Notes under the pieces: generated by a model
What the model saw: only the letters and a program-made list of their open reading frames with translations
The model's database searches: none
Told to the model about the DNA's origin: nothing
In this document: positions 1 through 64,000 of the stretch, one piece after another
Layout of the letters: every line of letters begins with the position of its first letter
Position numbering within the stretch: position 1 is the first letter of the stretch
Source of the DNA: Lunatibacter salilacus
GTDB taxonomy: Bacteria > Bacteroidota > Bacteroidia > Cytophagales > Cyclobacteriaceae
DNA: 64,000 nt
Assembly (NCBI RefSeq): GCF_009797935.1
Contig: NZ_VOLC01000001.1
Coordinates: 186,001-250,000 of the forward strand
Direction: 5' to 3'
Translations under genes and position numbers: made by a program

Positions 1-1557
1 TATCCGTTTGAAAATCAGGAAATCTTCGAGGCCAACTATCCGGCGGATTTTATTGCGGAAGGCGTGGATCAGACAAGGGGCTGGTTTTTCACACTGCACA
101 CACTATCCGTGATGTTGTTTGACAGTATATCCTTTAAAAACGTCATTGCTAACGGGCTTGTTCTGGATAAAAACGGCAACAAAATGTCCAAACGCTTGGG
201 CAATGCCGTGGATCCCTTCAAGACTCTAAAGGAGTACGGACCCGATGCGCTTCGCTGGTACATGCTCAGCAATGCCAACCCGTGGGATAATCTAAAATTC
301 AATGAAGAAGGTGTCGCAGAAGTACAGCGAAGGTTTTTCGGTACGCTTCAAAACACCTACAACTTCTTTGCTTTATACGCCAACTTGGATCACTTCACCT
401 ATGATACTGAACGAGCCATCCCGGTCAACGAGCGGCCTGAACTGGACCGGTGGATCATTTCCAAGCTACAGTCATTAATTCAGGATGTGGAGAAATCCCT
501 AGACCACTACGACGCAACTCCTGCCACCCGGGTTATCATGAATTATACCGTAGACCAGTTGTCCAACTGGTATGTTCGGTTGGCCAGAAAACGGTTTTGG
601 AGGGGAGATATGAACCCTGACAAACAAGCGGCCTACGAAACACTTTACGAATGCCTTCAGACAATCTCACAATTGATGTCACCTGTGGCACCTTTCTATG
701 CCGAGTGGTTATACCAGAATCTTACGGCTGGAGCTCGGGAAGAAGGGCAGGATTTGGCAACTTCCGTGCACCTAACAAACTGGCAAGCCGCCAACCAAGA
801 TTGGATACAAGATGACTTGGAGACAAGCATGAAGCTGGCTCAGGATATTTCTTCCTTAGTTCACTCTCTTCGTAAGAAAGAACGGCTCAAAGTTAGGCAG
901 CCCCTTCAGAAAATCCTTATCCCTGTGTTATCGGAAAAAAGAAAGGCACAGATCCAACATGTAGAAGAGTTAATTCTTTCTGAAGTAAATATAAAAGCCA
1001 TCGACTACATCGATGACACTTCTGGGATATTGGTGAAAAGCATCAAACCCAATTTCGCCCTGCTTGGGAAGAAATATGGGCCACAAATGAAGTTGGTGAG
1101 CCAGAAGATTCAGGGATGGGGGAAAGATGAAATAGCAGTGATCGAGCAGGAAGGAAAAATCCAAATCAGTATTGGCAGCAATCAGGTTGACATTCTTTTG
1201 GAAGAAACGTTGATCAGTTCACAGGATATACCGGGTTGGTCAGTTGCTACAGAGAGTGGTTTGACCGTGGCGTTGGATGTCACCGTTACGGAGGTGCTTA
1301 AGCAGGAGGGAATTGCAAGGGATTTGGTCAACAGGATTCAAAACCTGAGAAAAGACATGGGTCTCGACGTACAGGACAAAATTCACATTACCTTAGCAAA
1401 CCAAAGCGAGGAAATAGATACGGCAATCCGTGCATTTTCCGAGTACATCCAAACAGAAACCCAGGCGTTGGAATTGACGTTTGTAAGAGAATTGCCAGAG
1501 GGAACCCTACTGGATATGGACGAATTCGAACTCACTGTGCTTGTAGAGAAAGTATAA
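1..1557 (+). CDS. ileS: Isoleucyl-tRNA synthetase, C-terminal part (5' truncated by window)
   Basis: Charges tRNA-Ile with isoleucine in the cytoplasm (class I aminoacyl-tRNA synthetase). The reading frame is open from base 1, so the gene starts before the window; 518 codons and a TAA stop remain. The class I signature KMSKR is encoded around 181-195 and is preceded by a GWFFTLHTL segment of the Rossmann core. The anticodon-binding helical domain follows (for example LDRWIISKLQ and NWYVRLARKRFW), then the long C-terminal region. lspA follows after 3 bases, so the two are probably co-transcribed. This ileS-lspA order is common in bacteria. Confidence 0.97.
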   Translation, partial: YPFENQEIFEANYPADFIAEGVDQTRGWFFTLHTLSVMLFDSISFKNVIANGLVLDKNGNKMSKRLGNAVDPFKTLKEYGPDALRWYMLSNANPWDNLKFNEEGVAEVQRRFFGTLQNTYNFFALYANLDHFTYDTERAIPVNERPELDRWIISKLQSLIQDVEKSLDHYDATPATRVIMNYTVDQLSNWYVRLARKRFWRGDMNPDKQAAYETLYECLQTISQLMSPVAPFYAEWLYQNLTAGAREEGQDLATSVHLTNWQAANQDWIQDDLETSMKLAQDISSLVHSLRKKERLKVRQPLQKILIPVLSEKRKAQIQHVEELILSEVNIKAIDYIDDTSGILVKSIKPNFALLGKKYGPQMKLVSQKIQGWGKDEIAVIEQEGKIQISIGSNQVDILLEETLISSQDIPGWSVATESGLTVALDVTVTEVLKQEGIARDLVNRIQNLRKDMGLDVQDKIHITLANQSEEIDTAIRAFSEYIQTETQALELTFVRELPEGTLLDMDEFELTVLVEKV

Positions 1558-1560
1558 CTT

Positions 1561-2190
1561 ATGAACTATATAAAATATTTCGGAATTACCCTGCTGATCA
1601 TTGTTATAGACCAGGTGGTGAAAATGGTCGTCCATTATCAGATGGATTTTGGCACCGTGGGTCAGATCAAAGTCTTTGGTGACTGGTTTAAGCTTCATTA
1701 TACAACCAACCCCGGCATGGCATTCGGTATGCAGCTAGGCTCGGAATACGGTAAATTAATTCTAACCAGCTTCCGGCTTATCGCCATGTTTGGAATTGGA
1801 TACTACTTGTATCTCTTGATTTCAAAATCAGCCCATCCTGGATACATCTTTTGTATATCTCTTATATTGGGCGGTGCTATAGGTAACCTGATTGACAGTG
1901 TGTTTTATGGTGCCTGGCTGGGAAATGCACCTTATGATGCACCAAGCCCTTGGTTTCACGGGCAGGTGATTGATATGTTTTACATCGATATTTGGGAGGG
2001 CTTTATCCCCGATTGGATACCAATCTTTGGTGGTGGGTACACGGCCTTATGGCCAATTTTCAATATCGCCGATGCGTCGATTTTTGTGGGCGTAGCTATT
2101 ATTCTAATCTTTCAAAAGCGTTTTTTTGATGAGGAGAAAAAAGCACAGGAGGAAGACGATGTTCAGAAGCAGTTTATCGAAAACAAGTAG
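1561..2190 (+). CDS. lspA: Lipoprotein signal peptidase II
   Basis: Inner-membrane aspartyl protease that removes signal peptides from prolipoproteins after lipidation. The 209-aa product has about four hydrophobic segments (residues ~4-20, 65-88, 93-112, 166-185). It carries the family motifs GNLID (109-112), VIDMF with the likely catalytic Asp138, and FNIAD with catalytic Asp171. The loop between the motifs is longer than in E. coli LspA, as is usual in Bacteroidetes. The C-terminus is charged and rich in Glu and Lys. It lies 3 bp after ileS and is followed by a strong hairpin terminator. Many lipoproteins in this window would be its substrates. Confidence 0.96.
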   Translation: MNYIKYFGITLLIIVIDQVVKMVVHYQMDFGTVGQIKVFGDWFKLHYTTNPGMAFGMQLGSEYGKLILTSFRLIAMFGIGYYLYLLISKSAHPGYIFCISLILGGAIGNLIDSVFYGAWLGNAPYDAPSPWFHGQVIDMFYIDIWEGFIPDWIPIFGGGYTALWPIFNIADASIFVGVAIILIFQKRFFDEEKKAQEEDDVQKQFIENK

Positions 2191-2213
2191 CTAAGCGGAA
2201 TTTTACAACCGTT

Positions 2214-2247
2214 AAAAAAAGATAAAATGCGAATTTTATCTTTTTTT
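2214..2247 (+). terminator. Rho-independent terminator after lspA
   Basis: A perfect 15-bp inverted repeat (2214-2228 and 2233-2247) with a GCGA loop. The arms carry an A-run on one side and a T-run on the other, so it could work in both directions. It lies 24 bp after the lspA stop codon. Confidence 0.85.
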
Positions 2248-2312
2248 ATGTCCAAATCAATAAGATTATGTATTTTTGATCTAACAGCGATACTTAAATA
2301 CACCCAAAAGAA

Positions 2313-2663
2313 ATGGATTTCGAAAAATTTGACCGGCTTAAAAGGCAGTATGAGGAATATATTGCCAAAGCAGAAAAGGACACAGACGGCGGGAAAGCTA
2401 TGCAGCAGACTCGTTCCGTGTGGTTTGACAGGCATACCATTGAGGAGTTATTAGAACAGACTGATCCCAAAACAGGGGGAATAAAAATCTTCTTCGGCAA
2501 ATACGATGAAGAAACTCTGGCAGAATCACACGCCCTCACTAATAAAAGGGATCTAGATGGTAAGCTTACAGTGATTCTGGCCGCATCTGATGACAATCAA
2601 GACCCTCAGGTCGAATCAATGGTAGTAAATGGGGGAAAAGTATGTCCTCCAGATTGCAATTAG
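2313..2663 (+). CDS. Small conserved hypothetical protein with C-terminal CPPDC motif
   Basis: A 116-aa soluble protein with no signal peptide or membrane segment. The N-terminal ~35 residues are charged and probably helical. The middle looks like an alpha/beta segment (IKIFFGKYDEETL, KLTVILAASD). The last residues are GGKVCPPDCN, a Cys-Pro-Pro-Asp-Cys tail that could bind a metal or form a disulfide. I recall similar short proteins as uncharacterised Bacteroidetes families but cannot assign a function. It sits between the lspA terminator and the sensor genes. A TATTTTTG box at 2271-2278 may be the -7 element of its promoter. Confidence 0.75.
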   Translation: MDFEKFDRLKRQYEEYIAKAEKDTDGGKAMQQTRSVWFDRHTIEELLEQTDPKTGGIKIFFGKYDEETLAESHALTNKRDLDGKLTVILAASDDNQDPQVESMVVNGGKVCPPDCN

Positions 2664-2682
2664 ATCTTGAGACTCCAAACCA

Positions 2683-3357
2683 ATGTCACTATCTATTTAT
2701 CTTGTTTCAATATTCCTAGGATTGGCAGGGGGATTGTTTTATGCTCTGAAAATAAATAAAGGCCAGGAATATTCCAGCACCCAGCATTTGATTTTGGGGT
2801 TGATTATTTTTGTGACCTGTTTTGAGTTGTATGCCATTTATTTGGTGAAAAATGGGAAACATAATGTAATCGTATATAATGTTTGTTTTTATTACTTAGA
2901 AACATTTTTTTTAATGGGTTACTTGTATACTATACATCAATCCAAAAAAATAAGACAACTTATATTATACTTCTCAGTAGTTTATTTGATTTGGGGGATT
3001 GTCAACAGCTTTTTTATCCAAGATATCTGGGTGACTATGCATAACTATTCTTTCCTGATAGCCAGCTTGGGTATTCTTTCTTTTTGTCTTTTATTTATCT
3101 TCGGGATAGCGAAAAACAACAAATACTTCGAAAGACCACTTTGGTCACTACCGCATTTTTGGAATACCTCGATACTACTTATTTTTTATAGTACGGCATT
3201 TTTGTATTTTCTTTCATTAAATTTTCTACATGAATTTGATCCAAACTTAATAAACATACTGGGATCTGTTAACCGCTCTGTTGCCGGGACAATGTATATA
3301 GTGTTGGGATTTTCCTACTACGCACCTTTGTTTCAAACAGCAGAATATGCAAAGTGA
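2683..3357 (+). CDS. Seven-transmembrane sensory-type membrane protein
   Basis: A 224-aa protein consisting almost entirely of about seven hydrophobic helices (near residues 2-22, 35-56, 63-86, 89-110, 118-143, 158-180, 188-212). It has no soluble output domain. The gene overlaps the next one, a histidine kinase with a single membrane helix, by 11 bp. This suggests translational coupling and a split receptor: the 7-TM protein senses and the kinase transmits. The architecture resembles 7TM-type sensor modules normally fused to kinases. The ligand is unknown and the functional link is inference from gene overlap. Confidence 0.75.
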   Translation: MSLSIYLVSIFLGLAGGLFYALKINKGQEYSSTQHLILGLIIFVTCFELYAIYLVKNGKHNVIVYNVCFYYLETFFLMGYLYTIHQSKKIRQLILYFSVVYLIWGIVNSFFIQDIWVTMHNYSFLIASLGILSFCLLFIFGIAKNNKYFERPLWSLPHFWNTSILLIFYSTAFLYFLSLNFLHEFDPNLINILGSVNRSVAGTMYIVLGFSYYAPLFQTAEYAK

Positions 3358-4105
3358 TTCTATCGAACTGTTTTTCGTTTTGCTTTCTGGCATTTTCCTC
3401 ATGTTTATGATGTCGGGGTTTATTGTGGCCATTGTGGTAGTCCACCGTCAGCGGCAGGTCAAAAACAAACACCGGATAGAACTGATGAAAGCAGACTATG
3501 AAAAGACTCTATTAAATGTGGAGAAAGAGATCCGGGAGGAAACACTCCTTTACGTCAGTCAGGAGCTGCATGACAATATTGGACAGATGCTTTCATTAAC
3601 AAAGTTGGTGTTAGCCAACCCGGAACCTTCCGCCGTCTTGGAAGGGAAAAAGCTTATCAATCAAATTATCAAAGAAGTTAGGAGTCTTTCCAAGTCAATT
3701 AACAGAGACTATCTCAAAGACATTAAATTTGGAGATTTTCTTAGTGAGGAATTAGAGAAAATTGAAAGGAGTGGTTTCTGCCAAACAGCTTTAATTCCTG
3801 CTGATTCCTCGGTAGAAATTTCGGATGACAATAAGAAGCTTATTTTGATACGTGTGGTCCAAGAATGTCTCAATAACGCCATCAAACATGCTTCGCCTAC
3901 TTGGATTAAAATCCAAATAAATCACACAGCCCCCTTGCTAGAGCTCTCCATTAACGATGATGGGGTGGGTTTTGACACGCAACAGTACTCACAGGGGCTG
4001 GGCCTTCGAAACCTCCAATCAAGAATGAATGCCATTGATGGAGATATAAGCTTCCAATCGGAACTCCAGAAAGGAACTCAAATCAAAATCTCTCTGACAG
4101 TTTGA
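3347..4105 (+). CDS. Sensor histidine kinase, HisKA_3 (NarX/DesK) type
   Basis: A 252-aa kinase with one N-terminal membrane helix (~7-32), a coiled linker (~35-68) and a HisKA_3 dimerisation box SQELHDNIGQML whose His75 is the expected phosphorylation site. The HATPase_c domain follows, with the N box ECLNNAIKHA, the G1 box DDGVGFD and the G2 box GLGLRNLQSRM. It has no PAS or extracytoplasmic domain of its own, so input probably comes from the upstream 7-TM protein, whose gene it overlaps. The partner regulator follows directly. Confidence 0.92.
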   Translation: MQSDSIELFFVLLSGIFLMFMMSGFIVAIVVVHRQRQVKNKHRIELMKADYEKTLLNVEKEIREETLLYVSQELHDNIGQMLSLTKLVLANPEPSAVLEGKKLINQIIKEVRSLSKSINRDYLKDIKFGDFLSEELEKIERSGFCQTALIPADSSVEISDDNKKLILIRVVQECLNNAIKHASPTWIKIQINHTAPLLELSINDDGVGFDTQQYSQGLGLRNLQSRMNAIDGDISFQSELQKGTQIKISLTV

Positions 4106-4140
4106 TCGAGCGCTCAAGAAATAATACTTTTCACCCGCAG

Positions 4141-4782
4141 ATGCAAAAGAAAAAAATAATAATGGCTGATGACCATAAGATGTTTGCGCAAGGCATGGCC
4201 AATATCTTGAACCGGGAACCCGACTTTGACATCGTGGGGATCTTTACTAACGGAAGGCAGGTGCTTTCCCATTTACAACAGCAGGAAGCAGACCTCCTGA
4301 TCACGGACATGAACATGCCCGGTATGGATGGAATTGGCCTGATTCAGGAACTCAAAAAACAAAAATCTAAAATTCAAATTATTGTATTATCCATGTATGA
4401 TGATGAGGAGATTTTCAAAAACTGCGTAAAACAGGGAATCAGTGCCTATGTGCTGAAAAATGCCGATCCGGAAGAACTCATATATACCATACACGAAGTT
4501 ATAGAAAAACGCCATATCATTAATTTTCAACATGTGCTTTACCAAGCCGCAGATAACCCATTCGACCACCTAGATACCTATGCGTTAAAATTTAAACTTT
4601 CCAAAAGGGAGTTTGAAATTCTGAGCTATATAGCAAAAGGGAAAACAAATAAAGAAATATCCGAAATCTTACACCTAAGTGTGCATACTGTGGAAACTCA
4701 CAGAAAGCACATTCATGCCAAACTGAACGTTTCCTCCTCCGCCGAACTGATCAAAAAAGCCATAGACATGGGACTTGGATAG
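4141..4782 (+). CDS. Response regulator, NarL/FixJ family
   Basis: A 213-aa DNA-binding response regulator. The receiver domain (residues ~4-120) has the acidic pair DD, phospho-acceptor Asp56 in LLITDMNMPG and the conserved Lys in YVLKNA. A LuxR-type helix-turn-helix (~146-210; KREFEILSYIAKGKTNKEI, then VETHRKHIHAKLN) follows. The frame is open from a TTG at 4102 that overlaps the kinase stop, but the ATG at 4141 gives the canonical receiver N-terminus, so I use it. It is cognate to the upstream kinase by position; the target genes are unknown. Confidence 0.92.
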   Translation: MQKKKIIMADDHKMFAQGMANILNREPDFDIVGIFTNGRQVLSHLQQQEADLLITDMNMPGMDGIGLIQELKKQKSKIQIIVLSMYDDEEIFKNCVKQGISAYVLKNADPEELIYTIHEVIEKRHIINFQHVLYQAADNPFDHLDTYALKFKLSKREFEILSYIAKGKTNKEISEILHLSVHTVETHRKHIHAKLNVSSSAELIKKAIDMGLG

Positions 4783-4837
4783 ACGCTATTCAAATTATTC
4801 ACTAACTTACTAATTATCTATTTTTAATCGATTAACA

Positions 4838-5272
4838 ATGATAAAAAAGCTATTTGTTGCGGGATTATTACTTATTGGTCTAGGCTTATCGGCCGAGGCC
4901 CAAGTCAGTGTGGGGATCTACCAAAGCGGAGTTTTTACTTATTTAGGCGCAGGCACGGATCCAGAAAAACGCTATTTTGGAGAGGCAAGAATATTTGCAG
5001 GGGATGTGTTGAACCACTTTTTTGGGGCGGAAGTAATCGGCCAGCGAAATTTCAAGCAATCCGACTGGTACAACTTTTCCGCCGGGTTGATGGTGGGATA
5101 CCATGAGTTTGACGATGCCCGAGTGGGTTTACCTGCTTTTTTTACAATCAAACCCATTCAGAGCAATAAAAATTTCTCGCTTATTCTAGAAGCAACGCCT
5201 TTTGTGGCATATAGTTCTGTCTACTTCAGAGGAAATTTAGGTATTAGGTATTTCCTACGGAAGGCAGATTAG
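4838..5272 (+). CDS. Exported beta-rich hypothetical protein
   Basis: A 144-aa protein with a typical signal peptide (MIKKLFVAGLLLIGLGLSAEAQ, cleavage near residue 22). The rest is rich in aromatic residues and alternating strands and ends in YFLRKAD after a strand-like GNLGIRYF. A small outer-membrane or periplasmic beta-barrel is plausible but not shown. It follows the response regulator by 55 bp on the same strand and could be a target or a passenger of that operon. It converges with psd. Confidence 0.65.
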   Translation: MIKKLFVAGLLLIGLGLSAEAQVSVGIYQSGVFTYLGAGTDPEKRYFGEARIFAGDVLNHFFGAEVIGQRNFKQSDWYNFSAGLMVGYHEFDDARVGLPAFFTIKPIQSNKNFSLILEATPFVAYSSVYFRGNLGIRYFLRKAD

Positions 5273-5299
5273 GCCATTTTAGAATTAAAAAACTACCGA

Positions 5300-5968
5300 T
5301 TAGGGTAGCTTTAGCCTTCCGATAGCCGTTACACCTCCCTTAGTAACATCATCTACTGCTACCAGAACCTCTGCATCAAGCGGCAGGAAAACATCCACGC
5401 GGGATCCAAATTTGATAAACCCAAATTCATAGCCTTGTGCTACAGGATCTCCTTCCTTGATATACCACTTAATCCTCCTGGCCACTGCGCCCGCTATTTG
5501 CCTTACCATCAATTGAATACCACTGGGGTGCTCGATGACTAAAGAGGTGCGTTCATTTTCGGTACTTGACTTCGGATGCCAAGCTACCAGGTATTTACCC
5601 GGATGATACTTAAAAAACTTGACCAAACCAGTGATAGGGGATCGGTTTACGTGAACATTTATCGGTGACATGAATATAGACACCTGTATCCGCTGTTCCT
5701 TCAAGTACTCGGATTCTTCCGTTTGTTCGATGACTACGACCTTGCCGTCTGCCGGTGCGTATACCAAATCTGGATCATTGGGTAAGGGGATAGCAGGATT
5801 TCTAAAAAACTGAAGAACGAGCAAGTAAAATACTATCGTAACCAATAACACTACATTTAACATGGTTTCGTTTCCTTCCCCAAAAACTTGATGTAAACCA
5901 AAGTTAATGGCCGCAAAAATTATCAGCAACCAGAATAAAAGCGTTCTACCTTCTTTATGAATTGTCAT
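5300..5968 (-). CDS. psd: Phosphatidylserine decarboxylase proenzyme, short form
   Basis: Makes phosphatidylethanolamine from phosphatidylserine at the inner membrane using a pyruvoyl group formed by self-cleavage. The 222-aa protein has two N-terminal membrane helices (~9-27, 35-54). The family core includes YAPADGKVV (70-78), FMSPINVHVNR with the conserved His, and FGSR at 187-190, where cleavage between Gly188 and Ser189 would create the pyruvoyl prosthetic group. The short length fits the archaeal/Bacteroidetes Psd class rather than the E. coli form. It lies 61 bp downstream of cdsA on the same strand, so two steps of phospholipid synthesis are linked. Confidence 0.94.
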   Translation of the reverse strand: MTIHKEGRTLLFWLLIIFAAINFGLHQVFGEGNETMLNVVLLVTIVFYLLVLQFFRNPAIPLPNDPDLVYAPADGKVVVIEQTEESEYLKEQRIQVSIFMSPINVHVNRSPITGLVKFFKYHPGKYLVAWHPKSSTENERTSLVIEHPSGIQLMVRQIAGAVARRIKWYIKEGDPVAQGYEFGFIKFGSRVDVFLPLDAEVLVAVDDVTKGGVTAIGRLKLP

Positions 5969-6029
5969 TATATATTTGGTTTGCGTTAGCTTCCTATTTC
6001 ATCACAATAATAGGTCTTTTTTACCACTT

Positions 6030-6869
6030 TTAGAAAATCTTCAAAAAAGCTACAATAAAGGGAGTCGACAACAACAATCCATCAAACCTGTCCATAAACC
6101 CACCGTGTCCCGGAAGCCCTCTTCCGGAATCTTTGATGTCTATACTCCGTTTGAAAAGAGATTCGATCAGATCCCCATATGTACCCGCAATGATGATGAT
6201 GGCTGCAATACTGAACCATTGCCATACAGGTAAAACGGTGAAATACTGTGCCATGATGTATGTGACAATGACGGCGGCAGCTGCACCTCCCAAACTGCCC
6301 TCCCATGATTTTTTCGGAGATACCCGTTCGAACAACTTTGTCTTGCCGAATTTGGTTCCGGCAAAATAGGCACCTGAGTCACTGGCCCAAAGTATAAATA
6401 GCGAACCGACTACAATTTCGAAATGAAAAGATCCTCCGGCAGAAAACGCTGCTACAGTCAGCAGGGAGAATGGTACTGCCACGTAGAATATTCCCAAGAT
6501 GGTGAAAGCAATACCGGTAAATGGCTTCTTGTCTGATTTTCGGTAAAGCTTAATAAAGAAAATCATGGAAACCAGGGGGAAAACCAAAAAATAGTACTCG
6601 ATGGGGATAATCTTCATTTCCTCCAAAAACGTAAACGTGAAAATCAAAAGACCAATAAAGGTCCCAAAACTTTTCAGCGGCAACATACCGTCCAATCCGG
6701 AAAGCTTATAAAATTCCATCTGAGTAAAGGATTGGATGATTGCAAAGACAATAAAATAAGCCCATTCACTGTAGACGGAGCTGCCTATGATAACCGCCGC
6801 CCCGATGAGAGCGGTTATCACCCTTTGTGCCAGATTACTATAATTACTTATACTAAAACGTGATTTCAT
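6030..6869 (-). CDS. cdsA: Phosphatidate cytidylyltransferase (CDP-diglyceride synthase)
   Basis: Converts phosphatidic acid and CTP to CDP-diacylglycerol, the precursor of all membrane phospholipids. The polytopic protein (about eight helices) has the CDS signature near its C-terminus: SPKKSWEGSLGG, then GDLIESLFKRSIDIKDSG and LPGHGGFMDRFD. I start it at the ATG at 6869 (279 aa, MKSRFSIS). An upstream in-frame ATG at 6899 would only lengthen the overlap with the DUF2007 gene. Even from 6869 it overlaps that gene by 17 bp, indicating translational coupling. Confidence 0.95.
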   Translation of the reverse strand: MKSRFSISNYSNLAQRVITALIGAAVIIGSSVYSEWAYFIVFAIIQSFTQMEFYKLSGLDGMLPLKSFGTFIGLLIFTFTFLEEMKIIPIEYYFLVFPLVSMIFFIKLYRKSDKKPFTGIAFTILGIFYVAVPFSLLTVAAFSAGGSFHFEIVVGSLFILWASDSGAYFAGTKFGKTKLFERVSPKKSWEGSLGGAAAAVIVTYIMAQYFTVLPVWQWFSIAAIIIIAGTYGDLIESLFKRSIDIKDSGRGLPGHGGFMDRFDGLLLSTPFIVAFLKIF

Positions 6870-7059
6870 TATCGATGATATTAATCGCCTGCACGACATC
6901 CTCCGTGGATGTCATGATTTCAAAATTGCCATGGATGTGGTACACTGTTTCCCGCTTATTAAGGATTATCGCTATAACACCTCTATCTGTAAGCACACCT
7001 TTGATGATCTCCGCTCGAATTGGTGAATCGGTCTCATACACTTTGTGCCACTTCGCCAT
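6853..7059 (-). CDS. DUF2007 domain protein (putative signal-transducing protein)
   Basis: A 68-aa soluble protein starting MAKWHKVYETDSPIRAEII and matching the DUF2007 pattern: a short beta-alpha-beta fold in which residues after KVYET are followed by a helix and strands ending in EDVVQAINIID. The family has a PII-like small fold of unknown ligand; its biochemical role is not established. The frame is open further upstream, but MAKW is the usual start. It overlaps the CPBP gene upstream by 26 bp and cdsA downstream by 17 bp, so it is embedded in the operon. Confidence 0.8.
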   Translation of the reverse strand: MAKWHKVYETDSPIRAEIIKGVLTDRGVIAIILNKRETVYHIHGNFEIMTSTEDVVQAINIIDNEITF

Positions 7060-7993
7060 TTTCTTCGGGTTTAGGATGCATGGCCACAAAATACCTGAAT
7101 CCGACTACAAATACAACCAAACCAATTAACACATAGGGCCAATAGATTTCTGAAGGACCTTCAATATCGAAATCTATTTCCCCAATTTTCCCCAGATAAA
7201 CCAAGGTTACAGTCAGGGCATTATTTAAAGTGTGGGCTAGGATAGGATAAATAAGACTTCCAGAATATACATATAAGTAACCAAACAAGGCTCCCAAAAA
7301 CATACGGGGAAACAGTCCGTAGAATTGCAGGTGAATGGCAGAGAAAATAAATGCAGTGATCCAAACTCCTAGGTGTACATTGCCGGTATATTGATGCATT
7401 TTGGGTTGAAGGATACCTCGAAACAAGTATTCCTCTCCCCATCCCGCCATTATGCCTATTACCAAAAGTGCAACAAAAAACTCCAGTCCATTGTCAAAAT
7501 CGGTGATATATTGTGTTAGGAGCATGAGTTCATCCTCTTTATCCCTTAATGCCTTTTCAAATCCAGAGAGAAATTCTGGAAAATGGACATTTGTATTTAA
7601 ATATACGATCAGGGAATTAAATGCAATAAATCCAACCATAAGTAGAATCATGACTAAAATCCCGGTGAACTTAACCCGGCTAATTTGCTGTTTGATCATC
7701 AGTGTCTTTTTATCCACAAGTCGGATAAATAGCCAGCCACCAAGCAGAAAGGCCCCGCCACCTCCAATCCCTTGGATAAACAAAAAGGCTATTCGGGCGT
7801 TGGGATGGGAAAGATTACCGGTAAGGAGGGGCATCAAATCTTCAAAAGGGATCCCAAACAAAACAGTCGAGAGGGCAACCGCAATGGATTGGGCAACAGC
7901 TAACGCACCAAAAACCAATAGCACCAAAATGGTTAAAGAAAGCAGCCATGGGTGATTTACCGCAGGTACATTTCTGTTTTCATATATTTCCAT
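7034..7993 (-). CDS. CPBP family intramembrane glutamic endopeptidase
   Basis: A 319-aa polytopic membrane protease of the CAAX/Abi (CPBP, Rce1-like) family. It has about eight helices and the three signature motifs: WGEEYLFRG with the catalytic Glu187-Glu188 pair and an Arg, then FIFSAIHLQF with a conserved His, then LAHTLNNAL with the last His and Asn. The open frame extends to 8104, but ATG 7993 (MEIYENRN) gives a normal N-terminus. It heads the minus-strand run CPBP-DUF2007-cdsA-psd and diverges from dusB. The substrate is unknown. Confidence 0.88.
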   Translation of the reverse strand: MEIYENRNVPAVNHPWLLSLTILVLLVFGALAVAQSIAVALSTVLFGIPFEDLMPLLTGNLSHPNARIAFLFIQGIGGGGAFLLGGWLFIRLVDKKTLMIKQQISRVKFTGILVMILLMVGFIAFNSLIVYLNTNVHFPEFLSGFEKALRDKEDELMLLTQYITDFDNGLEFFVALLVIGIMAGWGEEYLFRGILQPKMHQYTGNVHLGVWITAFIFSAIHLQFYGLFPRMFLGALFGYLYVYSGSLIYPILAHTLNNALTVTLVYLGKIGEIDFDIEGPSEIYWPYVLIGLVVFVVGFRYFVAMHPKPEENGEVAQSV

Positions 7994-8139
7994 AATTGGA
8001 GTAAATTTACACCAAATAGCCATGACCACAAGACAGCAATGGAAAATGAATATCATTTTGTGGGTTAACGGTAAAATTGACGGGGTTAAAGGGCTATAAA
8101 TCAATCAAAAACTCTGACCTTTGCAAAAATTTTAAAACT

Positions 8140-9129
8140 GTGATCAAAATAGGTAATATATCGCTGGGAGAGTTTCCGCTTTTGTTGGCTCCCATGGAAG
8201 ACGTGAGTGATCCTCCTTTTCGGGCTGTCTGCAAACAAAATGGTGCGGACCTGATGTACACGGAGTTTATCAGCTCGGAGGGATTAATCCGGGACGCCGC
8301 CAAAAGTGTGCAGAAATTGGATATTTTCGATTACGAACGCCCTATTGGAATCCAGATTTTTGGCAATGAGATAGAATCCATGCGGGAGGCTGCTTCCATC
8401 GTAGAAGCCGCTAAACCGGACATATTGGACATCAATTACGGTTGTCCCGTCAACAAAGTCGCCTGCAAGGGTGCCGGGGCGGGCATTCTGCTTGATATTG
8501 ATAAAATGGTCGCCATGACAGCAGAAATTGTCAATGCGGTTGATATACCAGTGACTGTAAAAACCCGCCTTGGCTGGGATGAAAACACCATCCGCATTCA
8601 GGAAGTGGTTGAACGCTTGCAGGATGTGGGCATTCAGGCCATCAGCATTCATGCCCGAACCCGAAAGCAAATGTACAAGGGCACTGCCAATTGGGAATAT
8701 TTGGCTGAGGTAAAACGAAATCCAAGAATTACCATTCCGGTATTTGGGAACGGGGATGTGGATTCTCCGGAAAAAGCATTGGAATACCGAAATAAGTACG
8801 GTGTGGATGGCATTATGATCGGACGGGCAAGTATTGGTTACCCGTGGATTTTTAATGAAATCAAACACTATTTTGCCACAGGAGAAAAGTTAGCTGCCCC
8901 GGATTTGGAAGAGCGTATACGCGTAGCAAAAAAGCACCTTGACTTTTCCGTGGAATGGAAAGGGGAAAAATTGGGGATGTTGGAAATGCGCCGACACTAT
9001 ACCAACTATTTCCGGGGGATTCCGAATTTCAAACCCTACCGAACTGAATTAGTCACCTCGGAAAACTACGACCATGTCTTGGGAATCTTGGAAGAGGTGG
9101 GCAATGTCTATGCAGATTATGAATTTTAA
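8140..9129 (+). CDS. dusB: tRNA-dihydrouridine synthase, DusB type
   Basis: FMN-dependent reduction of uridine to dihydrouridine in tRNA D-loops. The TIM-barrel protein starts VIKIGNISLGEFPLLLAPME, with the flavin-binding APMEDVSD. It continues with DINYGCPVNKV containing the catalytic Cys, KTRLGW, SIHARTRKQMY and IGRASIGYPW near the phosphate site. The GTG at 8140 gives a 329-aa protein with the usual family N-terminus. The open frame reaches back to a TTG at 8077, which I judge too early. It is transcribed divergently from the CPBP operon. Confidence 0.93.
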   Translation: MIKIGNISLGEFPLLLAPMEDVSDPPFRAVCKQNGADLMYTEFISSEGLIRDAAKSVQKLDIFDYERPIGIQIFGNEIESMREAASIVEAAKPDILDINYGCPVNKVACKGAGAGILLDIDKMVAMTAEIVNAVDIPVTVKTRLGWDENTIRIQEVVERLQDVGIQAISIHARTRKQMYKGTANWEYLAEVKRNPRITIPVFGNGDVDSPEKALEYRNKYGVDGIMIGRASIGYPWIFNEIKHYFATGEKLAAPDLEERIRVAKKHLDFSVEWKGEKLGMLEMRRHYTNYFRGIPNFKPYRTELVTSENYDHVLGILEEVGNVYADYEF

Positions 9130-9220
9130 CCCCTATCTTGAAAACGCAACTGCCGTTCACAACCACCATCTTTTGGATAGATTAAAATCTTTGACCAAGC
9201 TGACAACCTTAAAATAGCTC

Positions 9221-10120
9221 ATGGAAGCCGAACCAACCGCTGGCCAGCCGCTAAAAAGCTGGTTACTTTTAATTCTCTTAGCGCTGATTTGGGGAAGTTC
9301 ATTTATCCTTATCAAGAAATCACTACTGGTATTTTCTCCCGGTGAAGTGGGTGCCTTTCGGATCGTAACCGCAGGGTTGGTGATGCTTCCCTTGTCAATG
9401 CCCAGGCTTAAGCAATTAAACCGACAGCAGGTAAAATACTTAATCATCATCGGTTTGGTAGGAAGTTTTATTCCCGCATTTTTATTCGCCAAAGCACAGA
9501 CTCAACTATCCAGTTCACTTACTGGCGTGCTGAATGCCCTCACCCCACTTATGGTGATTGTCATTGGCTCCCTGCTTTTTGGATCAACGATTTCCAGAAG
9601 AAATGGGTTGGGTTTACTGATCGCATTTCTTGGAGTAGGCATCCTTGTTCTCTTTCAGTCCGATAGCGGATGGGATGTGTTCTCGGGTATAAACTACTAT
9701 GCGTTTTTTGTGCTGGCCGCCACAGTCTGCTACGGGTTCAACGTTAATATTATCAAGTACAAATTTGTCAAGCTAAAGCCAGTAGCCATTACCGCCATTT
9801 CTCTAATGATGGTGTTACCCGTGGCAGCTATTTACCTCTTCGCCTTTACTCATTTTTCCTTTAAATTGATTCATGTCCCGGGAGGATGGCTCGCTGCTGG
9901 ATACATTACCTTGCTGGGAGTGGTGGGAACAGCCCTTGCCTTGATCATTTTCAATGTCATGGTTAAGTTGGTCTCTCCCGTTTTCGCCAGCTCGGTGACA
10001 TACCTTATACCTATCGTAGCCATCTTTTGGGGAGTAATTGACGGAGAGAGCTTGTTGCTATGGCATTATGTAGGTATATTGACCGTTATCTTGGGTGTGT
10101 GGATTGGAAATAGAAGATAA
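9221..10120 (+). CDS. DMT superfamily (EamA) transporter
   Basis: A 299-aa inner-membrane protein with ten predicted helices in two repeated EamA halves. The first begins LALIWGSSFILIKKSL, the classical EamA entry motif; the second spans ~150-299 with TALALIIFNVMVKLVSPVFAS and VTYLIPIVAIFWG. Family members export metabolites or amino acids by proton antiport, but the substrate cannot be read from sequence. The gene stands between dusB and the MscS channel. Confidence 0.9.
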   Translation: MEAEPTAGQPLKSWLLLILLALIWGSSFILIKKSLLVFSPGEVGAFRIVTAGLVMLPLSMPRLKQLNRQQVKYLIIIGLVGSFIPAFLFAKAQTQLSSSLTGVLNALTPLMVIVIGSLLFGSTISRRNGLGLLIAFLGVGILVLFQSDSGWDVFSGINYYAFFVLAATVCYGFNVNIIKYKFVKLKPVAITAISLMMVLPVAAIYLFAFTHFSFKLIHVPGGWLAAGYITLLGVVGTALALIIFNVMVKLVSPVFASSVTYLIPIVAIFWGVIDGESLLLWHYVGILTVILGVWIGNRR

Positions 10121-10176
10121 ACGGACCTAGACGTTGGAGTGTCAAAGCAAATATCAAAGAAAAAGTTATCCCCTTC

Positions 10177-11100
10177 ATGTTTGAAAATTTATTTAATATA
10201 GAGAAGGAATTGCTAAATAGAATCATTCAAACGGTTCTCATTATTGTTGGTATCTGGTTAATTAATAAACTCTCCGTCCGATTTTTATACCGCGGGAATT
10301 CAGAAGAAATGCGGAAGCAATACCACCTCCGCAAGTTCATCGAATACACGACTTTTTTTATCGGTCTGCTTATCATCGGCAACCTGTGGGTAAGTAATTT
10401 TCAATCCGTCACTACGTTTCTTGGGTTACTTTCCGCCGGTATTGCCATTGCGTTAAAAGATATTTTTGTAAATATTGCCGGATGGGCGTTTATTTACCTG
10501 CGCAAACCCTTTGATGTGGGGGACCGCATACAGATCGGCGATGTCAAGGGCGATGTCATCGACCTTAGACTGTTTCAGTTTAGCTTGTTGGAAATCGGAA
10601 ATTGGGTGGATGCAGATCAAAGTACAGGGAGGGTCATACATGTCCCTAATGGAAAAGTATTTACCGATGCGCAAGCTAATTATTCGATTGGCTTTAATTA
10701 CATCTGGAACGAACAGGTCATTTACATCACCCTAAAAAGTGATTTCAAAAAGGCCAAGGCCATCCTTCTTGATGTACTGAATACGCACCTAAAGGACGAA
10801 CTTAAATTGGCGGAAAAGGAATTCTTAAGAGCCAAACATGAGCATCTTATTGTTTACAAGCAGTTTACCCCGATGATTTTTACCGATATCACCGAGAGAG
10901 GTATTCAGCTATCCATGCGCTACCTCTGTAATCCGAAAAAAAGACGTATGATGGCCCATACCATTATAGAGTCCATCTTGGAGCGGTTGGGACCTGAAGA
11001 CAATATCCGCATTGCCTACCCAACCTCCACCGTCCTACTTCATCAAGATCAAGTCCACCCGGCCAATCAACCCGGTAAGTCCGAAGACATCCCTATTTGA
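10177..11100 (+). CDS. MscS family mechanosensitive ion channel
   Basis: A 307-aa small-conductance mechanosensitive-channel-like protein that would release osmolytes on membrane tension. N-terminal helices lie at ~14-32, 53-68 and 77-97. The pore-lining TM3 and its junction read TTFLGLLSAGIAIALKDIFVNIAGW, and the beta domain follows with RKPFDVGDRIQIGDVKGDV and HVPNGKVFTDAQANYS. The C-terminal alpha/beta domain is charged. The gene ends 82 bp before the glyS start. Confidence 0.93.
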   Translation: MFENLFNIEKELLNRIIQTVLIIVGIWLINKLSVRFLYRGNSEEMRKQYHLRKFIEYTTFFIGLLIIGNLWVSNFQSVTTFLGLLSAGIAIALKDIFVNIAGWAFIYLRKPFDVGDRIQIGDVKGDVIDLRLFQFSLLEIGNWVDADQSTGRVIHVPNGKVFTDAQANYSIGFNYIWNEQVIYITLKSDFKKAKAILLDVLNTHLKDELKLAEKEFLRAKHEHLIVYKQFTPMIFTDITERGIQLSMRYLCNPKKRRMMAHTIIESILERLGPEDNIRIAYPTSTVLLHQDQVHPANQPGKSEDIPI

Positions 11101-11147
11101 TTCCATTACGGTCTTAATAGCCACTAAAGGGATAGTCGAGGAATTCC

Positions 11148-11177
11148 TTGTACAATGGCACTTTTTGACTAATTTTG
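11148..11177 (+). promoter_or_regulatory. Candidate Bacteroidetes-type promoter of glyS
   Basis: A TTG at 11148-11150 (-33 element) is followed after 19 bases by TAATTTTG at 11170-11177 (-7 element, consensus TAnnTTTG). Transcription would start close to the glyS ATG at 11183, so the mRNA could be almost leaderless. Confidence 0.5.
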
Positions 11178-11182
11178 CGACT

Positions 11183-12649
11183 ATGGCAAAATCTGAACAG
11201 ATCCAAGAAGTCAACGTACTTAAAGATATAATTGCCCATGCCAAGGAGTATGGGTTTGTTTATCCCTCGTCAGAAATATACGACGGTCTCCAAGCCGTCT
11301 ACGATTACGGACCATACGGGGTAGAATTGAAAAACAACCTCAAGAAACTCTGGTGGGAATCCATGACCCGATTGCATGAAAATATCGTCGGACTTGATGC
11401 TGCCATTTTCATGCATCCCACCACTTGGAAAGCATCGGGACACGTCGATAGCTTCAACGATCCGATGGTAGACAATAAGGACAGCAAAAAGCGCTACAGG
11501 GCCGATGTGCTGATCGAAGAAAAGGCTGCCCAATATGAACTTGCAGGGGAAATTGAAAAATCGAAATCTCTTCTCTCCGCTATGGGCAAATTGATGGATG
11601 CAGAGAACTTCGAAAGCCTAAGGGAGCTGATGATCAATGAAGGCATAACCTGCCCGCTCAGCGGCACCAGCAACTGGACAGAAATCCGACAGTTCAACCT
11701 AATGTTTTCAACTCAAGTGGGGTCTGTGGCAGATGATTCCAGTACCATCTATTTACGTCCGGAGACGGCACAGGGTATATTTGTGAACTTCTTAAACGTT
11801 CAGAAAACCGCAAGGATGAAGGTTCCTTTTGGAATCGCCCAGATTGGAAAAGCTTTTAGAAATGAGATTGTTGCCCGACAGTTCATTTTCCGCATGAGGG
11901 AATTTGAGCAAATGGAGATGCAGTTTTTCGTACGACCGGGCACCGAATTGGAATGGTATAAGGAATGGGCTGATAAACGGGTGAAATGGCACCTTGCCTT
12001 GGGAATTCCCGCAGATAAAATCCGTAGGCATGACCACGATAAACTCGCCCACTATGCCAATGCCGCCTTGGATATCGAATATGCGTTTCCATTTGGCAAC
12101 AAAGAAGTGGAAGGAATTCACTCCAGAACCGATTTTGACCTAAAAAGCCACCAAGAATACTCCAAAAAGAAACAACAATACTTCGACCCGGAGATCAATC
12201 AGAATTATATCCCCTACGTGATCGAGACCTCCATCGGTGCCGACCGGCTGTTTTTGATGACCTTGTGCAATGCCTATGTAGAGCAAACGGTGGACGGAAA
12301 GCAGCGCACCTACCTCAAGTTCCACCCGGCAGTGGCTCCTGTAAAGGCGGCCATCCTACCCCTTACCAAAAAGGACGGATTACCGGAAAAAGCCAAGGAA
12401 ATCGTAGAGGATTTAAAATATGACTTCAATATTATCTATGAAGATGCCGCCTCAATCGGTAAAAGATACACCCGTCAGGACCTGATTGGAACTCCTTTCT
12501 GCATCGCTGTTGACCATCAGACTTTGGAGGACAATACGGTTACCATTCGGCATAGGGATACGACGGAGCAGGAGCGAGTGCCTATTTCAGAGCTCCACCA
12601 GCGGTTGAGCCAGGCCTGCAGTTTCCGGCGAATATTCGAAAAACTCTGA
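11183..12649 (+). CDS. glyS: Glycyl-tRNA synthetase (alpha2 type)
   Basis: Class II synthetase that charges tRNA-Gly. At 488 aa it is the single-chain dimeric form used by Bacteroidetes, not the alpha2-beta2 E. coli type. Visible motifs are LWWESMTRLHENIVGLDAAIF near the N-terminus, motif 2 (IGKAFRNEI then FRMREFEQMEMQFF), and motif 3 (ETSIGADRLFL). The C-terminal anticodon-binding domain begins near FHPAVAPVKAAILPL. The frame is open back to 11012 inside the MscS gene, but ATG 11183 gives the family start MAKSEQ. Confidence 0.96.
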   Translation: MAKSEQIQEVNVLKDIIAHAKEYGFVYPSSEIYDGLQAVYDYGPYGVELKNNLKKLWWESMTRLHENIVGLDAAIFMHPTTWKASGHVDSFNDPMVDNKDSKKRYRADVLIEEKAAQYELAGEIEKSKSLLSAMGKLMDAENFESLRELMINEGITCPLSGTSNWTEIRQFNLMFSTQVGSVADDSSTIYLRPETAQGIFVNFLNVQKTARMKVPFGIAQIGKAFRNEIVARQFIFRMREFEQMEMQFFVRPGTELEWYKEWADKRVKWHLALGIPADKIRRHDHDKLAHYANAALDIEYAFPFGNKEVEGIHSRTDFDLKSHQEYSKKKQQYFDPEINQNYIPYVIETSIGADRLFLMTLCNAYVEQTVDGKQRTYLKFHPAVAPVKAAILPLTKKDGLPEKAKEIVEDLKYDFNIIYEDAASIGKRYTRQDLIGTPFCIAVDHQTLEDNTVTIRHRDTTEQERVPISELHQRLSQACSFRRIFEKL

Positions 12650-12680
12650 AACACTTCGGATTTATCCTAGTTTTACTGCT

Positions 12681-14165
12681 ATGGAAAAAAAGGCCATTGT
12701 CGTAGGGTCAGGGATAGCTGGTTTGGCTGCTTCTGTTCGCCTTTCACACCTGGGATACCGAGTCGAGGTGTTTGAAGCGAATGGATACCCGGGGGGAAAG
12801 CTGTCGGAAATACAACTTGGCGCCTACCGTTTTGATACCGGCCCGTCCCTTTTCACCCTTCCGGAGCAGGTGGATGAACTCTTCAAGCTAACGGGTAGAA
12901 ATCCAGCGGACCACTTCGAATACATCAGGCTGCCGGTTGCCTGCCATTACTTCTGGGAGGATGGCAAGCAAATTAAGGCTTATGCGGATATCAATGCTTT
13001 TGCGGAGGAGGTTGAAACCAAATTGGGGGAACCGGCAGATCATATTCGTCAGTCCCTAGAAAGGTCTGCCTATATTTACGATCATCTATCCCCTCTATTT
13101 ATGCATCAATCCCTGCATAGGTGGAAAACATGGACTTCGCCGCATGCGCTTAAATCGTATCTGAAAATGGGGAAATTGGGAATATTCGATACCATGAACG
13201 GTGCCAATAAAAAACAATTCCAGCATCCCAAGCTAGTGCAATTGTTTAACCGATACGCCACCTACAATGGCTCTGACCCCTACCAGACAGCGGCAACGCT
13301 GAATATCATCCCACACTTGGAATTCAACATTGGTGCCTTTTTTCCAAAGAAAGGAATGCATGCGATCACCGAAAGTCTGTATCAATTGGCAAAGGACGTT
13401 GGTGTACAGTTTCATTTCAACACTAAAGTCCAAAAAATATTAGTAGCCAACAAAAAAGCGGTTGGCATTAGCACCGACACAGAAAGTCACGATGCGGATA
13501 TCGTCATAAACAATATGGATATGGTCAATGCCTACAAGCATTTACTTAGCGACCAAAAACAGCCTAAGATGCTATTGAGGCAGCCAAAATCAAGTTCCGC
13601 ACTTATTTTCTACTGGGGTATTAAAAAGGTGTTTCCTGAACTGGATTTACACAACATTCTCTTTAGTGAGGACTATGAAAGTGAATTCAAGCATATATTT
13701 AAACAAGGTCAAATCTCTAGCGACCCAACCGTCTATATCAACATCACTTCTGTCTATAAGGACGACGACGCGCCAAAGGGTGGAATGAATTGGTTTACCA
13801 TGGTCAATACCCCAAATAACCAAGGTCAAGATTGGGATGAAATGATTAAGACGGCAAGGCAAAATATTATTAAAAAAATAAACCGCATCCTACATACGGA
13901 TATTGAACCGCTTATCGAAGTAGAGGAAATACTGGATCCGCGAACCATTGAATCAAAGACTTCCAGTGCATTGGGGGCCTTGTACGGAAACAGTTCTAAC
14001 AACCGATACGCAGCTTTTCTTCGGCATGCCAATTTTTCCTCTGAAATCAGTAACCTTTATTTTTGTGGGGGTAGTGTACACCCTGGAGGAGGCATTCCGC
14101 TTTGCTTACTTTCGGCAAAAATAATGACTGAGATTATTGTCCCCAAAAACCCAAAAATGAATTAA
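12681..14165 (+). CDS. crtD: Carotenoid desaturase, CrtD-like (1-hydroxycarotenoid 3,4-desaturase)
   Basis: A 494-aa FAD-dependent desaturase of the CrtI/CrtD family. The N-terminal Rossmann motif VVGSGIAGLAASVRLSHLG (7-25) ends in Glu33, and GGKLSEIQLGAYRFDTGPSLFT follows. The C-terminal FAD signature is YFCGGSVHPGGGIPLCLLSAK. Details such as PGGKLSE, FDTGPSLFTLPEQVDELF and NPADHFEY resemble Bacteroidetes CrtD, which acts late in the synthesis of monocyclic carotenoids such as saproxanthin or flexixanthin. Phytoene desaturase (CrtI) is the alternative. No other carotenoid genes are in the window. The stop abuts the convergent mltF-like stop with no spacer. Confidence 0.82.
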   Translation: MEKKAIVVGSGIAGLAASVRLSHLGYRVEVFEANGYPGGKLSEIQLGAYRFDTGPSLFTLPEQVDELFKLTGRNPADHFEYIRLPVACHYFWEDGKQIKAYADINAFAEEVETKLGEPADHIRQSLERSAYIYDHLSPLFMHQSLHRWKTWTSPHALKSYLKMGKLGIFDTMNGANKKQFQHPKLVQLFNRYATYNGSDPYQTAATLNIIPHLEFNIGAFFPKKGMHAITESLYQLAKDVGVQFHFNTKVQKILVANKKAVGISTDTESHDADIVINNMDMVNAYKHLLSDQKQPKMLLRQPKSSSALIFYWGIKKVFPELDLHNILFSEDYESEFKHIFKQGQISSDPTVYINITSVYKDDDAPKGGMNWFTMVNTPNNQGQDWDEMIKTARQNIIKKINRILHTDIEPLIEVEEILDPRTIESKTSSALGALYGNSSNNRYAAFLRHANFSSEISNLYFCGGSVHPGGGIPLCLLSAKIMTEIIVPKNPKMN

Positions 14166-15563
14166 TCAAGGATCAACAAGAACCTTATAGGACTCGTAAA
14201 GAATGAGGATGTCGATAACATATTGAACAGCTAAGTGTCCCTTGGCATAGCCGCTTTTAACCAGTGGATCCCGATATACTTCCGGTTTCGATTTCTGTTC
14301 CAGATAAAAAGCCACATTATCCCACATCCGGGAGTCCTTACCATACTTTATAGACAACCTCCATGAATCCTGAACATGTCCGTGCCCTACATTGTAGGAA
14401 GCAAGAATGAACTTGATCCGCTCAGTGTTGTCCGGAATACGCTCCATCCAGAACCTATCAAGATATTTAAGGTAATTCACCCCTCCGCGTAGGCTTTCGA
14501 TGGGATTGTTGGGATCTTTGACACCAAACCTGCTCAAGGTAACAGGCATTAGTTGCAGTAACCCAACGGCACCTGCGTAAGAAATAGCCGAAGTATCAAA
14601 CCGGCTTTCCTTATACACCAAAGATGCCAAAAGTCTCCAATCCCAGCCAAGCTGATCTGCACCTTCTTTGATTATATCGTCAAAAGCCGAAATCCTGCCA
14701 CCCGAGACAGAAGAAAAGGCGGAGTTATTTCGGAAATAGCTGTTTTTTTTATTGATAAAATACTTATCATACAGGATGGCGCTATATCCTGTCCGGTGAA
14801 TACGTTCAATCCATTCGTCTACCTTACTTAAGAGTAAGGGTGCATTTTTTCTTACAGCCCATCCCACACGGGTCGGAGGGCTGATAGCAAGGCTTATATC
14901 TATATTGTCATAATACGTTGCGTTGACTTGAGCTATGTCGTTATCTACCACTGTATAAGCTATATCCCCATTTACTACTTTGAGAATTAGTGATTCCAGA
15001 TTCTCGTCTACTTCAAGAACTTCCATTTGGAGGTCTAATGAATCATTCAAGACTTTCAATTTGTCCTTATAAATGGTAGCTTTCTTTATGTGAATTGGCT
15101 TGTGCGCAAGGGACTCTACGGACTGAATCATTTCATTTTGCTTCTGCTGCACAAGTACTGTACTGATATCCGTAATGGAAGAGGTAAATTCAGCGTACTT
15201 CTTTCTATCCTCAGAAACCTCAAAATTGATGGCAATTATATCCGCTTTGCCTTCGTTTAAAAACCGAAATGACTCCTCGATGCCGTTACTCACAATAATC
15301 CGAAGGGATACTCCAAGCCTAGTTGCCAAATTCCGAAGTAGCTCGAATTCATAGCCCATAGCTCTCCCCCGGTAAATATAATAACTGGTGGAAGAATTAT
15401 CCACTACGACCCGTATAAAACCTCGCTCCTTGATAGCATCCAGATCTATTTCAGCCGGATTTTCCCAAAAATTTATCTCTTTTTGATCTGATGATTGATC
15501 GCAGGAAGGTAGAGAAAAAAATAGAATTCCAAGAACGAAAATATGCCATGGTTTCTTTTTCAT
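14166..15563 (-). CDS. MltF-like membrane-bound lytic transglycosylase (lipoprotein)
   Basis: A 465-aa peptidoglycan-cleaving enzyme. The lipobox FFSLPSC gives lipidated Cys21. Residues ~45-260 form a periplasmic solute-binding (SBP_bac_3) domain starting KERGFIRVVVDN. Residues ~295-450 form an SLT domain with catalytic Glu319 in YKESRFD, followed by AGAVGLLQLMP and ASYNVGHGHV. This two-domain build is that of MltF, where the binding domain modulates the lytic domain. It is 139 bp downstream of the RND operon on the same strand and probably has its own promoter. Confidence 0.92.
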   Translation of the reverse strand: MKKKPWHIFVLGILFFSLPSCDQSSDQKEINFWENPAEIDLDAIKERGFIRVVVDNSSTSYYIYRGRAMGYEFELLRNLATRLGVSLRIIVSNGIEESFRFLNEGKADIIAINFEVSEDRKKYAEFTSSITDISTVLVQQKQNEMIQSVESLAHKPIHIKKATIYKDKLKVLNDSLDLQMEVLEVDENLESLILKVVNGDIAYTVVDNDIAQVNATYYDNIDISLAISPPTRVGWAVRKNAPLLLSKVDEWIERIHRTGYSAILYDKYFINKKNSYFRNNSAFSSVSGGRISAFDDIIKEGADQLGWDWRLLASLVYKESRFDTSAISYAGAVGLLQLMPVTLSRFGVKDPNNPIESLRGGVNYLKYLDRFWMERIPDNTERIKFILASYNVGHGHVQDSWRLSIKYGKDSRMWDNVAFYLEQKSKPEVYRDPLVKSGYAKGHLAVQYVIDILILYESYKVLVDP

Positions 15564-15702
15564 GCAATAAACCCTGAAACTCAGGAATTGATTTCTCCAA
15601 AATTAGCGGTTTAATTACATTAAACCAAATTTTGCGGAATAAACCCCGTTAAAGCTGAATTAAACCCTTATATATTTCAAAAAATCAATATATTTTTTCG
15701 TA

Positions 15703-17016
15703 TTAGTTTTTGAAATAGATCCTTCCAGATAACCTCATCAATTCGATTTCATTTTCTTTTATATTGTATAAAACTTCAATAAGCCTACTTTCTGCTTGTA
15801 ACCTGTTTACCTGGGCATCCCTGAATTCTAGGTAATTGGCAATCCCCAACCTAAACCTGTCAAGTGCAATTTCTGAATTTTCTACCGCCACCTCATAGTT
15901 GCTTTGCTCTATTTCCAAAAGGCGTTTACTGTTTTCATAGGTATTGAATGTCCGCTGTAAGGCGGAAAGCATTTGAACCTCGTATTGGTCCAAAAGGAAT
16001 TTCTGGTTGTTCATCTGAATTTTTGCTGCCTGAATTCTTCGGTTCAGGGAAAAACCGCTGAAGAGATTCAGGCTCATGGTGGCACCAAGGTTGAACCCTT
16101 GCTGTTGATTGGATGACAAAAAGCCGGCATCCGACCTGAAGGTATTGTCATTATAGGCTCCTGTTAAAGCAATGGTAGGTAACCTTTGGGCCCTCAATTC
16201 CTTCATCTGCAGGTAGGCAACGTTCTGAAGTCCCTGGGTGGCCAAAAGTTGCTTATTGTTTCCAAATGCGTCTTCTCTCAAATCTTCCAAAAATAAGTTT
16301 TCACGGATGGTGATGGTATCATTGACGATAAAGTCCTGCTGGGGATCCACGGCCAAAAGCTCATTCAGGTTAACCCGTGAATTTTGGATCACCTGCTCCT
16401 GTGTGACCAAAGCGGTAAGGTCTGTATTATAATCTACTTGAGCGGCCAAAAAGTCCCTTTTGGAGGCCCTTCCAAATTCATACTGAGCTTTGGCAATCTC
16501 AATACGCTGATTGGACAATTCCAGGGTAGTATTCAGTACATTGTACCTTTGCAACTCCAGCACTAACCTGTAATAATTGGTGGCAATGGCGGCAACAGTA
16601 TTTTCTATGACCACCTTGGCCTCCAACTCACTTACCTCAGCCAACTTTCCTAAACGCTCCAAAGCTACCACTAAATCAGCACTGAACCCATATATGGCAA
16701 CGATGGAGTAATTATTGGTCCTGGTTTGCGCACCGTCAATGATTCTGGGATTCTCAGGATCATTAAAAAAAGCCTGCTCCGTATCTTCTCTTCGGTAAGC
16801 CCTCGTATTGAACACATCCAGGGTGGGCAATAAAAGGCTGTTACCAATTCTGACCTCATTTTCTGCCAAAATCACTTCATTCGTAGCAATTTTTACATCG
16901 AAATTTCTCTCCAAACCAATCTCAACCGCCTTTTCAAAATTGATTTCTTCACGTTCCTGGGCCAATACTCCCATACCGGTGGTCGATAATATACTCAGTA
17001 ATAAAAATCTTTTCAT
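15703..17016 (-). CDS. TolC family outer membrane efflux protein
   Basis: A 437-aa outer-membrane channel subunit. A signal peptide (MKRFLLLSILSTTGMGVLAQ) precedes two OEP repeats of long coiled helices, for example EISELE-type segments around 120-230 and 320-420 (LLEIEQSNYEVAVENSEIALDRFRLG). It would complete a tripartite RND pump with the two genes upstream. Its start lies 1 bp after the pump gene stop, so it is clearly in the same operon (adaptor, pump, channel). Confidence 0.93.
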   Translation of the reverse strand: MKRFLLLSILSTTGMGVLAQEREEINFEKAVEIGLERNFDVKIATNEVILAENEVRIGNSLLLPTLDVFNTRAYRREDTEQAFFNDPENPRIIDGAQTRTNNYSIVAIYGFSADLVVALERLGKLAEVSELEAKVVIENTVAAIATNYYRLVLELQRYNVLNTTLELSNQRIEIAKAQYEFGRASKRDFLAAQVDYNTDLTALVTQEQVIQNSRVNLNELLAVDPQQDFIVNDTITIRENLFLEDLREDAFGNNKQLLATQGLQNVAYLQMKELRAQRLPTIALTGAYNDNTFRSDAGFLSSNQQQGFNLGATMSLNLFSGFSLNRRIQAAKIQMNNQKFLLDQYEVQMLSALQRTFNTYENSKRLLEIEQSNYEVAVENSEIALDRFRLGIANYLEFRDAQVNRLQAESRLIEVLYNIKENEIELMRLSGRIYFKN

Positions 17017-17017
17017 A

Positions 17018-20000
17018 TCAGACTCTTGCTAACCTGCCTTTTTTGGATGTTAAATACGTATAGACACCGGGAATGACAAACAAAGTCAATACGGTAGAAA
17101 TTAGCATCCCGCCAATAACCGCTACTCCCATAGGAACCCTGCTTTCCGCTCCGGCTCCCAAAGCCATGGCTATAGGTAAAATCCCCAATATGGTAGACAA
17201 GCTAGTCATAAGGATTGGCCTAAACCTAGCCGATGCAGCCCCTTCAATCGAGTCCCGAATACTCATGCCTTGAGCCTTGCGTTGGTTGGCAAATTCTACT
17301 ATTAGGATACCGTTTTTAGTTACCAAACCTATCAGCATGATAATGCCAATTTGACTAAATACATTTAGCGTATAATCAAACAGCCATAGTGAAAACAATG
17401 CACCAAATATAGCCAAAGGAACGGTAAACATGATAGTCAGCGGATCCATAAAGCTTTCAAATTGTGCTGAGAGCACTAGGTAAATCAAGATCAAAGCAAA
17501 TATAAAAGCAAATATCAAACTGTTGGAACTGTCTCTATACTCTTTGGAAAGTCCCGCCACATCGGTACTGTAGGTTTCATCCAAAACGTCCGCCGCTATG
17601 CGATCCATTTCATCCAGTCCCATTCCGACTGTCATTCCCGGAGCCAAGCCAGCCGAAACGGTCGCACTGACAAAACGGTTGAAGCGGTACAGGGAAGGAG
17701 GGGTACTTCTTTCGGTAATCGTAACCAAATTGTCCAACTGTATAAGCTGTCCATTCTCGGCACGCACGTAGAGCATTCTTAAATTAATGGGCTCATTTCT
17801 ATCTTCCAGCTGCATTTCACCAACTACTTGATATTGTTTGCCATTCATGATGAAATAATCAAACCGCTGACCCGAATAGGAAAGTTGTAGCGTCCGGGCT
17901 ATTTCCTGAACCGAAACGCCAATGTTCCGTGCCTTTTCCCTGTCAATCTCAACCTCTATTTCCGGCTTCGTGAATTTTAGGTTTACATCCCCAAAGTTGA
18001 ATACATTACTTTCATTTACCCTGTTCATAAACTCAGGGATTACATCTTTCAATTTTTCGATCGTCTGAGCTTGAATAACGTACTGCACGGGAAGTCCTGC
18101 TCTTCGATCTCCGATGGAGGGTTCTTGAACCCCAAATGACCTGGCGGCCGTTTTACCTTTCAGATATTCATTGATATCGTCAAAAACCTGCTGTTGAGTT
18201 CGCTCCCTTTGGTTGGCATCTTTTAAAACTATTCGAAAAAAGCCAGAATTTGAACTGGCACTCCCAAATCCGGGGGAGGTTATTCCAATAATCGCTTCTC
18301 TATCTACTTCAGGTATCAACTCCATAAGCTCTTCGGTCATTTCATCAACGACCCGGTCCATATAAGCAAATGTAGCACCTTCCGGTCCAGTTAAGTTTAC
18401 CCTCACTTGACCCCTATCCTCAATAGGTGCCAGTTCAGTAGGTATTTGCCCAAATAGAAAATAAATTCCATAAACCATCCCAGCTATAATAACTAAGGCC
18501 ATCCACCGAACTTTCATAAACCTGATCAGGCCATTTTCATATTTGGAGTTAATCCACAAAAAAAATGGCTCTGTCTTCGCATAAATCCAATTTTGCTTCT
18601 CCCTTTTCTTAAGTAATTTGGAGCTTAACATGGGGGTCATAGTCAAGGCTACAAAAGAAGAAATGATAACGGCGCCGGCAACAACAACACCAAATTCCCT
18701 AAAAAGCCGCCCTGTTGTTCCTGTTAGAAAAATTACCGGAAGGAACACCGCCGCAAGAGCAACTGTTGTTGCGATGACAGCGAAAAATATTTCTTCCGCT
18801 CCCTTTTCGGCAGCCTTCTCAGGTGTTTCTCCTTTCTCTATTTTGGTATATATATTCTCCAACACAACGATCGCATCATCTACCACTAATCCTATGGAAA
18901 GAACTATACCCAAAAGCGTCAGCACATTAATGGAGAAACCCATCAAATACATAATGAAAAAAACACCTATAAGGCTTATTGGAATGGTAAGTACTGGGAT
19001 AAAGGTAGTTCTCCAATCTCTTAAAAATGTGAATATCACCAAAACCACAAGAAAAAATGCCAATGCGATAGTTTCCTGAACCTCACTGATAGATTTACGG
19101 ATAAATTGGGTATTGTCAAAACCAATACTTAACTCAATATCCCCGGGGAGATCCTTTTTTATAAACTCCAATCTTTCATAAAATTGATCCACTATTTCTA
19201 TACTATTGGATCCAGGAAGTGGGGAAATGGCTACCGCCACCATGGGTATTCCATCCCGTTTTAGCACTGTTCTTTCATTCAAGGGTGCCAATTCCGCTCT
19301 ACCAATATCTTGAAACAGGACTACGTTATTTGATTCCTCACGAATGATCAGGCGGTTGAACTCTTCCGGAGTACTTAACCGACTCTTAGTTCTCACGGAT
19401 AATTCTATGGATGAACCCTCAATTCTACCAGAAGGTAGTTCCACATTCTCACTTTGGACCTTGTTCAACACATCGGTAGGAGTAACCCCATAAGACGCCA
19501 TAAGCAAGGGGTCCATGCGTAGTCGCATGGCATATTGCTTTTCCCCCCAGATTCTAACTTCGCTTACTCCTTCAATGGTTTGAAGCCTTTCCTTAAAAAT
19601 ATTGGTAGCAATATCACTTAGTTCGAGCAGATTTCTCTGAGGGCTTGCCACAGTGAGAACAATCACAGGCTGCGAATCGGCATCCTGCTTAGTGACAACG
19701 GGCGGATCTACATCGGGGGGCAAATTTCTCTGGGCTCTGGATACTCTGTCCCGAACATCGTTTGCCGCCGCTTCCATATCCCCGCCAACCTCAAATTCTA
19801 CAGTAATATTGGAATTCCCGTCATTACTAGTTGACGTCAAGGACTTGATTCCCGAAATGCCATTAATGGCTTCTTCAAGTGGCTCGGTTATCTGCGCAAG
19901 GATGACATCCGCATTAGCTCCGACATATGTGGTTCTTACACTGATGATTGGCGGGTCCACACTTGGATATTCACGTACTCCCAAAAAGGAAACACCTATG

Positions 20001-20080
20001 ATCCCAAAGATCATGATAGTAAGGCTCATCACAATGGAGAGGACAGGCCTTTTAATACTAATGGTGGACAAACTGGACAT
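17018..20080 (-). CDS. RND efflux pump inner-membrane transporter (AcrB/HAE1 family)
   Basis: A 1020-aa proton-driven exporter. It starts MSSLSTISIKRPVLSIVMSL as usual for HAE1 transporters. TM4 carries the proton-relay Asp pair in GIVLSIGLVVDDAIVVLENI, and TM10-12 have the matching C-terminal repeat (IGLVTKNGILIVEFANQ). Porter-domain motifs include STSNDGNSNITVEFEVG in the first half. Substrates may be dyes, detergents or antibiotics; a metal pump (CusA type) is unlikely because the methionine relay is not seen. It is the second gene of the adaptor-pump-channel operon, starting 6 bp after the adaptor stop. Confidence 0.95.
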   Translation of the reverse strand: MSSLSTISIKRPVLSIVMSLTIMIFGIIGVSFLGVREYPSVDPPIISVRTTYVGANADVILAQITEPLEEAINGISGIKSLTSTSNDGNSNITVEFEVGGDMEAAANDVRDRVSRAQRNLPPDVDPPVVTKQDADSQPVIVLTVASPQRNLLELSDIATNIFKERLQTIEGVSEVRIWGEKQYAMRLRMDPLLMASYGVTPTDVLNKVQSENVELPSGRIEGSSIELSVRTKSRLSTPEEFNRLIIREESNNVVLFQDIGRAELAPLNERTVLKRDGIPMVAVAISPLPGSNSIEIVDQFYERLEFIKKDLPGDIELSIGFDNTQFIRKSISEVQETIALAFFLVVLVIFTFLRDWRTTFIPVLTIPISLIGVFFIMYLMGFSINVLTLLGIVLSIGLVVDDAIVVLENIYTKIEKGETPEKAAEKGAEEIFFAVIATTVALAAVFLPVIFLTGTTGRLFREFGVVVAGAVIISSFVALTMTPMLSSKLLKKREKQNWIYAKTEPFFLWINSKYENGLIRFMKVRWMALVIIAGMVYGIYFLFGQIPTELAPIEDRGQVRVNLTGPEGATFAYMDRVVDEMTEELMELIPEVDREAIIGITSPGFGSASSNSGFFRIVLKDANQRERTQQQVFDDINEYLKGKTAARSFGVQEPSIGDRRAGLPVQYVIQAQTIEKLKDVIPEFMNRVNESNVFNFGDVNLKFTKPEIEVEIDREKARNIGVSVQEIARTLQLSYSGQRFDYFIMNGKQYQVVGEMQLEDRNEPINLRMLYVRAENGQLIQLDNLVTITERSTPPSLYRFNRFVSATVSAGLAPGMTVGMGLDEMDRIAADVLDETYSTDVAGLSKEYRDSSNSLIFAFIFALILIYLVLSAQFESFMDPLTIMFTVPLAIFGALFSLWLFDYTLNVFSQIGIIMLIGLVTKNGILIVEFANQRKAQGMSIRDSIEGAASARFRPILMTSLSTILGILPIAMALGAGAESRVPMGVAVIGGMLISTVLTLFVIPGVYTYLTSKKGRLARV

Positions 20081-20086
20081 GGCAGA

Positions 20087-21172
20087 TCAATTAATTTGAT
20101 TTATGGTAAGTGGGGTACCGTCCCTTGCTTGCAAAATTCCGGTGGTCAGAACACGCTCCCCAGGCTTGATCCCAGATAAGATTTGTACAGTACTTTCTGT
20201 ACGCTTTCCGATGGTAACTACCCTTGATTCCGCTTTGTTATCAGCTGAGGCTACAAAAACCTTGTATCCGGACAATTCAGGGATGATGGATTCTGAGGGC
20301 ACCAACACAGCATTTTGTTCCACGTTAAGCACTAAGCGAACCCTGGCAAACATTCCCGGCAAAAACTGTCGATTTGCATTGGGACTCTCTGCCCGTAATT
20401 TTAGGGTCCGGGTCGTGGCATCAATATTCGGTTCTATGGCATAGACGGTTCCTTTAGCTTCCTCGGAGGAAACATTGGAGCGGAAAAAGATCGGTGCTCC
20501 GACTTTGATCTCATTGGAGTACCGCTCCGGGATCGAAAATTCAATCTTTATGGGGTCAATATTAACGATGGTGGTAATAATATCGGCAGAGCTAATCACA
20601 CCCCCAACGGAAATTTCCCTCAATCCCAGCACTCCGTCGAAGGGTGCCCGAATCACGGTTTTGTTAAGCTGGGCTTCAATAAGTCTCAAATCAGCCAAGT
20701 TGGTGTTGAATTGGTTGAGAGCAATATCGTACTCCTCCTGACTGATGGCCTCCCGCTCCAACAGTTGCTTTTGTCGGTTTTCCTGACTTTCAAAAAGTTT
20801 CTTTGTGTACTCAAGGCGGTCAAATTGCGCCCTTAATTCATCATCGTTCAAATAGATAAGCGGGGTACCCTTTTTTACAAATTCACCTTCCCTAAATGTG
20901 ATTTGTTGCACCAAACCTGCGACTTCCGGCCTGAGATTAACCATTTCATTGGGTATCAAACTTCCCGTCACATTAAGACTATTTTCCAGTGGTTCCGGTT
21001 TGATCTCGATAACGTTTACCTGCAAGCCTTGATTGGAGGCTTGCATTTGATTCGGAGCTATGCTGTCCTCATCGGTATTGGCAAAATATCTATCCAACCG
21101 GGGATAAAAAAAAGTAACCGCAACAACCAACACGATTATAAGGATTACAATAAATTTGGTTTGTTTCTTCAT
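20087..21172 (-). CDS. RND efflux periplasmic adaptor (MFP) subunit
   Basis: A 361-aa membrane fusion protein joining the pump to TolC. It has an N-terminal membrane anchor (~6-24). The lipoyl/barrel-sandwich domain begins VNLRPEVAGLVQQITFREGEFVKKG, followed by a helical hairpin (RAQFDRLEYTKKLFESQ...), the second lipoyl half VIRAPFDGVLG, a beta-barrel, and a membrane-proximal domain ending TGILQARDGTPLTINQIN. It is the first gene of the RND operon. A palindrome 72-85 bp upstream may be its operator. Confidence 0.93.
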   Translation of the reverse strand: MKKQTKFIVILIIVLVVAVTFFYPRLDRYFANTDEDSIAPNQMQASNQGLQVNVIEIKPEPLENSLNVTGSLIPNEMVNLRPEVAGLVQQITFREGEFVKKGTPLIYLNDDELRAQFDRLEYTKKLFESQENRQKQLLEREAISQEEYDIALNQFNTNLADLRLIEAQLNKTVIRAPFDGVLGLREISVGGVISSADIITTIVNIDPIKIEFSIPERYSNEIKVGAPIFFRSNVSSEEAKGTVYAIEPNIDATTRTLKLRAESPNANRQFLPGMFARVRLVLNVEQNAVLVPSESIIPELSGYKVFVASADNKAESRVVTIGKRTESTVQILSGIKPGERVLTTGILQARDGTPLTINQIN

Positions 21173-21541
21173 TAGGGATTCTCAATACGTTTAGTTTATT
21201 AGTGCCCCTATTAGTAAATAAAATAAGGGGCCTAATATTTCATCTACAAATTTGTAGGTAAAATTAACACTGCGAAGTATGGGATTATTTTAGGGTATTA
21301 AAATCCATCAAAGTTCTCACTTTAATAGGCAATTTAGTCTATTTTGAAACTCAAATAAAGTAAATAAATACAGGTGGCATTAGAAGGAGACAAATGGTTA
21401 TTATTATATTATCGGAAGAACAAGATTCAAAACTAACCTAATATTACAAATTATTCAAGATTTCCTTAAAATTAGGTTTAAAAAATTACCCTATTCGTTT
21501 TATTGAACGCACTTATTTTGTTTTCAAGTTGTTTATTCTAT
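21173..21541. other. Intergenic region upstream of the RND operon
   Basis: About 370 AT-rich bases without a convincing gene. It contains a perfect 14-bp palindrome at 21244-21257 and an imperfect stem (GCCCCT at 21204-21209 with AGGGGC at 21226-21231) close to the adaptor start. No clear TTG/TAnnTTTG pair was found. The region also carries the 3' end of the receptor transcript from the left-facing gene beyond it. Confidence 0.6.
21244..21257. promoter_or_regulatory. Candidate operator palindrome for the RND operon
   Basis: The sequence CTACAAATTTGTAG is a perfect 14-bp palindrome lying 72 bp upstream of the adaptor start codon. Its size and position suit a dimeric TetR- or MarR-type repressor, but no regulator gene is adjacent. 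Confidence 0.4.
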
Positions 21542-21580
21542 CAAAAAAATGGACTATTTCAAAATTTGAAATAGTCCATT
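21542..21580 (-). terminator. Rho-independent terminator of the TonB receptor gene
   Basis: Two perfect 16-base arms (21548-21563 and 21565-21580) centred on one base form a long stem. On the minus strand the stem is followed by seven T residues. It lies 33 bp past the receptor stop codon. Confidence 0.85.
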
Positions 21581-21613
21581 AGAATTATATTTTGTAAGAA
21601 ATCAGTAATTTCC

Positions 21614-24600
21614 TTAGTTAAAGATATAACGAATACCTATCTGACCTACCCATCTAGACCCTCCAATCGCAGCGTCGGAAATTGTCCAGGGACTATTATC
21701 CCTTACCGGGTCAAATGAATAAACCGGTTGTTCGGTCTGTAGGTTCGCCTGATTCCTCAACTGAAGGGTTTGAAAGGTATTGTCAAAATATCCATTGCCC
21801 CATGTATACTGTCTACCCCAGTTTTTGTTGATCATATTACCGACGTTGAACACATCAAAGGTAATCTGGAGTACGTTTCTTTTGCCTCCAAAATCGGTGA
21901 AGATATCCTGCATGATCTTCACGTCAAATTGATGCGTGAACGGGTGACGGGCACCATTTCTTTCCGTATACTGTCCTCTTCTATCCCGCAGATATTTTTG
22001 GGAATTGATAAAGTCCTCAAATTCTTGAGCTTGCTGGGCTGCGGAAATAATCACTCCAGCTCTGCTATAATTTTCCAAGAAACGAATCTCGTTAGGGTCA
22101 AGTGCGTTATTTGGAACATAAAGCAAGTCCGTATTTTGCCCTCCAGAGACATCTTCCCTGTTTAGGTCACCATTGTACACGTAAGAAAATTGAGAACCAG
22201 ACTGGCCAGAATAGAAAACTGAGAACGTGGTGGCAAAGTTATTAAGGTATTCCTTTCTATATGACACTGAGCTTATTATTCTGCTTCCAGCATTAAAGGG
22301 AGAATTCGCCACTTCCGCTTGGTTTACTCCATTTACCGTAGGCAATGGTCTCCAATTACTGTGATTTTGGGAAGAAGTACCCGGAAAAAGGTCCTTCGAG
22401 CTTGTATATGTATAGGCTACAGATGCATAAAGTCCGTTTTCAAATGGCTTTTGTAACTGAAAGGTACCTGACATCGCATGACCCGCATTGGTATTAGTGA
22501 TGTATATTACCTCACCATAATTAGTAAGTATTTTCTTATCATTATTTGGATTAGGCCAAATAGGGCGGTTGTCTTCGCTCCCAATTAAATTACCGGTAGA
22601 GGGAATCTGGTTAATTTGCTCAAATCGGAACGCATTTAAGTTTTTGGAATACATCAAGTCCACTGTGGCAATCAGTCCACCAGGTAGTTTTTGATCAACC
22701 CCTAGATTTGTTCTCCATATTTGAGGAAGCTTAAAATTTCTGTCGACAACTGTCATTCGTCCTCCAGGACCCTGTGCACCCGGATTGGGGGTTTGGTTAA
22801 ATGGATCGGGATTGAAAGTAATCTGTGGATCTGGATCGTTGTTGGTGCCTGCCTGGTTGATGTTCAGCAATACACCACTCTGTGTAAACGCTCCGCTCAT
22901 CCATACAAATGGAAACCTGCTGGTAAAAATGCCAGTACCTCCTCTTAGCTGAGTATTGCTCTCTCCGTTTACATTGTAGTTAAACCCTACCCTTGGAGAA
23001 AACATAAAAGCTGGCTTTGGCAATTGGTCATTTTGGACGTTATATTCTCTAGCTAATGCAGAATTATTGAAGTCACTATTTGTTCTTGGTGTTTCATTAT
23101 ATATAGGGACATCCAAACGAACACCTCCCGTTAAGGAGAAATTCTCATTTATCTGAAATTGATCCTGGGCATAAGCACCTAATTGCATAGCTCCAAATTC
23201 AGCACCCTCTCTTGGATTATCTGTTATGGAATACTGATAAGAGTACCTGCTGGCTAATCCCCGCTCGAAATTGTCAATTGTAAAAAACTGATATGTGCCG
23301 AAATTTTCACCTATAAATGCGTTATAAATCTGGTAAAATTCATTATGAGTACCCAACGTAATGGTGTGTTTCCCTTTATAGATCTCCAAATTATCTGTAA
23401 TTGTGAAAACATCCTGATTCAACTGATTGACTGTGGAGAAGGGTTCAGTACCAAAGTTGATGGTTCCTTGGGTACCACCAAGGTTAATGGATCCTCTCGG
23501 AAAAGGCGCTCCTGGAGCAGATCTAGGCTCACGGATATTGGTGTAACCGATCAATAGTTTATTGGAAACTTCATTAGAGATCCTACTACTAAGTTCAAGT
23601 ACTGATGAATGGGTTGGACTAGATCTAAGTATAGCCCCATTAGAGAATGTTAGCGCTCGCTGCCCTCTATTCAATTGTACAGCCTCCCCTTTATTATAGC
23701 TATGACGTAACGTCAACTTATGTCTATCGCTGATATTGTAATCAAATCTGACAAAAAGTTTTTCCGAAGCAGAAGTAGCGTTTTGATCCTGCCAAGATCC
23801 TGGATCATATCCGTATTGGTTCCTGAGGACGTTTTCAACCCTCCTCACGGCATCTGCTGATATCTCTGAATCCGGTGTTCCAGGCATAAAGCCTAGAGGA
23901 GTAGTATTGTCCGTAATTTCACCATTTAAAAAGAAAAACAATTTATCCTTGATGATAGGACCTCCAATTCTAAAACCCGTTTGCCTATCAGAAAAGCTCG
24001 CAAATCGGGTTCTTTCTTGCCCTTCTTGATCGGTTGGGGTAAGACCTGCCAAGTTTTGGTTTCGGAAATAATGATAAACCGAACCTGAAATCTCATTGGT
24101 TCCCGATCTGGTCACCGCAGAGATACCACCACCTGCAAAACCTCCCAGAGTAACATCAAAGGGTGCAATCTGAACCTGAAACGTTTCGATGGCATCCAAA
24201 GAAATAGGGGATGTGCCGGTCTGACCTCCATTTGTCCCGGAAGCCGCCAATCCAAAAACATCATTACTTACAGCTCCATCTATTGTCACCTGATTAAACC
24301 GATTATTCATTCCACCGATGGAGATAGCATCACCCTTAATATCGGCTTGTGGAGTCATTCTTGTGAAATCATTAAAGCCCCTGCTTATCGTTGGCATGGA
24401 CTGAATTTGCTCATTGGATATTGATGTTTCCGCACCCGTTCGGTTGCCGTCAATGATTTCGCCTCTCCCGGCTGTTATCACAAACTCATCCAAATCGGCT
24501 GCATCATCGTTCAATGTAACACTCAAATTTAACGTTTGCCCCAAAGCCAACATTATTCCTTCTTGGACATCGGTTTCAAAACCAATAAAAGAGGTAGTCA

Positions 24601-24847
24601 CGGTATAGGGTCCACCTACACGTACATTAGGAATCTGAAATCTTCCATCCATGTTGGTGACCGCTCCATAACGCGTACCAGATGGGATGTGAACTGCTAA
24701 AACATTTGCCCCCGGTAGCGTTTCTCCGCTTGCGTCAACTACTCTTCCGGACAATCCGGAAGTGGTCAACCCTTGTGCCATCAACATATTCACGGAGAAT
24801 ACCAAGATGACAATTGCCAATAATTTTCTAAGTAAATTTTGCCTCAT
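21614..24847 (-). CDS. Oar-like TonB-dependent outer membrane receptor
   Basis: A 1077-aa outer-membrane protein. The signal peptide (MRQNLLRKLLAIVILVFSVNMLMAQ) is followed by a carboxypeptidase-regulatory-like beta-sandwich (~30-110; GRVVDASGETLPGANVLAV). A plug domain spans ~115-240 (SISNEQIQSMPTISRGFNDFTR) and a long barrel ends in the strand WVGQIGIRYIFN with terminal Asn preceded by Phe. The organisation matches Oar-type receptors, which import or export larger ligands; the substrate is unknown. No SusD partner gene follows, so it is not a SusCD pair. The frame is open to 24934, but ATG 24847 starts a proper signal peptide. Confidence 0.92.
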   Translation of the reverse strand: MRQNLLRKLLAIVILVFSVNMLMAQGLTTSGLSGRVVDASGETLPGANVLAVHIPSGTRYGAVTNMDGRFQIPNVRVGGPYTVTTSFIGFETDVQEGIMLALGQTLNLSVTLNDDAADLDEFVITAGRGEIIDGNRTGAETSISNEQIQSMPTISRGFNDFTRMTPQADIKGDAISIGGMNNRFNQVTIDGAVSNDVFGLAASGTNGGQTGTSPISLDAIETFQVQIAPFDVTLGGFAGGGISAVTRSGTNEISGSVYHYFRNQNLAGLTPTDQEGQERTRFASFSDRQTGFRIGGPIIKDKLFFFLNGEITDNTTPLGFMPGTPDSEISADAVRRVENVLRNQYGYDPGSWQDQNATSASEKLFVRFDYNISDRHKLTLRHSYNKGEAVQLNRGQRALTFSNGAILRSSPTHSSVLELSSRISNEVSNKLLIGYTNIREPRSAPGAPFPRGSINLGGTQGTINFGTEPFSTVNQLNQDVFTITDNLEIYKGKHTITLGTHNEFYQIYNAFIGENFGTYQFFTIDNFERGLASRYSYQYSITDNPREGAEFGAMQLGAYAQDQFQINENFSLTGGVRLDVPIYNETPRTNSDFNNSALAREYNVQNDQLPKPAFMFSPRVGFNYNVNGESNTQLRGGTGIFTSRFPFVWMSGAFTQSGVLLNINQAGTNNDPDPQITFNPDPFNQTPNPGAQGPGGRMTVVDRNFKLPQIWRTNLGVDQKLPGGLIATVDLMYSKNLNAFRFEQINQIPSTGNLIGSEDNRPIWPNPNNDKKILTNYGEVIYITNTNAGHAMSGTFQLQKPFENGLYASVAYTYTSSKDLFPGTSSQNHSNWRPLPTVNGVNQAEVANSPFNAGSRIISSVSYRKEYLNNFATTFSVFYSGQSGSQFSYVYNGDLNREDVSGGQNTDLLYVPNNALDPNEIRFLENYSRAGVIISAAQQAQEFEDFINSQKYLRDRRGQYTERNGARHPFTHQFDVKIMQDIFTDFGGKRNVLQITFDVFNVGNMINKNWGRQYTWGNGYFDNTFQTLQLRNQANLQTEQPVYSFDPVRDNSPWTISDAAIGGSRWVGQIGIRYIFN

Positions 24848-24913
24848 TTTGTTTATATTTATCGATTCGATTAAAATAACCCCTAAGAATTCAATTAGGT
24901 TTTTTGGGCAATG

Positions 24914-24921
24914 CAAAGGTA
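24914..24921 (-). promoter_or_regulatory. Candidate -7 promoter box of the Oar-like receptor gene
   Basis: On the minus strand the bases read TACCTTTG, a match to the Bacteroidetes TAnnTTTG element, 66 bp upstream of the start codon. A matching TTG -33 element is not evident; a TTTCCC lies near the expected position. Confidence 0.35.
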
Positions 24922-25220
24922 GGGGTAATGACATTCATTCCTTTTGGGAAATTGTTATGTTTCCAGAACCTGCCGCAAAAATAGGTAACATTGTGTTAAT
25001 ATAAGTTAACAAAAGAAATTTTTTACAACCCTATTTTGGCCACTTTAAGACCGTGTAGTAATGTTTTTACTTTCTTTAGTTAATTTATATTTCGTTAACA
25101 TTCAGGCTATTCCATACCTTATTCTAGGAAGCCCCGATATCTATGACATAAATCCATGATATATTCCCTTGGCCAAAATATTCTCTTTATATTTGAAATT
25201 AAACCGAAACACCACCATCC

Positions 25221-25913
25221 ATGCAGCGAAAAGGAATTATCTGGCTGTACCTATTTTTGGGAGCTGCCATTGTAGATATGGCATTTCTTACCCAAAATCT
25301 GGAACAATACCGATATTACAGCAAACCGTTAATAATTATAGGATTACTCTTATATTTCCACCAAACAACCACGTTAATTAAGGGCAGTATTTTGAGAAAA
25401 AGTGTAACTGCCGCTTTGGTGTTCTCTCTCATTGGAGATACACTACTACTATTTCCTGGGATGTTTTTATACGGATTGGGAGCCTTTTTAATGACTCATA
25501 TTTGTTACATCGTTGCCTTCAAACTTACCCAAAACCACACTATCAACTTGATGAAGGTCAATTTTGTTAAAATCTTCCTGTACAACCTGCCTATTTATAT
25601 CGCCGCAGCTTTCATTTATTTTTTGATTCAAAACAACTTATATGAACTCAAAATCCCCGTGATCATCTACATCATGGTGATTGTTATGATGGTCACTATT
25701 GCGCGGGAGCGGTTTGGACGGACTAATGCTTCCAGTTTTTGGCAGGTATTTATAGGGGCGTTGTTATTTATGACCTCCGATGGTATTCTGGCCCTGAATC
25801 GGTTTTTCCAGCCTATAGAAGATGTAGGGGTAATGATTATGGGCACCTATATGATGGCACAATTGCTTATTTTGATGGGGATCAGGAGCCATATCGTCTC
25901 CATAAAAACATAA
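25221..25913 (+). CDS. YhhN family membrane protein (lysoplasmalogenase-like)
   Basis: A 230-aa polytopic membrane protein with about eight helices. The family pattern includes the central LIGDTLLLFPGMFLYGLGAFLMTHICYIVAF and the late GALLFMTSDGILALNRFF, with conserved Asp residues expected in the YhhN/TMEM86 active site. Characterised members hydrolyse lysoplasmalogens; in bacteria without plasmalogens the true substrate is uncertain. It starts in a divergent intergenic region shared with the receptor and converges with aspS. Confidence 0.88.
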   Translation: MQRKGIIWLYLFLGAAIVDMAFLTQNLEQYRYYSKPLIIIGLLLYFHQTTTLIKGSILRKSVTAALVFSLIGDTLLLFPGMFLYGLGAFLMTHICYIVAFKLTQNHTINLMKVNFVKIFLYNLPIYIAAAFIYFLIQNNLYELKIPVIIYIMVIVMMVTIARERFGRTNASSFWQVFIGALLFMTSDGILALNRFFQPIEDVGVMIMGTYMMAQLLILMGIRSHIVSIKT

Positions 25914-25942
25914 AAGCCTGCCGGACTGATTCCGGCAGGCTT
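25914..25942. terminator. Bidirectional terminator between yhhN-like gene and aspS
   Basis: A perfect 12-bp stem (25914-25925 and 25931-25942), GC-rich at its base, with a 5-nt loop lies between two convergent stop codons. T-rich sequence follows on both strands. Confidence 0.8.
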
Positions 25943-25961
25943 AATTTGATTTGTTAAAAGA

Positions 25962-27713
25962 TTATTTTTTATCAAGAGCGATATTCAATTCCTTCAACTG
26001 CTCCGAGGAAATAGCTGAAGGGGAATCTATCATTACATCTCTCCCTGAGTTGTTTTTTGGGAATGCTATGTAATCCCGGATGGAATCACTTCCTCCGAAA
26101 ATGGCACAAAGTCGGTCGAAGCCGAAGGCAATTCCCCCATGGGGTGGTGCCCCAAATTCAAAGGCCTCCATTAGGAACCCAAACTGATCCTTGGCCTCCT
26201 CATCAGAGAAACCTAAGTGGGTAAACATAGTCTGTTGAACACCCCTGTCGTGGATACGGATAGACCCACCGCCTATCTCAACTCCGTTGATTACCAAATC
26301 ATACGCATTTGCCCGAACATTTCCAGGATCAGTTTCCAAAAGTTTAAGATCTTCGGTTTTCGGAGACGTAAAAGGATGGTGCATGGCATGGAAACGCTTG
26401 GATTCATCGTCCCACTCCAGCAATGGAAAGTCTAATACCCAGAGGGGTTTAAACACATTCCTATCTCTCAAACCAAGTTCTTCTCCCATCTTCAACCGCA
26501 ATTCGGAAAGCTGCTTTCTCGTGCTTTGTACATCGCCAGACAATACCAGTAAAAGATCACCTGGTTTGGCATCCATTCGCTCCGCCCATGCTTGAAGATC
26601 CGATTGTCCATAGAATTTATCTACCGAAGATTTAAAGGATCCATCGCCATTGCACTTGACATATACCAATCCTTTGGCTCCAATCTGAGGGCGCTTTACC
26701 CATTCAGTTAGAGCGTCTATTTGCTTTCGGGTATATTCCCCAGCTCCGGTAGCACAGAATCCCACCACCAATTCCGCAGCATCAAAAATCCCAAAACCTT
26801 TTCCCTGCGCCAAGTCATTGAGCTCGGCAAATCTCATGTCAAACCTAAGGTCCGGCTTGTCATTTCCATAATAGGTCATGGCATCTGCATAACTCATCCG
26901 TTCCACGGTCCCCAAATCGACTTTTTTAACACTGGAAAAAAGATGCCCTATTAGGCCTTCGAAGGTATTCAAAATGTCTTCCTGCTCCACAAAAGACATT
27001 TCACAGTCTATTTGGGTAAATTCGGGCTGTCTGTCTGCCCGCAAGTCTTCGTCTCTAAAACATTTTACTATCTGAAAATACCTGTCAAAGCCACTTACCA
27101 TCAATAACTGCTTGAACGTTTGTGGCGATTGGGGAAGTGCGTAAAATTCCCCTGGATTAATTCTGCTTGGCACCACAAAATCCCTTGCACCTTCGGGAGT
27201 AGACTTTATCAAAACGGGTGTTTCCACTTCTATAAAGTCCTGTCCGTCCATATATCTTCTGGTCTCTTGCATCATCCGGTGCCTAAGCTGTAGCTTTTCA
27301 CGAATGACATTCCTCCTTAGATCCAGGTAACGGTATTTCATGCGAAGGTCCTCTCCCCCGTCCGTTTCATCCTCAATGATGAAAGGTGGAACCTTAGATG
27401 GATTCAAGACAGTCAACTCTTTAGTTTTAATTTCAATTTCACCAGTTGGAATCTTGTCGTTTTTTGAGGTTCGTTCTATCACCAAACCCTTCGCCTGAAC
27501 CACAAATTCCCTACCCAGTGTTGCTGCTTTTTCCAACAACTCCTTGGAACTGTCTCCTTCTTCGAAAATCAATTGGGTAAGCCCATACCGATCTCTCAAG
27601 TCCACCCAAAGAAGCCCTCCTTTATTTCTTACCCGCTGTACCCAGCCAGATAAAATGACTTCCTTGTTGATATCCGCAAGACGTAATTCTCCACAAGTAT
27701 GTGTTCTAAGCAT
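25962..27713 (-). CDS. aspS: Aspartyl-tRNA synthetase, bacterial type
   Basis: Charges tRNA-Asp (class IIb). The 583-aa length is standard for the bacterial form with the GAD insertion. The N-terminal OB-fold reads [14 protein letters not shown]...[26 protein letters not shown]. Motif 2 is [24 protein letters not shown]; the C-terminal [17 protein letters not shown] and motif 3 [15 protein letters not shown] complete the active site. It stands alone between convergent and divergent neighbours. Confidence 0.97.
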
Positions 27714-27893
27714 ATTCTATTTGGTTTTAATCGAATTTAGTCGACAAAGATAATCATTCGATTTAGAGTTTACTATTTCGGTTTACAAAGTTTAGGGGTC
27801 GGACACCACAAAATTATACCTTTAGTTTTGCGATTTATTGAAAAAAAAGGCTTATTTGTAATTGCTAACTCACCGAACTCTAAAGTATCTCGA

Positions 27894-29162
27894 ATGAAAT
27901 TCAACTGGATTATCTTATCAGCGCTGTTATTAACAGCAGCAAGCTTAGTTTTTTATCATTTTAAACAAGGAGCCTCTGAAGAACAAGAACTGGTAATTAT
28001 CACGGAAGAAATCATTGAAATTGAAGAAAATCTCCTTTTTGGTATCAACATCGACAATTTTGAAGTCGTAGAAGGTATCGTAGAGCGGAATCAGACATTA
28101 TCAGGAATATTGAGTCCGTTTAATGTCTCCTACCAAATGATCGATGAAATCGCCAAAAAGTCCAAGGATATCTTTGACGTCAAGAGAATCGCTTTCAACA
28201 AGAAATTTACGGTATTAACTGCTAAAGACACCCTGATGGCCCAGTATTTTATCTATGAGCCTAATCCCACGGAATTTGTGGTGTTCAAATTGGATGAGGG
28301 GGAAATCTATAAAGAAAGCCGGCCCATTGAAATCCGCAAACGGGAAATTGGCGGGACCATCACCCGATCATTGTATGTCAATATGGTGGAGTTAGGTCTA
28401 ACTCCAGATCTTATTGATCAATTTGCTGACTTGTATGGGTGGGTGGTTGACTTTCAGCGGCTTCAGGAAGGAGATAAGTTCAAAGTGATTTTTAACGAAA
28501 AATTGATAGATGATCATGTTGTAGGTATAGAAGACATTCAAGCGGCGTATTTTGAACATATGGGCGAGCCCTATCACGCTATCCCTTTCTTACAAAACGG
28601 TGAAATGTCCTACTTTGACCAGCATGGTGAAAGTTTGAAAAAGGCCTTTTTGAGGGACCCATTGAAGTTCACCCGAATCAGTTCAAGGTATAACCTAAGC
28701 CGATTCCACCCCGTGCAGAAAAGGTATAAGCCGCACCTAGGTACTGACTATGCAGCTCCTACCGGCACGGAAATCAGATCTGTTGGAGAAGGTACAGTGG
28801 TAGAAGCCGGCTATTCGGGAGGCAATGGCAACTATGTCAAAATCAAGCACAATGCCACCTATACCACCCAATACCTCCACATGTCCAAGATTGGCAGTGG
28901 CATCAAGTCAGGAACCCGTGTAAAACAGGGGCAGGTTATCGGGTATGTAGGGAGCACCGGATTGGCGACAGGTCCCCATCTTTGCTTTAGATTTTGGAAA
29001 CACGGAAAGCAAGTCGACTGGCTTAAAGAAAAAATTCCACCGGCTGAACCCATAGCAGAGGAAAACAAACTTGCATTTGCAGATGCCAAGTTACGGATAG
29101 TCCAAACGCTTGCGGCAATCCCCTATACCGATGTCACAAACCTGTTGACCGCAATGAAATAA
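27894..29162 (+). CDS. M23 family metallopeptidase (LytM-type), membrane anchored
   Basis: A 422-aa cell-envelope protein with one N-terminal signal-anchor helix (KFNWIILSALLLTAASLVFY). The central part contains an opioid-growth-factor-receptor/LysM-like Csd region (~50-260). The C-terminal peptidase M23 domain (~275-400) has the zinc ligands in HLGTDYAAP, the QYLHM segment and GPHLCFRFW, and the GxxxTGxxTGPH-like loop. Such enzymes cut peptide cross-links in peptidoglycan or activate amidases. ATG 27894 is chosen because the open frame upstream begins with TTG and lacks a leader. Confidence 0.9.
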   Translation: MKFNWIILSALLLTAASLVFYHFKQGASEEQELVIITEEIIEIEENLLFGINIDNFEVVEGIVERNQTLSGILSPFNVSYQMIDEIAKKSKDIFDVKRIAFNKKFTVLTAKDTLMAQYFIYEPNPTEFVVFKLDEGEIYKESRPIEIRKREIGGTITRSLYVNMVELGLTPDLIDQFADLYGWVVDFQRLQEGDKFKVIFNEKLIDDHVVGIEDIQAAYFEHMGEPYHAIPFLQNGEMSYFDQHGESLKKAFLRDPLKFTRISSRYNLSRFHPVQKRYKPHLGTDYAAPTGTEIRSVGEGTVVEAGYSGGNGNYVKIKHNATYTTQYLHMSKIGSGIKSGTRVKQGQVIGYVGSTGLATGPHLCFRFWKHGKQVDWLKEKIPPAEPIAEENKLAFADAKLRIVQTLAAIPYTDVTNLLTAMK

Positions 29163-29445
29163 TGCTCCTCTGAAATTCAGCTCTATCTGTGTGTCAAACT
29201 ATCACCTATAGTGTGGTGTTAAGTCAGATTTGATGAATTTCACTATCCTGTTCAAGCGAAATATAGCTTAACTAAACAACGCGCTCATTAGTAGCAGACA
29301 TCGGAAGGTAGATACTCTTTTGCATGTCAGTACGAAGGTTAAAAAAAAATAAGACGCTTAGAAAACGATACCCTGGGTAAAAAAAGCGGGAACATCTTTC
29401 AAAGATGTTCCCGCTTTTTTATTTGGTTTAAAAGTTTCGAACCTT
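29163..29445. other. Intergenic region between convergent genes
   Basis: About 280 bases with no gene. The only clear element is the 20-bp-stem bidirectional terminator at its right end; the left ~200 bases show nothing I can name. Confidence 0.6.
29380..29420. terminator. Bidirectional rho-independent terminator
   Basis: Perfect 20-base arms (29380-29399 and 29401-29420) with A-run and T-run ends and a GC-rich base. It serves both the M23 peptidase gene and the convergent OmpA-family operon. Confidence 0.92.
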
Positions 29446-31809
29446 TTACTCTTTATCCTTCATCCAATTGGAATTCAATTCAGGAAGAGAAAGCTCCGTC
29501 CTTCTGTTGATGCGGTGCATTTCAGAAGTGCAGGGTAAGGCATCACAGTCATTGATGGGTTTGGACTTGCCAAAAAACTCATAGACTATCCTGTCAGAGG
29601 CTATACCCCTACCTTCAAGGTATTTTTTTACAACCAAAGCCCGTTTCTCAGAAAGTTTTTGATTGTAATTATCCCCTCCTCTGTTATCAGTATGTCCTTT
29701 GATGGCAAGGCGCTGAGTCAGCATATTTTCCAGCATTAAGGCTACACGTTGCAAAGCTTGCTTATCCTCCGGTTTTAAATCCGCACGGTCAAAGCCAAAG
29801 TATACAGTAGGCATATCCATTGGAACTTGTATATTGGATATGTCGCAAAGATCAATCCCTTCCAACTCAGGTGGCATGTCATATGCCCTATCCTTTTCTG
29901 GGAAAGCCAATAAAATCAGTTCGGATCTCCGATTAAGCTGGTGTTCCGGCTCTGGGCAGGGAACTCCGTCTCCGCAGTCATTGACCAATTGCTCCTCTCC
30001 AAACCACTCTGAACGGACCCTCGATCTGGCCACACCAAATTGGCCTAAATAATCTCTTACTGCATTTGCCCTACGTTCACTCAATGCTTCATTATATGCA
30101 TTCGACGCACGTGCGTCAGTATGAGAACGTATAGAAATATCAATAAATGAATAGGACTTTAGCAACTCTGCCACTTTGGCAAGAATCCCTTCGGCATCTT
30201 CTCTTATGGCAGATTCATCTAAATTATAATACACCAAATCCACGTACACAGCCGTTTGATATGGAATACGGACAAGTTGATAAGTTTTGGACAACTCCTC
30301 CGCAAGAAGGTTCCTGGTTGTCAACTGATTGTCTTTTAAAGCGAAATAACCACTTTTTCGTATGACTACTTCAAAATCAGCATCGGGTGCAAGTTCAGCA
30401 CTGAAGAATCCTTTTCCATCTTGGGAAGTCTCCCTGTTAACCCGGTCTTTGCCTTCCATTAGCAGAATTTCCAATTGACCATCTATCAGCTCTCCATCAC
30501 ATCCCTGCACTCGGGCCTGAAATCTTTTATATAGCTCCGCCATCAGGAAAATGTCATCCAAGCCCCGGCTTTCAGGTCTGTTTGAAGCTAAATAGACATC
30601 TCCCTCACCAGAGAAATACAAGCCAAAATCATCTTGAGGAGAGTTGTAGGGAATTCCCAGATTTTTTACTCCGCGAAAATCCCCATTTTCCAGATGAGAC
30701 ACGAACATGTCCAATCCACCTAGACCAATATGCCCGTCCGAAGAAAAATAGAATTTGTTTTCATTCAGGTAAGGATCCCTTTCGTTTCCTGGAGTGTTAA
30801 CTACAGCACCCAAATTAACCGGATCACCGAATTTCATGTCTTCATCATAGGAAACATAATAGAGGTCATACCCACCCTGTCCACCTTCCATATTGGAAGA
30901 AAAGTAAACCCGCTTGGCTTGTTCGTCCACAAAGGGTGAAATCACCCCATAGTCAGTGGCGGAGTTAACGGGAAAGGCTGTGTAATCTGTCATCTTTCCG
31001 GCATCATCCAACTGACTGAAATACACCTCGGGATAAACATCATAATTTTTAGACTTCTTTATGGCTCTAGTTACCGTATAGAACACCACAGGCTTCGATT
31101 CCATAAAAAAGGGATCTGCCAAGTGAAATACATCCGGAACTGGGGAAACATACTCTTCTACAGCTCCTTCCGAATTTACTTTATAGATTCCCAAAAAATC
31201 CCTTCCAGTAAAATCAGCTTTGCGGTTATAATACTTATGCCCCTTATCGATTCGAATGGCCCGCTTTATGGGAAGAGCCGCAGTGCCTCTATCCGAAGAA
31301 AAGTACGTATTGCCTCGGTTATCTTTCGTCATTCCGAATTCAGAACTTGCGGTATTGATCGCTGGCACATTTACCATCTCGGCATTTGAAGGATGGGTGT
31401 ACCAGTGCCTTAGTGAATCAAGCTGAAGGTGCTCAATAGGTCCCGACTGCCTACCCCGTAGCGAATCCAAAGCAGATTTTACCTCCTCCAAATTCCCCAC
31501 TTGGTTGGCACCGGCGATGTAAAACAGGACATCATCAGCATCCGCTTCGTCAAATGAGGCGGCATTTTTCCGCCATTGATAAATCTTTTGGTAATCCCTG
31601 AGCTTACTATACGCTTCTGCTGCACCCACGGCAGCCTGATAAGTTGGCTTCCTTGAATAGGCTTTTTCAAATCCCTGTCCCGCTTCCAAGTAGTTTCCCT
31701 GCTCCAGTTTGTGGTCAGCATATCTCAATAGTCCTTTTTGACTGTAAGCATTCCAAGAAAAGGTAGCTGAAAGGGCCAATACGGCTATCAGTGTAAAAAT
31801 CTTTTTCAT
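29446..31809 (-). CDS. OmpA-family protein with TPR, PD40 repeats and two OmpA domains
   Basis: A 787-aa envelope protein of the type paired with PorP/SprF in T9SS and gliding loci. After a signal peptide come TPR-like repeats (~25-110), WD40/PD40-like beta-propeller blades (~150-420; FSSDRGTAALP, YFSSNMEGGQGGYDLYYVS, FSSDGHIGLGGLDMFVS) and a carboxypeptidase-regulatory-like segment. Two consecutive OmpA peptidoglycan-binding domains follow: SHTDARASNAYNEALSERRA and KGHTDNRGGDNYNQKLSEKRA. One OmpA domain is the norm, so the tandem pair is notable. Start 31809 lies 2 bp after the PorP/SprF stop; the in-frame ATG at 31821 overlaps it. Confidence 0.9.
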   Translation of the reverse strand: MKKIFTLIAVLALSATFSWNAYSQKGLLRYADHKLEQGNYLEAGQGFEKAYSRKPTYQAAVGAAEAYSKLRDYQKIYQWRKNAASFDEADADDVLFYIAGANQVGNLEEVKSALDSLRGRQSGPIEHLQLDSLRHWYTHPSNAEMVNVPAINTASSEFGMTKDNRGNTYFSSDRGTAALPIKRAIRIDKGHKYYNRKADFTGRDFLGIYKVNSEGAVEEYVSPVPDVFHLADPFFMESKPVVFYTVTRAIKKSKNYDVYPEVYFSQLDDAGKMTDYTAFPVNSATDYGVISPFVDEQAKRVYFSSNMEGGQGGYDLYYVSYDEDMKFGDPVNLGAVVNTPGNERDPYLNENKFYFSSDGHIGLGGLDMFVSHLENGDFRGVKNLGIPYNSPQDDFGLYFSGEGDVYLASNRPESRGLDDIFLMAELYKRFQARVQGCDGELIDGQLEILLMEGKDRVNRETSQDGKGFFSAELAPDADFEVVIRKSGYFALKDNQLTTRNLLAEELSKTYQLVRIPYQTAVYVDLVYYNLDESAIREDAEGILAKVAELLKSYSFIDISIRSHTDARASNAYNEALSERRANAVRDYLGQFGVARSRVRSEWFGEEQLVNDCGDGVPCPEPEHQLNRRSELILLAFPEKDRAYDMPPELEGIDLCDISNIQVPMDMPTVYFGFDRADLKPEDKQALQRVALMLENMLTQRLAIKGHTDNRGGDNYNQKLSEKRALVVKKYLEGRGIASDRIVYEFFGKSKPINDCDALPCTSEMHRINRRTELSLPELNSNWMKDKE

Positions 31810-31811
31810 AT

Positions 31812-32786
31812 CTAGAACCATCTGGGGTTTTTCATAGTGACTTTTCTGGGTGCGATGTAATAGCCGATGGAAAATTCATGTGAATTGTTCCTGAGACCAC
31901 TCAATACATTGGTTTGTAAATCGTAGGCATATCCCAGCCTTAAATTGTCCAATGCAAACAGCTCCATAATAAATGCAACGGCATTTCTATTACTAAGATT
32001 GGCCGGTAATAATTCCTGTCCAACTTTCACATTGGTCCTGTAGGATGCTCCAACCCATAACCTCTCCATAAACAATAGCATGGCATTAAGATCAACGTTG
32101 CTAGGCCCTACGTTGGCATGCCTTACCAAAAATGAAGGTTTGAAAGTCACCGCATCAGAGAGTGGGATCAATCCTCCGGCAGTGAGGTAATAGTGCACAT
32201 CATGGTAGGCCAGCGAAATCGCCTCATCTGCCAATTTGTTTCTCCCGACTAAATTATAGGCACTAATTCCCGCATAGAATGATGGCATATGGAAAAATAC
32301 CCCTGTATTCAGGTTGGGGGTAAAGATATTCACCACCCCCTGAGGCACATCGATATCATCCGGATTGTTGGGGTTAAACATGGTTCCGTCTATGGCATAT
32401 TCAACTACCCCACCACTTGCTCCAAAGCCCAAGAAAGATTCCGATCCAGTCTGTATTCGATAGGCATATGATATCATAGCTCCATTGGTTTTGGCAGGTC
32501 CCATCTGGTCGGATAAAAATGAGGCTCCAAACCCCATCCTTCCTTCATTGGCACTGAAATCCGCAGTCACTGTAAAGGTAGTGGGTGCTCCGGGAAAATC
32601 CACCCATTGGCTTCTATATGTAGATTGCAAATAATGCTCTCCTTTATAGCCCGCATATCCCGGATTAATATGGAGTCCATTGAACATGTATTGGCTGAAC
32701 TGCGGGAGCTGCTGCCCGTGGACATTTTCCCCTGCTGTAATTGCTAGCAGCCATACAATGCCTAAAATTCTAAAAGTGCGTTTCAT
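31812..32786 (-). CDS. PorP/SprF family type IX secretion membrane protein
   Basis: A 324-aa outer-membrane beta-barrel with a signal peptide ending HGQQ and the family start LPQFSQYMFNGLHINPGYAG. It ends with barrel strands (HEFSIGYYIAPRKVTMKNPRWF). SprF-like proteins are needed for secretion or surface attachment of type B T9SS cargo encoded next door. Here the cargo lies directly upstream and the OmpA-like partner 2 bp downstream, which supports a single functional cassette. Confidence 0.93.
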   Translation of the reverse strand: MKRTFRILGIVWLLAITAGENVHGQQLPQFSQYMFNGLHINPGYAGYKGEHYLQSTYRSQWVDFPGAPTTFTVTADFSANEGRMGFGASFLSDQMGPAKTNGAMISYAYRIQTGSESFLGFGASGGVVEYAIDGTMFNPNNPDDIDVPQGVVNIFTPNLNTGVFFHMPSFYAGISAYNLVGRNKLADEAISLAYHDVHYYLTAGGLIPLSDAVTFKPSFLVRHANVGPSNVDLNAMLLFMERLWVGASYRTNVKVGQELLPANLSNRNAVAFIMELFALDNLRLGYAYDLQTNVLSGLRNNSHEFSIGYYIAPRKVTMKNPRWF

Positions 32787-32893
32787 TCATCTGTATTTTT
32801 TCGTTCGCTATCCAAAAGCAATCCTAAAAGACAAGCAAATCACCGGAATCGAATTTCTGCCCGACTGGTGCTTGTCCTGATCACTCTATTTTC

Positions 32894-35833
32894 TTACTTA
32901 ATTACCTGAACCCAACCTTTAAATGTCTGCTCATTTCCTGCCGAGTCTTGCGTGGTCAAAACATAGAAGTATGATCCCCCTGTAAGTCCCTCTGCTGACC
33001 AATTATTAGCATAATTGTCCTGTTCAAACACATGATCACCGTATCTGTTGAAGATAGTCAGCTTATTGCTCGCAAACCTTCCTATACCGTTAATGACAAA
33101 CTGATCATTTTTACCATCCAGCCTGCCTGGAGTTATCACATTAGGTATAAAGAAGGCTCTGATTTGGTTAGTATCCGTTGCCGCTGCTCCCGGGGACACT
33201 AACACCTGATCATCCGGTACGGAAAGGCTTGCCGTATTAGTTACTGGCCCGGCTTGTAGGGCACGTACCTGAATGACAAAGGTAAGCGAACTCCCAGCTG
33301 CCAAGGATGGAATAGTCCAAGATATCGCATTTCCGTTTACCGTAGGAGTACCGTCAAATCCGGAAGAGGAGAATGATACGTATTCCACGTTACTTGGCAA
33401 GTTGTCCGTGACAAGTATTTGATTGGCTTCGGTAGTTCCGGAATTGGTGACTTCTATTTCATATTCAAAATCATTTCCCTCGAATATCTCAATGCCAAAA
33501 GAAGTTTTGGAGATTGCAATATCTACTCCCCTCTGTCCGATTACTACCGGAGATGCCGTTACTTCATCCGTATAGGGTCCGATGGCAATCTGAGCCGAAT
33601 TCACGAATTGTCCAGGAGCCGTTGCCATTGTTTCTATAATAATAGAAGAAGAACCTCCTGCGGGAATGCTCGCAATCTCCCAAGTATCAGAAGAGATCGG
33701 CTCCGGGTTGGCAGATAAAAACATAAATCCAGAAGGCAATGCATCAGTTACAGTAACGTCCACCAAATCAAAAACTGAATTATTGGTTAATTCTATAGTA
33801 TAGGTAAGCATACTACCGACTTGTATCTCTGTAAGATCGGTTGTCTTGGCTAACTCCAACAGAATAGGTCTAACTGTTATTCTTACAATTGCCGTATCAC
33901 ATATTAATCGGTCAGTCCCATCACAAACCTCATAAGTAAACTCGTCCTCCCCAAAGAAATTGTCGTTAGGCGTATAGGTAACAGTTCCATCGGAATTAAC
34001 AACTGTTGTTCCATTCAATGGGTTAACAGTGATTGTAAGGGTTTCTGGGTCGAGGGATCCTACGGCAATATCATCGTTAATCAGAACTTCGATATTCACC
34101 GATTCATTTTGATTGGTGACAGCGTTGTCATCGACAACAAAGATATTAGGGTTAACTAACTCGAATGTTATAAGTCCCTGATCTCTGTTAAGTGGATTAA
34201 CGGTTTCGACAATATCATATTCAAGCGTATAGATTCCAACGGGAAGGTCAACAGGTAGCGTTAGAATACCGTCTCGCGATAGGGTTACACCTGTAAGTCC
34301 AGCCGAATCAGTTAATTCAGCAAAAACCCTAGTTTTATCCACAGGCTCGTTGTTAAGTAAATCGTTGTCCAAAACATTTCCAATCTGACCACCTCTAGTC
34401 ACATTAATCATCCCAAAATCATCATCTACTGCTGTGATAACAGTTTCATTCACAAAAACGGTAACAGTAGCCTGGTCGCATTTTACGGGATTCGCCCTAT
34501 CACAGATTTGATATACTAAGGTGTAAGTCCCACTGGGAACTCCCTCTGCTACATCTACTGATCCGTCAGCATTTAGGGTTAATATACCATTAGTTGCATT
34601 GGTTACTTCAGTTAAAATCAACTCATCCACAGTGGTGGGAAGAAGGTTCAAAGAATCATTGTCTATTACATTAACCGCATTCTCAAGTCCAAAACTATCA
34701 TCAAGACTAACGTTGTCATCATAGGCGTAAGGCCGGTATTCAATAACCTGCACACTGACCGTAGCTCTGGAGACTTCTCCTTCCCCAGTTCTTACTTCGT
34801 AAACCATCTTGTAGAGTCCCGGCTCTGTATTCGGCGGAACATCCACATCCCCGTTGGGATTAAGAATTAGGGTATTATTCGGAAATGGTTCAACAATGGT
34901 CAATTGGACATCAATAGGGTTTAACGCAAAACCGTTCAGTTCATCATTCTCGAAAATATTTACTACTGCATCTTCCCCGGTCTCAGAGTTAACCCTAAAG
35001 GCAAAATCAGAGGCTGCAAACAACGCGTTCACAAAAAACACCATTTTACCATCCGGCTCGTCGACGCTGATTACCCGAATCCCGTGAATGGGTTCCTGAG
35101 ATTCAAAAATCATGGGAGAAAAAAGAACTAAAAACTGGGTTTGAGTTGGTATATTCGTAATGTGATTCACTCCTGTATCCCATTGCCAACCTCTCACCTG
35201 GATAATTTTGGCTCCAGGAATTGGATCCCCGTTTGCTCGAAGAGCTATAAAATCAGTCGCTGAGTTACCATTTCTTTCTGTGTAAAGAAGAAATCCCGAT
35301 GTGATTACTTGGTCAGCCCACATTAAATCGGCAAAAGCTTCGCCTGCTGGTATAGATGGTTGAGCACCAATATCCCAATAAGATCGTAGATCAGGAGACG
35401 AAACAACTTCCTCAAAGCCGGCTAAAAAATCAGGGCTCCGGTGGCTTATGATCTCATCGTCAAATTTAACAATTTGTACCCTAGCTGGTTCTATTTCCTG
35501 AGAACCCAACAATGGGTTAAGCCTAGTCACCGTAGGCCTCCGGGTAGTTGCAAAAATTTTCCTCCCATCATTCGTCTCCAGCGATTTGATAAGTACGCGG
35601 GAGTCAAATGGAGCAGGATTCACATTCCCAGTTGGAGATGTCTGGACAATTTCTACTCCGTCGACATCCAGTGTCAACCTTTCGATGAGTAAATTATTCT
35701 CCGTGGCTGTGACAGTTACAGTTTGAGCCTGTAGATCTGTCATTACTAGAAGCCCACAAGCAATAAAAAGGTAAATTACTCGTTTTATGTTCATTAAAAA
35801 AGTGCTTCCAGAGGTCTTGTAATTTTTCTTCAT
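32894..35833 (-). CDS. Large T9SS type B cargo protein with DUF11 and Ig-like repeats
   Basis: A ~979-aa secreted surface protein. The leader is long (MKKNYKTSGSTFLMNIKRV... to LQAQ); ATG 35794 is an alternative start. An N-terminal globular region (~40-280) is followed by four cadherin/Big_9-like repeats marked by NDELNG, DNDSLN, DNDLLN and NDDIAV, and by two DUF11 repeats (LAKTTDLTEIQVGSMLTY; ISKTSFGIEIFEGNDFEY). The C-terminal type B sorting domain is FIPNVITPGRLDGKNDQF, NRYGDHVFEQ and the GGSYFYVLT strand. It is probably an adhesin or motility-related protein exported with the downstream SprF-like protein. Confidence 0.92.
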   Translation of the reverse strand: MKKNYKTSGSTFLMNIKRVIYLFIACGLLVMTDLQAQTVTVTATENNLLIERLTLDVDGVEIVQTSPTGNVNPAPFDSRVLIKSLETNDGRKIFATTRRPTVTRLNPLLGSQEIEPARVQIVKFDDEIISHRSPDFLAGFEEVVSSPDLRSYWDIGAQPSIPAGEAFADLMWADQVITSGFLLYTERNGNSATDFIALRANGDPIPGAKIIQVRGWQWDTGVNHITNIPTQTQFLVLFSPMIFESQEPIHGIRVISVDEPDGKMVFFVNALFAASDFAFRVNSETGEDAVVNIFENDELNGFALNPIDVQLTIVEPFPNNTLILNPNGDVDVPPNTEPGLYKMVYEVRTGEGEVSRATVSVQVIEYRPYAYDDNVSLDDSFGLENAVNVIDNDSLNLLPTTVDELILTEVTNATNGILTLNADGSVDVAEGVPSGTYTLVYQICDRANPVKCDQATVTVFVNETVITAVDDDFGMINVTRGGQIGNVLDNDLLNNEPVDKTRVFAELTDSAGLTGVTLSRDGILTLPVDLPVGIYTLEYDIVETVNPLNRDQGLITFELVNPNIFVVDDNAVTNQNESVNIEVLINDDIAVGSLDPETLTITVNPLNGTTVVNSDGTVTYTPNDNFFGEDEFTYEVCDGTDRLICDTAIVRITVRPILLELAKTTDLTEIQVGSMLTYTIELTNNSVFDLVDVTVTDALPSGFMFLSANPEPISSDTWEIASIPAGGSSSIIIETMATAPGQFVNSAQIAIGPYTDEVTASPVVIGQRGVDIAISKTSFGIEIFEGNDFEYEIEVTNSGTTEANQILVTDNLPSNVEYVSFSSSGFDGTPTVNGNAISWTIPSLAAGSSLTFVIQVRALQAGPVTNTASLSVPDDQVLVSPGAAATDTNQIRAFFIPNVITPGRLDGKNDQFVINGIGRFASNKLTIFNRYGDHVFEQDNYANNWSAEGLTGGSYFYVLTTQDSAGNEQTFKGWVQVIK

Positions 35834-35857
35834 ACCTTTACTTATTCGTAAAAACAT

Positions 35858-36169
35858 TTGTTTGATTTGCGCTGTAAATTGCTAATCAAACACCTAAAAT
35901 ATTATTAAAATCGATAATTGCCATGATGTAAACCATCCTAAAAAGGTGTAATCAAGTTACATCAATGTAAACATACACATTTTTTTTAAAATCGTGGACA
36001 ATAAAGGGGGACAGAATATTTTTATATTCTGTCCCCCTACCATCTCCCATCTATTCCCTACTGCACAATTCTAACTCCTTTCAATAATCAGATGAGAAGG
36101 CCTCTTTATTGTTTCAATTAAAAAGAATCCATTCCACCTTCACTAATCACGCAAACAACCTTTAACTAA
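35858..36169. other. Intergenic region upstream of the T9SS cassette
   Basis: About 310 AT-rich bases without a gene. It should carry the promoter of the cargo-SprF-OmpA cassette, but I see no convincing TTG/TAnnTTTG pair. A strong hairpin lies at 36005-36038. Confidence 0.55.
36005..36038 (-). terminator. Hairpin, probable terminator of the LruC-domain operon
   Basis: Perfect 15-base arms (36005-36019 and 36024-36038) with a T4 loop, about 130 bp past the LruC-domain gene stop. The T-run after the stem is poor, so factor-assisted termination or RNA stability is also possible. Confidence 0.6.
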
Positions 36170-37672
36170 CTATTTGATATTTAGTAATGCTTCACTATTT
36201 CTGTATCCTGACTTATCCAGATACCAATCTTCATATTGGCTACCGTTAGATTTTACCCATTCGGTAAACTTTACGTATCCTTTGTTAAAATTATATCCCT
36301 CTTTCAAGTAGGGAATGTTTTCTGTCACATCCAAAGCCCAGGGAAGATTTCCATTTTTACTTCGGTACATACTTTTCGCTCCTTCACTGGAAGAATCATC
36401 TGCTGTTCCAAATAGACTCTTATCAACCAAAGCTGTGGGCTGTTTACCAGGAAGATGTATTTCATATCCTCTCTTTTGGTTGGCTATTAGGAAGGGGTTA
36501 AAATTGTCATAACCAATCTCTGTCAAATAAACCGGACCTCCTTTACCAACTTCACCATCCTTTTTGAATCTAATGACAATCTGCTGCAAATTAATTTCTT
36601 GAAACGGGCCCCCCGGAGTTGTATTTACTCCAGTTGTTCCTTGGCCTAAATGAGGCAGCACATTGTAAACATCATCATAAGCAATCACAGTGACGTATTT
36701 TGTCTCTGACTCCAACCCATTTTCATCAAATTTATGAATAGAGCCGCCTTTAATTTTTGTTCCTTCTACTTCGATTACTTTCGATGGGTCAATGCCGGTG
36801 AATTCAATACCAAAACCGTTTCTATATCCAGCACCAGCAGCTCTAGTTCTAAGATCTACAATTACTTCCACTATTTCTCCTTTCGCATCCGTGACCCGGT
36901 TGATACTGTAATCTACCACCAAGTCGTTGAAATCATAATCCCCCAAGGATGGCCATAAATCTTCAAACATTAGGGTACTGAAATCTTTGGCTGGAAAATA
37001 GTTGTTATATGCTCTGTATTTGTCATTTGGATAGTCGTCCTCTTCATCAATCACACCGTCTCCATCGCTGTCAGGCTGCGTTTCTTCCAAAGGTTTACAA
37101 GCATTTGAGGGATCCGCACTGTATTTGCCGGGAATCTTTAGGTTGTCTAAACCAGCACGGGCAGAACCTCCCGAACCTACAAAACTGATGAAAATCTTAT
37201 GCGGTGTGCCTATAATTTCCTCAGGTATTTTTATGCTGACCTCGTGAATGGTGGTTTGTTTATTAATCGGATTTGGAAAATCAAACTTATCAAACTCCAC
37301 CGCGGCTCCGTGGCCATGATCCGTTTCGTTTGCATCATAGGGGATATACTGAATTAAAATATCCCTATTGCCCCCCGCTTCACCGTCAAGCCTTGTTTTG
37401 AAGGTTATCGAGCCAGCCTCCAACAACATCCATGGAGACGTGATCCAAGCTGCTGTATTACTTTTGTTTGTCAATTGATTTGTTCGGAAACTGAAACTTC
37501 CATCAATTAATGTGGACGAATTGTTACTTACTGAAATCCCACCCATTGACCAGCACTTCGCAAAGTAAACATCCCGGTTTCCCTCCTCAGCATCTGCAGT
37601 CAGAAAATTTTGAGCAAAACTTGCAGCGCCTGAAAAAAACGACGCAAATAGTATTATAAATAGCTTTTTCAT
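36170..37672 (-). CDS. LruC domain-containing secreted protein
   Basis: A 500-aa exported protein with signal peptide MKKLFIILFASFFSGAASFAQ. An N-terminal jelly-roll-like region (~25-190) precedes an acidic stretch DSDGDGVIDEEDDYPND, a thrombospondin-type-3-like calcium-binding motif. The LruC domain follows (~230-480; MFEDLWPSLGDYDFNDLVVDY, then RAAGAGYRNGFGIEFTG, and LPWALDV). LruC was named in Leptospira; Bacteroidetes have many of unknown role. It is followed after 20 bp, upstream in the operon, by a small lipoprotein gene that would be translated first. Confidence 0.88.
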   Translation of the reverse strand: MKKLFIILFASFFSGAASFAQNFLTADAEEGNRDVYFAKCWSMGGISVSNNSSTLIDGSFSFRTNQLTNKSNTAAWITSPWMLLEAGSITFKTRLDGEAGGNRDILIQYIPYDANETDHGHGAAVEFDKFDFPNPINKQTTIHEVSIKIPEEIIGTPHKIFISFVGSGGSARAGLDNLKIPGKYSADPSNACKPLEETQPDSDGDGVIDEEDDYPNDKYRAYNNYFPAKDFSTLMFEDLWPSLGDYDFNDLVVDYSINRVTDAKGEIVEVIVDLRTRAAGAGYRNGFGIEFTGIDPSKVIEVEGTKIKGGSIHKFDENGLESETKYVTVIAYDDVYNVLPHLGQGTTGVNTTPGGPFQEINLQQIVIRFKKDGEVGKGGPVYLTEIGYDNFNPFLIANQKRGYEIHLPGKQPTALVDKSLFGTADDSSSEGAKSMYRSKNGNLPWALDVTENIPYLKEGYNFNKGYVKFTEWVKSNGSQYEDWYLDKSGYRNSEALLNIK

Positions 37673-37692
37673 TTTATTTTTTTTTAAAAATG

Positions 37693-38112
37693 TTATTTAA
37701 TGTCACTGTTATCTATTTCCACTACATAATCAAAAACTACCTTTTGGTTTTTGATATCCTGTGTCTTTTCCAATGTACCATAGACCATTTTGATTTGGCT
37801 AACATGGTTTGGCAGAGAAAATCGAAGCGTAAGATCGTCTTTTATGTTATGGGAATTGGCATAGAATATATCTCCATCTGCCGTTTTTAAGGTAAGTCTT
37901 CGAGAGATGTCTACAGGGAGCGTCAGCCCATTTAATTTAATCTCCACCGACTTCGTAGTAGCCCACTCAAATGTAGGACTGGCTACAAGCGTGGACACAC
38001 CATCCTCCAATATAGGTTTGTCTTCAATAGCTTCCGGTAAACAGGAAGGTAGCATTGCAAGAAGCAGTAAGCCTACTATTCCATTCCAAAAATTATTCAT
38101 TGCCTTTTTCAT
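37693..38112 (-). CDS. Small lipoprotein upstream of the LruC-domain gene
   Basis: A 139-aa protein from ATG 38112 with lipobox LLLLAMLPSC. The mature part is probably beta-rich (SVEIKLNGLTLPVDISRRLTLKTADG). The overall pattern recalls DUF4397/DUF4842-like companion lipoproteins, but I cannot name a family. It is the first gene of a two-gene unit with the LruC-domain protein, 20 bp apart. The open frame continues to 38166 without a leader, so the later start is preferred. Confidence 0.7.
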   Translation of the reverse strand: MKKAMNNFWNGIVGLLLLAMLPSCLPEAIEDKPILEDGVSTLVASPTFEWATTKSVEIKLNGLTLPVDISRRLTLKTADGDIFYANSHNIKDDLTLRFSLPNHVSQIKMVYGTLEKTQDIKNQKVVFDYVVEIDNSDIK

Positions 38113-38641
38113 TTTAATGAGATTATTTGTTAGCTGTCGTTTATTTTCTGATTCAAATATCGCCACGATTTATTTTTGGTTGGGATATATTCGATCAATC
38201 GACCTATACTGGGGTTGAATGCTAAATATTTAGGGTTAAAACTTTTTCCTTGTGAACGGATTCTGGGATTCGGATTTAAATTCGGGTACGTTGTTCCGAT
38301 ATACGGATTGCCTGGGTGGGATGATTTCCACAAGTACTGTTGGTGTGATGAAATTAAATAAAAAACTTGAATAAATAAAATTTAATTTTGATTATATAGA
38401 TATAATGATACTTAATTCTGTCATTCAGCAATTTTCAGTTTATCAAATACATTTTTTATTAACTGTAAATGGTTAATAAGCTTATATTTGCTTTTTACGC
38501 CCATATTAAAGGAGTTAGTGACCATTCATTTAATCCAAACCTTTATATCTCTATGTTGGTAAGCTACGCTAATCGAATTGGTCTTACCAAAACAATAATG
38601 ATTTTATTTCATTATATTTGCAGTTATTAAAAAACTAATCT
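38113..38641. other. Divergent intergenic region, about 530 bp
   Basis: No convincing gene. Two TATATTTG boxes on the plus strand (38483-38490 and 38613-38620) match the Bacteroidetes -7 element. The second is 22 bp before the sugar dehydrogenase ATG and could drive it; neither has a well-spaced TTG. A 61-codon open frame at 38176-38361 has no leader or recognisable domain and is judged spurious. Confidence 0.5.
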
Positions 38642-39805
38642 ATGAAATTCCAAAAAACACTACACATTCTTCTGATTTCCACTTTCCTCTGGGCTGCCTG
38701 TCAGGAAAAAACAACGGGATCGAGCAATGAGCTTGATAAGGTGGAGGTAGATTCCTTTGCGGTTAATACAGAAAAACACATTATCAAAGTAGACACCCTT
38801 TATACTGAACTGGAAAATCCTTGGGGCATGACCTGGCTACCAGATGGCCGAATGTTGGTAACTGAAAGAAAAGGTGAAATCCTGATTTTTGAAAACGACA
38901 CCTTCACAGGGAATAAGCTAGAGGGAGTACCGGCCGTTCACGAAGTCAGTCAGGCAGGCTTACTGGATATTCAACTTCACCCAAATTATGACCAAAACGG
39001 TTGGATCTATATTTCTTATGCTAAACCTGTAGAAGGTGGCGGTGCTACCGCAATTATGCGCGCTAAGATTGAAGGAAATTCTTTAGTTCAACAAGAAGAT
39101 CTTATTATAACTACTCCCGCTGTAGAAGGGGGAAGACATTTTGGGAGCCGAATAATTTTCGACAAGGACAATTTTCTTTACTTCAGTAACGGCGAACGGG
39201 GAGCTAATCCTGAAAACGCCCAAACCCTTAAAAATTCACATGGCAAAATTCACCGGATCCATGATGATGGTCGGATCCCAACCGACAATCCATTTGTAAA
39301 TGAAGCGGGTGCCATCCCTTCCATATGGACCTATGGCAACAGGAATCCACAAGGATTAGTCTATGACAAAGCCAATGACCTCATCTGGGGCATCGAACAC
39401 GGACCCAAAGGAGGAGACGAAATTAATTTGATCGAAAAAGGAAAGAATTACGGTTGGCCGGAGATTACCTACGGCATTGGCTACGATGACTCCATCATCA
39501 CTGAAGATACTGTCAAATCAGGAATGGAACAGCCCATACACTTCTGGAGACCTTCTATTGCTCCTTGCGGCGCTACTATTGTCACCTCAGACAAGTATCC
39601 CAACTGGAAGGGAAACCTTTTGGTAGGTGCGCTAGCCAAACAGCACATCGCACGTGTAGAATTGAATGGTAAAGTTTATGTGGGAGAGGAAAAATTATTC
39701 CAGGACATCGGAAGGGTAAGGCACGTTGCCCAAAGTCCCGACGGATACATCTATGCGGTAACTGAGGTTACCGGATTATTGATAAAACTGATACCTCAGG
39801 GTTAA
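38642..39805 (+). CDS. PQQ-dependent sugar dehydrogenase (GSDH family) lipoprotein
   Basis: A 387-aa periplasmic lipoprotein (lipobox FLWAAC) with the six-bladed beta-propeller of soluble glucose/sorbosone dehydrogenases. Recognisable elements are ENPWGMTWLPDGRMLVTERKG, LLDIQLHPNY, GGRHFGSRIIFD with the catalytic-type His, YGNRNPQGLVYD, EHGPKGGDEINLI and NYGWPEI. The enzyme would oxidise an aldose using PQQ and calcium. No PQQ synthesis genes are present in the window. It is monocistronic, with a strong terminator after it. Confidence 0.9.
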   Translation: MKFQKTLHILLISTFLWAACQEKTTGSSNELDKVEVDSFAVNTEKHIIKVDTLYTELENPWGMTWLPDGRMLVTERKGEILIFENDTFTGNKLEGVPAVHEVSQAGLLDIQLHPNYDQNGWIYISYAKPVEGGGATAIMRAKIEGNSLVQQEDLIITTPAVEGGRHFGSRIIFDKDNFLYFSNGERGANPENAQTLKNSHGKIHRIHDDGRIPTDNPFVNEAGAIPSIWTYGNRNPQGLVYDKANDLIWGIEHGPKGGDEINLIEKGKNYGWPEITYGIGYDDSIITEDTVKSGMEQPIHFWRPSIAPCGATIVTSDKYPNWKGNLLVGALAKQHIARVELNGKVYVGEEKLFQDIGRVRHVAQSPDGYIYAVTEVTGLLIKLIPQG

Positions 39806-39818
39806 AAAATCCTATCAC

Positions 39819-39862
39819 AAAAAAAGCTCCCAACAAACAGCGATTTGTTGGGAGCTTTTTTT
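39819..39862. terminator. Bidirectional rho-independent terminator
   Basis: Perfect 19-base arms (39819-39837 and 39844-39862) with a 6-nt loop and A/T-run ends lie between the convergent sugar dehydrogenase gene and the small barrel protein gene. Confidence 0.92.
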
Positions 39863-39883
39863 GTGGTTTAATTTTTTAAATCT

Positions 39884-40381
39884 TTAAAAAGCAAAGCGAA
39901 TAGACAAAGCAACTTCATCCCCCCAAAATCCAGCATTGTTGGTCAAGTTAAATGCAGGCTTATAGTCCAAGGACAAATTAATAGGAGCTCCTGTAAATAT
40001 ATAATCCAACCCAATAATGCCATCTAAACCTACAACGGTAGCACCATTAAAGTCTGAATCGGCCCAAGGGGGATTTCTCCTGTCGCTTCTTCGTCCATTC
40101 CACGATCCGATATGTGCACCACCTCCATAAAACCATCTTAGTCCTCTAACTTCTGATATGTTCTTGTGTACTTCATACAGACCTGTAATCACCAATCCAT
40201 TCCATCGCGTGTGCAGTATACCTTCCAATGCCACATTCTCTTGAATAAAATGCTTTACGGTTAGCCCGTTACTCACTCCGGAGCGTAACCCTATTCCTGT
40301 GGCATAAGACTGTGCCCTTACTTCTGATGTAAACAAAATAGCCAAAAAGGCCATTGCGACAATGATAAATTTCTTTTCCAT
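39884..40381 (-). CDS. Small exported beta-barrel hypothetical protein
   Basis: A 165-aa protein with signal peptide (MEKKFIIVAMAFLAILFTSEVRAQ). Alternating strands end in LSIRFAF with a terminal Phe, the signature of an outer-membrane barrel inserted by BAM. The pattern GIGLRSGVSNGLTVKHFI and RWFYGGGAHIG resembles small OmpW/PagP-sized barrels. The function is unknown. It lies 24 bp downstream of the folate enzyme gene and may be co-transcribed. Confidence 0.7.
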   Translation of the reverse strand: MEKKFIIVAMAFLAILFTSEVRAQSYATGIGLRSGVSNGLTVKHFIQENVALEGILHTRWNGLVITGLYEVHKNISEVRGLRWFYGGGAHIGSWNGRRSDRRNPPWADSDFNGATVVGLDGIIGLDYIFTGAPINLSLDYKPAFNLTNNAGFWGDEVALSIRFAF

Positions 40382-40405
40382 AAAACCTTAATCTTAGTTA
40401 ACCTG

Positions 40406-40984
40406 TTAATTTTTAAAATGTAAATCTTGGTCCGGCAGAATGCATCCATTCAATAAAACATCGTGACTTTCTTGGGGAAGTAAATCCGCCGCTGGAAAAT
40501 AAGACAAGCCTATTTTGCGGACATCCCCCTTCATTGTTGCAAAAAATTGATCATAAAAACCTTTTCCATACCCCACACGCACCCCCTTCAAATCAAATGC
40601 CAAAAGCGGAACAAAGACCAAATCCAGCTGCTGCCCCTCTCCAATAAATAATGGATTTATAGGTACAGGTAAACCAAATTTGTCTGTTGTAAATTCAGAA
40701 TGTGTATCTATTGAAACCGTCCGCATGACATTCATGTCAAAATCGGTGACAGAGGTATACACATTCCTTCGCAAGTTAAACATTTCCTGAATAAGCAACC
40801 AAGTATTTATTTCATACAGTTTTTGAATAGGTAAAAACACATGTATGTGCTCCACCCACTGATTTTCTAACAAATAAAGTATTGCTTGATCGGCAATTTT
40901 CTGCGATAAACGCTGACGCTCCAACGCTCCAAGGTCCTTTCGTTTTTTAATATAGTGGGAACGAATTTCCCCTTTAGTTCTCAT
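40406..40984 (-). CDS. 5-formyltetrahydrofolate cyclo-ligase
   Basis: ATP-dependent conversion of 5-formyl-THF to 5,10-methenyl-THF, salvaging a folate by-product. The 192-aa protein has the family features: an N-terminal basic helix (RSHYIKKRKDLGALERQRLSQ), VFVPLLAFDLKGVRVGYGKGFYDQFF with the GxGxGxYD nucleotide-binding signature, and the C-terminal KIGLSYFPAADLLPQESHD. It overlaps bshC by 11 bp, so translation is coupled. Confidence 0.93.
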   Translation of the reverse strand: MRTKGEIRSHYIKKRKDLGALERQRLSQKIADQAILYLLENQWVEHIHVFLPIQKLYEINTWLLIQEMFNLRRNVYTSVTDFDMNVMRTVSIDTHSEFTTDKFGLPVPINPLFIGEGQQLDLVFVPLLAFDLKGVRVGYGKGFYDQFFATMKGDVRKIGLSYFPAADLLPQESHDVLLNGCILPDQDLHFKN

Positions 40985-42542
40985 CAGCCTCCAATACTAC
41001 AACATTGAAATCCAATGGGTCCAGCTGCCGAAGTAGCTCTTGGATAAAATTCGGATTTTCAAGATAAAAATTTAAGAAATTCAGTTTTCGTTCCTGAGGA
41101 ACGCCTCCCGGGAAAAGACCCTCCTTGATATCTCTCAGCTGTCGGATCGCCGTGCTGTGCTTAATTTCTTCTGCCTTACGTAATTTTCTGGCTAGTTGGT
41201 CCAATATCTTCAACCCACGAACCTTAGATGCGTTCGCTGAGCTTCCAATAGTAGGGTCCCTTTTTGTCGCTTTTGAAGCTATTTGATCCAGCAGATTTTC
41301 CCAAACTTTTCTTTCTTCATCCAAACTCAGGTCTGCTTCAGCATGGTCCAATGTGTATGTAATACGTAACTGATCAATCGGTTTGAAAATATCCGCTGCT
41401 GCCAATTCCAGCTTTTTTACTTTTCGATGGAGTACTTTGGGAACAATTACCACAAAATTCCTAGGCATCACGGCCGGATAATCCACTTCATAATGATCAA
41501 ATATCAAAGTGAGTTGAAACCAATACACGACTTCAGCAGGTCCGCCCAAATAGGCAACATTGGGAAGAATAAACTCCTGGTATAATGGCCTCATCACCAC
41601 ATTGGGGCTAAACCTCCCCGGAAAATGGTTCAATTCTTCCATGAGTTCCTCTTCAGTCCAAGTAATATCGGTATTCATCACGTGATAAGACCCTTCTTGG
41701 TATACTATACGTTCTCTGAGCCCTTTTGTTAAATAGAAAAAATTTATTTCCCTTGGAAAAATCTGCGGCTTATATCCAAGCTTTTCAAGCTTATTATTCT
41801 GTTCTTGAACCAATGTGTTAGCCCGTTGATGCAACAAATCATCTTTTATGATAGGAGCAAACAACGCCTTCAAAAGTGGATTATTGGCGTCTACGACTAC
41901 CAACCCCTCTTCGCCAAACAGATAATGAACATACTTACGCACAGCCTCGGCAAGGTTGGCTGAATCCCGATAGGCATCCGTAAAGAAATCAGGGACAAAC
42001 GGCATTTTGGCCAACAGATCTTGTAAGTTTTTGTCCAACTCGAATTCCCCGACAGCTCCCTTTTGATCTGTTTCCCAAGTATATTTTTTCCCATCAAAAA
42101 CAAAATGGTTGATTTCTTCAAAATCATGGTCTTCCGAAGCCATCCAATAGACAGGGACTATATTCCTATCGGGGTACTCGTGCCGTAACTTATTGGCCAA
42201 ATTGATGGTAGATACAATTTTGTAAATAAAGTAAAGCGGCCCGGTCATTAAATTAAGCTGATGTCCGGTGGTCACCGTAAAGGTGTTTTCTTTGGCCAAA
42301 AGTTCAATGTTTTCATTTACAGCTTCCCTGCTTTCCAATCCACGATACTGCTCTGCCAATACATCCACCAAAACTGCACGATTTTTTGAATCGAATTTTC
42401 GCCTATCCAGAAGTTGCCTGAAATTCTCAAGGCTGGGATAAACTGTATACAAGGAAGCGGTGGCTTCTTTTTGATCCAAATAATCTAAAAATAGTGGAGA
42501 AAACAATCCGGTACAGGCCGGCTCTACAGTAGATTTCTTCAT
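40974..42542 (-). CDS. bshC: Bacillithiol synthase BshC (putative cysteine-adding enzyme)
   Basis: Catalyses the last step of bacillithiol synthesis, adding Cys to GlcN-malate. The 522-aa length is usual. Features are NTFTVTTGHQLNLMTGPLYFIYKI in the Rossmann-like core, VPVYWMASEDHDFEEINH, LSPNVVMRPLYQEFILPNVAYLGGPAEVVYW, and a coiled C-terminal arm (~420-500). Bacillithiol is used by many Cytophagales instead of glutathione. bshA and bshB are not in the window. Confidence 0.94.
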   Translation of the reverse strand: MKKSTVEPACTGLFSPLFLDYLDQKEATASLYTVYPSLENFRQLLDRRKFDSKNRAVLVDVLAEQYRGLESREAVNENIELLAKENTFTVTTGHQLNLMTGPLYFIYKIVSTINLANKLRHEYPDRNIVPVYWMASEDHDFEEINHFVFDGKKYTWETDQKGAVGEFELDKNLQDLLAKMPFVPDFFTDAYRDSANLAEAVRKYVHYLFGEEGLVVVDANNPLLKALFAPIIKDDLLHQRANTLVQEQNNKLEKLGYKPQIFPREINFFYLTKGLRERIVYQEGSYHVMNTDITWTEEELMEELNHFPGRFSPNVVMRPLYQEFILPNVAYLGGPAEVVYWFQLTLIFDHYEVDYPAVMPRNFVVIVPKVLHRKVKKLELAAADIFKPIDQLRITYTLDHAEADLSLDEERKVWENLLDQIASKATKRDPTIGSSANASKVRGLKILDQLARKLRKAEEIKHSTAIRQLRDIKEGLFPGGVPQERKLNFLNFYLENPNFIQELLRQLDPLDFNVVVLEADEN

Positions 42543-42807
42543 GAATGAACTTTCAGTTTATTGTTGGAAGACATGGTGATTAAACTTGATAAGAAGGTGG
42601 ATAGTTCATACCACCGCTTCCTTTACAGGAATGGTAAAGTTACTGGTTTTTAATTTTCCAATGCTATGAAAGCGGGTGAATGTCTTTTTGTCCGCCGATC
42701 CATTACATTTAAATAACAACGGGTATAACTAATTCGAAAAATTCTATACATATCCGGATTAGGAAAGGAGTTAAATTTGTAACAAAATATCAAATACCCG
42801 AAATCCC
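42543..42807. other. Intergenic region between bshC and the copper ATPase remnant
   Basis: About 265 bases with no gene. It would hold the bshC promoter on the minus strand and the former promoter of the copper ATPase. No clear motif was found. Confidence 0.5.
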
Positions 42808-43891
42808 ATGGCTAAATCGATAGTCCATCCTCTCCCACATGGACGGGGTTCGATCCGCTTCGGTCAACTATGCCACCCAAAGCGCACAGGTCGTCCTCGA
42901 AAAAGAGGAGGTAGATTTGTCAACATTAAAAAAAGCGATCCAATCCATAGGTGTTTTTGGTAAAGCCAGGGCAAAAGATTCCTCTGGATGGAAAAGTAAC
43001 GGCAGGAGATAGCTATGTCGATGAAAGCATGTTGACCGGAGAACCTTTAGCTCTCAATAAAAATAAGGGAAGAAAGAATTCGCCGGCACCATTAATCAAC
43101 AAGGCAGCCTTCAGGTTATTGGTACCCATACTGCTGATCAAACTCTGCTTTCAGACACCATTCCCCGCATAAAAGCAGCCCAAGGGTCTAAAGCACCCAT
43201 TCAGAAGACAGTGGACAAAATAACTGGATATTTTGTACCTATAGTGCTGGCAGTAGCCTTTTTAAGTGGAAATATCTGGAGCATAAGCGGTGTTCAAGAC
43301 GCCTATTTGATGGGAATGTTGGCTACGATTACGGTGTTAGTCATCACCTGTCCATGTGCGCTAGGACTAGCTACGCCTACTGCCATAATGGTAGGCATGG
43401 GGAAGGCAGCGTCTATGGGTATCTTGGTAAAGGATGCCGAAAGTTTGGAAACGGGAAAAAAATTGACACCCTGGTACTGGATAAGACCGGAACCATTACT
43501 GAAGGAAAACCAATCGTGCACGAGGTTATCTGGTCTAAATACCATCCAGGCAGGAAGCCTTGAGGCATTTTTGCCGGAATTGAGTCAAAGAGCGAGCATC
43601 GCCATGGCCCATGGCACAGATATTGCCATGGAGGTTGCCAAGGTAACGCTGATGCACTCTAACCTTACCGAAATACCCCAACTATTGCGTTTGTAAGCAA
43701 ATACGGTGAACACCATCCGTCAAAACCTGTTTTGGGCATTTATATATAATATTATTGGAATACCCATTGCGTCGGGAGTCCTATATCCTGCTTTTGGATT
43801 TCTATTGAATCCTATGATAGCGGGGGCAGCTATGGAGTTGAGTTATGTATCAGTAGTAACCAACAGTCTACGTCTTAACTATAGCCGTTGA
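42808..43891 (+). pseudogene. Copper-translocating P1B-type ATPase, heavily degraded
   Basis: Pieces of a CopA-like ATPase lie in order but in different frames. First comes the end of an HMA domain (from ~42824; MDGVRSASVNYATQSAQVV), then the actuator segment [28 protein letters not shown] (~42957), then after a frame change [22 protein letters not shown] to the metal-binding TCPCALGLATPTA (43349-43390). The P-loop DKTGTITEGKP sits in another frame (~43470-43510), and the C-terminal HGTDIAMEVAKVTLMHSNL and last helices end near 43891. TM1-4 and most of the nucleotide-binding domain are missing. At least four frame breaks and two large deletions make it non-functional. Confidence 0.88.
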
Positions 43892-43951
43892 TATCCAGAT
43901 ATTTTACTCTATTTTCCCAATAATTCATTGTATAAAACAACACCACTCATT

Positions 43952-44152
43952 ATGATAAAACTAAAAAAAAACGTTAAATGTGGGGCCTGTGTGGCCACAA
44001 TCACGCCTGAAATGGATGCTCTAAAAGCTACCAAATGGTCCGTAGATCTTTCCCATCCTGACCGAATCCTACAGGTAGAAGGGGAGACAACAGAGGAAAA
44101 TGTAAAGGCAGCACTACAGCGAGCGGGATATAGTGGAGAATCAATCCGATAG
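43952..44152 (+). CDS. Heavy-metal-associated (HMA) domain protein, CopZ-like
   Basis: A 66-aa metallochaperone-type protein starting MIKLKKNVKCGACVATITP, with the CxxC metal site as Cys-Gly-Ala-Cys. The ferredoxin-like fold continues to VKAALQRAGYSGESI. It would normally hand Cu(I) to a CopA ATPase, but the adjacent ATPase is destroyed. The reading frame is intact. The ATG at 43952 gives the standard N-terminus; an upstream in-frame start at 43928 adds eight unrelated residues. Confidence 0.85.
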   Translation: MIKLKKNVKCGACVATITPEMDALKATKWSVDLSHPDRILQVEGETTEENVKAALQRAGYSGESIR

Positions 44153-44200
44153 AAGGTGTAGGAAAGCGGCAATTTTTGCTAATTTTGCTTTCCAATAAGC

Positions 44201-45460
44201 ATGATGAACTACCAGAAATTTGAATTAAAGAACGGTCTTCAACTCTACGTCCATACGGACAAGACGACAGAAATGGCCGTATTGAATGTTTTGTACCGGG
44301 TTGGGTCTAGAAACGAAATCCCGGGAAAAACTGGATTGGCGCATTATTTTGAGCACCTGATGTTTGGAGGATCACAGCATGTTCCTTCTTTTGATACGGC
44401 AGTGGAGCGTGTAGGCGGTGAATGCAACGCCTTTACCAACACCGATATCACCAACTATTACATCAGTCTGCCCGCTGTCAATATAGAGACCGCCTATTGG
44501 TTGGAATCCGACCGAATGCTTTCGCTCAATTTGCAGGAGAAAACAATTGAAAATCAGCGGGAGGTCGTCATTGAAGAGTTTAAACAACGCTACCTCAACC
44601 AACCATATGGCGATGCCATGCATCACGTGCGTGAACTTGCCTTTGAAAAGCACTCCTACCAATGGCCTACCATTGGTAAAGAGCTTGCGGACATTGAAAA
44701 TTTCACGGAAGCTGATGTGGCTGATTTTTATCAAAGCCATTACGTTCCCAACAATGCCATATTGGTTGTCGCTGGCAATATCGAAGCTAGCGAAGCATTG
44801 ACTCTCGCTGAGAAATGGTTCGGAGATATCCCTGCACGGAAAATGTCCAAAGATGCTCCGCCTACTGAGCCGGTACAATGTAAAAAAAAGACAAGAACCG
44901 TGCAATCAGATGTGCCCACGGACGCATTGTATAAAGTATATCATATACCCGGCAGGTTAATGCCGGGATATTTGGAGGCGGACCTGATTACCGACGTGCT
45001 GGGATTTGGCAGGTCATCCCTACTAGAGAAAAAACTTGTTAGCAACACAGATGTATTTGCCAGCTGTCGTGCCTATGTCCTGGGAAGCATTGATCCCAAC
45101 CTGTTGATCATTTCCGGTAAAATGGAGAAAGGTCACAATGCGGAAGATGCCGAGATACTATTGGATCAGGTAATTGAAGAATTTAAGCAATCCACCATCT
45201 CTCCAAAAGTATTGCAAAAAGTGAAAAATCAGGCAGATGCCATGAAAACCTACGAATCGGTTCATTTGCTAAACCGGGCCATGAAGTTGGCCTACTATGC
45301 CCATTTGGGATCGCCGGAGCTGTATGAAGAAGAATACGAAAGAAAGCTAAAAATAAAAGGCGAAACCATCATCCAGACAGCCAGAGAACTCATGACCGAT
45401 GAGAATTCTTCGGTAGTATATTATAAGCGTAAAACAGAAGACCTAGCGCATACAGCTTAG
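44201..45460 (+). CDS. M16 family (pitrilysin/insulinase) metallopeptidase
   Basis: A 419-aa zinc peptidase. The inverted zinc motif HxxEH is at His48-Glu51-His52 in GLAHYFEHLMFGG, with the third ligand Glu in VVIEE near residue 126. The length covers the N-terminal catalytic half and one more M16 domain, as in single-subunit M16B members that form dimers. Cellular location is probably cytoplasmic because no signal peptide is present. A TAATTTTG box at 44180-44187 just upstream may be its -7 element. Confidence 0.92.
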   Translation: MMNYQKFELKNGLQLYVHTDKTTEMAVLNVLYRVGSRNEIPGKTGLAHYFEHLMFGGSQHVPSFDTAVERVGGECNAFTNTDITNYYISLPAVNIETAYWLESDRMLSLNLQEKTIENQREVVIEEFKQRYLNQPYGDAMHHVRELAFEKHSYQWPTIGKELADIENFTEADVADFYQSHYVPNNAILVVAGNIEASEALTLAEKWFGDIPARKMSKDAPPTEPVQCKKKTRTVQSDVPTDALYKVYHIPGRLMPGYLEADLITDVLGFGRSSLLEKKLVSNTDVFASCRAYVLGSIDPNLLIISGKMEKGHNAEDAEILLDQVIEEFKQSTISPKVLQKVKNQADAMKTYESVHLLNRAMKLAYYAHLGSPELYEEEYERKLKIKGETIIQTARELMTDENSSVVYYKRKTEDLAHTA

Positions 45461-45605
45461 AAATGGATATTGAGCTGAGGGAAATGTATCTGTTATTGCT
45501 TAATAATATCAGCAAAATCCATTGCTTATCTTCGGTCAGTAAGGCTAAAATTCAAATGAAAAAAACATCTCCTCATATTATAGAGTATGATAATAAAAGT
45601 AAGGC

Positions 45606-46088
45606 ATGAAAGGATTTAGAGTTGGTTTTGGGTATGATGTACATCAGTTGAAAGAAGGGGTTCCCTTCTGGTTGGGGGGCATTGAGGTAGCCCATGATAA
45701 GGGTGCGGTAGGACATTCGGATGCGGATGTGCTTATTCATGTCATTTGTGATGCGCTGCTTGGAGCTGCTGACCTTAGGGATATTGGGTTTCATTTTTCG
45801 GACCAAGATCCCAAATTCAAAGGCATAGACAGCAAGATTCTCCTTAGAGATGTTATGAAACTTCTACGTGATGAAGGGTACGCCATTGGCAATATTGACT
45901 CCACTATCTGCCTTCAACTGCCAAAAATAAACCCACATATTCCCGACATGAAAGCCTGCCTGGCTAATGTGATGGGGATCGAACCCAATCAAGTATCAAT
46001 CAAAGCCACCACAACGGAAAAACTTGGCTTTGTCGGTAGGCAGGAGGGGGTATCTGCGTATTGTGTGGTATTGATTTATAAGGTTTAG
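45606..46088 (+). CDS. ispF: 2-C-methyl-D-erythritol 2,4-cyclodiphosphate synthase
   Basis: MEP-pathway enzyme forming the cyclic diphosphate on the way to isoprenoids, including the carotenoids and EboC-type prenyl donors used elsewhere in this genome. The 160-aa protein has the metal ligands in GYDVHQ (Asp11, His13) and HSDADVLIHVICDALLGAADLRDIGFHF, and the C-terminal IKATTTEKLGFVGRQEGVSAYCV. It is followed after 4 bp by mnmD. Confidence 0.97.
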   Translation: MKGFRVGFGYDVHQLKEGVPFWLGGIEVAHDKGAVGHSDADVLIHVICDALLGAADLRDIGFHFSDQDPKFKGIDSKILLRDVMKLLRDEGYAIGNIDSTICLQLPKINPHIPDMKACLANVMGIEPNQVSIKATTTEKLGFVGRQEGVSAYCVVLIYKV

Positions 46089-46092
46089 AAAA

Positions 46093-46779
46093 ATGAATAA
46101 AGACCCTAAAATTATAGTGACGGATGACGGCTCCCATTCGGTGTATCTTCCGGAGATCAACGAAAGCTACCACAGTTCTCACGGAGCGTATCGGGAGGCC
46201 ATCCATATTTTTCTTCTTTATGGATTAGAGGCATGGTACGCCAGAAATAGGGACAAACTTCCTTTGCGTATCTTTGAAGTAGGATTTGGAACAGGTCTGA
46301 ATGCATGGCTTACCCTTATTTGGGCAGAGCAAAACAATGTCCCTATCCTCTACCATACCATCGAGCCTTTTCCTTTGGAAAAAGAAATTTATTCGCAGCT
46401 TAACTATACCCAAATAGACGAAACCCTCACCCACTACAACAATCAGTTTCAACGGCTACATAACATGGATTGGGATTCCGGAAAACCGATGACAGATTAT
46501 TTCAACATCAAAAAGGAACAGGTGAAACTGGAGGATGTAATCATGTATGGGACAGATATTGTTTATTTTGATGCATTCTCCCCCAAAAAGCAACCGGAAG
46601 TCTGGGAAAAAGAACTTCTCGCCAAGGTGGTGGGTGCTATGAATCCGAATGCGGTATTTGTGACATATTGTGCGGCAGCAAAAGTAAAAAAGTACTTGCA
46701 AGACTTGGGGCTTACGTTGGATGTAGTACCGGGCCCGCCGGGAAAGAAAGAAATGATACGGGCATGGAAACTGTCCTAA
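46093..46779 (+). CDS. mnmD: tRNA 5-methylaminomethyl-2-thiouridine methyltransferase, MnmD type
   Basis: SAM-dependent methylation of the wobble uridine (last step of mnm5s2U34). The 228-aa stand-alone methyltransferase corresponds to the N-terminal half of E. coli MnmC. Motif I is IFEVGFGTGLNAWLTLIWAE and the downstream motif is VYFDAFSPKKQPEVWEKELL. No FAD-dependent oxidase half is fused, as in other Bacteroidetes. It is in an operon with ispF and overlaps the next lipoprotein gene by 16 bp. Confidence 0.92.
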   Translation: MNKDPKIIVTDDGSHSVYLPEINESYHSSHGAYREAIHIFLLYGLEAWYARNRDKLPLRIFEVGFGTGLNAWLTLIWAEQNNVPILYHTIEPFPLEKEIYSQLNYTQIDETLTHYNNQFQRLHNMDWDSGKPMTDYFNIKKEQVKLEDVIMYGTDIVYFDAFSPKKQPEVWEKELLAKVVGAMNPNAVFVTYCAAAKVKKYLQDLGLTLDVVPGPPGKKEMIRAWKLS

Positions 46780-47324
46780 AATCAAAATGTGCTTTTTTAT
46801 TCTTAGCCGTCATTTTTGGATGTGGGCAAAAGTCTGCTCCTGACACTTCCAATAAGGAGCAAAAGCTTAAAAGTATAGAAAGCCGAACAGCACTAGAGAT
46901 TCCCGCAGAAGAGAAACCGACAATTCTAGAGGAAGGAAATAACATCCTTGTGGACGAGGAGGGAAATCTTACAATCCATACGTTGGTGAAAGACGGCCGA
47001 TCTATCTACGAGGCTACTTATAAAGATCAGCGGAAAATCGACAATAGGCTTCTACCTAGGATTCAGGACTCTTTTCTCTTTGAAGATAAATACTACTTGA
47101 AAGTTTACTTTCCTTTTCCCTATCAGGGAAAAATGAACATTGAGCTGGAAAATGACCCTGAATATGTGATTACGTCTGTTGAAGACCAAAAATATCAGGT
47201 GGTGATCAACCATGCCTTGGACTTAAACCGGGTGGATTTTAGGTTTCACTACGAACCGGCAGCTGCTGACACCTTAATTGAAACAACTTTTTCGTATTCT
47301 TATGTGATTATGGAAGGGGGGTAA
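46764..47324 (+). CDS. Lipoprotein of unknown function
   Basis: A 186-aa protein starting METVLKSKCAFLFLAVIFGC, with a lipobox at Cys20. The mature part is acidic and then beta-rich (LLPRIQDSFLFEDKYYLKVYFPFPYQGKMNIEL). No family recognised. The true start lies inside the 3' end of mnmD (16-bp overlap); an earlier in-frame GTG-like start at 46668 would remove the leader, so it is rejected. Confidence 0.75.
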   Translation: METVLKSKCAFLFLAVIFGCGQKSAPDTSNKEQKLKSIESRTALEIPAEEKPTILEEGNNILVDEEGNLTIHTLVKDGRSIYEATYKDQRKIDNRLLPRIQDSFLFEDKYYLKVYFPFPYQGKMNIELENDPEYVITSVEDQKYQVVINHALDLNRVDFRFHYEPAAADTLIETTFSYSYVIMEGG

Positions 47325-47548
47325 ATTTGGTTTATTGGTTGGTTGTTGAAGTTTCACCAAAAATTCAAGGTCCGATTTAATTCTATCGGTATCTGCGAAT
47401 AAAAGCGTGACTGGCTGGGGGAGCAAAATAAAAAAAACTGCATATTTTTCTCAAAAAAACACGGCTCTTCCAGTTGCCTAATCCCTTCCAGAGTTGAATC
47501 TGATCCGGTTTATATTTCTATATTCGTAGGGTAATTATTTATCCCTGA

Positions 47549-48499
47549 TTATGAAAATATATTTTTAAATTTTTTAATATGATTTTTAATTCTCCCCTTC
47601 AAGGTTCTACTGTTGACATTTGCTACATGGAAATTGTCTTCCTCAGTTAAAATCCTCTCTATCGCAGCTGGATCTGTAATGCCTAAATCTTTTAAATATT
47701 TCTCCCTGAAAAATATCAGAGGCTCACCATATCTATTCTTCCTGTTTTGCAGTAGAGGCTTAATACTTCCTGCCCAATGAATTACTTGGGGTGAGACATC
47801 CTTGATTAACGGGACAGGGAAATTTTTCTTACTTTCCTCGTAAGAGAAATCAGGAATAACATATTGAAAATCATGACTCCCCAACCTAATATCACCTTTT
47901 TGAGCCATTTGAAAAAGAAGGACATTTAAAAATCCTTGTTCAGCTAGAACGAAAAAATCAGGCTGCAATGCTTTAATCTCAAAATACCTTTCGTAATCCT
48001 CAATTCTCAAAATGTCTCTTTTGCCAAAAAGTACTCCAGTACAAACATATGGATTTGATAGATAGGAAAATCCAGGAAAGTATTTTTCAATGTGGTCCGG
48101 GTTGAAGAAGAAACGTCTCAATTTGTCTACCGTGTACTCGACCTTCGGATCGTCAATTATAAAATCAAACTTCGAAAAGTCAGCATATCTGCTCATATCC
48201 CCATACAATGCGGTATCAGCATCCAACAACAAAAATGTCTCAAAAGGGCTTTCCCAAAACGCATTCATCTTAGTCAATCCCCAACCCCAACTATTTGCCT
48301 TCAGAAAATCGTTTTTTAAATTTTCTTTTTTCAGAACAGTGATATCATAATCCTCTGGGAATTCGCCCAGATCAAACTCCCCATCTACTAGGAAGCAAAT
48401 AGGTGTATTGGGCATAAAATACTTCACACTCGCACAGGTCCCCTTTGCAAAACAATAATCTGTTTCACAGCAAGTAATTATAACTCCAAAATTTTTCAT
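47549..48499 (-). CDS. Putative glycosyltransferase (nucleotide-diphospho-sugar fold)
   Basis: A 316-aa cytoplasmic protein. The N-terminal strand-helix MKNFGVIITCCETDYCFAKGTCASVKYF is followed by PICFLVDGEFDL and the metal-binding LLLDADTALYGDM, a DxD motif as in GT-A glycosyltransferases. The C-terminal half has QVIHWAGSIKPL, a typical GT8-like His segment, and a basic tail for membrane contact. The acceptor sugar is unknown. It stands alone and its stop lies only ~220 bp from the preceding lipoprotein gene on the other strand. Confidence 0.75.
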   Translation of the reverse strand: MKNFGVIITCCETDYCFAKGTCASVKYFMPNTPICFLVDGEFDLGEFPEDYDITVLKKENLKNDFLKANSWGWGLTKMNAFWESPFETFLLLDADTALYGDMSRYADFSKFDFIIDDPKVEYTVDKLRRFFFNPDHIEKYFPGFSYLSNPYVCTGVLFGKRDILRIEDYERYFEIKALQPDFFVLAEQGFLNVLLFQMAQKGDIRLGSHDFQYVIPDFSYEESKKNFPVPLIKDVSPQVIHWAGSIKPLLQNRKNRYGEPLIFFREKYLKDLGITDPAAIERILTEEDNFHVANVNSRTLKGRIKNHIKKFKNIFS

Positions 48500-48867
48500 T
48501 CACGAAATTAGTTTTCTATTCAACCAAGACTTGCATTCTACGGAAAATAATAATGCCAGGATATGGAAAAGTTAAACAACCAGCTTAAATAGGTGATTTT
48601 TGTTTGCCGCCATTGTTCATAATTCGACCCAGAAATCTCGAATATCCTCCACCCTATTTTTATAAACTTCAAAGATAACCATTTTCTGAATTAATGTATC
48701 TTCTGTGAAAATAAAAATCCCTAAAAACCATCAGGTTGCTATTCAATCGTTTTGAAGTTGACATACCTGCAGCAAAAAAGAAGAAAGAAATGGCATTTAA
48801 AGATTATAGCCCTAAACAAAAGACTGGCAATCTTTTAAGAAACATTATAATGTAGTCTATCAAAATA
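48500..48867. other. Intergenic region, about 370 bp
   Basis: No gene that I can support. A 46-codon open frame on the plus strand (~48701-48847, ending KTGNLLRNIIM) has a basic, gene-like sequence but no start context or known family. It may be a decayed fragment. Confidence 0.45.
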
Positions 48868-48870
48868 AAA

Positions 48871-48891
48871 AAAGCCCCTATAAGGGGCTTT
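48871..48891 (-). terminator. Rho-independent terminator
   Basis: Stem AAAGCCCCT / AGGGGCTTT with a 3-nt loop, followed on the minus strand by a T-rich run. It lies 38 bp after the stop of the Cys-rich exported protein gene. Confidence 0.8.
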
Positions 48892-48928
48892 AACTTTTAA
48901 AAATATACAGTAGTTCTATTTCAAATAC

Positions 48929-49321
48929 CTAAGCTTTCTTTACCTTACCTATTACAATGGCAGGCATGCCGTTTCTTACAAAATATTTTCCTGTAACAGA
49001 GACATTCTCAGCCGCCAATGCCTTTAGGGATTGATAGGGATCTGCATTTTTGTGGTCCTCCACGAGAAGGTAAACCTTGCCGTCAGTACCAAGCAACCCA
49101 ATTGGCATCCCGTTGTTGATGCATTTTTCAGCACAGCCTTTATGCCCCTCTCCTTTGGCACCACTTGCCATAAAACAGGACATGTCCAATACTTCTCCGC
49201 TTACATTAATTTCTTCACCATCTCCATTGGTTTCACTGGCATGCGTAGAGAAATAAGCAAAACAAAGAACCGCCAAGAGCATTACCCCTAAACGGCTATA
49301 CAAGGAAGTTGAATTTTTCAT
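48929..49321 (-). CDS. Exported conserved protein with Cys/His motif
   Basis: A 130-aa periplasmic protein: signal peptide ending YFSTHASE, then an OB-like beta domain (VSGEVLDMSCFMASGAKG...). The conserved pattern is MSCFM-x-GHKGCAEKCINNGMPIGLL, with three Cys and one His that could bind metal or heme, followed by VYLLVEDH and VTGKYFVRNGMPAIVI. Homologous segments occur in many bacteria without a defined role. It is monocistronic, with its own terminator. Confidence 0.75.
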   Translation of the reverse strand: MKNSTSLYSRLGVMLLAVLCFAYFSTHASETNGDGEEINVSGEVLDMSCFMASGAKGEGHKGCAEKCINNGMPIGLLGTDGKVYLLVEDHKNADPYQSLKALAAENVSVTGKYFVRNGMPAIVIGKVKKA

Positions 49322-49425
49322 AATAGTATTTTTTTGGGTTTAACAATAAGCTGATAATTTACCACTATTTCAACTGATAACCAACTAATTGATCCTAAAA
49401 ATACCCGCTTTGTCAAATTAAATTC

Positions 49426-50424
49426 TTAGGGATGCAGCCTATTTAATATTTCCTTGGCTTCATGCCATTTCAATCGTGGGCCAAATTGACTGACAACTTT
49501 AGACGAAGCCATACTCGCCAGTTTGGCACTGGATGCATAGGAATGTCCATTTGTGATGCCGTATAGAAATGCCCCGGCAAACATATCTCCTGCTCCATTG
49601 GTATCGATTGCTTTCGTAGCATAGGGTTCTATGTCAATGAACGTATCTCCGTCAAATACCATGGCACCGTTCTTTCCCTGTGTGATCACAAAATGGCGGG
49701 CTGATTTTTTTAGCTCTTCTCTCGCTTCGGACAAGCTACTTTTCTTTGTAAACAGCATAGCCTCCTCTTCATTGGCGAAAAGCAAATCCACACTCGGCCC
49801 AATGACATCGTCAAATGCTGGACCAAAATACTTGACCATTGCCGGATCTGAAAAGGTCAATGCCACCTTTGTTCCATTGGATTCTGCCACTTTCTTGGCA
49901 TGTAGCATGGCTTCTTTTCCATTGGGAGAAGGAATCAAATAACCTTCAATATAGAGGTAACTGGAATCTTTAATAGCAGCTTCGTTCACTTCCTGAACTG
50001 AAAAATTCTGGGTAATTCCAAGAAAAGTGTTCATGGTGCGCTCTGCATCATCCGTCACCATGACAAGGCATTTACCGGTAATGCCCGCTTCCAGCCGATC
50101 TGCCAGAAGATTATTGGAAACTCCGGCTTCCTGTAGGTCCTCCATAAAAAACCTTCCCAATTCGTCATCCCCGACTTTGCAACAATAATAGGCATTTCCC
50201 CCGAACTGGCTTAATGCGATAACCGTATTCGCTGCCGATCCGCCACACTGCATCTTGGCCGTAGCCTTGTTAATTTCCTTCATCAGGGTTGTCTGACGTT
50301 CCTCATCTACGAGCGTCATAAGTCCTTTTTCTATACCAAAATCAGCCAGAAAGGAATCCAAAACTGTAAATTCTATATCCACCAAAGCATTTCCTATCCC
50401 TGTAACGTTGTATTTTTTGATCAT
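49426..50424 (-). CDS. PfkB family sugar/nucleoside kinase (adenosine-kinase-like)
   Basis: A 332-aa ribokinase-fold kinase. N-terminal YNVTGIGNALVDIEF and CGGSAANTVIALSQFGG are the substrate-binding signature. The C-terminal IDTNGAGDMFAGAFLYGITNG carries the anion hole and catalytic Asp. It most resembles the adenosine kinase-like branch common in Bacteroidetes, but the sugar or nucleoside cannot be fixed from sequence. It starts 6 bp after the TMEM220-like gene on the same strand. Confidence 0.9.
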   Translation of the reverse strand: MIKKYNVTGIGNALVDIEFTVLDSFLADFGIEKGLMTLVDEERQTTLMKEINKATAKMQCGGSAANTVIALSQFGGNAYYCCKVGDDELGRFFMEDLQEAGVSNNLLADRLEAGITGKCLVMVTDDAERTMNTFLGITQNFSVQEVNEAAIKDSSYLYIEGYLIPSPNGKEAMLHAKKVAESNGTKVALTFSDPAMVKYFGPAFDDVIGPSVDLLFANEEEAMLFTKKSSLSEAREELKKSARHFVITQGKNGAMVFDGDTFIDIEPYATKAIDTNGAGDMFAGAFLYGITNGHSYASSAKLASMASSKVVSQFGPRLKWHEAKEILNRLHP

Positions 50425-50430
50425 TATCAG

Positions 50431-50811
50431 TTATTTTTTTGTCAAAATTTGTATCCTTCCCTGCCAAAAAGCCAAGCCTGTCACCAGGGCCAAAAGTAAC
50501 AAGCCAAAGAACTCCCGGTTTGTTTCCATTTCCGGGGTTTTCATAGTCAAGTCTTTTTGCTCTACTTCCTGAGACACCCACCCAAAGATCTCTTGGGGCC
50601 AAAAGAAAAAGGAGGCGATCAAATAGGCTGCTGCCAATGCGGCTATAATTTGTAAAGGAAACCTGTTTACCGCAGCCAATCCGCAAACCATAGCGCCTCC
50701 AATATAAGCAGGAACCCACCATTCCGGGTCGGGATCATTGATCTGCCAAAAGGCAAACAAAAGAAACAGCAAGCACCAAAGCCCAAAGAATATTTTCCAT
50801 CCTTTTTTCAT
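50431..50811 (-). CDS. TMEM220 family small membrane protein
   Basis: A 126-aa protein with four hydrophobic helices. The family hallmark is WQINDPDPEWWVPAYIGGAMVCGLAA near residue 24, a conserved Asp-Pro-rich loop after helix 1. The function is unknown in both bacteria and animals. It is translated just ahead of the PfkB kinase and probably co-transcribed with it. Confidence 0.85.
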   Translation of the reverse strand: MKKGWKIFFGLWCLLFLLFAFWQINDPDPEWWVPAYIGGAMVCGLAAVNRFPLQIIAALAAAYLIASFFFWPQEIFGWVSQEVEQKDLTMKTPEMETNREFFGLLLLALVTGLAFWQGRIQILTKK

Positions 50812-50990
50812 ATTGAACTTATCTTAAGAATTTTTTCTCGAATTTAATAAATTCATAGAGATTGAACAAAAGTTTTGCAGCAGTCAGTTTTTCGCCTAGG
50901 TTCCTTCATCCATTGTCTTTGTACTTAATTTATACTGATAAAAGTAAGCTGTTGAGGTTTCAACGAGGATGGCACCTAACTCTCGCTATG

Positions 50991-51596
50991 TCATTTTACC
51001 TGTTCAATCAATTCGAGCCGCTTAACCACGCTGTTTTTTTCCAATATCGTTCCCGGTGAAAGCACTGCATTCGCACCTACCCTTGAGTTGTCACCAATAA
51101 TGGAACCGAATTTCTCCGTTTTAGTATCAATGACTATGCCTCCCAACGAAACAAATATTCTTTTATCCTGTCTTTCATTATAATGATTGGCACAGATTGA
51201 ACCTGCCTCTAGATTTACCTGGCTTCCCAAAATACTGTTTCCTACATAGTTAAAGTGTGCGATAGCAGAATGGCTAAAAACTATAGATTGTTTGATTTCA
51301 GAGCTTGGTCCAATTTTTACGGAAGATCCTAAAAATATCGGGCCACGTAAATACGCGTTAGCGCCAATAAAACAGTTTTCAGATATAATTATTGACCCTT
51401 TTAGCGCTACTCCCTGTTCTATTATTGCCGTTTTATGAATAGCCACTTTGTTTTCTATATTATAATCTTCACCTAATTCCCCCAATTTCCGAAAGATAAT
51501 TTCTTCAAGCGTGTCGGTTATTTCCCAGGGGTGTAAGGAAGCTTCCTGCAAAAATATATCGGGAAATCCCTGAACGTATCGGTCTATAGTCATCAT
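50991..51596 (-). CDS. Left-handed beta-helix acyltransferase-like protein (LpxA family)
   Basis: A 201-aa protein built on hexapeptide repeats (KVAIHKTAIIEQGVALKG, IIISENCFIGANAYLRG, GSSVKIGPSSEIKQS, GSIIGDNSRVGANAVLSPGT), giving a left-handed beta helix. The N-terminal ~45 residues lack a nucleotidyltransferase domain, so this resembles the C-terminal half of GlmU-type enzymes. Acyl or acetyl transfer to a sugar is likely; the donor is unknown. It overlaps the VOC gene by 4 bp (ATGA). Confidence 0.85.
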   Translation of the reverse strand: MMTIDRYVQGFPDIFLQEASLHPWEITDTLEEIIFRKLGELGEDYNIENKVAIHKTAIIEQGVALKGSIIISENCFIGANAYLRGPIFLGSSVKIGPSSEIKQSIVFSHSAIAHFNYVGNSILGSQVNLEAGSICANHYNERQDKRIFVSLGGIVIDTKTEKFGSIIGDNSRVGANAVLSPGTILEKNSVVKRLELIEQVK

Positions 51597-51979
51597 AATT
51601 CGTAAATCTCAATAGGCAAATTGTCCGGGTCAGAAAAAAATGTAAATTTTTTTCCGGTGTATTCGTCTATTCGAACGGGTTCCACACTTACTTGATTTGA
51701 TTCCAAGAATTCGATTGATTTTTCAATAGAAGCAACTCCAAAGCAAATATGCCTTAACCCAGTTGACTCCGGCCGGGATGGTCTTTTGGAAGGGTTTGGA
51801 AAGGAAAACAATTCAATTAAATAGGTTCCGTTCAGCGAAAGGTCAAGCTTATACGACTGCCTGTCCTCCCGATAGACTTCCCTTTCAACTTTAAACCCCA
51901 AAATCCCGGTGTAAAACTTCTTAGACTTTTCGTAGTTAGAGCATATAATGGCAATATGGTGTAGTCTTTCGATATCCAC
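51593..51979 (-). CDS. VOC superfamily protein (glyoxalase-like, GloA2 type)
   Basis: A 128-aa protein with two beta-alpha-beta-beta-beta modules. It starts MDIERLHHIAIICSNYEKSKKFYTGILGF, with the metal-ligand His, and continues ELFSFP (Glu ligand), GLRHICFGV (His) and a final LPIEIYEL (Glu). The four ligand positions are therefore present, so it is probably an active metalloenzyme such as a lactoylglutathione-lyase-like or isomerase type, using bacillithiol-like adducts at most by inference. It is coupled to the LpxA-like gene. Confidence 0.88.
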   Translation of the reverse strand: MDIERLHHIAIICSNYEKSKKFYTGILGFKVEREVYREDRQSYKLDLSLNGTYLIELFSFPNPSKRPSRPESTGLRHICFGVASIEKSIEFLESNQVSVEPVRIDEYTGKKFTFFSDPDNLPIEIYEL

Positions 51980-52102
51980 AGAAATAACCTTTACAGATGA
52001 TTAATTTTTCAATTTAGCGTTCATATTTATTTTTGTAGATATTTAAATCATAAGATTTCATACAAAATGAATCAATACTCTAAAAACAACCCTCCACCCT
52101 AC

Positions 52103-53479
52103 TTAGGGTCTTTCCACAAGTTGCATAATTAATTCAAAAATATGGGTAGGGTCTACCTGGGCATCCTTTATCAAAGTGGAATCCTTTACAACCAGTATAG
52201 GCCAATCCAAGCTATCTTCCGGAATCCTTCCATGAGAACCTTTCACCAGGCTCGGATCGAGCGGTATCACGTCCATCATATATCTGAAGCCCAGTTTCTT
52301 TTGAATCAGTTTCCAACCAATGGTTGCTTTCAGGAACTTAATATCCGGATTGGCAAACATCTCCACCGGGTCATATCCCGGTTTACGGTGTATATCTACC
52401 GTTCGGGCATAGTCAGGAGCTTTCGCATCGTCCAACCAATAATAATAGGTAAACCAGGAGTTCTTATCCGCCACCGCAATCAAATCACCAGCCCTTTCAT
52501 GATTGATGTGAAAGGCCTCCTTGTCAATTGCATCAAGCACTCTTTCTACGCCTGGAAGTTTTTCCAGTAGGTTCTTGAGCAGCGGAATATCATTTTTATC
52601 CTCCACATATACGTGCGCCAACTGATGGTCTGAAACCGCAAAAGCTCGGCAAGTACCCGCATCCAAGGTTTCCAGACCCAATTCATTTTTCACCTCAATG
52701 AACCCTTCTTGGCGAAGCATCCGGTTGATATGGATGGGTTGATTTACTGAAGTGATTCCGTACTCTGATAACAAAAGCACCTCTGCGCCTTTTCTTTCAT
52801 AATAGGTGATCAAATCTTTACAAACCGCATCTACTTCCCGCAAGTCCTTTCCTATTTTGTCAAAATCCAGCCCATGTTTTTGCAAACCGTAATCCAAGTG
52901 CGGCAGGTAGATCAGGGTAAGGGTGGGATCGTACCATTCGTCCACTTTCATGGATGCGTCTGCGATCCAGCGGGTGGATGCGATATTGGCATTCGGTCCC
53001 CAAAATGAGAATAGGGGGAATTGTCCCAATTCCTGCTGTAGCCTGTCTCTGAGTTCCATTGGTTGTGAGTGGACATCAGGAAGTTTTCGCCCGTCAGAGG
53101 GATAGAGGGGCCGGGGAGTTACTGCGTAGTCGACTGAGGAATACATATTGTACCACCAAAACATATTGGCACAGGTAAAGCTGCTGTCTTTGGCCTTTAG
53201 CTCATCCCAAACCTTTGATCCCTGTACCAGCTTGTTGGATTGTCTCCAAAATTTGACCTCGCATTCATCTCTAAAATACCAGCCATTTCCCACGATTCCG
53301 TTTTCTGAAGGCCTCTTTCCGGTCAAGTAGACTGACTGGGAGGAACAAGTGACAGCGGGTAAAACCGGCTTGATAGCAGCTTGGGTACCTTTGCTGATCC
53401 AATCACTTAAAAAGGGAGTGTCAGTTCCCACAAGCCGGGCGGATAGCGCCACCACATCCAATACAACAGTTTTCTTCAT
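52103..53479 (-). CDS. eboF: EboF-like nucleotide pyrophosphatase/phosphodiesterase family protein
   Basis: A 458-aa member of the alkaline-phosphatase superfamily and the last gene of the ebo operon, 2 bp after eboE. N-terminal MKKTVVLDVVALS has the metal Asp8; PAVTCSSQSVYLTGKRPSENGIVGNGWYF carries the nucleophile Thr44. YLPHLDYGLQKHG and GSHGRIPED supply later ligands. The usual SDHGM metal motif reads LLSEYGI here, with Glu and Tyr in place of Asp and His. In cyanobacterial ebo clusters the homologue is associated with a metabolite exported to the periplasm. I take ATG 53479; the open frame extends upstream into eboE. Confidence 0.88.
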   Translation of the reverse strand: MKKTVVLDVVALSARLVGTDTPFLSDWISKGTQAAIKPVLPAVTCSSQSVYLTGKRPSENGIVGNGWYFRDECEVKFWRQSNKLVQGSKVWDELKAKDSSFTCANMFWWYNMYSSVDYAVTPRPLYPSDGRKLPDVHSQPMELRDRLQQELGQFPLFSFWGPNANIASTRWIADASMKVDEWYDPTLTLIYLPHLDYGLQKHGLDFDKIGKDLREVDAVCKDLITYYERKGAEVLLLSEYGITSVNQPIHINRMLRQEGFIEVKNELGLETLDAGTCRAFAVSDHQLAHVYVEDKNDIPLLKNLLEKLPGVERVLDAIDKEAFHINHERAGDLIAVADKNSWFTYYYWLDDAKAPDYARTVDIHRKPGYDPVEMFANPDIKFLKATIGWKLIQKKLGFRYMMDVIPLDPSLVKGSHGRIPEDSLDWPILVVKDSTLIKDAQVDPTHIFELIMQLVERP

Positions 53480-53481
53480 GT

Positions 53482-54687
53482 TTACATATTTTCGATCGTC
53501 CACTGAATTTCCCGGGAAATGGATTCTCCCAGCGTCAGGTGGATATCTTCTGGCAATACCTCCCAAGTATAGGTTTCAATTTCCAGGTGGGGGGTGACTG
53601 ATTTTTTCTTAATCAGCCCTAGTACATTTAAAATATCGTCTTGTGTGGAGGAAAGCTGCCCATAAGTATCCAAAAATATGGGTACATGGAAATGAATCCT
53701 CCACTCCACTTGGTCCGTGTTAGCCAATGAGACCAGCGCATCTGGTAAATCCCGGTAAGAGAAAAGCTCATTAGCTGAATTTCTACCTACTACCTGATGA
53801 AGATAGGTGGATTCCACGAAAGGAAACAGTGTTTTTTCAACTTCCTTCCTTGCCTTAGGTGTTTTTGGTATGGGAATTTTTAGGGCAGCACTGATTTGTA
53901 TTTTACCAATTTTGATGCCTTCATTTTCAAACGCTTTGAAAACCTGCCCGTGATTCTCGTAAACCACCGCAAAGTGACATACATCATAACAAATCCGGAT
54001 ATGGTCTTTTAACGCAAGGGCAGCATCTTTTTCTGTGAGATCAAAACGCTCCATAAATGCCGGAATACCAATGGGCAAAAGCCAGTTTCTGTAGAAATCC
54101 AAGGTTTCCTGACAGTTTTCCAGCATTCCGTCAGGCTCTGGCTCGATGTCCAGGTGTAGTGTTTTGCCCTGCGATAGCTTGATTTCATACAGCCGAATAG
54201 CTACCTCCACCATTTGCTCGGTGCTTTTCGTCATCGCATATTCCCAATCTTTTGGTTGAGAATGCCAATGCCGGTAAGAAAGTGGGGAAGTAGATATACC
54301 TCCGTCCATGCCTTCTCTAAGTAGAAAGGCTAATATATCAAACAGACGGAGGGTGTATGCCTTTCTATCCTCAGTAGTCCAGTCTGGAGAATGTACGTCA
54401 TCCTTGACTACTTCTCGGTGAAAACTTCCATAAGGAAAGCCATTGAATGTAAAAATATAGCAGTTTTGATCATCCAACCATTTTTTAAAAGCTACCAACT
54501 TTTCTTTATCCTGTATAACTAGAGAAGCTTCATTAGATAGTCTTAAGCCAATGGCGAAAGGGGCTTTTATATTAAGATTTTTCTTTATTTCCGGAATATA
54601 TTTTTCTAGGTTTTCAAAAGTCTCTTTCCAGCTTTCTCCGGGATGAATATTTGAACAGTAGGTTAAATGGTGGTTGTTGATCTGCAT
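53482..54687 (-). CDS. eboE: EboE: xylose-isomerase-like TIM barrel metabolite traffic protein
   Basis: A 401-aa sugar-isomerase-like TIM barrel without signal peptide. Metal-site candidates are LDIEPEPDGMLE (Glu), ICYDVCHFAVVYEN (Asp, His) and WRIHFHVPIF (His). The family name, metabolite traffic protein EboE, comes from its constant presence in ebo clusters. The start codon follows eboD by 48 bp and the stop is 2 bp before eboF. The chemical step is not known; epimerisation or isomerisation of a cyclitol-like intermediate would fit its neighbours but is inference. Confidence 0.9.
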   Translation of the reverse strand: MQINNHHLTYCSNIHPGESWKETFENLEKYIPEIKKNLNIKAPFAIGLRLSNEASLVIQDKEKLVAFKKWLDDQNCYIFTFNGFPYGSFHREVVKDDVHSPDWTTEDRKAYTLRLFDILAFLLREGMDGGISTSPLSYRHWHSQPKDWEYAMTKSTEQMVEVAIRLYEIKLSQGKTLHLDIEPEPDGMLENCQETLDFYRNWLLPIGIPAFMERFDLTEKDAALALKDHIRICYDVCHFAVVYENHGQVFKAFENEGIKIGKIQISAALKIPIPKTPKARKEVEKTLFPFVESTYLHQVVGRNSANELFSYRDLPDALVSLANTDQVEWRIHFHVPIFLDTYGQLSSTQDDILNVLGLIKKKSVTPHLEIETYTWEVLPEDIHLTLGESISREIQWTIENM

Positions 54688-54735
54688 GCTTATTTCGGGT
54701 ATATTTTATTTCTCGAATAGTCCTTTCTAAATCAA

Positions 54736-55896
54736 TTAAGCCCCTTGACGTTTCAATTGGAACATTTTTAATTTTTCGACAGCCTGAAGTATTAACTCCG
54801 TATCCATCTCATGTACCTCTACGCCTTTACCTAATTCTTCCAACAACATAATGGTAAGCTCTCCGCCCAGGTGCTCCCGAAATTCCTCCAGACCTTTTAA
54901 TAGCATTTCGCCCGATAACTCAGGCACATATAGTTCAAAACCCAAGGTGTCGATAACGGAAACGATTTGATGGAGATCCTCCTGGCTTATCATATCCTTC
55001 AGGTAGGAGTAGGTAGAATCAAGAGCGATCCCTATGGCTACAGCCTCTCCATGCCTAACTTGGTAGCCCGTCAGGTGCTCAAGCTTATGGGCTGCCCAGT
55101 GTCCAAAATCCAAGGGACGGGATGAACCCGTTTCAAAAGGATCCTTACCGCCAATATGCGCCAAATGCATCTCAGCACATTTTATAATTAAGGTTTCCAT
55201 TGGTGCTTGCTCTCTATTGGCCAATGCCTTGGCGTTTGACGCAATCCAAGCAAAAAATGTAGCGTCCTTTATCAGCCCTACTTTAATCGCCTCTGATATT
55301 CCCGAACGCCAATCTCTGTCATCAAGGGTTTGTAAGAAAGTAAAATCGTTGATTACCGCATAGGGAGGAACGAATGTCCCCAAGTAATTTTTTTTCCCGT
55401 AGGCATTGATTCCGTTTTTTACACCTACACCAGAATCATTCTGGGAAAGCACTGTGGTAGGTATACGGATATGCCTTATACCTCTATGGGCAATAGCAGC
55501 AGCAAATCCTACCATGTCCAATACAGCCCCACCGCCTATCCCGATAATAAATGAATGGCGGTCAATGCCGAATTCGCTGGTAGCGTCCAAGATTTGCTGG
55601 AAGGATTTCTGGTCGTTTTTACTTTGCTCGCCGCCAGGTACGATAAGCGGGTCGGTAGCCAACACGAACAGATCCGAAAAGGCGGATGCATAGGTATGTA
55701 TTTTATCCAGGAGATCAGGGTGGGCGTCACTCACACCCTGATCAATGACTACATAGATTTTGGGAATCTTATCTCCCTTCAAGGTATCGGCAAGAAGGGT
55801 GTTTTCCTTGTCAAAAATATTTTCATCAAAATAGACAGGGTACCTAAAGGGTACGCTGAATGTCTGATTAAGTACGGTATGGTTCCCTTTTTTCAT
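54736..55896 (-). CDS. eboD: EboD: 3-dehydroquinate-synthase-like sugar phosphate cyclase
   Basis: A 386-aa sugar phosphate cyclase (AroB superfamily). The NAD site is IIGIGGGAVLDMVGFAAAIAHRG; zinc and substrate residues lie in RIPTTVLSQNDSGVGVKNGIN, GISEAIKVGLIKD and LDFGHWAAHKLE, with final His in VRHGEAVAIGIALD. It is longer than housekeeping AroB and lies inside ebo, so it is not the shikimate gene. The superfamily also makes cyclitols such as valiolone. Its product would feed the ebo pathway. Confidence 0.9.
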   Translation of the reverse strand: MKKGNHTVLNQTFSVPFRYPVYFDENIFDKENTLLADTLKGDKIPKIYVVIDQGVSDAHPDLLDKIHTYASAFSDLFVLATDPLIVPGGEQSKNDQKSFQQILDATSEFGIDRHSFIIGIGGGAVLDMVGFAAAIAHRGIRHIRIPTTVLSQNDSGVGVKNGINAYGKKNYLGTFVPPYAVINDFTFLQTLDDRDWRSGISEAIKVGLIKDATFFAWIASNAKALANREQAPMETLIIKCAEMHLAHIGGKDPFETGSSRPLDFGHWAAHKLEHLTGYQVRHGEAVAIGIALDSTYSYLKDMISQEDLHQIVSVIDTLGFELYVPELSGEMLLKGLEEFREHLGGELTIMLLEELGKGVEVHEMDTELILQAVEKLKMFQLKRQGA

Positions 55897-55976
55897 AGGT
55901 TTAGACTTCCGGTGACCGGAATAGCAGGGGTGATCGTTTTCTAATATACTATTTAAATTAACTCAATATGGATAGA

Positions 55977-56879
55977 TTAAGTTACGGCAAACTTTTTCGC
56001 AAGCCACAGCGAAATGGGAAGTAATGGCAAAATTGCCAACCCGATCCAAATTCCGGCAAAAGCAGCCGCTAATGCCGCATTCATGACGATTAGTGCGATG
56101 ACGCCGGATTTGACCGCTTTCCCAATTAGGGCAGGTTCCTCTCGCTGCATCGCTTTCCAAAGTGGCGGCAAGATCATATAGCCAAAGAGGACGATCAAAG
56201 GAAGTACCTGCCAAGCACCCATTCCATTTTCACGTAAGGAAATGGTCAATATAGAAACCAGTATAAGCAAATATAACCCAAATCCTGCTTGTAGGGCTAT
56301 TTTATTTTGACCGTGTACCTCCCCTCGGCTTATCATCGTGATAGCTGATATATAGGCAAGTGGAATTAAGGCAACATACCAATAATCACCAATAGATTCG
56401 GGAATGACGCTCATACCTAGGAGCAGGTTTGCACTACGGCAAAGCCCCATATTTATGGGGCCAAATATCCTTTGGTGTTTCCCCCATGCATCATATAATA
56501 CAGCGAACGCAGCAACGAAAACGGCCAATTCCCCGCTCCAATAGGACACCTTAAACCCGGCAATAATTCCCATCAAAAGCAAGGACAATGACAGTAAAAT
56601 AGCTCTTCCCAAGGGGACTTGACCACTTGGGATGGGACGTTCGGGCCTTTCTACCTTATCCAACTCCGCATCAAAGACATCGTTAAATGCAACCCCACCC
56701 CCATACAAACCAATAGTAGCAAGGGTCAACCAAAGAAAAGGAGCCAGATATTCCTCTGTTTGACCAGCTAGTAGAAAGGCTGTCGCACCTGCTATGGCAA
56801 ATCCGGCCCAAATATCCGAAATGGCGGTGACTATGTTTGCAGGCCGGGTTAGCCGCAGGTATGCCAGAAGTTTTTCCAT
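55977..56879 (-). CDS. eboC: EboC: UbiA family prenyltransferase
   Basis: A 300-aa inner-membrane prenyltransferase with about nine helices. The first Asp-rich motif is NDVFDAELDKVERPERPIPSG (NDxxDxxxD); the second is YDAWGKH near residue 135. It would attach an isoprenoid to a soluble acceptor, tethering it to the membrane. It lies 80 bp before eboD and 7 bp after eboB in the same operon. Confidence 0.92.
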   Translation of the reverse strand: MEKLLAYLRLTRPANIVTAISDIWAGFAIAGATAFLLAGQTEEYLAPFLWLTLATIGLYGGGVAFNDVFDAELDKVERPERPIPSGQVPLGRAILLSLSLLLMGIIAGFKVSYWSGELAVFVAAFAVLYDAWGKHQRIFGPINMGLCRSANLLLGMSVIPESIGDYWYVALIPLAYISAITMISRGEVHGQNKIALQAGFGLYLLILVSILTISLRENGMGAWQVLPLIVLFGYMILPPLWKAMQREEPALIGKAVKSGVIALIVMNAALAAAFAGIWIGLAILPLLPISLWLAKKFAVT

Positions 56880-56886
56880 GGAGGAA

Positions 56887-57795
56887 TTATCGCTTCACCG
56901 ATTCGGCGGTGCTGCTTTCTACCAATGGAGTCTGACCCCGCAATACGGAGTTTCCTTCCAATAGCTCTGTCTGATTGATAGCTTCCCGCTGTAACCAATG
57001 CTCTTCCTTGATCTGACCACTTTTTCCGTAGATGCTAAGGGCATTTTGATAACAGGTGGTGTGAATGTGTTCCTCCGGGATACCTCTTTGGCGCATGATA
57101 TTGGCCGTCTTCGGTACAGAAAGCGGATCACTTACTCCCCAATCAGCAGAACTGTCTACTATAATTCGCTCGGGGCCGTATTGCTGCACGACCACAGCCA
57201 TCCGCTCACTATCCATCTTGGAATGAGGGTAAATAGTAAATCCCGCCCAAAATCCACGGTCCAGCACATCTTTTACGGTCTCCTCGTTATTATGATCGAT
57301 GACCACCATGCTGGGATCAAGTCCATGTTCCATGCACACGTCCATACTTCTAAGTGTCCCTTTCCGCTTGTCGCGGTGGGGTGTATGGATCATTACCGGC
57401 AGATTTATTTCTTTCGCTAATTCGAGTTGAAGCCGAAAGAAGCGATCTTCCGCCTCCGTCTGATCGTCATAGCCTATCTCTCCTATGGCTACTACGCCTT
57501 CCTTGCCGGCATAGAGGGGGAGCAATTCCATGACCTCCTCTGCCAAGGCCACGTTGTTGGCTTCCTTGCTGTTGAGGCCAATGGTACAGTAGTGGACAAT
57601 GCCAAACTGCTTGGCACGGAATCGTTCCCAGCCTACAAGGCTGCTAAAATAGTCCTGGAAGCTGCCAACGGTAGTACGTGGCTGACCCAGCCAAAAAGCC
57701 GGTTCAATGACGGCAACAATTCCTGCCGCTTTCATGGCCACATAATCATCCGTAGTCCGGGAAATCATATGTATGTGTGGATCTATATATTGCAT
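56887..57795 (-). CDS. eboB: EboB: TatD family metal-dependent hydrolase
   Basis: A 302-aa amidohydrolase-fold protein. Metal ligands are visible in MQYIDPHIHMISR (HxH), GEIGYDDQTEAE (Glu), PVMIHTPHRDK and VVIDHNNEET (His), and IVDSSADWGVSDPL (Asp). TatD enzymes are DNases or deacylases; the ebo version is thought to hydrolyse a small substrate. It is separated from eboA by 103 bp and from eboC by 7 bp. Confidence 0.92.
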   Translation of the reverse strand: MQYIDPHIHMISRTTDDYVAMKAAGIVAVIEPAFWLGQPRTTVGSFQDYFSSLVGWERFRAKQFGIVHYCTIGLNSKEANNVALAEEVMELLPLYAGKEGVVAIGEIGYDDQTEAEDRFFRLQLELAKEINLPVMIHTPHRDKRKGTLRSMDVCMEHGLDPSMVVIDHNNEETVKDVLDRGFWAGFTIYPHSKMDSERMAVVVQQYGPERIIVDSSADWGVSDPLSVPKTANIMRQRGIPEEHIHTTCYQNALSIYGKSGQIKEEHWLQREAINQTELLEGNSVLRGQTPLVESSTAESVKR

Positions 57796-57897
57796 CGCTT
57801 TGTTGTTTTTGCTAACCTAGTTATTTTCTGCATCAATACAAAAACAACCGAGATTAGTAGGTTTCAGGTTCAATTAATTGGTATTTATCTTATGTAA

Positions 57898-58788
57898 CTA
57901 TTGAAACGGCACATATTGTTTACCCACCGTCTCCCAAGTGATTTCACCCGTTTCAATTTTCTCCTTTACATCTGGATGGCTATTTACAAGCTCCATTACT
58001 TCGGGGTGTTTGCTTGCCTTACAAGCAAGCATTCCTGCTTGAATTTCAAGACTATTTCCGTTTTGGAAAAGCTTTTTGATCAGATGTACATTCGTGTCGT
58101 CAATAAAGGGAGACACAAACCTCCACAACTCGGGCATTACACTTCGGTGGGCTGACCACCGCTCCCGCACGGCATCCAAAAGTGTTTCGGCCAACCCCCT
58201 ATTATTGCGGGCATCTATACCGATAATCTGGTACATGGGACGCTGGAGAAAAATGGCTTTTAAAACTAACTGGTTCCAAGCCATTTCGTTAAGTTGTTCC
58301 GCAGGAAATGGATTGTTTAATGCCACTGCATCGAATATGGTGGTCATATTTGATCTTAGACCTTCGGAAGCACGGGAGGCAAGCAGTTCCTGATGGGGGA
58401 GAATGCACAAGGCTGAATACAACGCTTCCTGCTCATATATATCCCCGGTTTCAAATAGCCGGCTGAGTTGTTTACGCCAGTTTTCTACAGGTTCGGCAGG
58501 CACATGCATGGCCAAATAGGCCCTTGCCGCCACCAACAGATTCCATGTCTCCGGTCGCCAATCTTTTCTCAAACTTCTAGCTATATCACTGTCACTAAGT
58601 GTGAGATTATCTTTTGGGAAAAAGCGGGAGGCTTGGCTAAAGGAGAGAAACAAGCTAGTACTCTTTTCACCTCCAGCAATCTTTTCAGCTTGCCTTTGCA
58701 GCCACTCAAAAGCAGTTGCATCAGCCTGCTTTTTTATAATTTCAAGCAAGTAGGCGGTTATCCGGGTATAATCAAATACGCTTTCCAT
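57898..58788 (-). CDS. eboA: EboA domain-containing protein
   Basis: A 296-aa soluble, helix-rich protein, first gene of the ebo operon. Conserved features are FEWLQRQAEKIAGG, LFLSFSQASRFFPKD, LARSLRKDW-like RSLRKDWRPETWNLLVAARAYLAM, and IDARNNRGLAETLLDAVRERWSAHR (heat-repeat-like helices). It has no known catalytic motif and the biochemical role is unknown. An ATG at 58788 is used; one codon upstream is a TTG. The 92 bp to the first hairpin repeat hold the operon promoter. Confidence 0.88.
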   Translation of the reverse strand: MESVFDYTRITAYLLEIIKKQADATAFEWLQRQAEKIAGGEKSTSLFLSFSQASRFFPKDNLTLSDSDIARSLRKDWRPETWNLLVAARAYLAMHVPAEPVENWRKQLSRLFETGDIYEQEALYSALCILPHQELLASRASEGLRSNMTTIFDAVALNNPFPAEQLNEMAWNQLVLKAIFLQRPMYQIIGIDARNNRGLAETLLDAVRERWSAHRSVMPELWRFVSPFIDDTNVHLIKKLFQNGNSLEIQAGMLACKASKHPEVMELVNSHPDVKEKIETGEITWETVGKQYVPFQ

Positions 58789-58807
58789 CAATTTCGGTGT
58801 ACTGGTA

Positions 58808-58845
58808 ACTAATGTGTAAAGTTAGCATTATTTTGTCTTGGTTGG
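58808..58845 (-). promoter_or_regulatory. Candidate ebo operon promoter
   Basis: On the minus strand a TTG in TTTTGTCCC lies about 23 bases before TAACTTTA, a partial match to TAnnTTTG, about 25-60 bp upstream of eboA. Spacing is longer than ideal and one base of the -7 box is off. Confidence 0.3.
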
Positions 58846-58879
58846 GACAAAAGAAAGGGGTTTTTGACAAGCGGACAAT

Positions 58880-58973
58880 GTTCAACCCCATACGGGGTTG
58901 GGAGTTCGAGATTTGTCCCGGTGCCGCGGGTTGGCACCCACGGTTATTGTTGTTCAGGCCCTTCAGGCCTGGG
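58880..58973 (+). repeat. Three-hairpin REP-like element, copy 1 (forward)
   Basis: About 94 bp with three stems: CAACCCC/GGGGTTG (58883-58900), CCGCGGGT/ACCCACGG, and CAGGCC/GGCCTG. GGGAGTTCGAGATT follows the first stem and GGTTATTGTTGTT joins stems two and three. It lies ~92 bp upstream of eboA. Confidence 0.9.
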
Positions 58974-59091
58974 TAGAAAGACCAATTTATTCCGTCCGAA
59001 ATTGTGACTACGGGAAATCACATTTGTTTCCAATTCTATCGCATAAATTGATGTCTGTTTCGCTATTCCAATTATATACTGCTTCGATACC

Positions 59092-59185
59092 GAAGCCTAT
59101 AGGGCTTCAACAACAATAACCCCGTGGTGAAACCCGGGGATTCAGGAAACATCCCCACCGCCCACAACCCCGTAGTGGGTTGAAC
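59092..59185 (-). repeat. Three-hairpin REP-like element, copy 2 (inverted)
   Basis: The minus strand reads GTTCAACCCACTACGGGGTTG, then a CCCCGGGTTTCACCACGGGG stem, the invariant GTTATTGTTGTT, and GAAGCC/GGCTTC as third stem. The third stem differs from copy 1 on both arms in a compensatory way. Confidence 0.9.
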
Positions 59186-59275
59186 AAGTCCTGCAGATCA
59201 CGTATCCACTCTAAGAATGTGATCACCTCTGCCATCAGACCGAGGCAATGAGTTCATTTTTCTAATCAAATATGG
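59186..59275. repeat. Conserved segment flanking element copy 2
   Basis: About 85 bp next to copy 2 that recurs next to copy 4 (59758-59845) with roughly 80% identity by eye. It shows that a larger unit, not only the hairpins, was duplicated. Confidence 0.75.
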
Positions 59276-59293
59276 CTTAAACCAGTACCCTAA

Positions 59294-59440
59294 AAGAAAA
59301 ATGTTTATAAAGACAAAGGCAGACTCATTTCCTATATAAAAGGCCAAAAAGAACATCACAAAAAGGAATCCTTTTTGGACGAATATAAACGGTTGTTGGT
59401 AGAAAATGGAATTGAATTCGATGAGCGGTATCTGTTTTAA
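59294..59440 (+). pseudogene. C-terminal remnant of a Y1/IS200-like (RAYT-type) transposase
   Basis: The open frame from 59294 to the TAA at 59438-59440 encodes NVYKDKGRLISYIKGQ, KEHHKKESFLDEYKRLL and ENGIEFDERYLF. This matches the conserved C-terminus of Bacteroidetes Y1_Tnp (REP-associated tyrosine transposase) proteins, where YIxxQxEHHxxxxFxxEY and a final DERYLF are typical. An in-frame TAA at 59291 and the missing HUH domain show it is only a fragment. It sits between inverted copy 2 and forward copy 3 of the hairpin element, linking element and transposase. Confidence 0.75.
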
Positions 59441-59453
59441 ATGATCTATCCAT

Positions 59454-59547
59454 GTTCAACCCCTCTCGGGGTTGGGAGTTCGAGATTGTCACGTTGACGT
59501 GGGTTGGCACCCACCGTTACTGTTGTTCAGGCCCTTTAGACCTGGGG
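59454..59547 (+). repeat. Three-hairpin REP-like element, copy 3 (forward)
   Basis: Same design as copy 1; the first stem is CAACCCC...GGGGTTG, the second GTGGGT/ACCCAC, the linker GTTACTGTTGTT, and the third stem has one mismatch (GACCTG). Confidence 0.9.
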
Positions 59548-59653
59548 TGGCCAACAGATTTATCCCAGTCGAAAGCATATCTGAGAAATAAAATATGATT
59601 GCATTTCAATCATTTGCACTAACAATAGAATTTTTTATCCAAGTTATATGCTT

Positions 59654-59757
59654 CTTCGCCACCGAAGCCTGTAGGGCTTCAACAACAATAACCCCGTGGT
59701 GAAACCCGGGGATAGCAGGAACATACATCCTGCCCGCAACCCCATAGCGGGTTGAAC
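59654..59757 (-). repeat. Three-hairpin REP-like element, copy 4 (inverted)
   Basis: Inverted copy closely similar to copy 2, with the same GTTATTGTTGTT linker and the compensated GAAGCC/GGCTTC-type third stem; its middle segment is ~10 bp longer. Confidence 0.9.
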
Positions 59758-59845
59758 AAGTCCTTCAGATTATGTATCCACTTTAAGAATATGATCACCT
59801 CTGCTATAAGTCCGAGAAAATGAGTTCATTTCCATATTAGTTGAG
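59758..59845. repeat. Conserved segment flanking element copy 4
   Basis: Counterpart of 59186-59275. Both copies contain a 19-codon minus-strand open frame (MNSxxRxxxRGDHILxVDT) whose differences include silent ones. Confidence 0.75.
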
Positions 59846-59864
59846 CTGCTATTGGGCACGTCAG

Positions 59865-59957
59865 GTTCAACCCCATACGGGGTTGGGAGTTCGAGATTGC
59901 CACGTTGCCGAGGGTTGGCACCCACGGTTATTGTTGTTCAGGCCCTTTAGGCCTGGG
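59865..59957 (+). repeat. Three-hairpin REP-like element, copy 5 (forward)
   Basis: Nearly identical to copy 1 (same first stem, CAGGCC/GGCCTG third stem). It ends 35 bp past the stop codon of the left-facing gene at 59993, so it may also serve as that gene's transcript end. Confidence 0.9.
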
Positions 59958-59992
59958 TCAGTGATTAGGTTTATCGTCAACGAAAAAATGTT

Positions 59993-61117
59993 TCACCCTC
60001 CATAATCCGTATAAATTATTTTCGCTTCGAGCAACTTATCGTATAGGAACACCATCGCATCAATATCTCCGGCAAAAAACGCATGCAGGTAATTAGCCAG
60101 ATCATTGCTGTTTTTTAATAGAGAGATCGTGCTCACATCGTTCAATAACAGCAGCGAGCAATTCTGGTAGTATTCGGCCAGAATCTGGGAAACCCGGTGA
60201 TCTGCTGTGGCACTTTCAATAGAACTAACGATAACCCCCTTTCCTATATATTGTAACAACTTATCATAGTTTGTACCGGAAAAAGTAAAATGGGGACAAT
60301 CCACCTTGGTTATCAATGTTGAAACGTCAAACGCAAATTTCCCAACAGATTCATCCAAACCAACATCCCGTATATAGGGAAAGACAAGTTCATAAAATCG
60401 GATTTTTAGGGACAGGTTGTCAAAATCTTCGACATCGTTCTGGTAATTGTTTGAAAACGTATTGTCGTTGTGATCCGAAATCTGGGATGGAGTGCTTTGA
60501 TAGGATATGTTATTTTGAGGTAACTGCTTAAACAGCTCATTGAAACTTTCAAAACTCTTGTAGTATCCAATAGCTGAGTTAAGGTCTACGATGATAGGAT
60601 CCAACGTGACAAACTTACCCACATGATCTCCAAAAAGCGTAACATACTGGTGAACTAATGATGCTGCCGAACCAGCTGCAAAGAGATAGACTTTTTTATC
60701 GTTAAGCAGTGATTTTCGGATAGACTCAATGTCATTCACATACTGAAATGCTGAAAATAGGGTGTATGCACTACACAAATCTCTTTCAGCTTCTCCCCTA
60801 GCCTTTTCTTCAAAGGATTTATGAGCTCCCCGGTTTTTGACAATCAAGAAATTGAAGTTTTCAGAATAGCTGTCAAAATAACTTGTCTTTTCAGCATAGT
60901 CGGAAAAAACATCCGTAACGACTACAATTGTCTCCTTTTCTGCATCAAACTGCATGAGACTTATCACTGATATGTCAGATTTACCCTTTTTGGGATTATT
61001 GTAGTCAAAAAATACCGGGATTTTGATTTCTATATTTTCGTCAGATGGAAAATTGACTGGCGAACCCATATTCACAATCAAAGACAAAAACCAACTGATT
61101 AACAGAATTTGGTGCAT
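59993..61117 (-). CDS. Secreted alpha/beta-hydrolase-like protein
   Basis: A 374-aa protein with a signal peptide (~1-17). The region ~85-185 mirrors TAP/proline-iminopeptidase hydrolases: NRGAHKSFEEKARGEAERD, YVNDIESIRKSLLNDKKVYLFAAGSAASLVHQYVTLFGDHVGKFVTLDPI. The nucleophile elbow, normally GGSYGG, reads AAGSAAS: the Ser is kept but glycines are replaced by Ala. A late VDCPHFTFSGTN and TADHRV may hold the acid and His. Activity is therefore uncertain. It is 28 bp downstream of the DUF4221 lipoprotein gene and probably co-transcribed. Confidence 0.6.
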   Translation of the reverse strand: MHQILLISWFLSLIVNMGSPVNFPSDENIEIKIPVFFDYNNPKKGKSDISVISLMQFDAEKETIVVVTDVFSDYAEKTSYFDSYSENFNFLIVKNRGAHKSFEEKARGEAERDLCSAYTLFSAFQYVNDIESIRKSLLNDKKVYLFAAGSAASLVHQYVTLFGDHVGKFVTLDPIIVDLNSAIGYYKSFESFNELFKQLPQNNISYQSTPSQISDHNDNTFSNNYQNDVEDFDNLSLKIRFYELVFPYIRDVGLDESVGKFAFDVSTLITKVDCPHFTFSGTNYDKLLQYIGKGVIVSSIESATADHRVSQILAEYYQNCSLLLLNDVSTISLLKNSNDLANYLHAFFAGDIDAMVFLYDKLLEAKIIYTDYGG

Positions 61118-61145
61118 GATTTCTTAAATCTGTTCATCATCCAAG

Positions 61146-62303
61146 TTAAATATTCTCCGGCTTAAACCCAACAAACACCATCTGATCTTCTGAGGGGTTG
61201 TTGTCGGGATGGTTGAGGGAAAGGTACAGTTTGCCGTCATGCGTAAAAAACATACGGGTATAAATGGTATTTACAGGCAAATCCACTTCCCCGACTTTTT
61301 CGAAATCACTGTTTAATATGATTACGGAAGGGATCTTATTATCCCAAGTCCGGTTTTTCCCACCCGGTCCTGCGTAATCCACTTTACGGTAAGCCAGGCG
61401 GTAGATCAATTGATTTTCCTCATCGTAGGCCAGTTCCCGGTAGGAGTTGGAGGTGACGTAGAATTCCTCATGCCCATCCATCTGCGGATTGTCCCAAGGT
61501 AAGGCATCTCCAAAGTACTTGCTTCCGGCTGCTTTTTCCCCCATTTCCCCTGTTTCCAAATCATAAATTAACACATTGTTGTAAAAGGGAATTCCAAAGA
61601 CTATGTACCGATTATCCTTCATTACATGAGAACTGTGGCTAAAATAAGCCCCGTGGACATACTTGTACAAATGGGCTGGAAGTTCAAACATATGCATTGC
61701 GGATTCCTCATCCATATCCGATATTTTCAAAAACATGGTTCCTGACCATTTCCCTGGCGCACTATAATCCGAATTCCCTCTAACAAATATGTAGAGATCC
61801 CCTTTTATCTTATCAACCATCAAAGGCTGTTGCGTATAGTAAAGCTGTATAGCAGGAAAATCCTTTCGCTCCACATGATGTGTATTTAAGGTTTTTTGAA
61901 GATTTCCTTTCAAATCATTAACATATAGCCGGACTCGATAGGAACTTCCGATAAGTAGGGTTGAGTCGGATAGCAGTTCAAATGCCCTGATAGAACCTAC
62001 CCCGTTTGGGCCTTCTTCCTGAAAGTGAATCTTGAAGTCGTCTTCACGTCTAGTCAATGAATAGAATTCAATTTCGTTGGTGTTTAGGTTGACGACACCG
62101 AGGTAACTGCTTCCGTTTATCTCACATTTTTTGATGTACCTGCTGTATACATTTGACCTGTATCCCATTGGAAATGTAAGTGTGTCGGTGGGAACCAACG
62201 TCATGCTCTCAGTGTATGCTCTCGGATCCGGATCCAGTCCTTTTTCCGTATCGCAAGACAGGAAAGCCAATAAGCAAAAAAGGAAAACCAAAATATCTCT
62301 CAT
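61146..62303 (-). CDS. DUF4221 family lipoprotein (beta-propeller)
   Basis: A 385-aa outer-surface or periplasmic lipoprotein with lipobox CLLAFLSC. The body is a repeated beta pattern of propeller type (YLGVVNLNTNEIEFYSL, LLIGSSYRVRLYVNDLKG, YIVFGIPFYNNVLIYDLETGEMG, KLYLSLNHPD). DUF4221 proteins are frequent in Cyclobacteriaceae; the function is unknown. A nearly identical second copy begins about 2.2 kb away on the same strand. It would be transcribed ahead of the hydrolase-like gene. Confidence 0.85.
   Translation of the reverse strand: MRDILVFLFCLLAFLSCDTEKGLDPDPRAYTESMTLVPTDTLTFPMGYRSNVYSRYIKKCEINGSSYLGVVNLNTNEIEFYSLTRREDDFKIHFQEEGPNGVGSIRAFELLSDSTLLIGSSYRVRLYVNDLKGNLQKTLNTHHVERKDFPAIQLYYTQQPLMVDKIKGDLYIFVRGNSDYSAPGKWSGTMFLKISDMDEESAMHMFELPAHLYKYVHGAYFSHSSHVMKDNRYIVFGIPFYNNVLIYDLETGEMGEKAAGSKYFGDALPWDNPQMDGHEEFYVTSNSYRELAYDEENQLIYRLAYRKVDYAGPGGKNRTWDNKIPSVIILNSDFEKVGEVDLPVNTIYTRMFFTHDGKLYLSLNHPDNNPSEDQMVFVGFKPENI
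61155..61783 (-). repeat. Long direct repeat, copy 1 (3' part of the DUF4221 gene)
   Basis: At least 629 bp match 63372-64000 at a constant offset of 2217 bp with only a handful of differences seen (for example near the stop and at ~61757-61770). The repeat continues past the window end. Confidence 0.95.
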
Positions 62304-62614
62304 CTATACAGGAGTTAATGCCAAAACAGAACAATATGCGCCATTGGTGATAATAAGCAGTTGTTGCTAAACAAGAACTGGTTTTATACTTGTACTAAAA
62401 CTAAAAAATTAAAATTGAATTAAAAAGTTAATTGTAGGTTATTTTGATTTTGGAATATATCTTAAAGTAGTGGATTGACCTAACGGCATCTTGAAGCAGA
62501 TTCTCCCAATCATGTGGTAAACATCGAAGTACCTTCTGTAATTGCGCAAAACTATTTGCCCAAAAAATTCAAAACGAAAGGTGAATTAAGTGAAATTTGC
62601 GTATTTTAGGATTA
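62304..62614. other. Divergent intergenic region, about 310 bp
   Basis: AT-rich spacer between the left-facing DUF4221 gene and the right-facing unknown gene. No gene or clear motif was found; promoters of both flanking units should lie here. Confidence 0.5.
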
Positions 62615-63145
62615 ATGAAAAAAACTGGAGAAATTGGACTTGAGTTTTTAATTGATAAACTAACTCGTTCAATTGAGAATATCATTACTGGCGACAGTTT
62701 TCCAACAGAAATTAGTTTAATCAGTTCACAAGACCTTGAAATTGTAACCAAAAAAAAAGGATGGCTTTTTAATTGGAAAACGGAGTTCGGAAATAAGGAA
62801 AGAGATGTTTTTAAACTTACCATCGTTAATAATCCTCTTGTTATTCAGGGATTAATTAGCCTTGAAGTCAAAGAAGATCATGTCTACATGCACCTTGTGG
62901 AAAATGCCCCGTTCAACAAAGGGGAAAATAAAGTATATTCAGGAGTAGCAGGAAACTTGGTGGCGTTCGCATGCAAGCTTTCCTTTCAAAGGGGACATGA
63001 AGGCAACGTAGCATTTATATCGAAAACCCAACTTATAGCCCACTACGTAAAAACATTAGGAGCAATTCACTTTGGAGGCCGATTGATGATCATTGAAACA
63101 AATGCTGCCGTTAAACTTATAAATAGATACTTTCATAATGGATAA
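62615..63145 (+). CDS. Hypothetical protein with possible GNAT-like C-terminal half
   Basis: A 176-aa soluble protein from ATG 62615 (MKKTGEIGLEFLID); an upstream TTG at 62597 is less likely. The C-terminal half (LVAFACKLSFQRGHEGNVAFISKTQLIAHYVKTLGAIHFGGRLMIIETNAAVKLINRYF) looks like a GNAT acetyltransferase core: helix, strand, helix with a Tyr near the end and a final Tyr-Phe segment. The acetyl-CoA loop is not clear. It overlaps the next small gene by 8 bp. A role as part of a two-gene module is inference. Confidence 0.55.
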   Translation: MKKTGEIGLEFLIDKLTRSIENIITGDSFPTEISLISSQDLEIVTKKKGWLFNWKTEFGNKERDVFKLTIVNNPLVIQGLISLEVKEDHVYMHLVENAPFNKGENKVYSGVAGNLVAFACKLSFQRGHEGNVAFISKTQLIAHYVKTLGAIHFGGRLMIIETNAAVKLINRYFHNG

Positions 63146-63299
63146 GGAAAACAACAAAAATCAATTAAAGGTAGACTTTATTGGCGGTGAGGAACTTACC
63201 GAAGTCGAAAAAGTCTTACTGCGTGATTATTTTGCCAAGAAAAGGAAGACTAAGAATATTTCAGTAAGAAAACACCAGAAAAGGGAAAAATTAAAGTAA
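63138..63299 (+). CDS. Small basic protein coupled to the GNAT-like gene
   Basis: A 53-aa protein (MDKENNKNQLKVDFIGGEEL, then TEVEKVLLRDYFAKKRKTKN and a Lys/Arg-rich tail). It is too short for most gene callers. The ATG overlaps the preceding stop by 8 bases, so translation is coupled. The acidic N-terminal half and very basic C-terminal tail suggest nucleic-acid or protein binding. No family recognised. Confidence 0.6.
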   Translation: MDKENNKNQLKVDFIGGEELTEVEKVLLRDYFAKKRKTKNISVRKHQKREKLK

Positions 63300-63359
63300 A
63301 TACAACGATCACCAATCCACCTAGTTTAGTGCTAAATAAATTATGTCTTCTCAATCTTC

Positions 63360-64000
63360 TTATTTTATCTTCTCCGGCTTAAACCCCACAAATACCATCT
63401 GATCTTCTGAGGGGTTGTTGTCGGGATGGTTGAGGGAAAGGTACAGTTTGCCGTCATGCGTAAAAAACATACGGGTATAAATGGTATTTACAGGCAAATC
63501 CACTTCCCCGACTTTTTCGAAATCACTGTTTAATATGATTACGGAAGGGATCTTATTATCCCAAGTCCGGTTTTTCCCACCCGGTCCTGCGTAATCCACT
63601 TTACGGTAAGCCAGGCGGTAGATCAATTGATTTTCCTCATCGTAGGCCAGTTCCCGGTAGGAGTTGGAGGTGACGTAGAATTCCTCATGCCCATCCATCT
63701 GCGGATTGTCCCAAGGTAAGGCATCTCCAAAGTACTTGCTTCCGGCTGCTTTTTCCCCCATTTCCCCTGTTTCCAAATCATAAATTAACACATTGTTGTA
63801 AAAGGGAATTCCAAAGACTATGTACCGATTATCCTTCATTACATGAGAACTGTGGCTAAAATAAGCCCCGTGGACATACTTGTACAAATGGGCTGGAAGT
63901 TCAAACATATGCATTGCGGATTCCTCATCCATATCCGATATTTTCAAAAACATGGTTCCTGACCATTTCCCAGGCTCATTATAATCCGAATTCCCTCTAA
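63360..64000 (-). CDS. Second DUF4221 family protein, 3' part (cut by window end)
   Basis: The C-terminal ~213 residues of a DUF4221 lipoprotein; the start lies beyond the window. The visible protein is identical to the first copy at nearly every position (the tail differs as KPEKIK versus KPENI). Such identity at DNA level means a recent duplication or gene conversion. It faces the same way as copy 1, with the GNAT-like pair lying between on the other strand. Confidence 0.9.
   Translation of the reverse strand, partial: RGNSDYNEPGKWSGTMFLKISDMDEESAMHMFELPAHLYKYVHGAYFSHSSHVMKDNRYIVFGIPFYNNVLIYDLETGEMGEKAAGSKYFGDALPWDNPQMDGHEEFYVTSNSYRELAYDEENQLIYRLAYRKVDYAGPGGKNRTWDNKIPSVIILNSDFEKVGEVDLPVNTIYTRMFFTHDGKLYLSLNHPDNNPSEDQMVFVGFKPEKIK
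63372..64000 (-). repeat. Long direct repeat, copy 2
   Basis: Partner of 61155-61783. Visible differences are few and mostly silent or near the ends; the last ~25 bases before the window end still match apart from four bases. Confidence 0.95.

Follow-up and report, generated by a model that had tools for sequence, protein, structure and literature searches.

Introduction

The textbook example of a transposase that keeps company with short repeats of its own is the REP/RAYT system, with examples in the REPtrons of E. coli and Stenotrophomonas (PMC8266576, PMC6006769, PMC2817692). In the classification of Quentin et al. 2018 (PMC6006769), the RAYT or TnpA_REP enzymes form class 2 and have the Y motif Y---NP. 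The signature Y---Q--HH belongs there to subclass 1.2 of TnpA_Y1, which is further described by the HuH motif DH[IV]H, a length of about 148 aa and the W motif WQ. Table 1 of that paper gives 'no' under REP for subclass 1.2; REPs were sought there automatically among hairpins with a foot of GT[AG]G, and some classes were also inspected by hand. Among the papers listed by searches of open-licence literature, none describes repeats cognate to subclass 1.2 in its title or abstract. Hairpins also define the motif Acido-Lenti-1 (RF01687), graded as 'probably' RNA in its founding paper (PMC2864571) and described in a 2026 paper as having a little-known function (PMC13298647).

Here, we analysed a 64-kb stretch of DNA (the window, to which all positions refer unless another record is named), in which a preliminary description had placed the tail of a RAYT-like transposase inside an array of hairpin elements.

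Results

The fragment at 59294-59440

The open frame 59294-59440 of the forward strand encodes KKNVYKDKGRLISYIKGQKEHHKKESFLDEYKRLLVENGIEFDERYLF, which ends in DERYLF directly before the stop codon. An in-frame TAA stands immediately 5' of this frame, and the only ATG, GTG or TTG codons in it are three TTGs from 59375 on, indicating a gene remnant without a usable start. The transposase-like residues begin at 59306, so that the remnant (59306-59440, forward strand) consists of the last 44 codons and the stop, with the catalytic-Tyr helix YIKGQKEHH and the C-terminal tail. An intact Y1 transposase encoded at another place in the same genome has a C-terminus 51% identical to these 44 residues (E 3e-9), and for intact genes of relatives the identity reaches 82% (36/44 residues, E 5e-19).

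Profile searches against Pfam and NCBIfam with the 44 residues alone returned a sub-cut-off H-NS match or nothing, and no Y1_Tnp. Pfam Y1_Tnp extends only as far as the Y--Q motif, which lies close to the beginning of the fragment, and this explains why the fragment misses it. Four intact homologues matched the model with E values of 6e-21 to 4e-30. The alignment to Y1_Tnp that had been suggested as a check therefore failed for the fragment itself and succeeded for its homologues. Taken together, the tail matches and the homologues' Y1_Tnp matches bear out the claim of a Y1 transposase tail in a hairpin array: judged by homology, 59306-59440 is the tail of a Y1 (HUH) transposase gene that lacks its front part.

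The array and its surroundings

The repeated element is about 99 nt long and has three hairpins (H1, H2 and H3), the last two separated by an unpaired linker, and it occurs in two subtypes, F and R. We built a covariance model from 24 copies, including the five of the window. At E <= 0.01, this model found exactly five places in the window, which are the copies that had served as training rows. They lie in the order + - + - +. The forward element F1 (58877-58975, +) was placed by the structure model, and synteny with G018, a genome of the same family and another genus, breaks off at the first base of F1. The inverted element R1 of the R subtype (59088-59188, -) was placed by the structure model and the alignment of copies. 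The transposase remnant lies between R1 and the forward element F2 (59451-59548, +), just as the preliminary description had it, and the GTTCAACC of F2 starts 13 nt past the transposase stop, as in intact relatives. The structure model and the alignment of copies also placed the inverted element R2 (59660-59760, -), and the structure model placed the forward element F3 (59862-59959, +), which forms the right edge of the array.

The R-F spacers after R1 (59189-59259) and after R2 (59761-59831) resemble each other, and the first also resembles one in G034, a genome of the same genus. The spacer after R1 stands where intact tnpA genes have their promoter stretch. Since R1 is followed by a spacer of the R-F type and not by the stretch that precedes intact genes, the front of tnpA was lost by some rearrangement.

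A DNA search of the whole genome (6.8 Mb, 68 contigs) found the repeat only in the array and at one place on contig C65. When the locus was compared with 39 relatives, matches were found in five and a syntenic empty site in none. No Rfam family exceeded its gathering score on the array, and matches to lncRNA, snoRNA and miRNA families were dismissed as chance.

To the left of the array (54736-58791, -) lie a gene with an EboA domain and then an EboC-like prenyltransferase, a TatD-like hydrolase and a dehydroquinate-synthase-like gene; from these neighbors, the array seems to border an ebo cluster. G018 has EboA-like, TatD-like and prenyltransferase genes in kept order. To the right, two near-identical DUF4221 genes (61146-62303 and 63360-63998, both -) share one orientation with about 1 kb between them, the second running past the window end.

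The enzyme and its class

The proteins of the clade nearest the window are 148-149 aa long and have Tyr114 and the motif Y---Q--HH. The ten closest homologues have an HUH motif of DHIH, DHLH or NHIH and a Y motif resembling YIKxQKxHH, and the motif of every one of the 73 loci in the wider group described below shows Q--HH. The W motif is WG in this clade and WQ in many other proteins of the group. Three proteins exceeded the cut-off of 55 of the NCBIfam model transpos_IS200 (NF033573), with scores of 71.8, 70.6 and 75.4. With the model REP_Tyr_transpos (NF047646, cut-off 80), L086 scored 20.5, L019 scored 41.1 and L094 gave no match. An AlphaFold model of a clade enzyme, of moderate confidence (mean pLDDT 76, from ten sequences) and used for the fold match alone, was best matched in Foldseek by the TnpA of ISDra2 and IS608 (E about 1e-8; top 2xm3, E 1.7e-8), and the E. 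coli RAYT 4er8 was a poorer match (E 1.5e-5).

Assigned by signature, the enzyme would be a TnpA_Y1 of subclass 1.2, in the IS200-like lineage. RAYT membership, as previously claimed, was rejected, since the motif is Y---Q--HH and not Y---NP, and the enzyme stays far below the REP cut-off (20.5 against 80) and passes that of IS200/IS605 (71.8 against 55).

We found six Y1_Tnp matches in the window's genome. The only full-length and intact one is on contig C12, the one on C11 just outside the window is split, and the remaining four carry stops. The C12 protein shares 39% identity with the cognate clade, and a different repeated element adjoins it; by eye, another repeat rich in hairpins comes after this intact gene in three direct copies (at L019:1920-2440, outside the window). 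None of the six matches is an intact cognate enzyme for the array, and the window locus is therefore a relic. The suggestion that the array is still mobilised in trans does not hold for this genome, and the array is probably inert. In this C11 copy, just right of the window (L020, G000:C11:250000-255000), two transposase-like ORFs that look IS3-like by eye interrupt the Y1 transposase gene, and AGGGGCGTAGCCCTG-type hairpin repeats flank the gene on both sides.

Intact homologues are flanked by the same element

We searched 295 genomes of the family and found the repeat in 23 (E <= 1e-6) and a relative of the tail in 147 (E <= 1e-4). Our sample comprised the ten genes that match the tail best, leaving aside the window itself, and every one of them is intact (tail identity 67-82%). 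Nine of them come from Cyclobacterium lianum, C. roseum, C. salsum, C. jeungdonense, C. qasimii, two further Cyclobacterium strains, Lunatimonas lonarensis and a Cyclobacteriaceae MAG. Whether intact homologues are flanked by the same hairpin element had been set beforehand as the decisive test, and the three-hairpin element was found on both sides of tnpA in 10/10 loci. The positions are nearly constant. An inverted copy ends 44-58 nt upstream of the start codon in eight loci (the exceptions are L094 and L093), and a forward copy begins 5-18 nt downstream of the stop in nine (the exception is L094).

One might take these hairpins for the two ends, left and right, of a common insertion sequence of the IS200 type, with arrays left over from tandem or nested insertions. 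The NCBIfam name of the enzyme, IS200/IS605 family transposase, and its nearest solved structures, the TnpA of ISDra2 and IS608, point in this direction. However, most of the ten loci carry several elements per side, arranged as inverted F-R pairs; in Cyclobacterium, F-R pairs without tnpA lie at many places; and tnpA copies within one genome are mostly divergent, not near-identical. We therefore consider this explanation unlikely.

Repeats beside the wider group of transposases

We examined 73 loci, selected by similarity to the window tail and not at random: 29 best matches, 40 picked by eye from ORF length and position but not from repeats, three records of other groups and one of the window's own genome. 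The flanks were compared over 600 nt on each side, with a cut-off of 17 that we set just above the top of 150 shuffles (16.1). A repeat common to both flanks was found in 61/73 loci, compared to 1/67 in the control at 2 kb distance, where the single case lay inside a long array. Other genes of the same loci shared a repeat between their flanks in 3/49 cases. Any flanking repeat was found in 69/73 loci, and the 600-nt test detected none in L098, L151, L159 and L174. Odd proteins were retained in this test, namely L090 with an internal Met (68 aa; the true start is GTG), the long L112 (219 aa) and the short L098 and L157. The repeated segments also fold better than shuffled sequence (median z -4.1, n=60, 70% under -3), whereas far stretches do so hardly at all (-0.5, n=57, 4%).

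The structure model found the element in at least 58/73 loci among the matches listed (counted by hand; training rows had come from seven of these loci). Specifically, it was listed for 57/60 loci whose proteins do not begin with MAN[TS], three of these 60 proteins being read from an internal or missing start, and for 1/13 loci with MAN[TS] proteins (153-167 aa). The 15 loci with no listed match thus include 12 of the MAN[TS] type, and this sister clade seems to own another kind of repeat. The best 150 model matches are concentrated around the gene: 125 are no more than 800 nt away from tnpA, another 14 are 800-1600 nt away and 11 are more distant, despite more sequence being available farther out (available lengths were summed over 73 loci, and the search covered 63).

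Furthermore, the similarity of the repeats climbs with TnpA identity (70 loci, Spearman 0.63), and 0/300 permutations were equally high.

Structure of the element

H1 pairs CAACCC with GGGTTG, and H2 and H3 differ between F and R through compensatory changes. In the 24 copies of the model, 93.3% of the cells are paired, and we counted 49 two-sided changes compared to 17.6 after shuffling. Further pair types were not elevated in these copies (10 compared to 12.1 shuffled), and the H1 pairs were mostly invariant. We also aligned 146 distinct rows from non-training loci, an alignment that leans to the model. Here, covariation was 0.527, compared to 0.170 for shuffled and at most 0.111 for slid alignments, and two-sided changes were found in all seven H1 pairs.

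A model-free scan for the hairpin-linker-hairpin layout, counting both strands, found 247 motifs in the flanks (52/73 loci, 101 kb) compared to 5 in far sequence (3 loci, 78 kb). The linker starts with [CT]TA[CT] in 110/150 model matches (29/42 loci), although the model itself was trained on that linker; the same start was found in 64 of the 247 model-free motifs, from 30 loci, again with both strands counted.

The preliminary description had noted a GGGAG past the first stem and related it to the GTAG/GGAG tetranucleotide as a recognition mark. GGGAG is indeed present in the three forward copies of the window, but it is not a general feature of those of relatives. Of the forward copies that were parsed, 11 of 41 have GGAG or GTAG directly past the first stem, and among the parsed inverted copies 3 of 48 do (49 and 50 copies in total). 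GGGAG as a guide tetranucleotide was rejected, as it is not conserved across the relatives' copies.

Compensatory changes in a conserved structure are equally expected for RNA. The hairpins may thus work as RNA, as terminators, stabilisers or sRNAs for tnpA or its neighbors, and have spread by recombination with no action of TnpA; Acido-Lenti-1, which has a similar layout, is filed by Rfam as sRNA, in keeping with the 'probably' of its founding paper (PMC2864571). But copies of the element are found on either strand, upstream as well as downstream of tnpA, and their sequence follows the identity of the TnpA beside them. We regard a purely RNA-based origin as improbable, and the conserved layout could still partly reflect an RNA function.

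Dispersal of F-R pairs

C. roseum has at least 22 match rows; they fall on eight contigs at no fewer than 17 places separated by more than 2 kb, and one of these places is the tnpA locus. At the site of L267 and L268, an F-R pair is present in two species (G152 and G194), and there is none between the matching flanks in G122, G173, G237, G258 and G067. In G237 and G258, the right flank starts at the element end and the left flanks are rearranged.

L123 was rejected as a clean empty site, since it has a shared element and a deletion in G152. The breakpoint of this deletion, a single case in C. roseum (L249, G152:C33, junction near 2334), lies inside the conserved linker of an F element, which might be where cleavage is expected if TnpA cuts in the linker. 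At L123, L251, L254, L257 and L260 of Cyclobacterium, the dispersed F-R pair is carried by an element of about 425 nt with the terminal inverted repeats TAACCT[AG]AGTTCGA.

This element is the basis for the least probable explanation, that another transposase dispersed the repeats through terminal inverted repeats as a MITE carrying an F-R pair by chance, which is very improbable, since the window has no such ends with up to 2 mismatches, the L267 and L268 copies are alike from F to R only, and the link to tnpA extends across 73 loci with dissimilar repeat sequences.

We consider movement of the repeats by the Y1 enzyme likely. Against it, no clean empty site was found, the difference at L123 is a deletion, and some pairs ride the element bounded by terminal inverted repeats.

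Matches to Acido-Lenti-1

We compared the elements with RF01687, whose gathering score is 37. Window element F1 scored 16.8 bits, and the element of L093 scored 24.7 bits, with E 0.19 in a 62-kb search and E 0.0005 for its 161 bases alone. Other loci of the window's genome reach the gathering score, for example on C3 and C6; on C6, two RF01687 copies lie beside a tnpA relic, the nearer one 48 nt off. Among 296 Bacteroidota genomes, RF01687 was found in 61 (E <= 1e-3) and above the gathering score in 29, with 20 or more matches in two genomes. Of 30 RF01687 loci inspected, a tnpA of the group was present within about 1.5 kb on either side in six (gaps of 45-329 nt) and absent in 24. By our estimate, chance would place tnpA beside well under one in 30, given a handful of such genes per genome. 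A repeat shared by the flanks was found in 3 of the 6 loci with tnpA. RF01687-type places were seen at L093:2746-2791, at L022:1304-1349 and 1556-1601, and in L297, L304, L309, L315, L316 and L321.

Discussion

The three-hairpin structure is kept, its place beside tnpA is constant, repeat and enzyme diverge together, and a solo F-R pair is present in some species and absent from others. In our judgment, the locus is probably a decayed REPtron-like unit, in which a Y1 transposase with the subclass 1.2 signature once lay inside an array of cognate repeats on which it would have acted. The rarity of the element in the window's own genome speaks against this reading.

We propose the following mechanism. 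The transposase would formerly have resided in an array of its own three-hairpin repeats, with F and R elements as inverted pairs. It may bind the folded element on one DNA strand and use Tyr114 to cut close to the hairpins, perhaps within the linker. F-R pairs would then be moved or copied in trans, by analogy with the role proposed for RAYTs in the spread of REPs. The gene in the window has lost its 5' part, no intact cognate enzyme is left in the genome, and the array is probably inert.

A broader proposal, which we hold in even balance, is that an IS200-like lineage, TnpA_Y1 subclass 1.2, has composite single-strand DNA substrates of the form H1-H2-[CT]TA[CT] linker-H3 that co-evolve with the enzyme, and that Acido-Lenti-1 is their H2-linker-H3 part and not a small RNA. 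Acido-Lenti-1 in Bacteroidota is proposed to be a transposase substrate.

If this is true, the two main classes of Y1 transposases would each contain enzymes partnered with repeats, and this would include the IS200-like branch that was surveyed as repeat-free. Orphan Bacteroidota enzymes would gain a concrete candidate substrate, three hairpins and a conserved linker, and one kind of hairpin repeat in Bacteroidota genomes would be explained. A family filed as RNA may shift to the DNA world.

Comparison with known systems

Like the REP/RAYT systems (PMC8266576, PMC6006769, PMC2817692), the loci have a single-copy-type Y1 gene flanked by its own hairpin repeats, inverted pairs, solo copies elsewhere in the genome and a separate repeat for every tnpA lineage. 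However, the enzyme is class 1 by signature (Y---Q--HH, IS200-like), whereas theirs is class 2 (Y---NP); the element has three hairpins over about 99 nt instead of one palindrome of 20-50 nt; and it has no conserved GTAG/GGAG foot. Thus, of the REP/RAYT system with a three-hairpin substrate envisaged in the preliminary description, the three-hairpin repeats, flanking the gene and dispersed elsewhere in genomes, stand, and the RAYT does not.

Subclass 1.2 of TnpA_Y1 as described in PMC6006769 agrees in Y---Q--HH, a length of about 148 aa, the occurrence in Bacteroidota and the few divergent copies, and in part in the DH[IV]H-type HuH, since DHLH and NHIH also occur among the ten closest homologues. 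It differs in the 'no' of Table 1, whereas we found cognate repeats beside most members examined, and in the WQ of that table, where the clade nearest the window has WG.

Acido-Lenti-1 resembles the H2-linker-H3 part of the element in its 8-bp hairpin, a linker starting with C/T-T-A and a second hairpin with a TTC-type loop. It differs in being without H1, and both the window element (16.8 bits) and the best element seen in the family (24.7 bits) score below its gathering score.

The enzyme shares the HUH/Y1 fold of IS200/IS605 elements such as IS608 and ISDra2 (Foldseek 2xm3), which likewise have hairpins near the gene. The target of IS608 is TTAC, and this resembles the [CT]TA[CT] start of the linker in our elements. 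Unlike IS200/IS605 elements, which have one subterminal hairpin per end, the loci described here carry inverted three-hairpin arrays on both sides of the gene.
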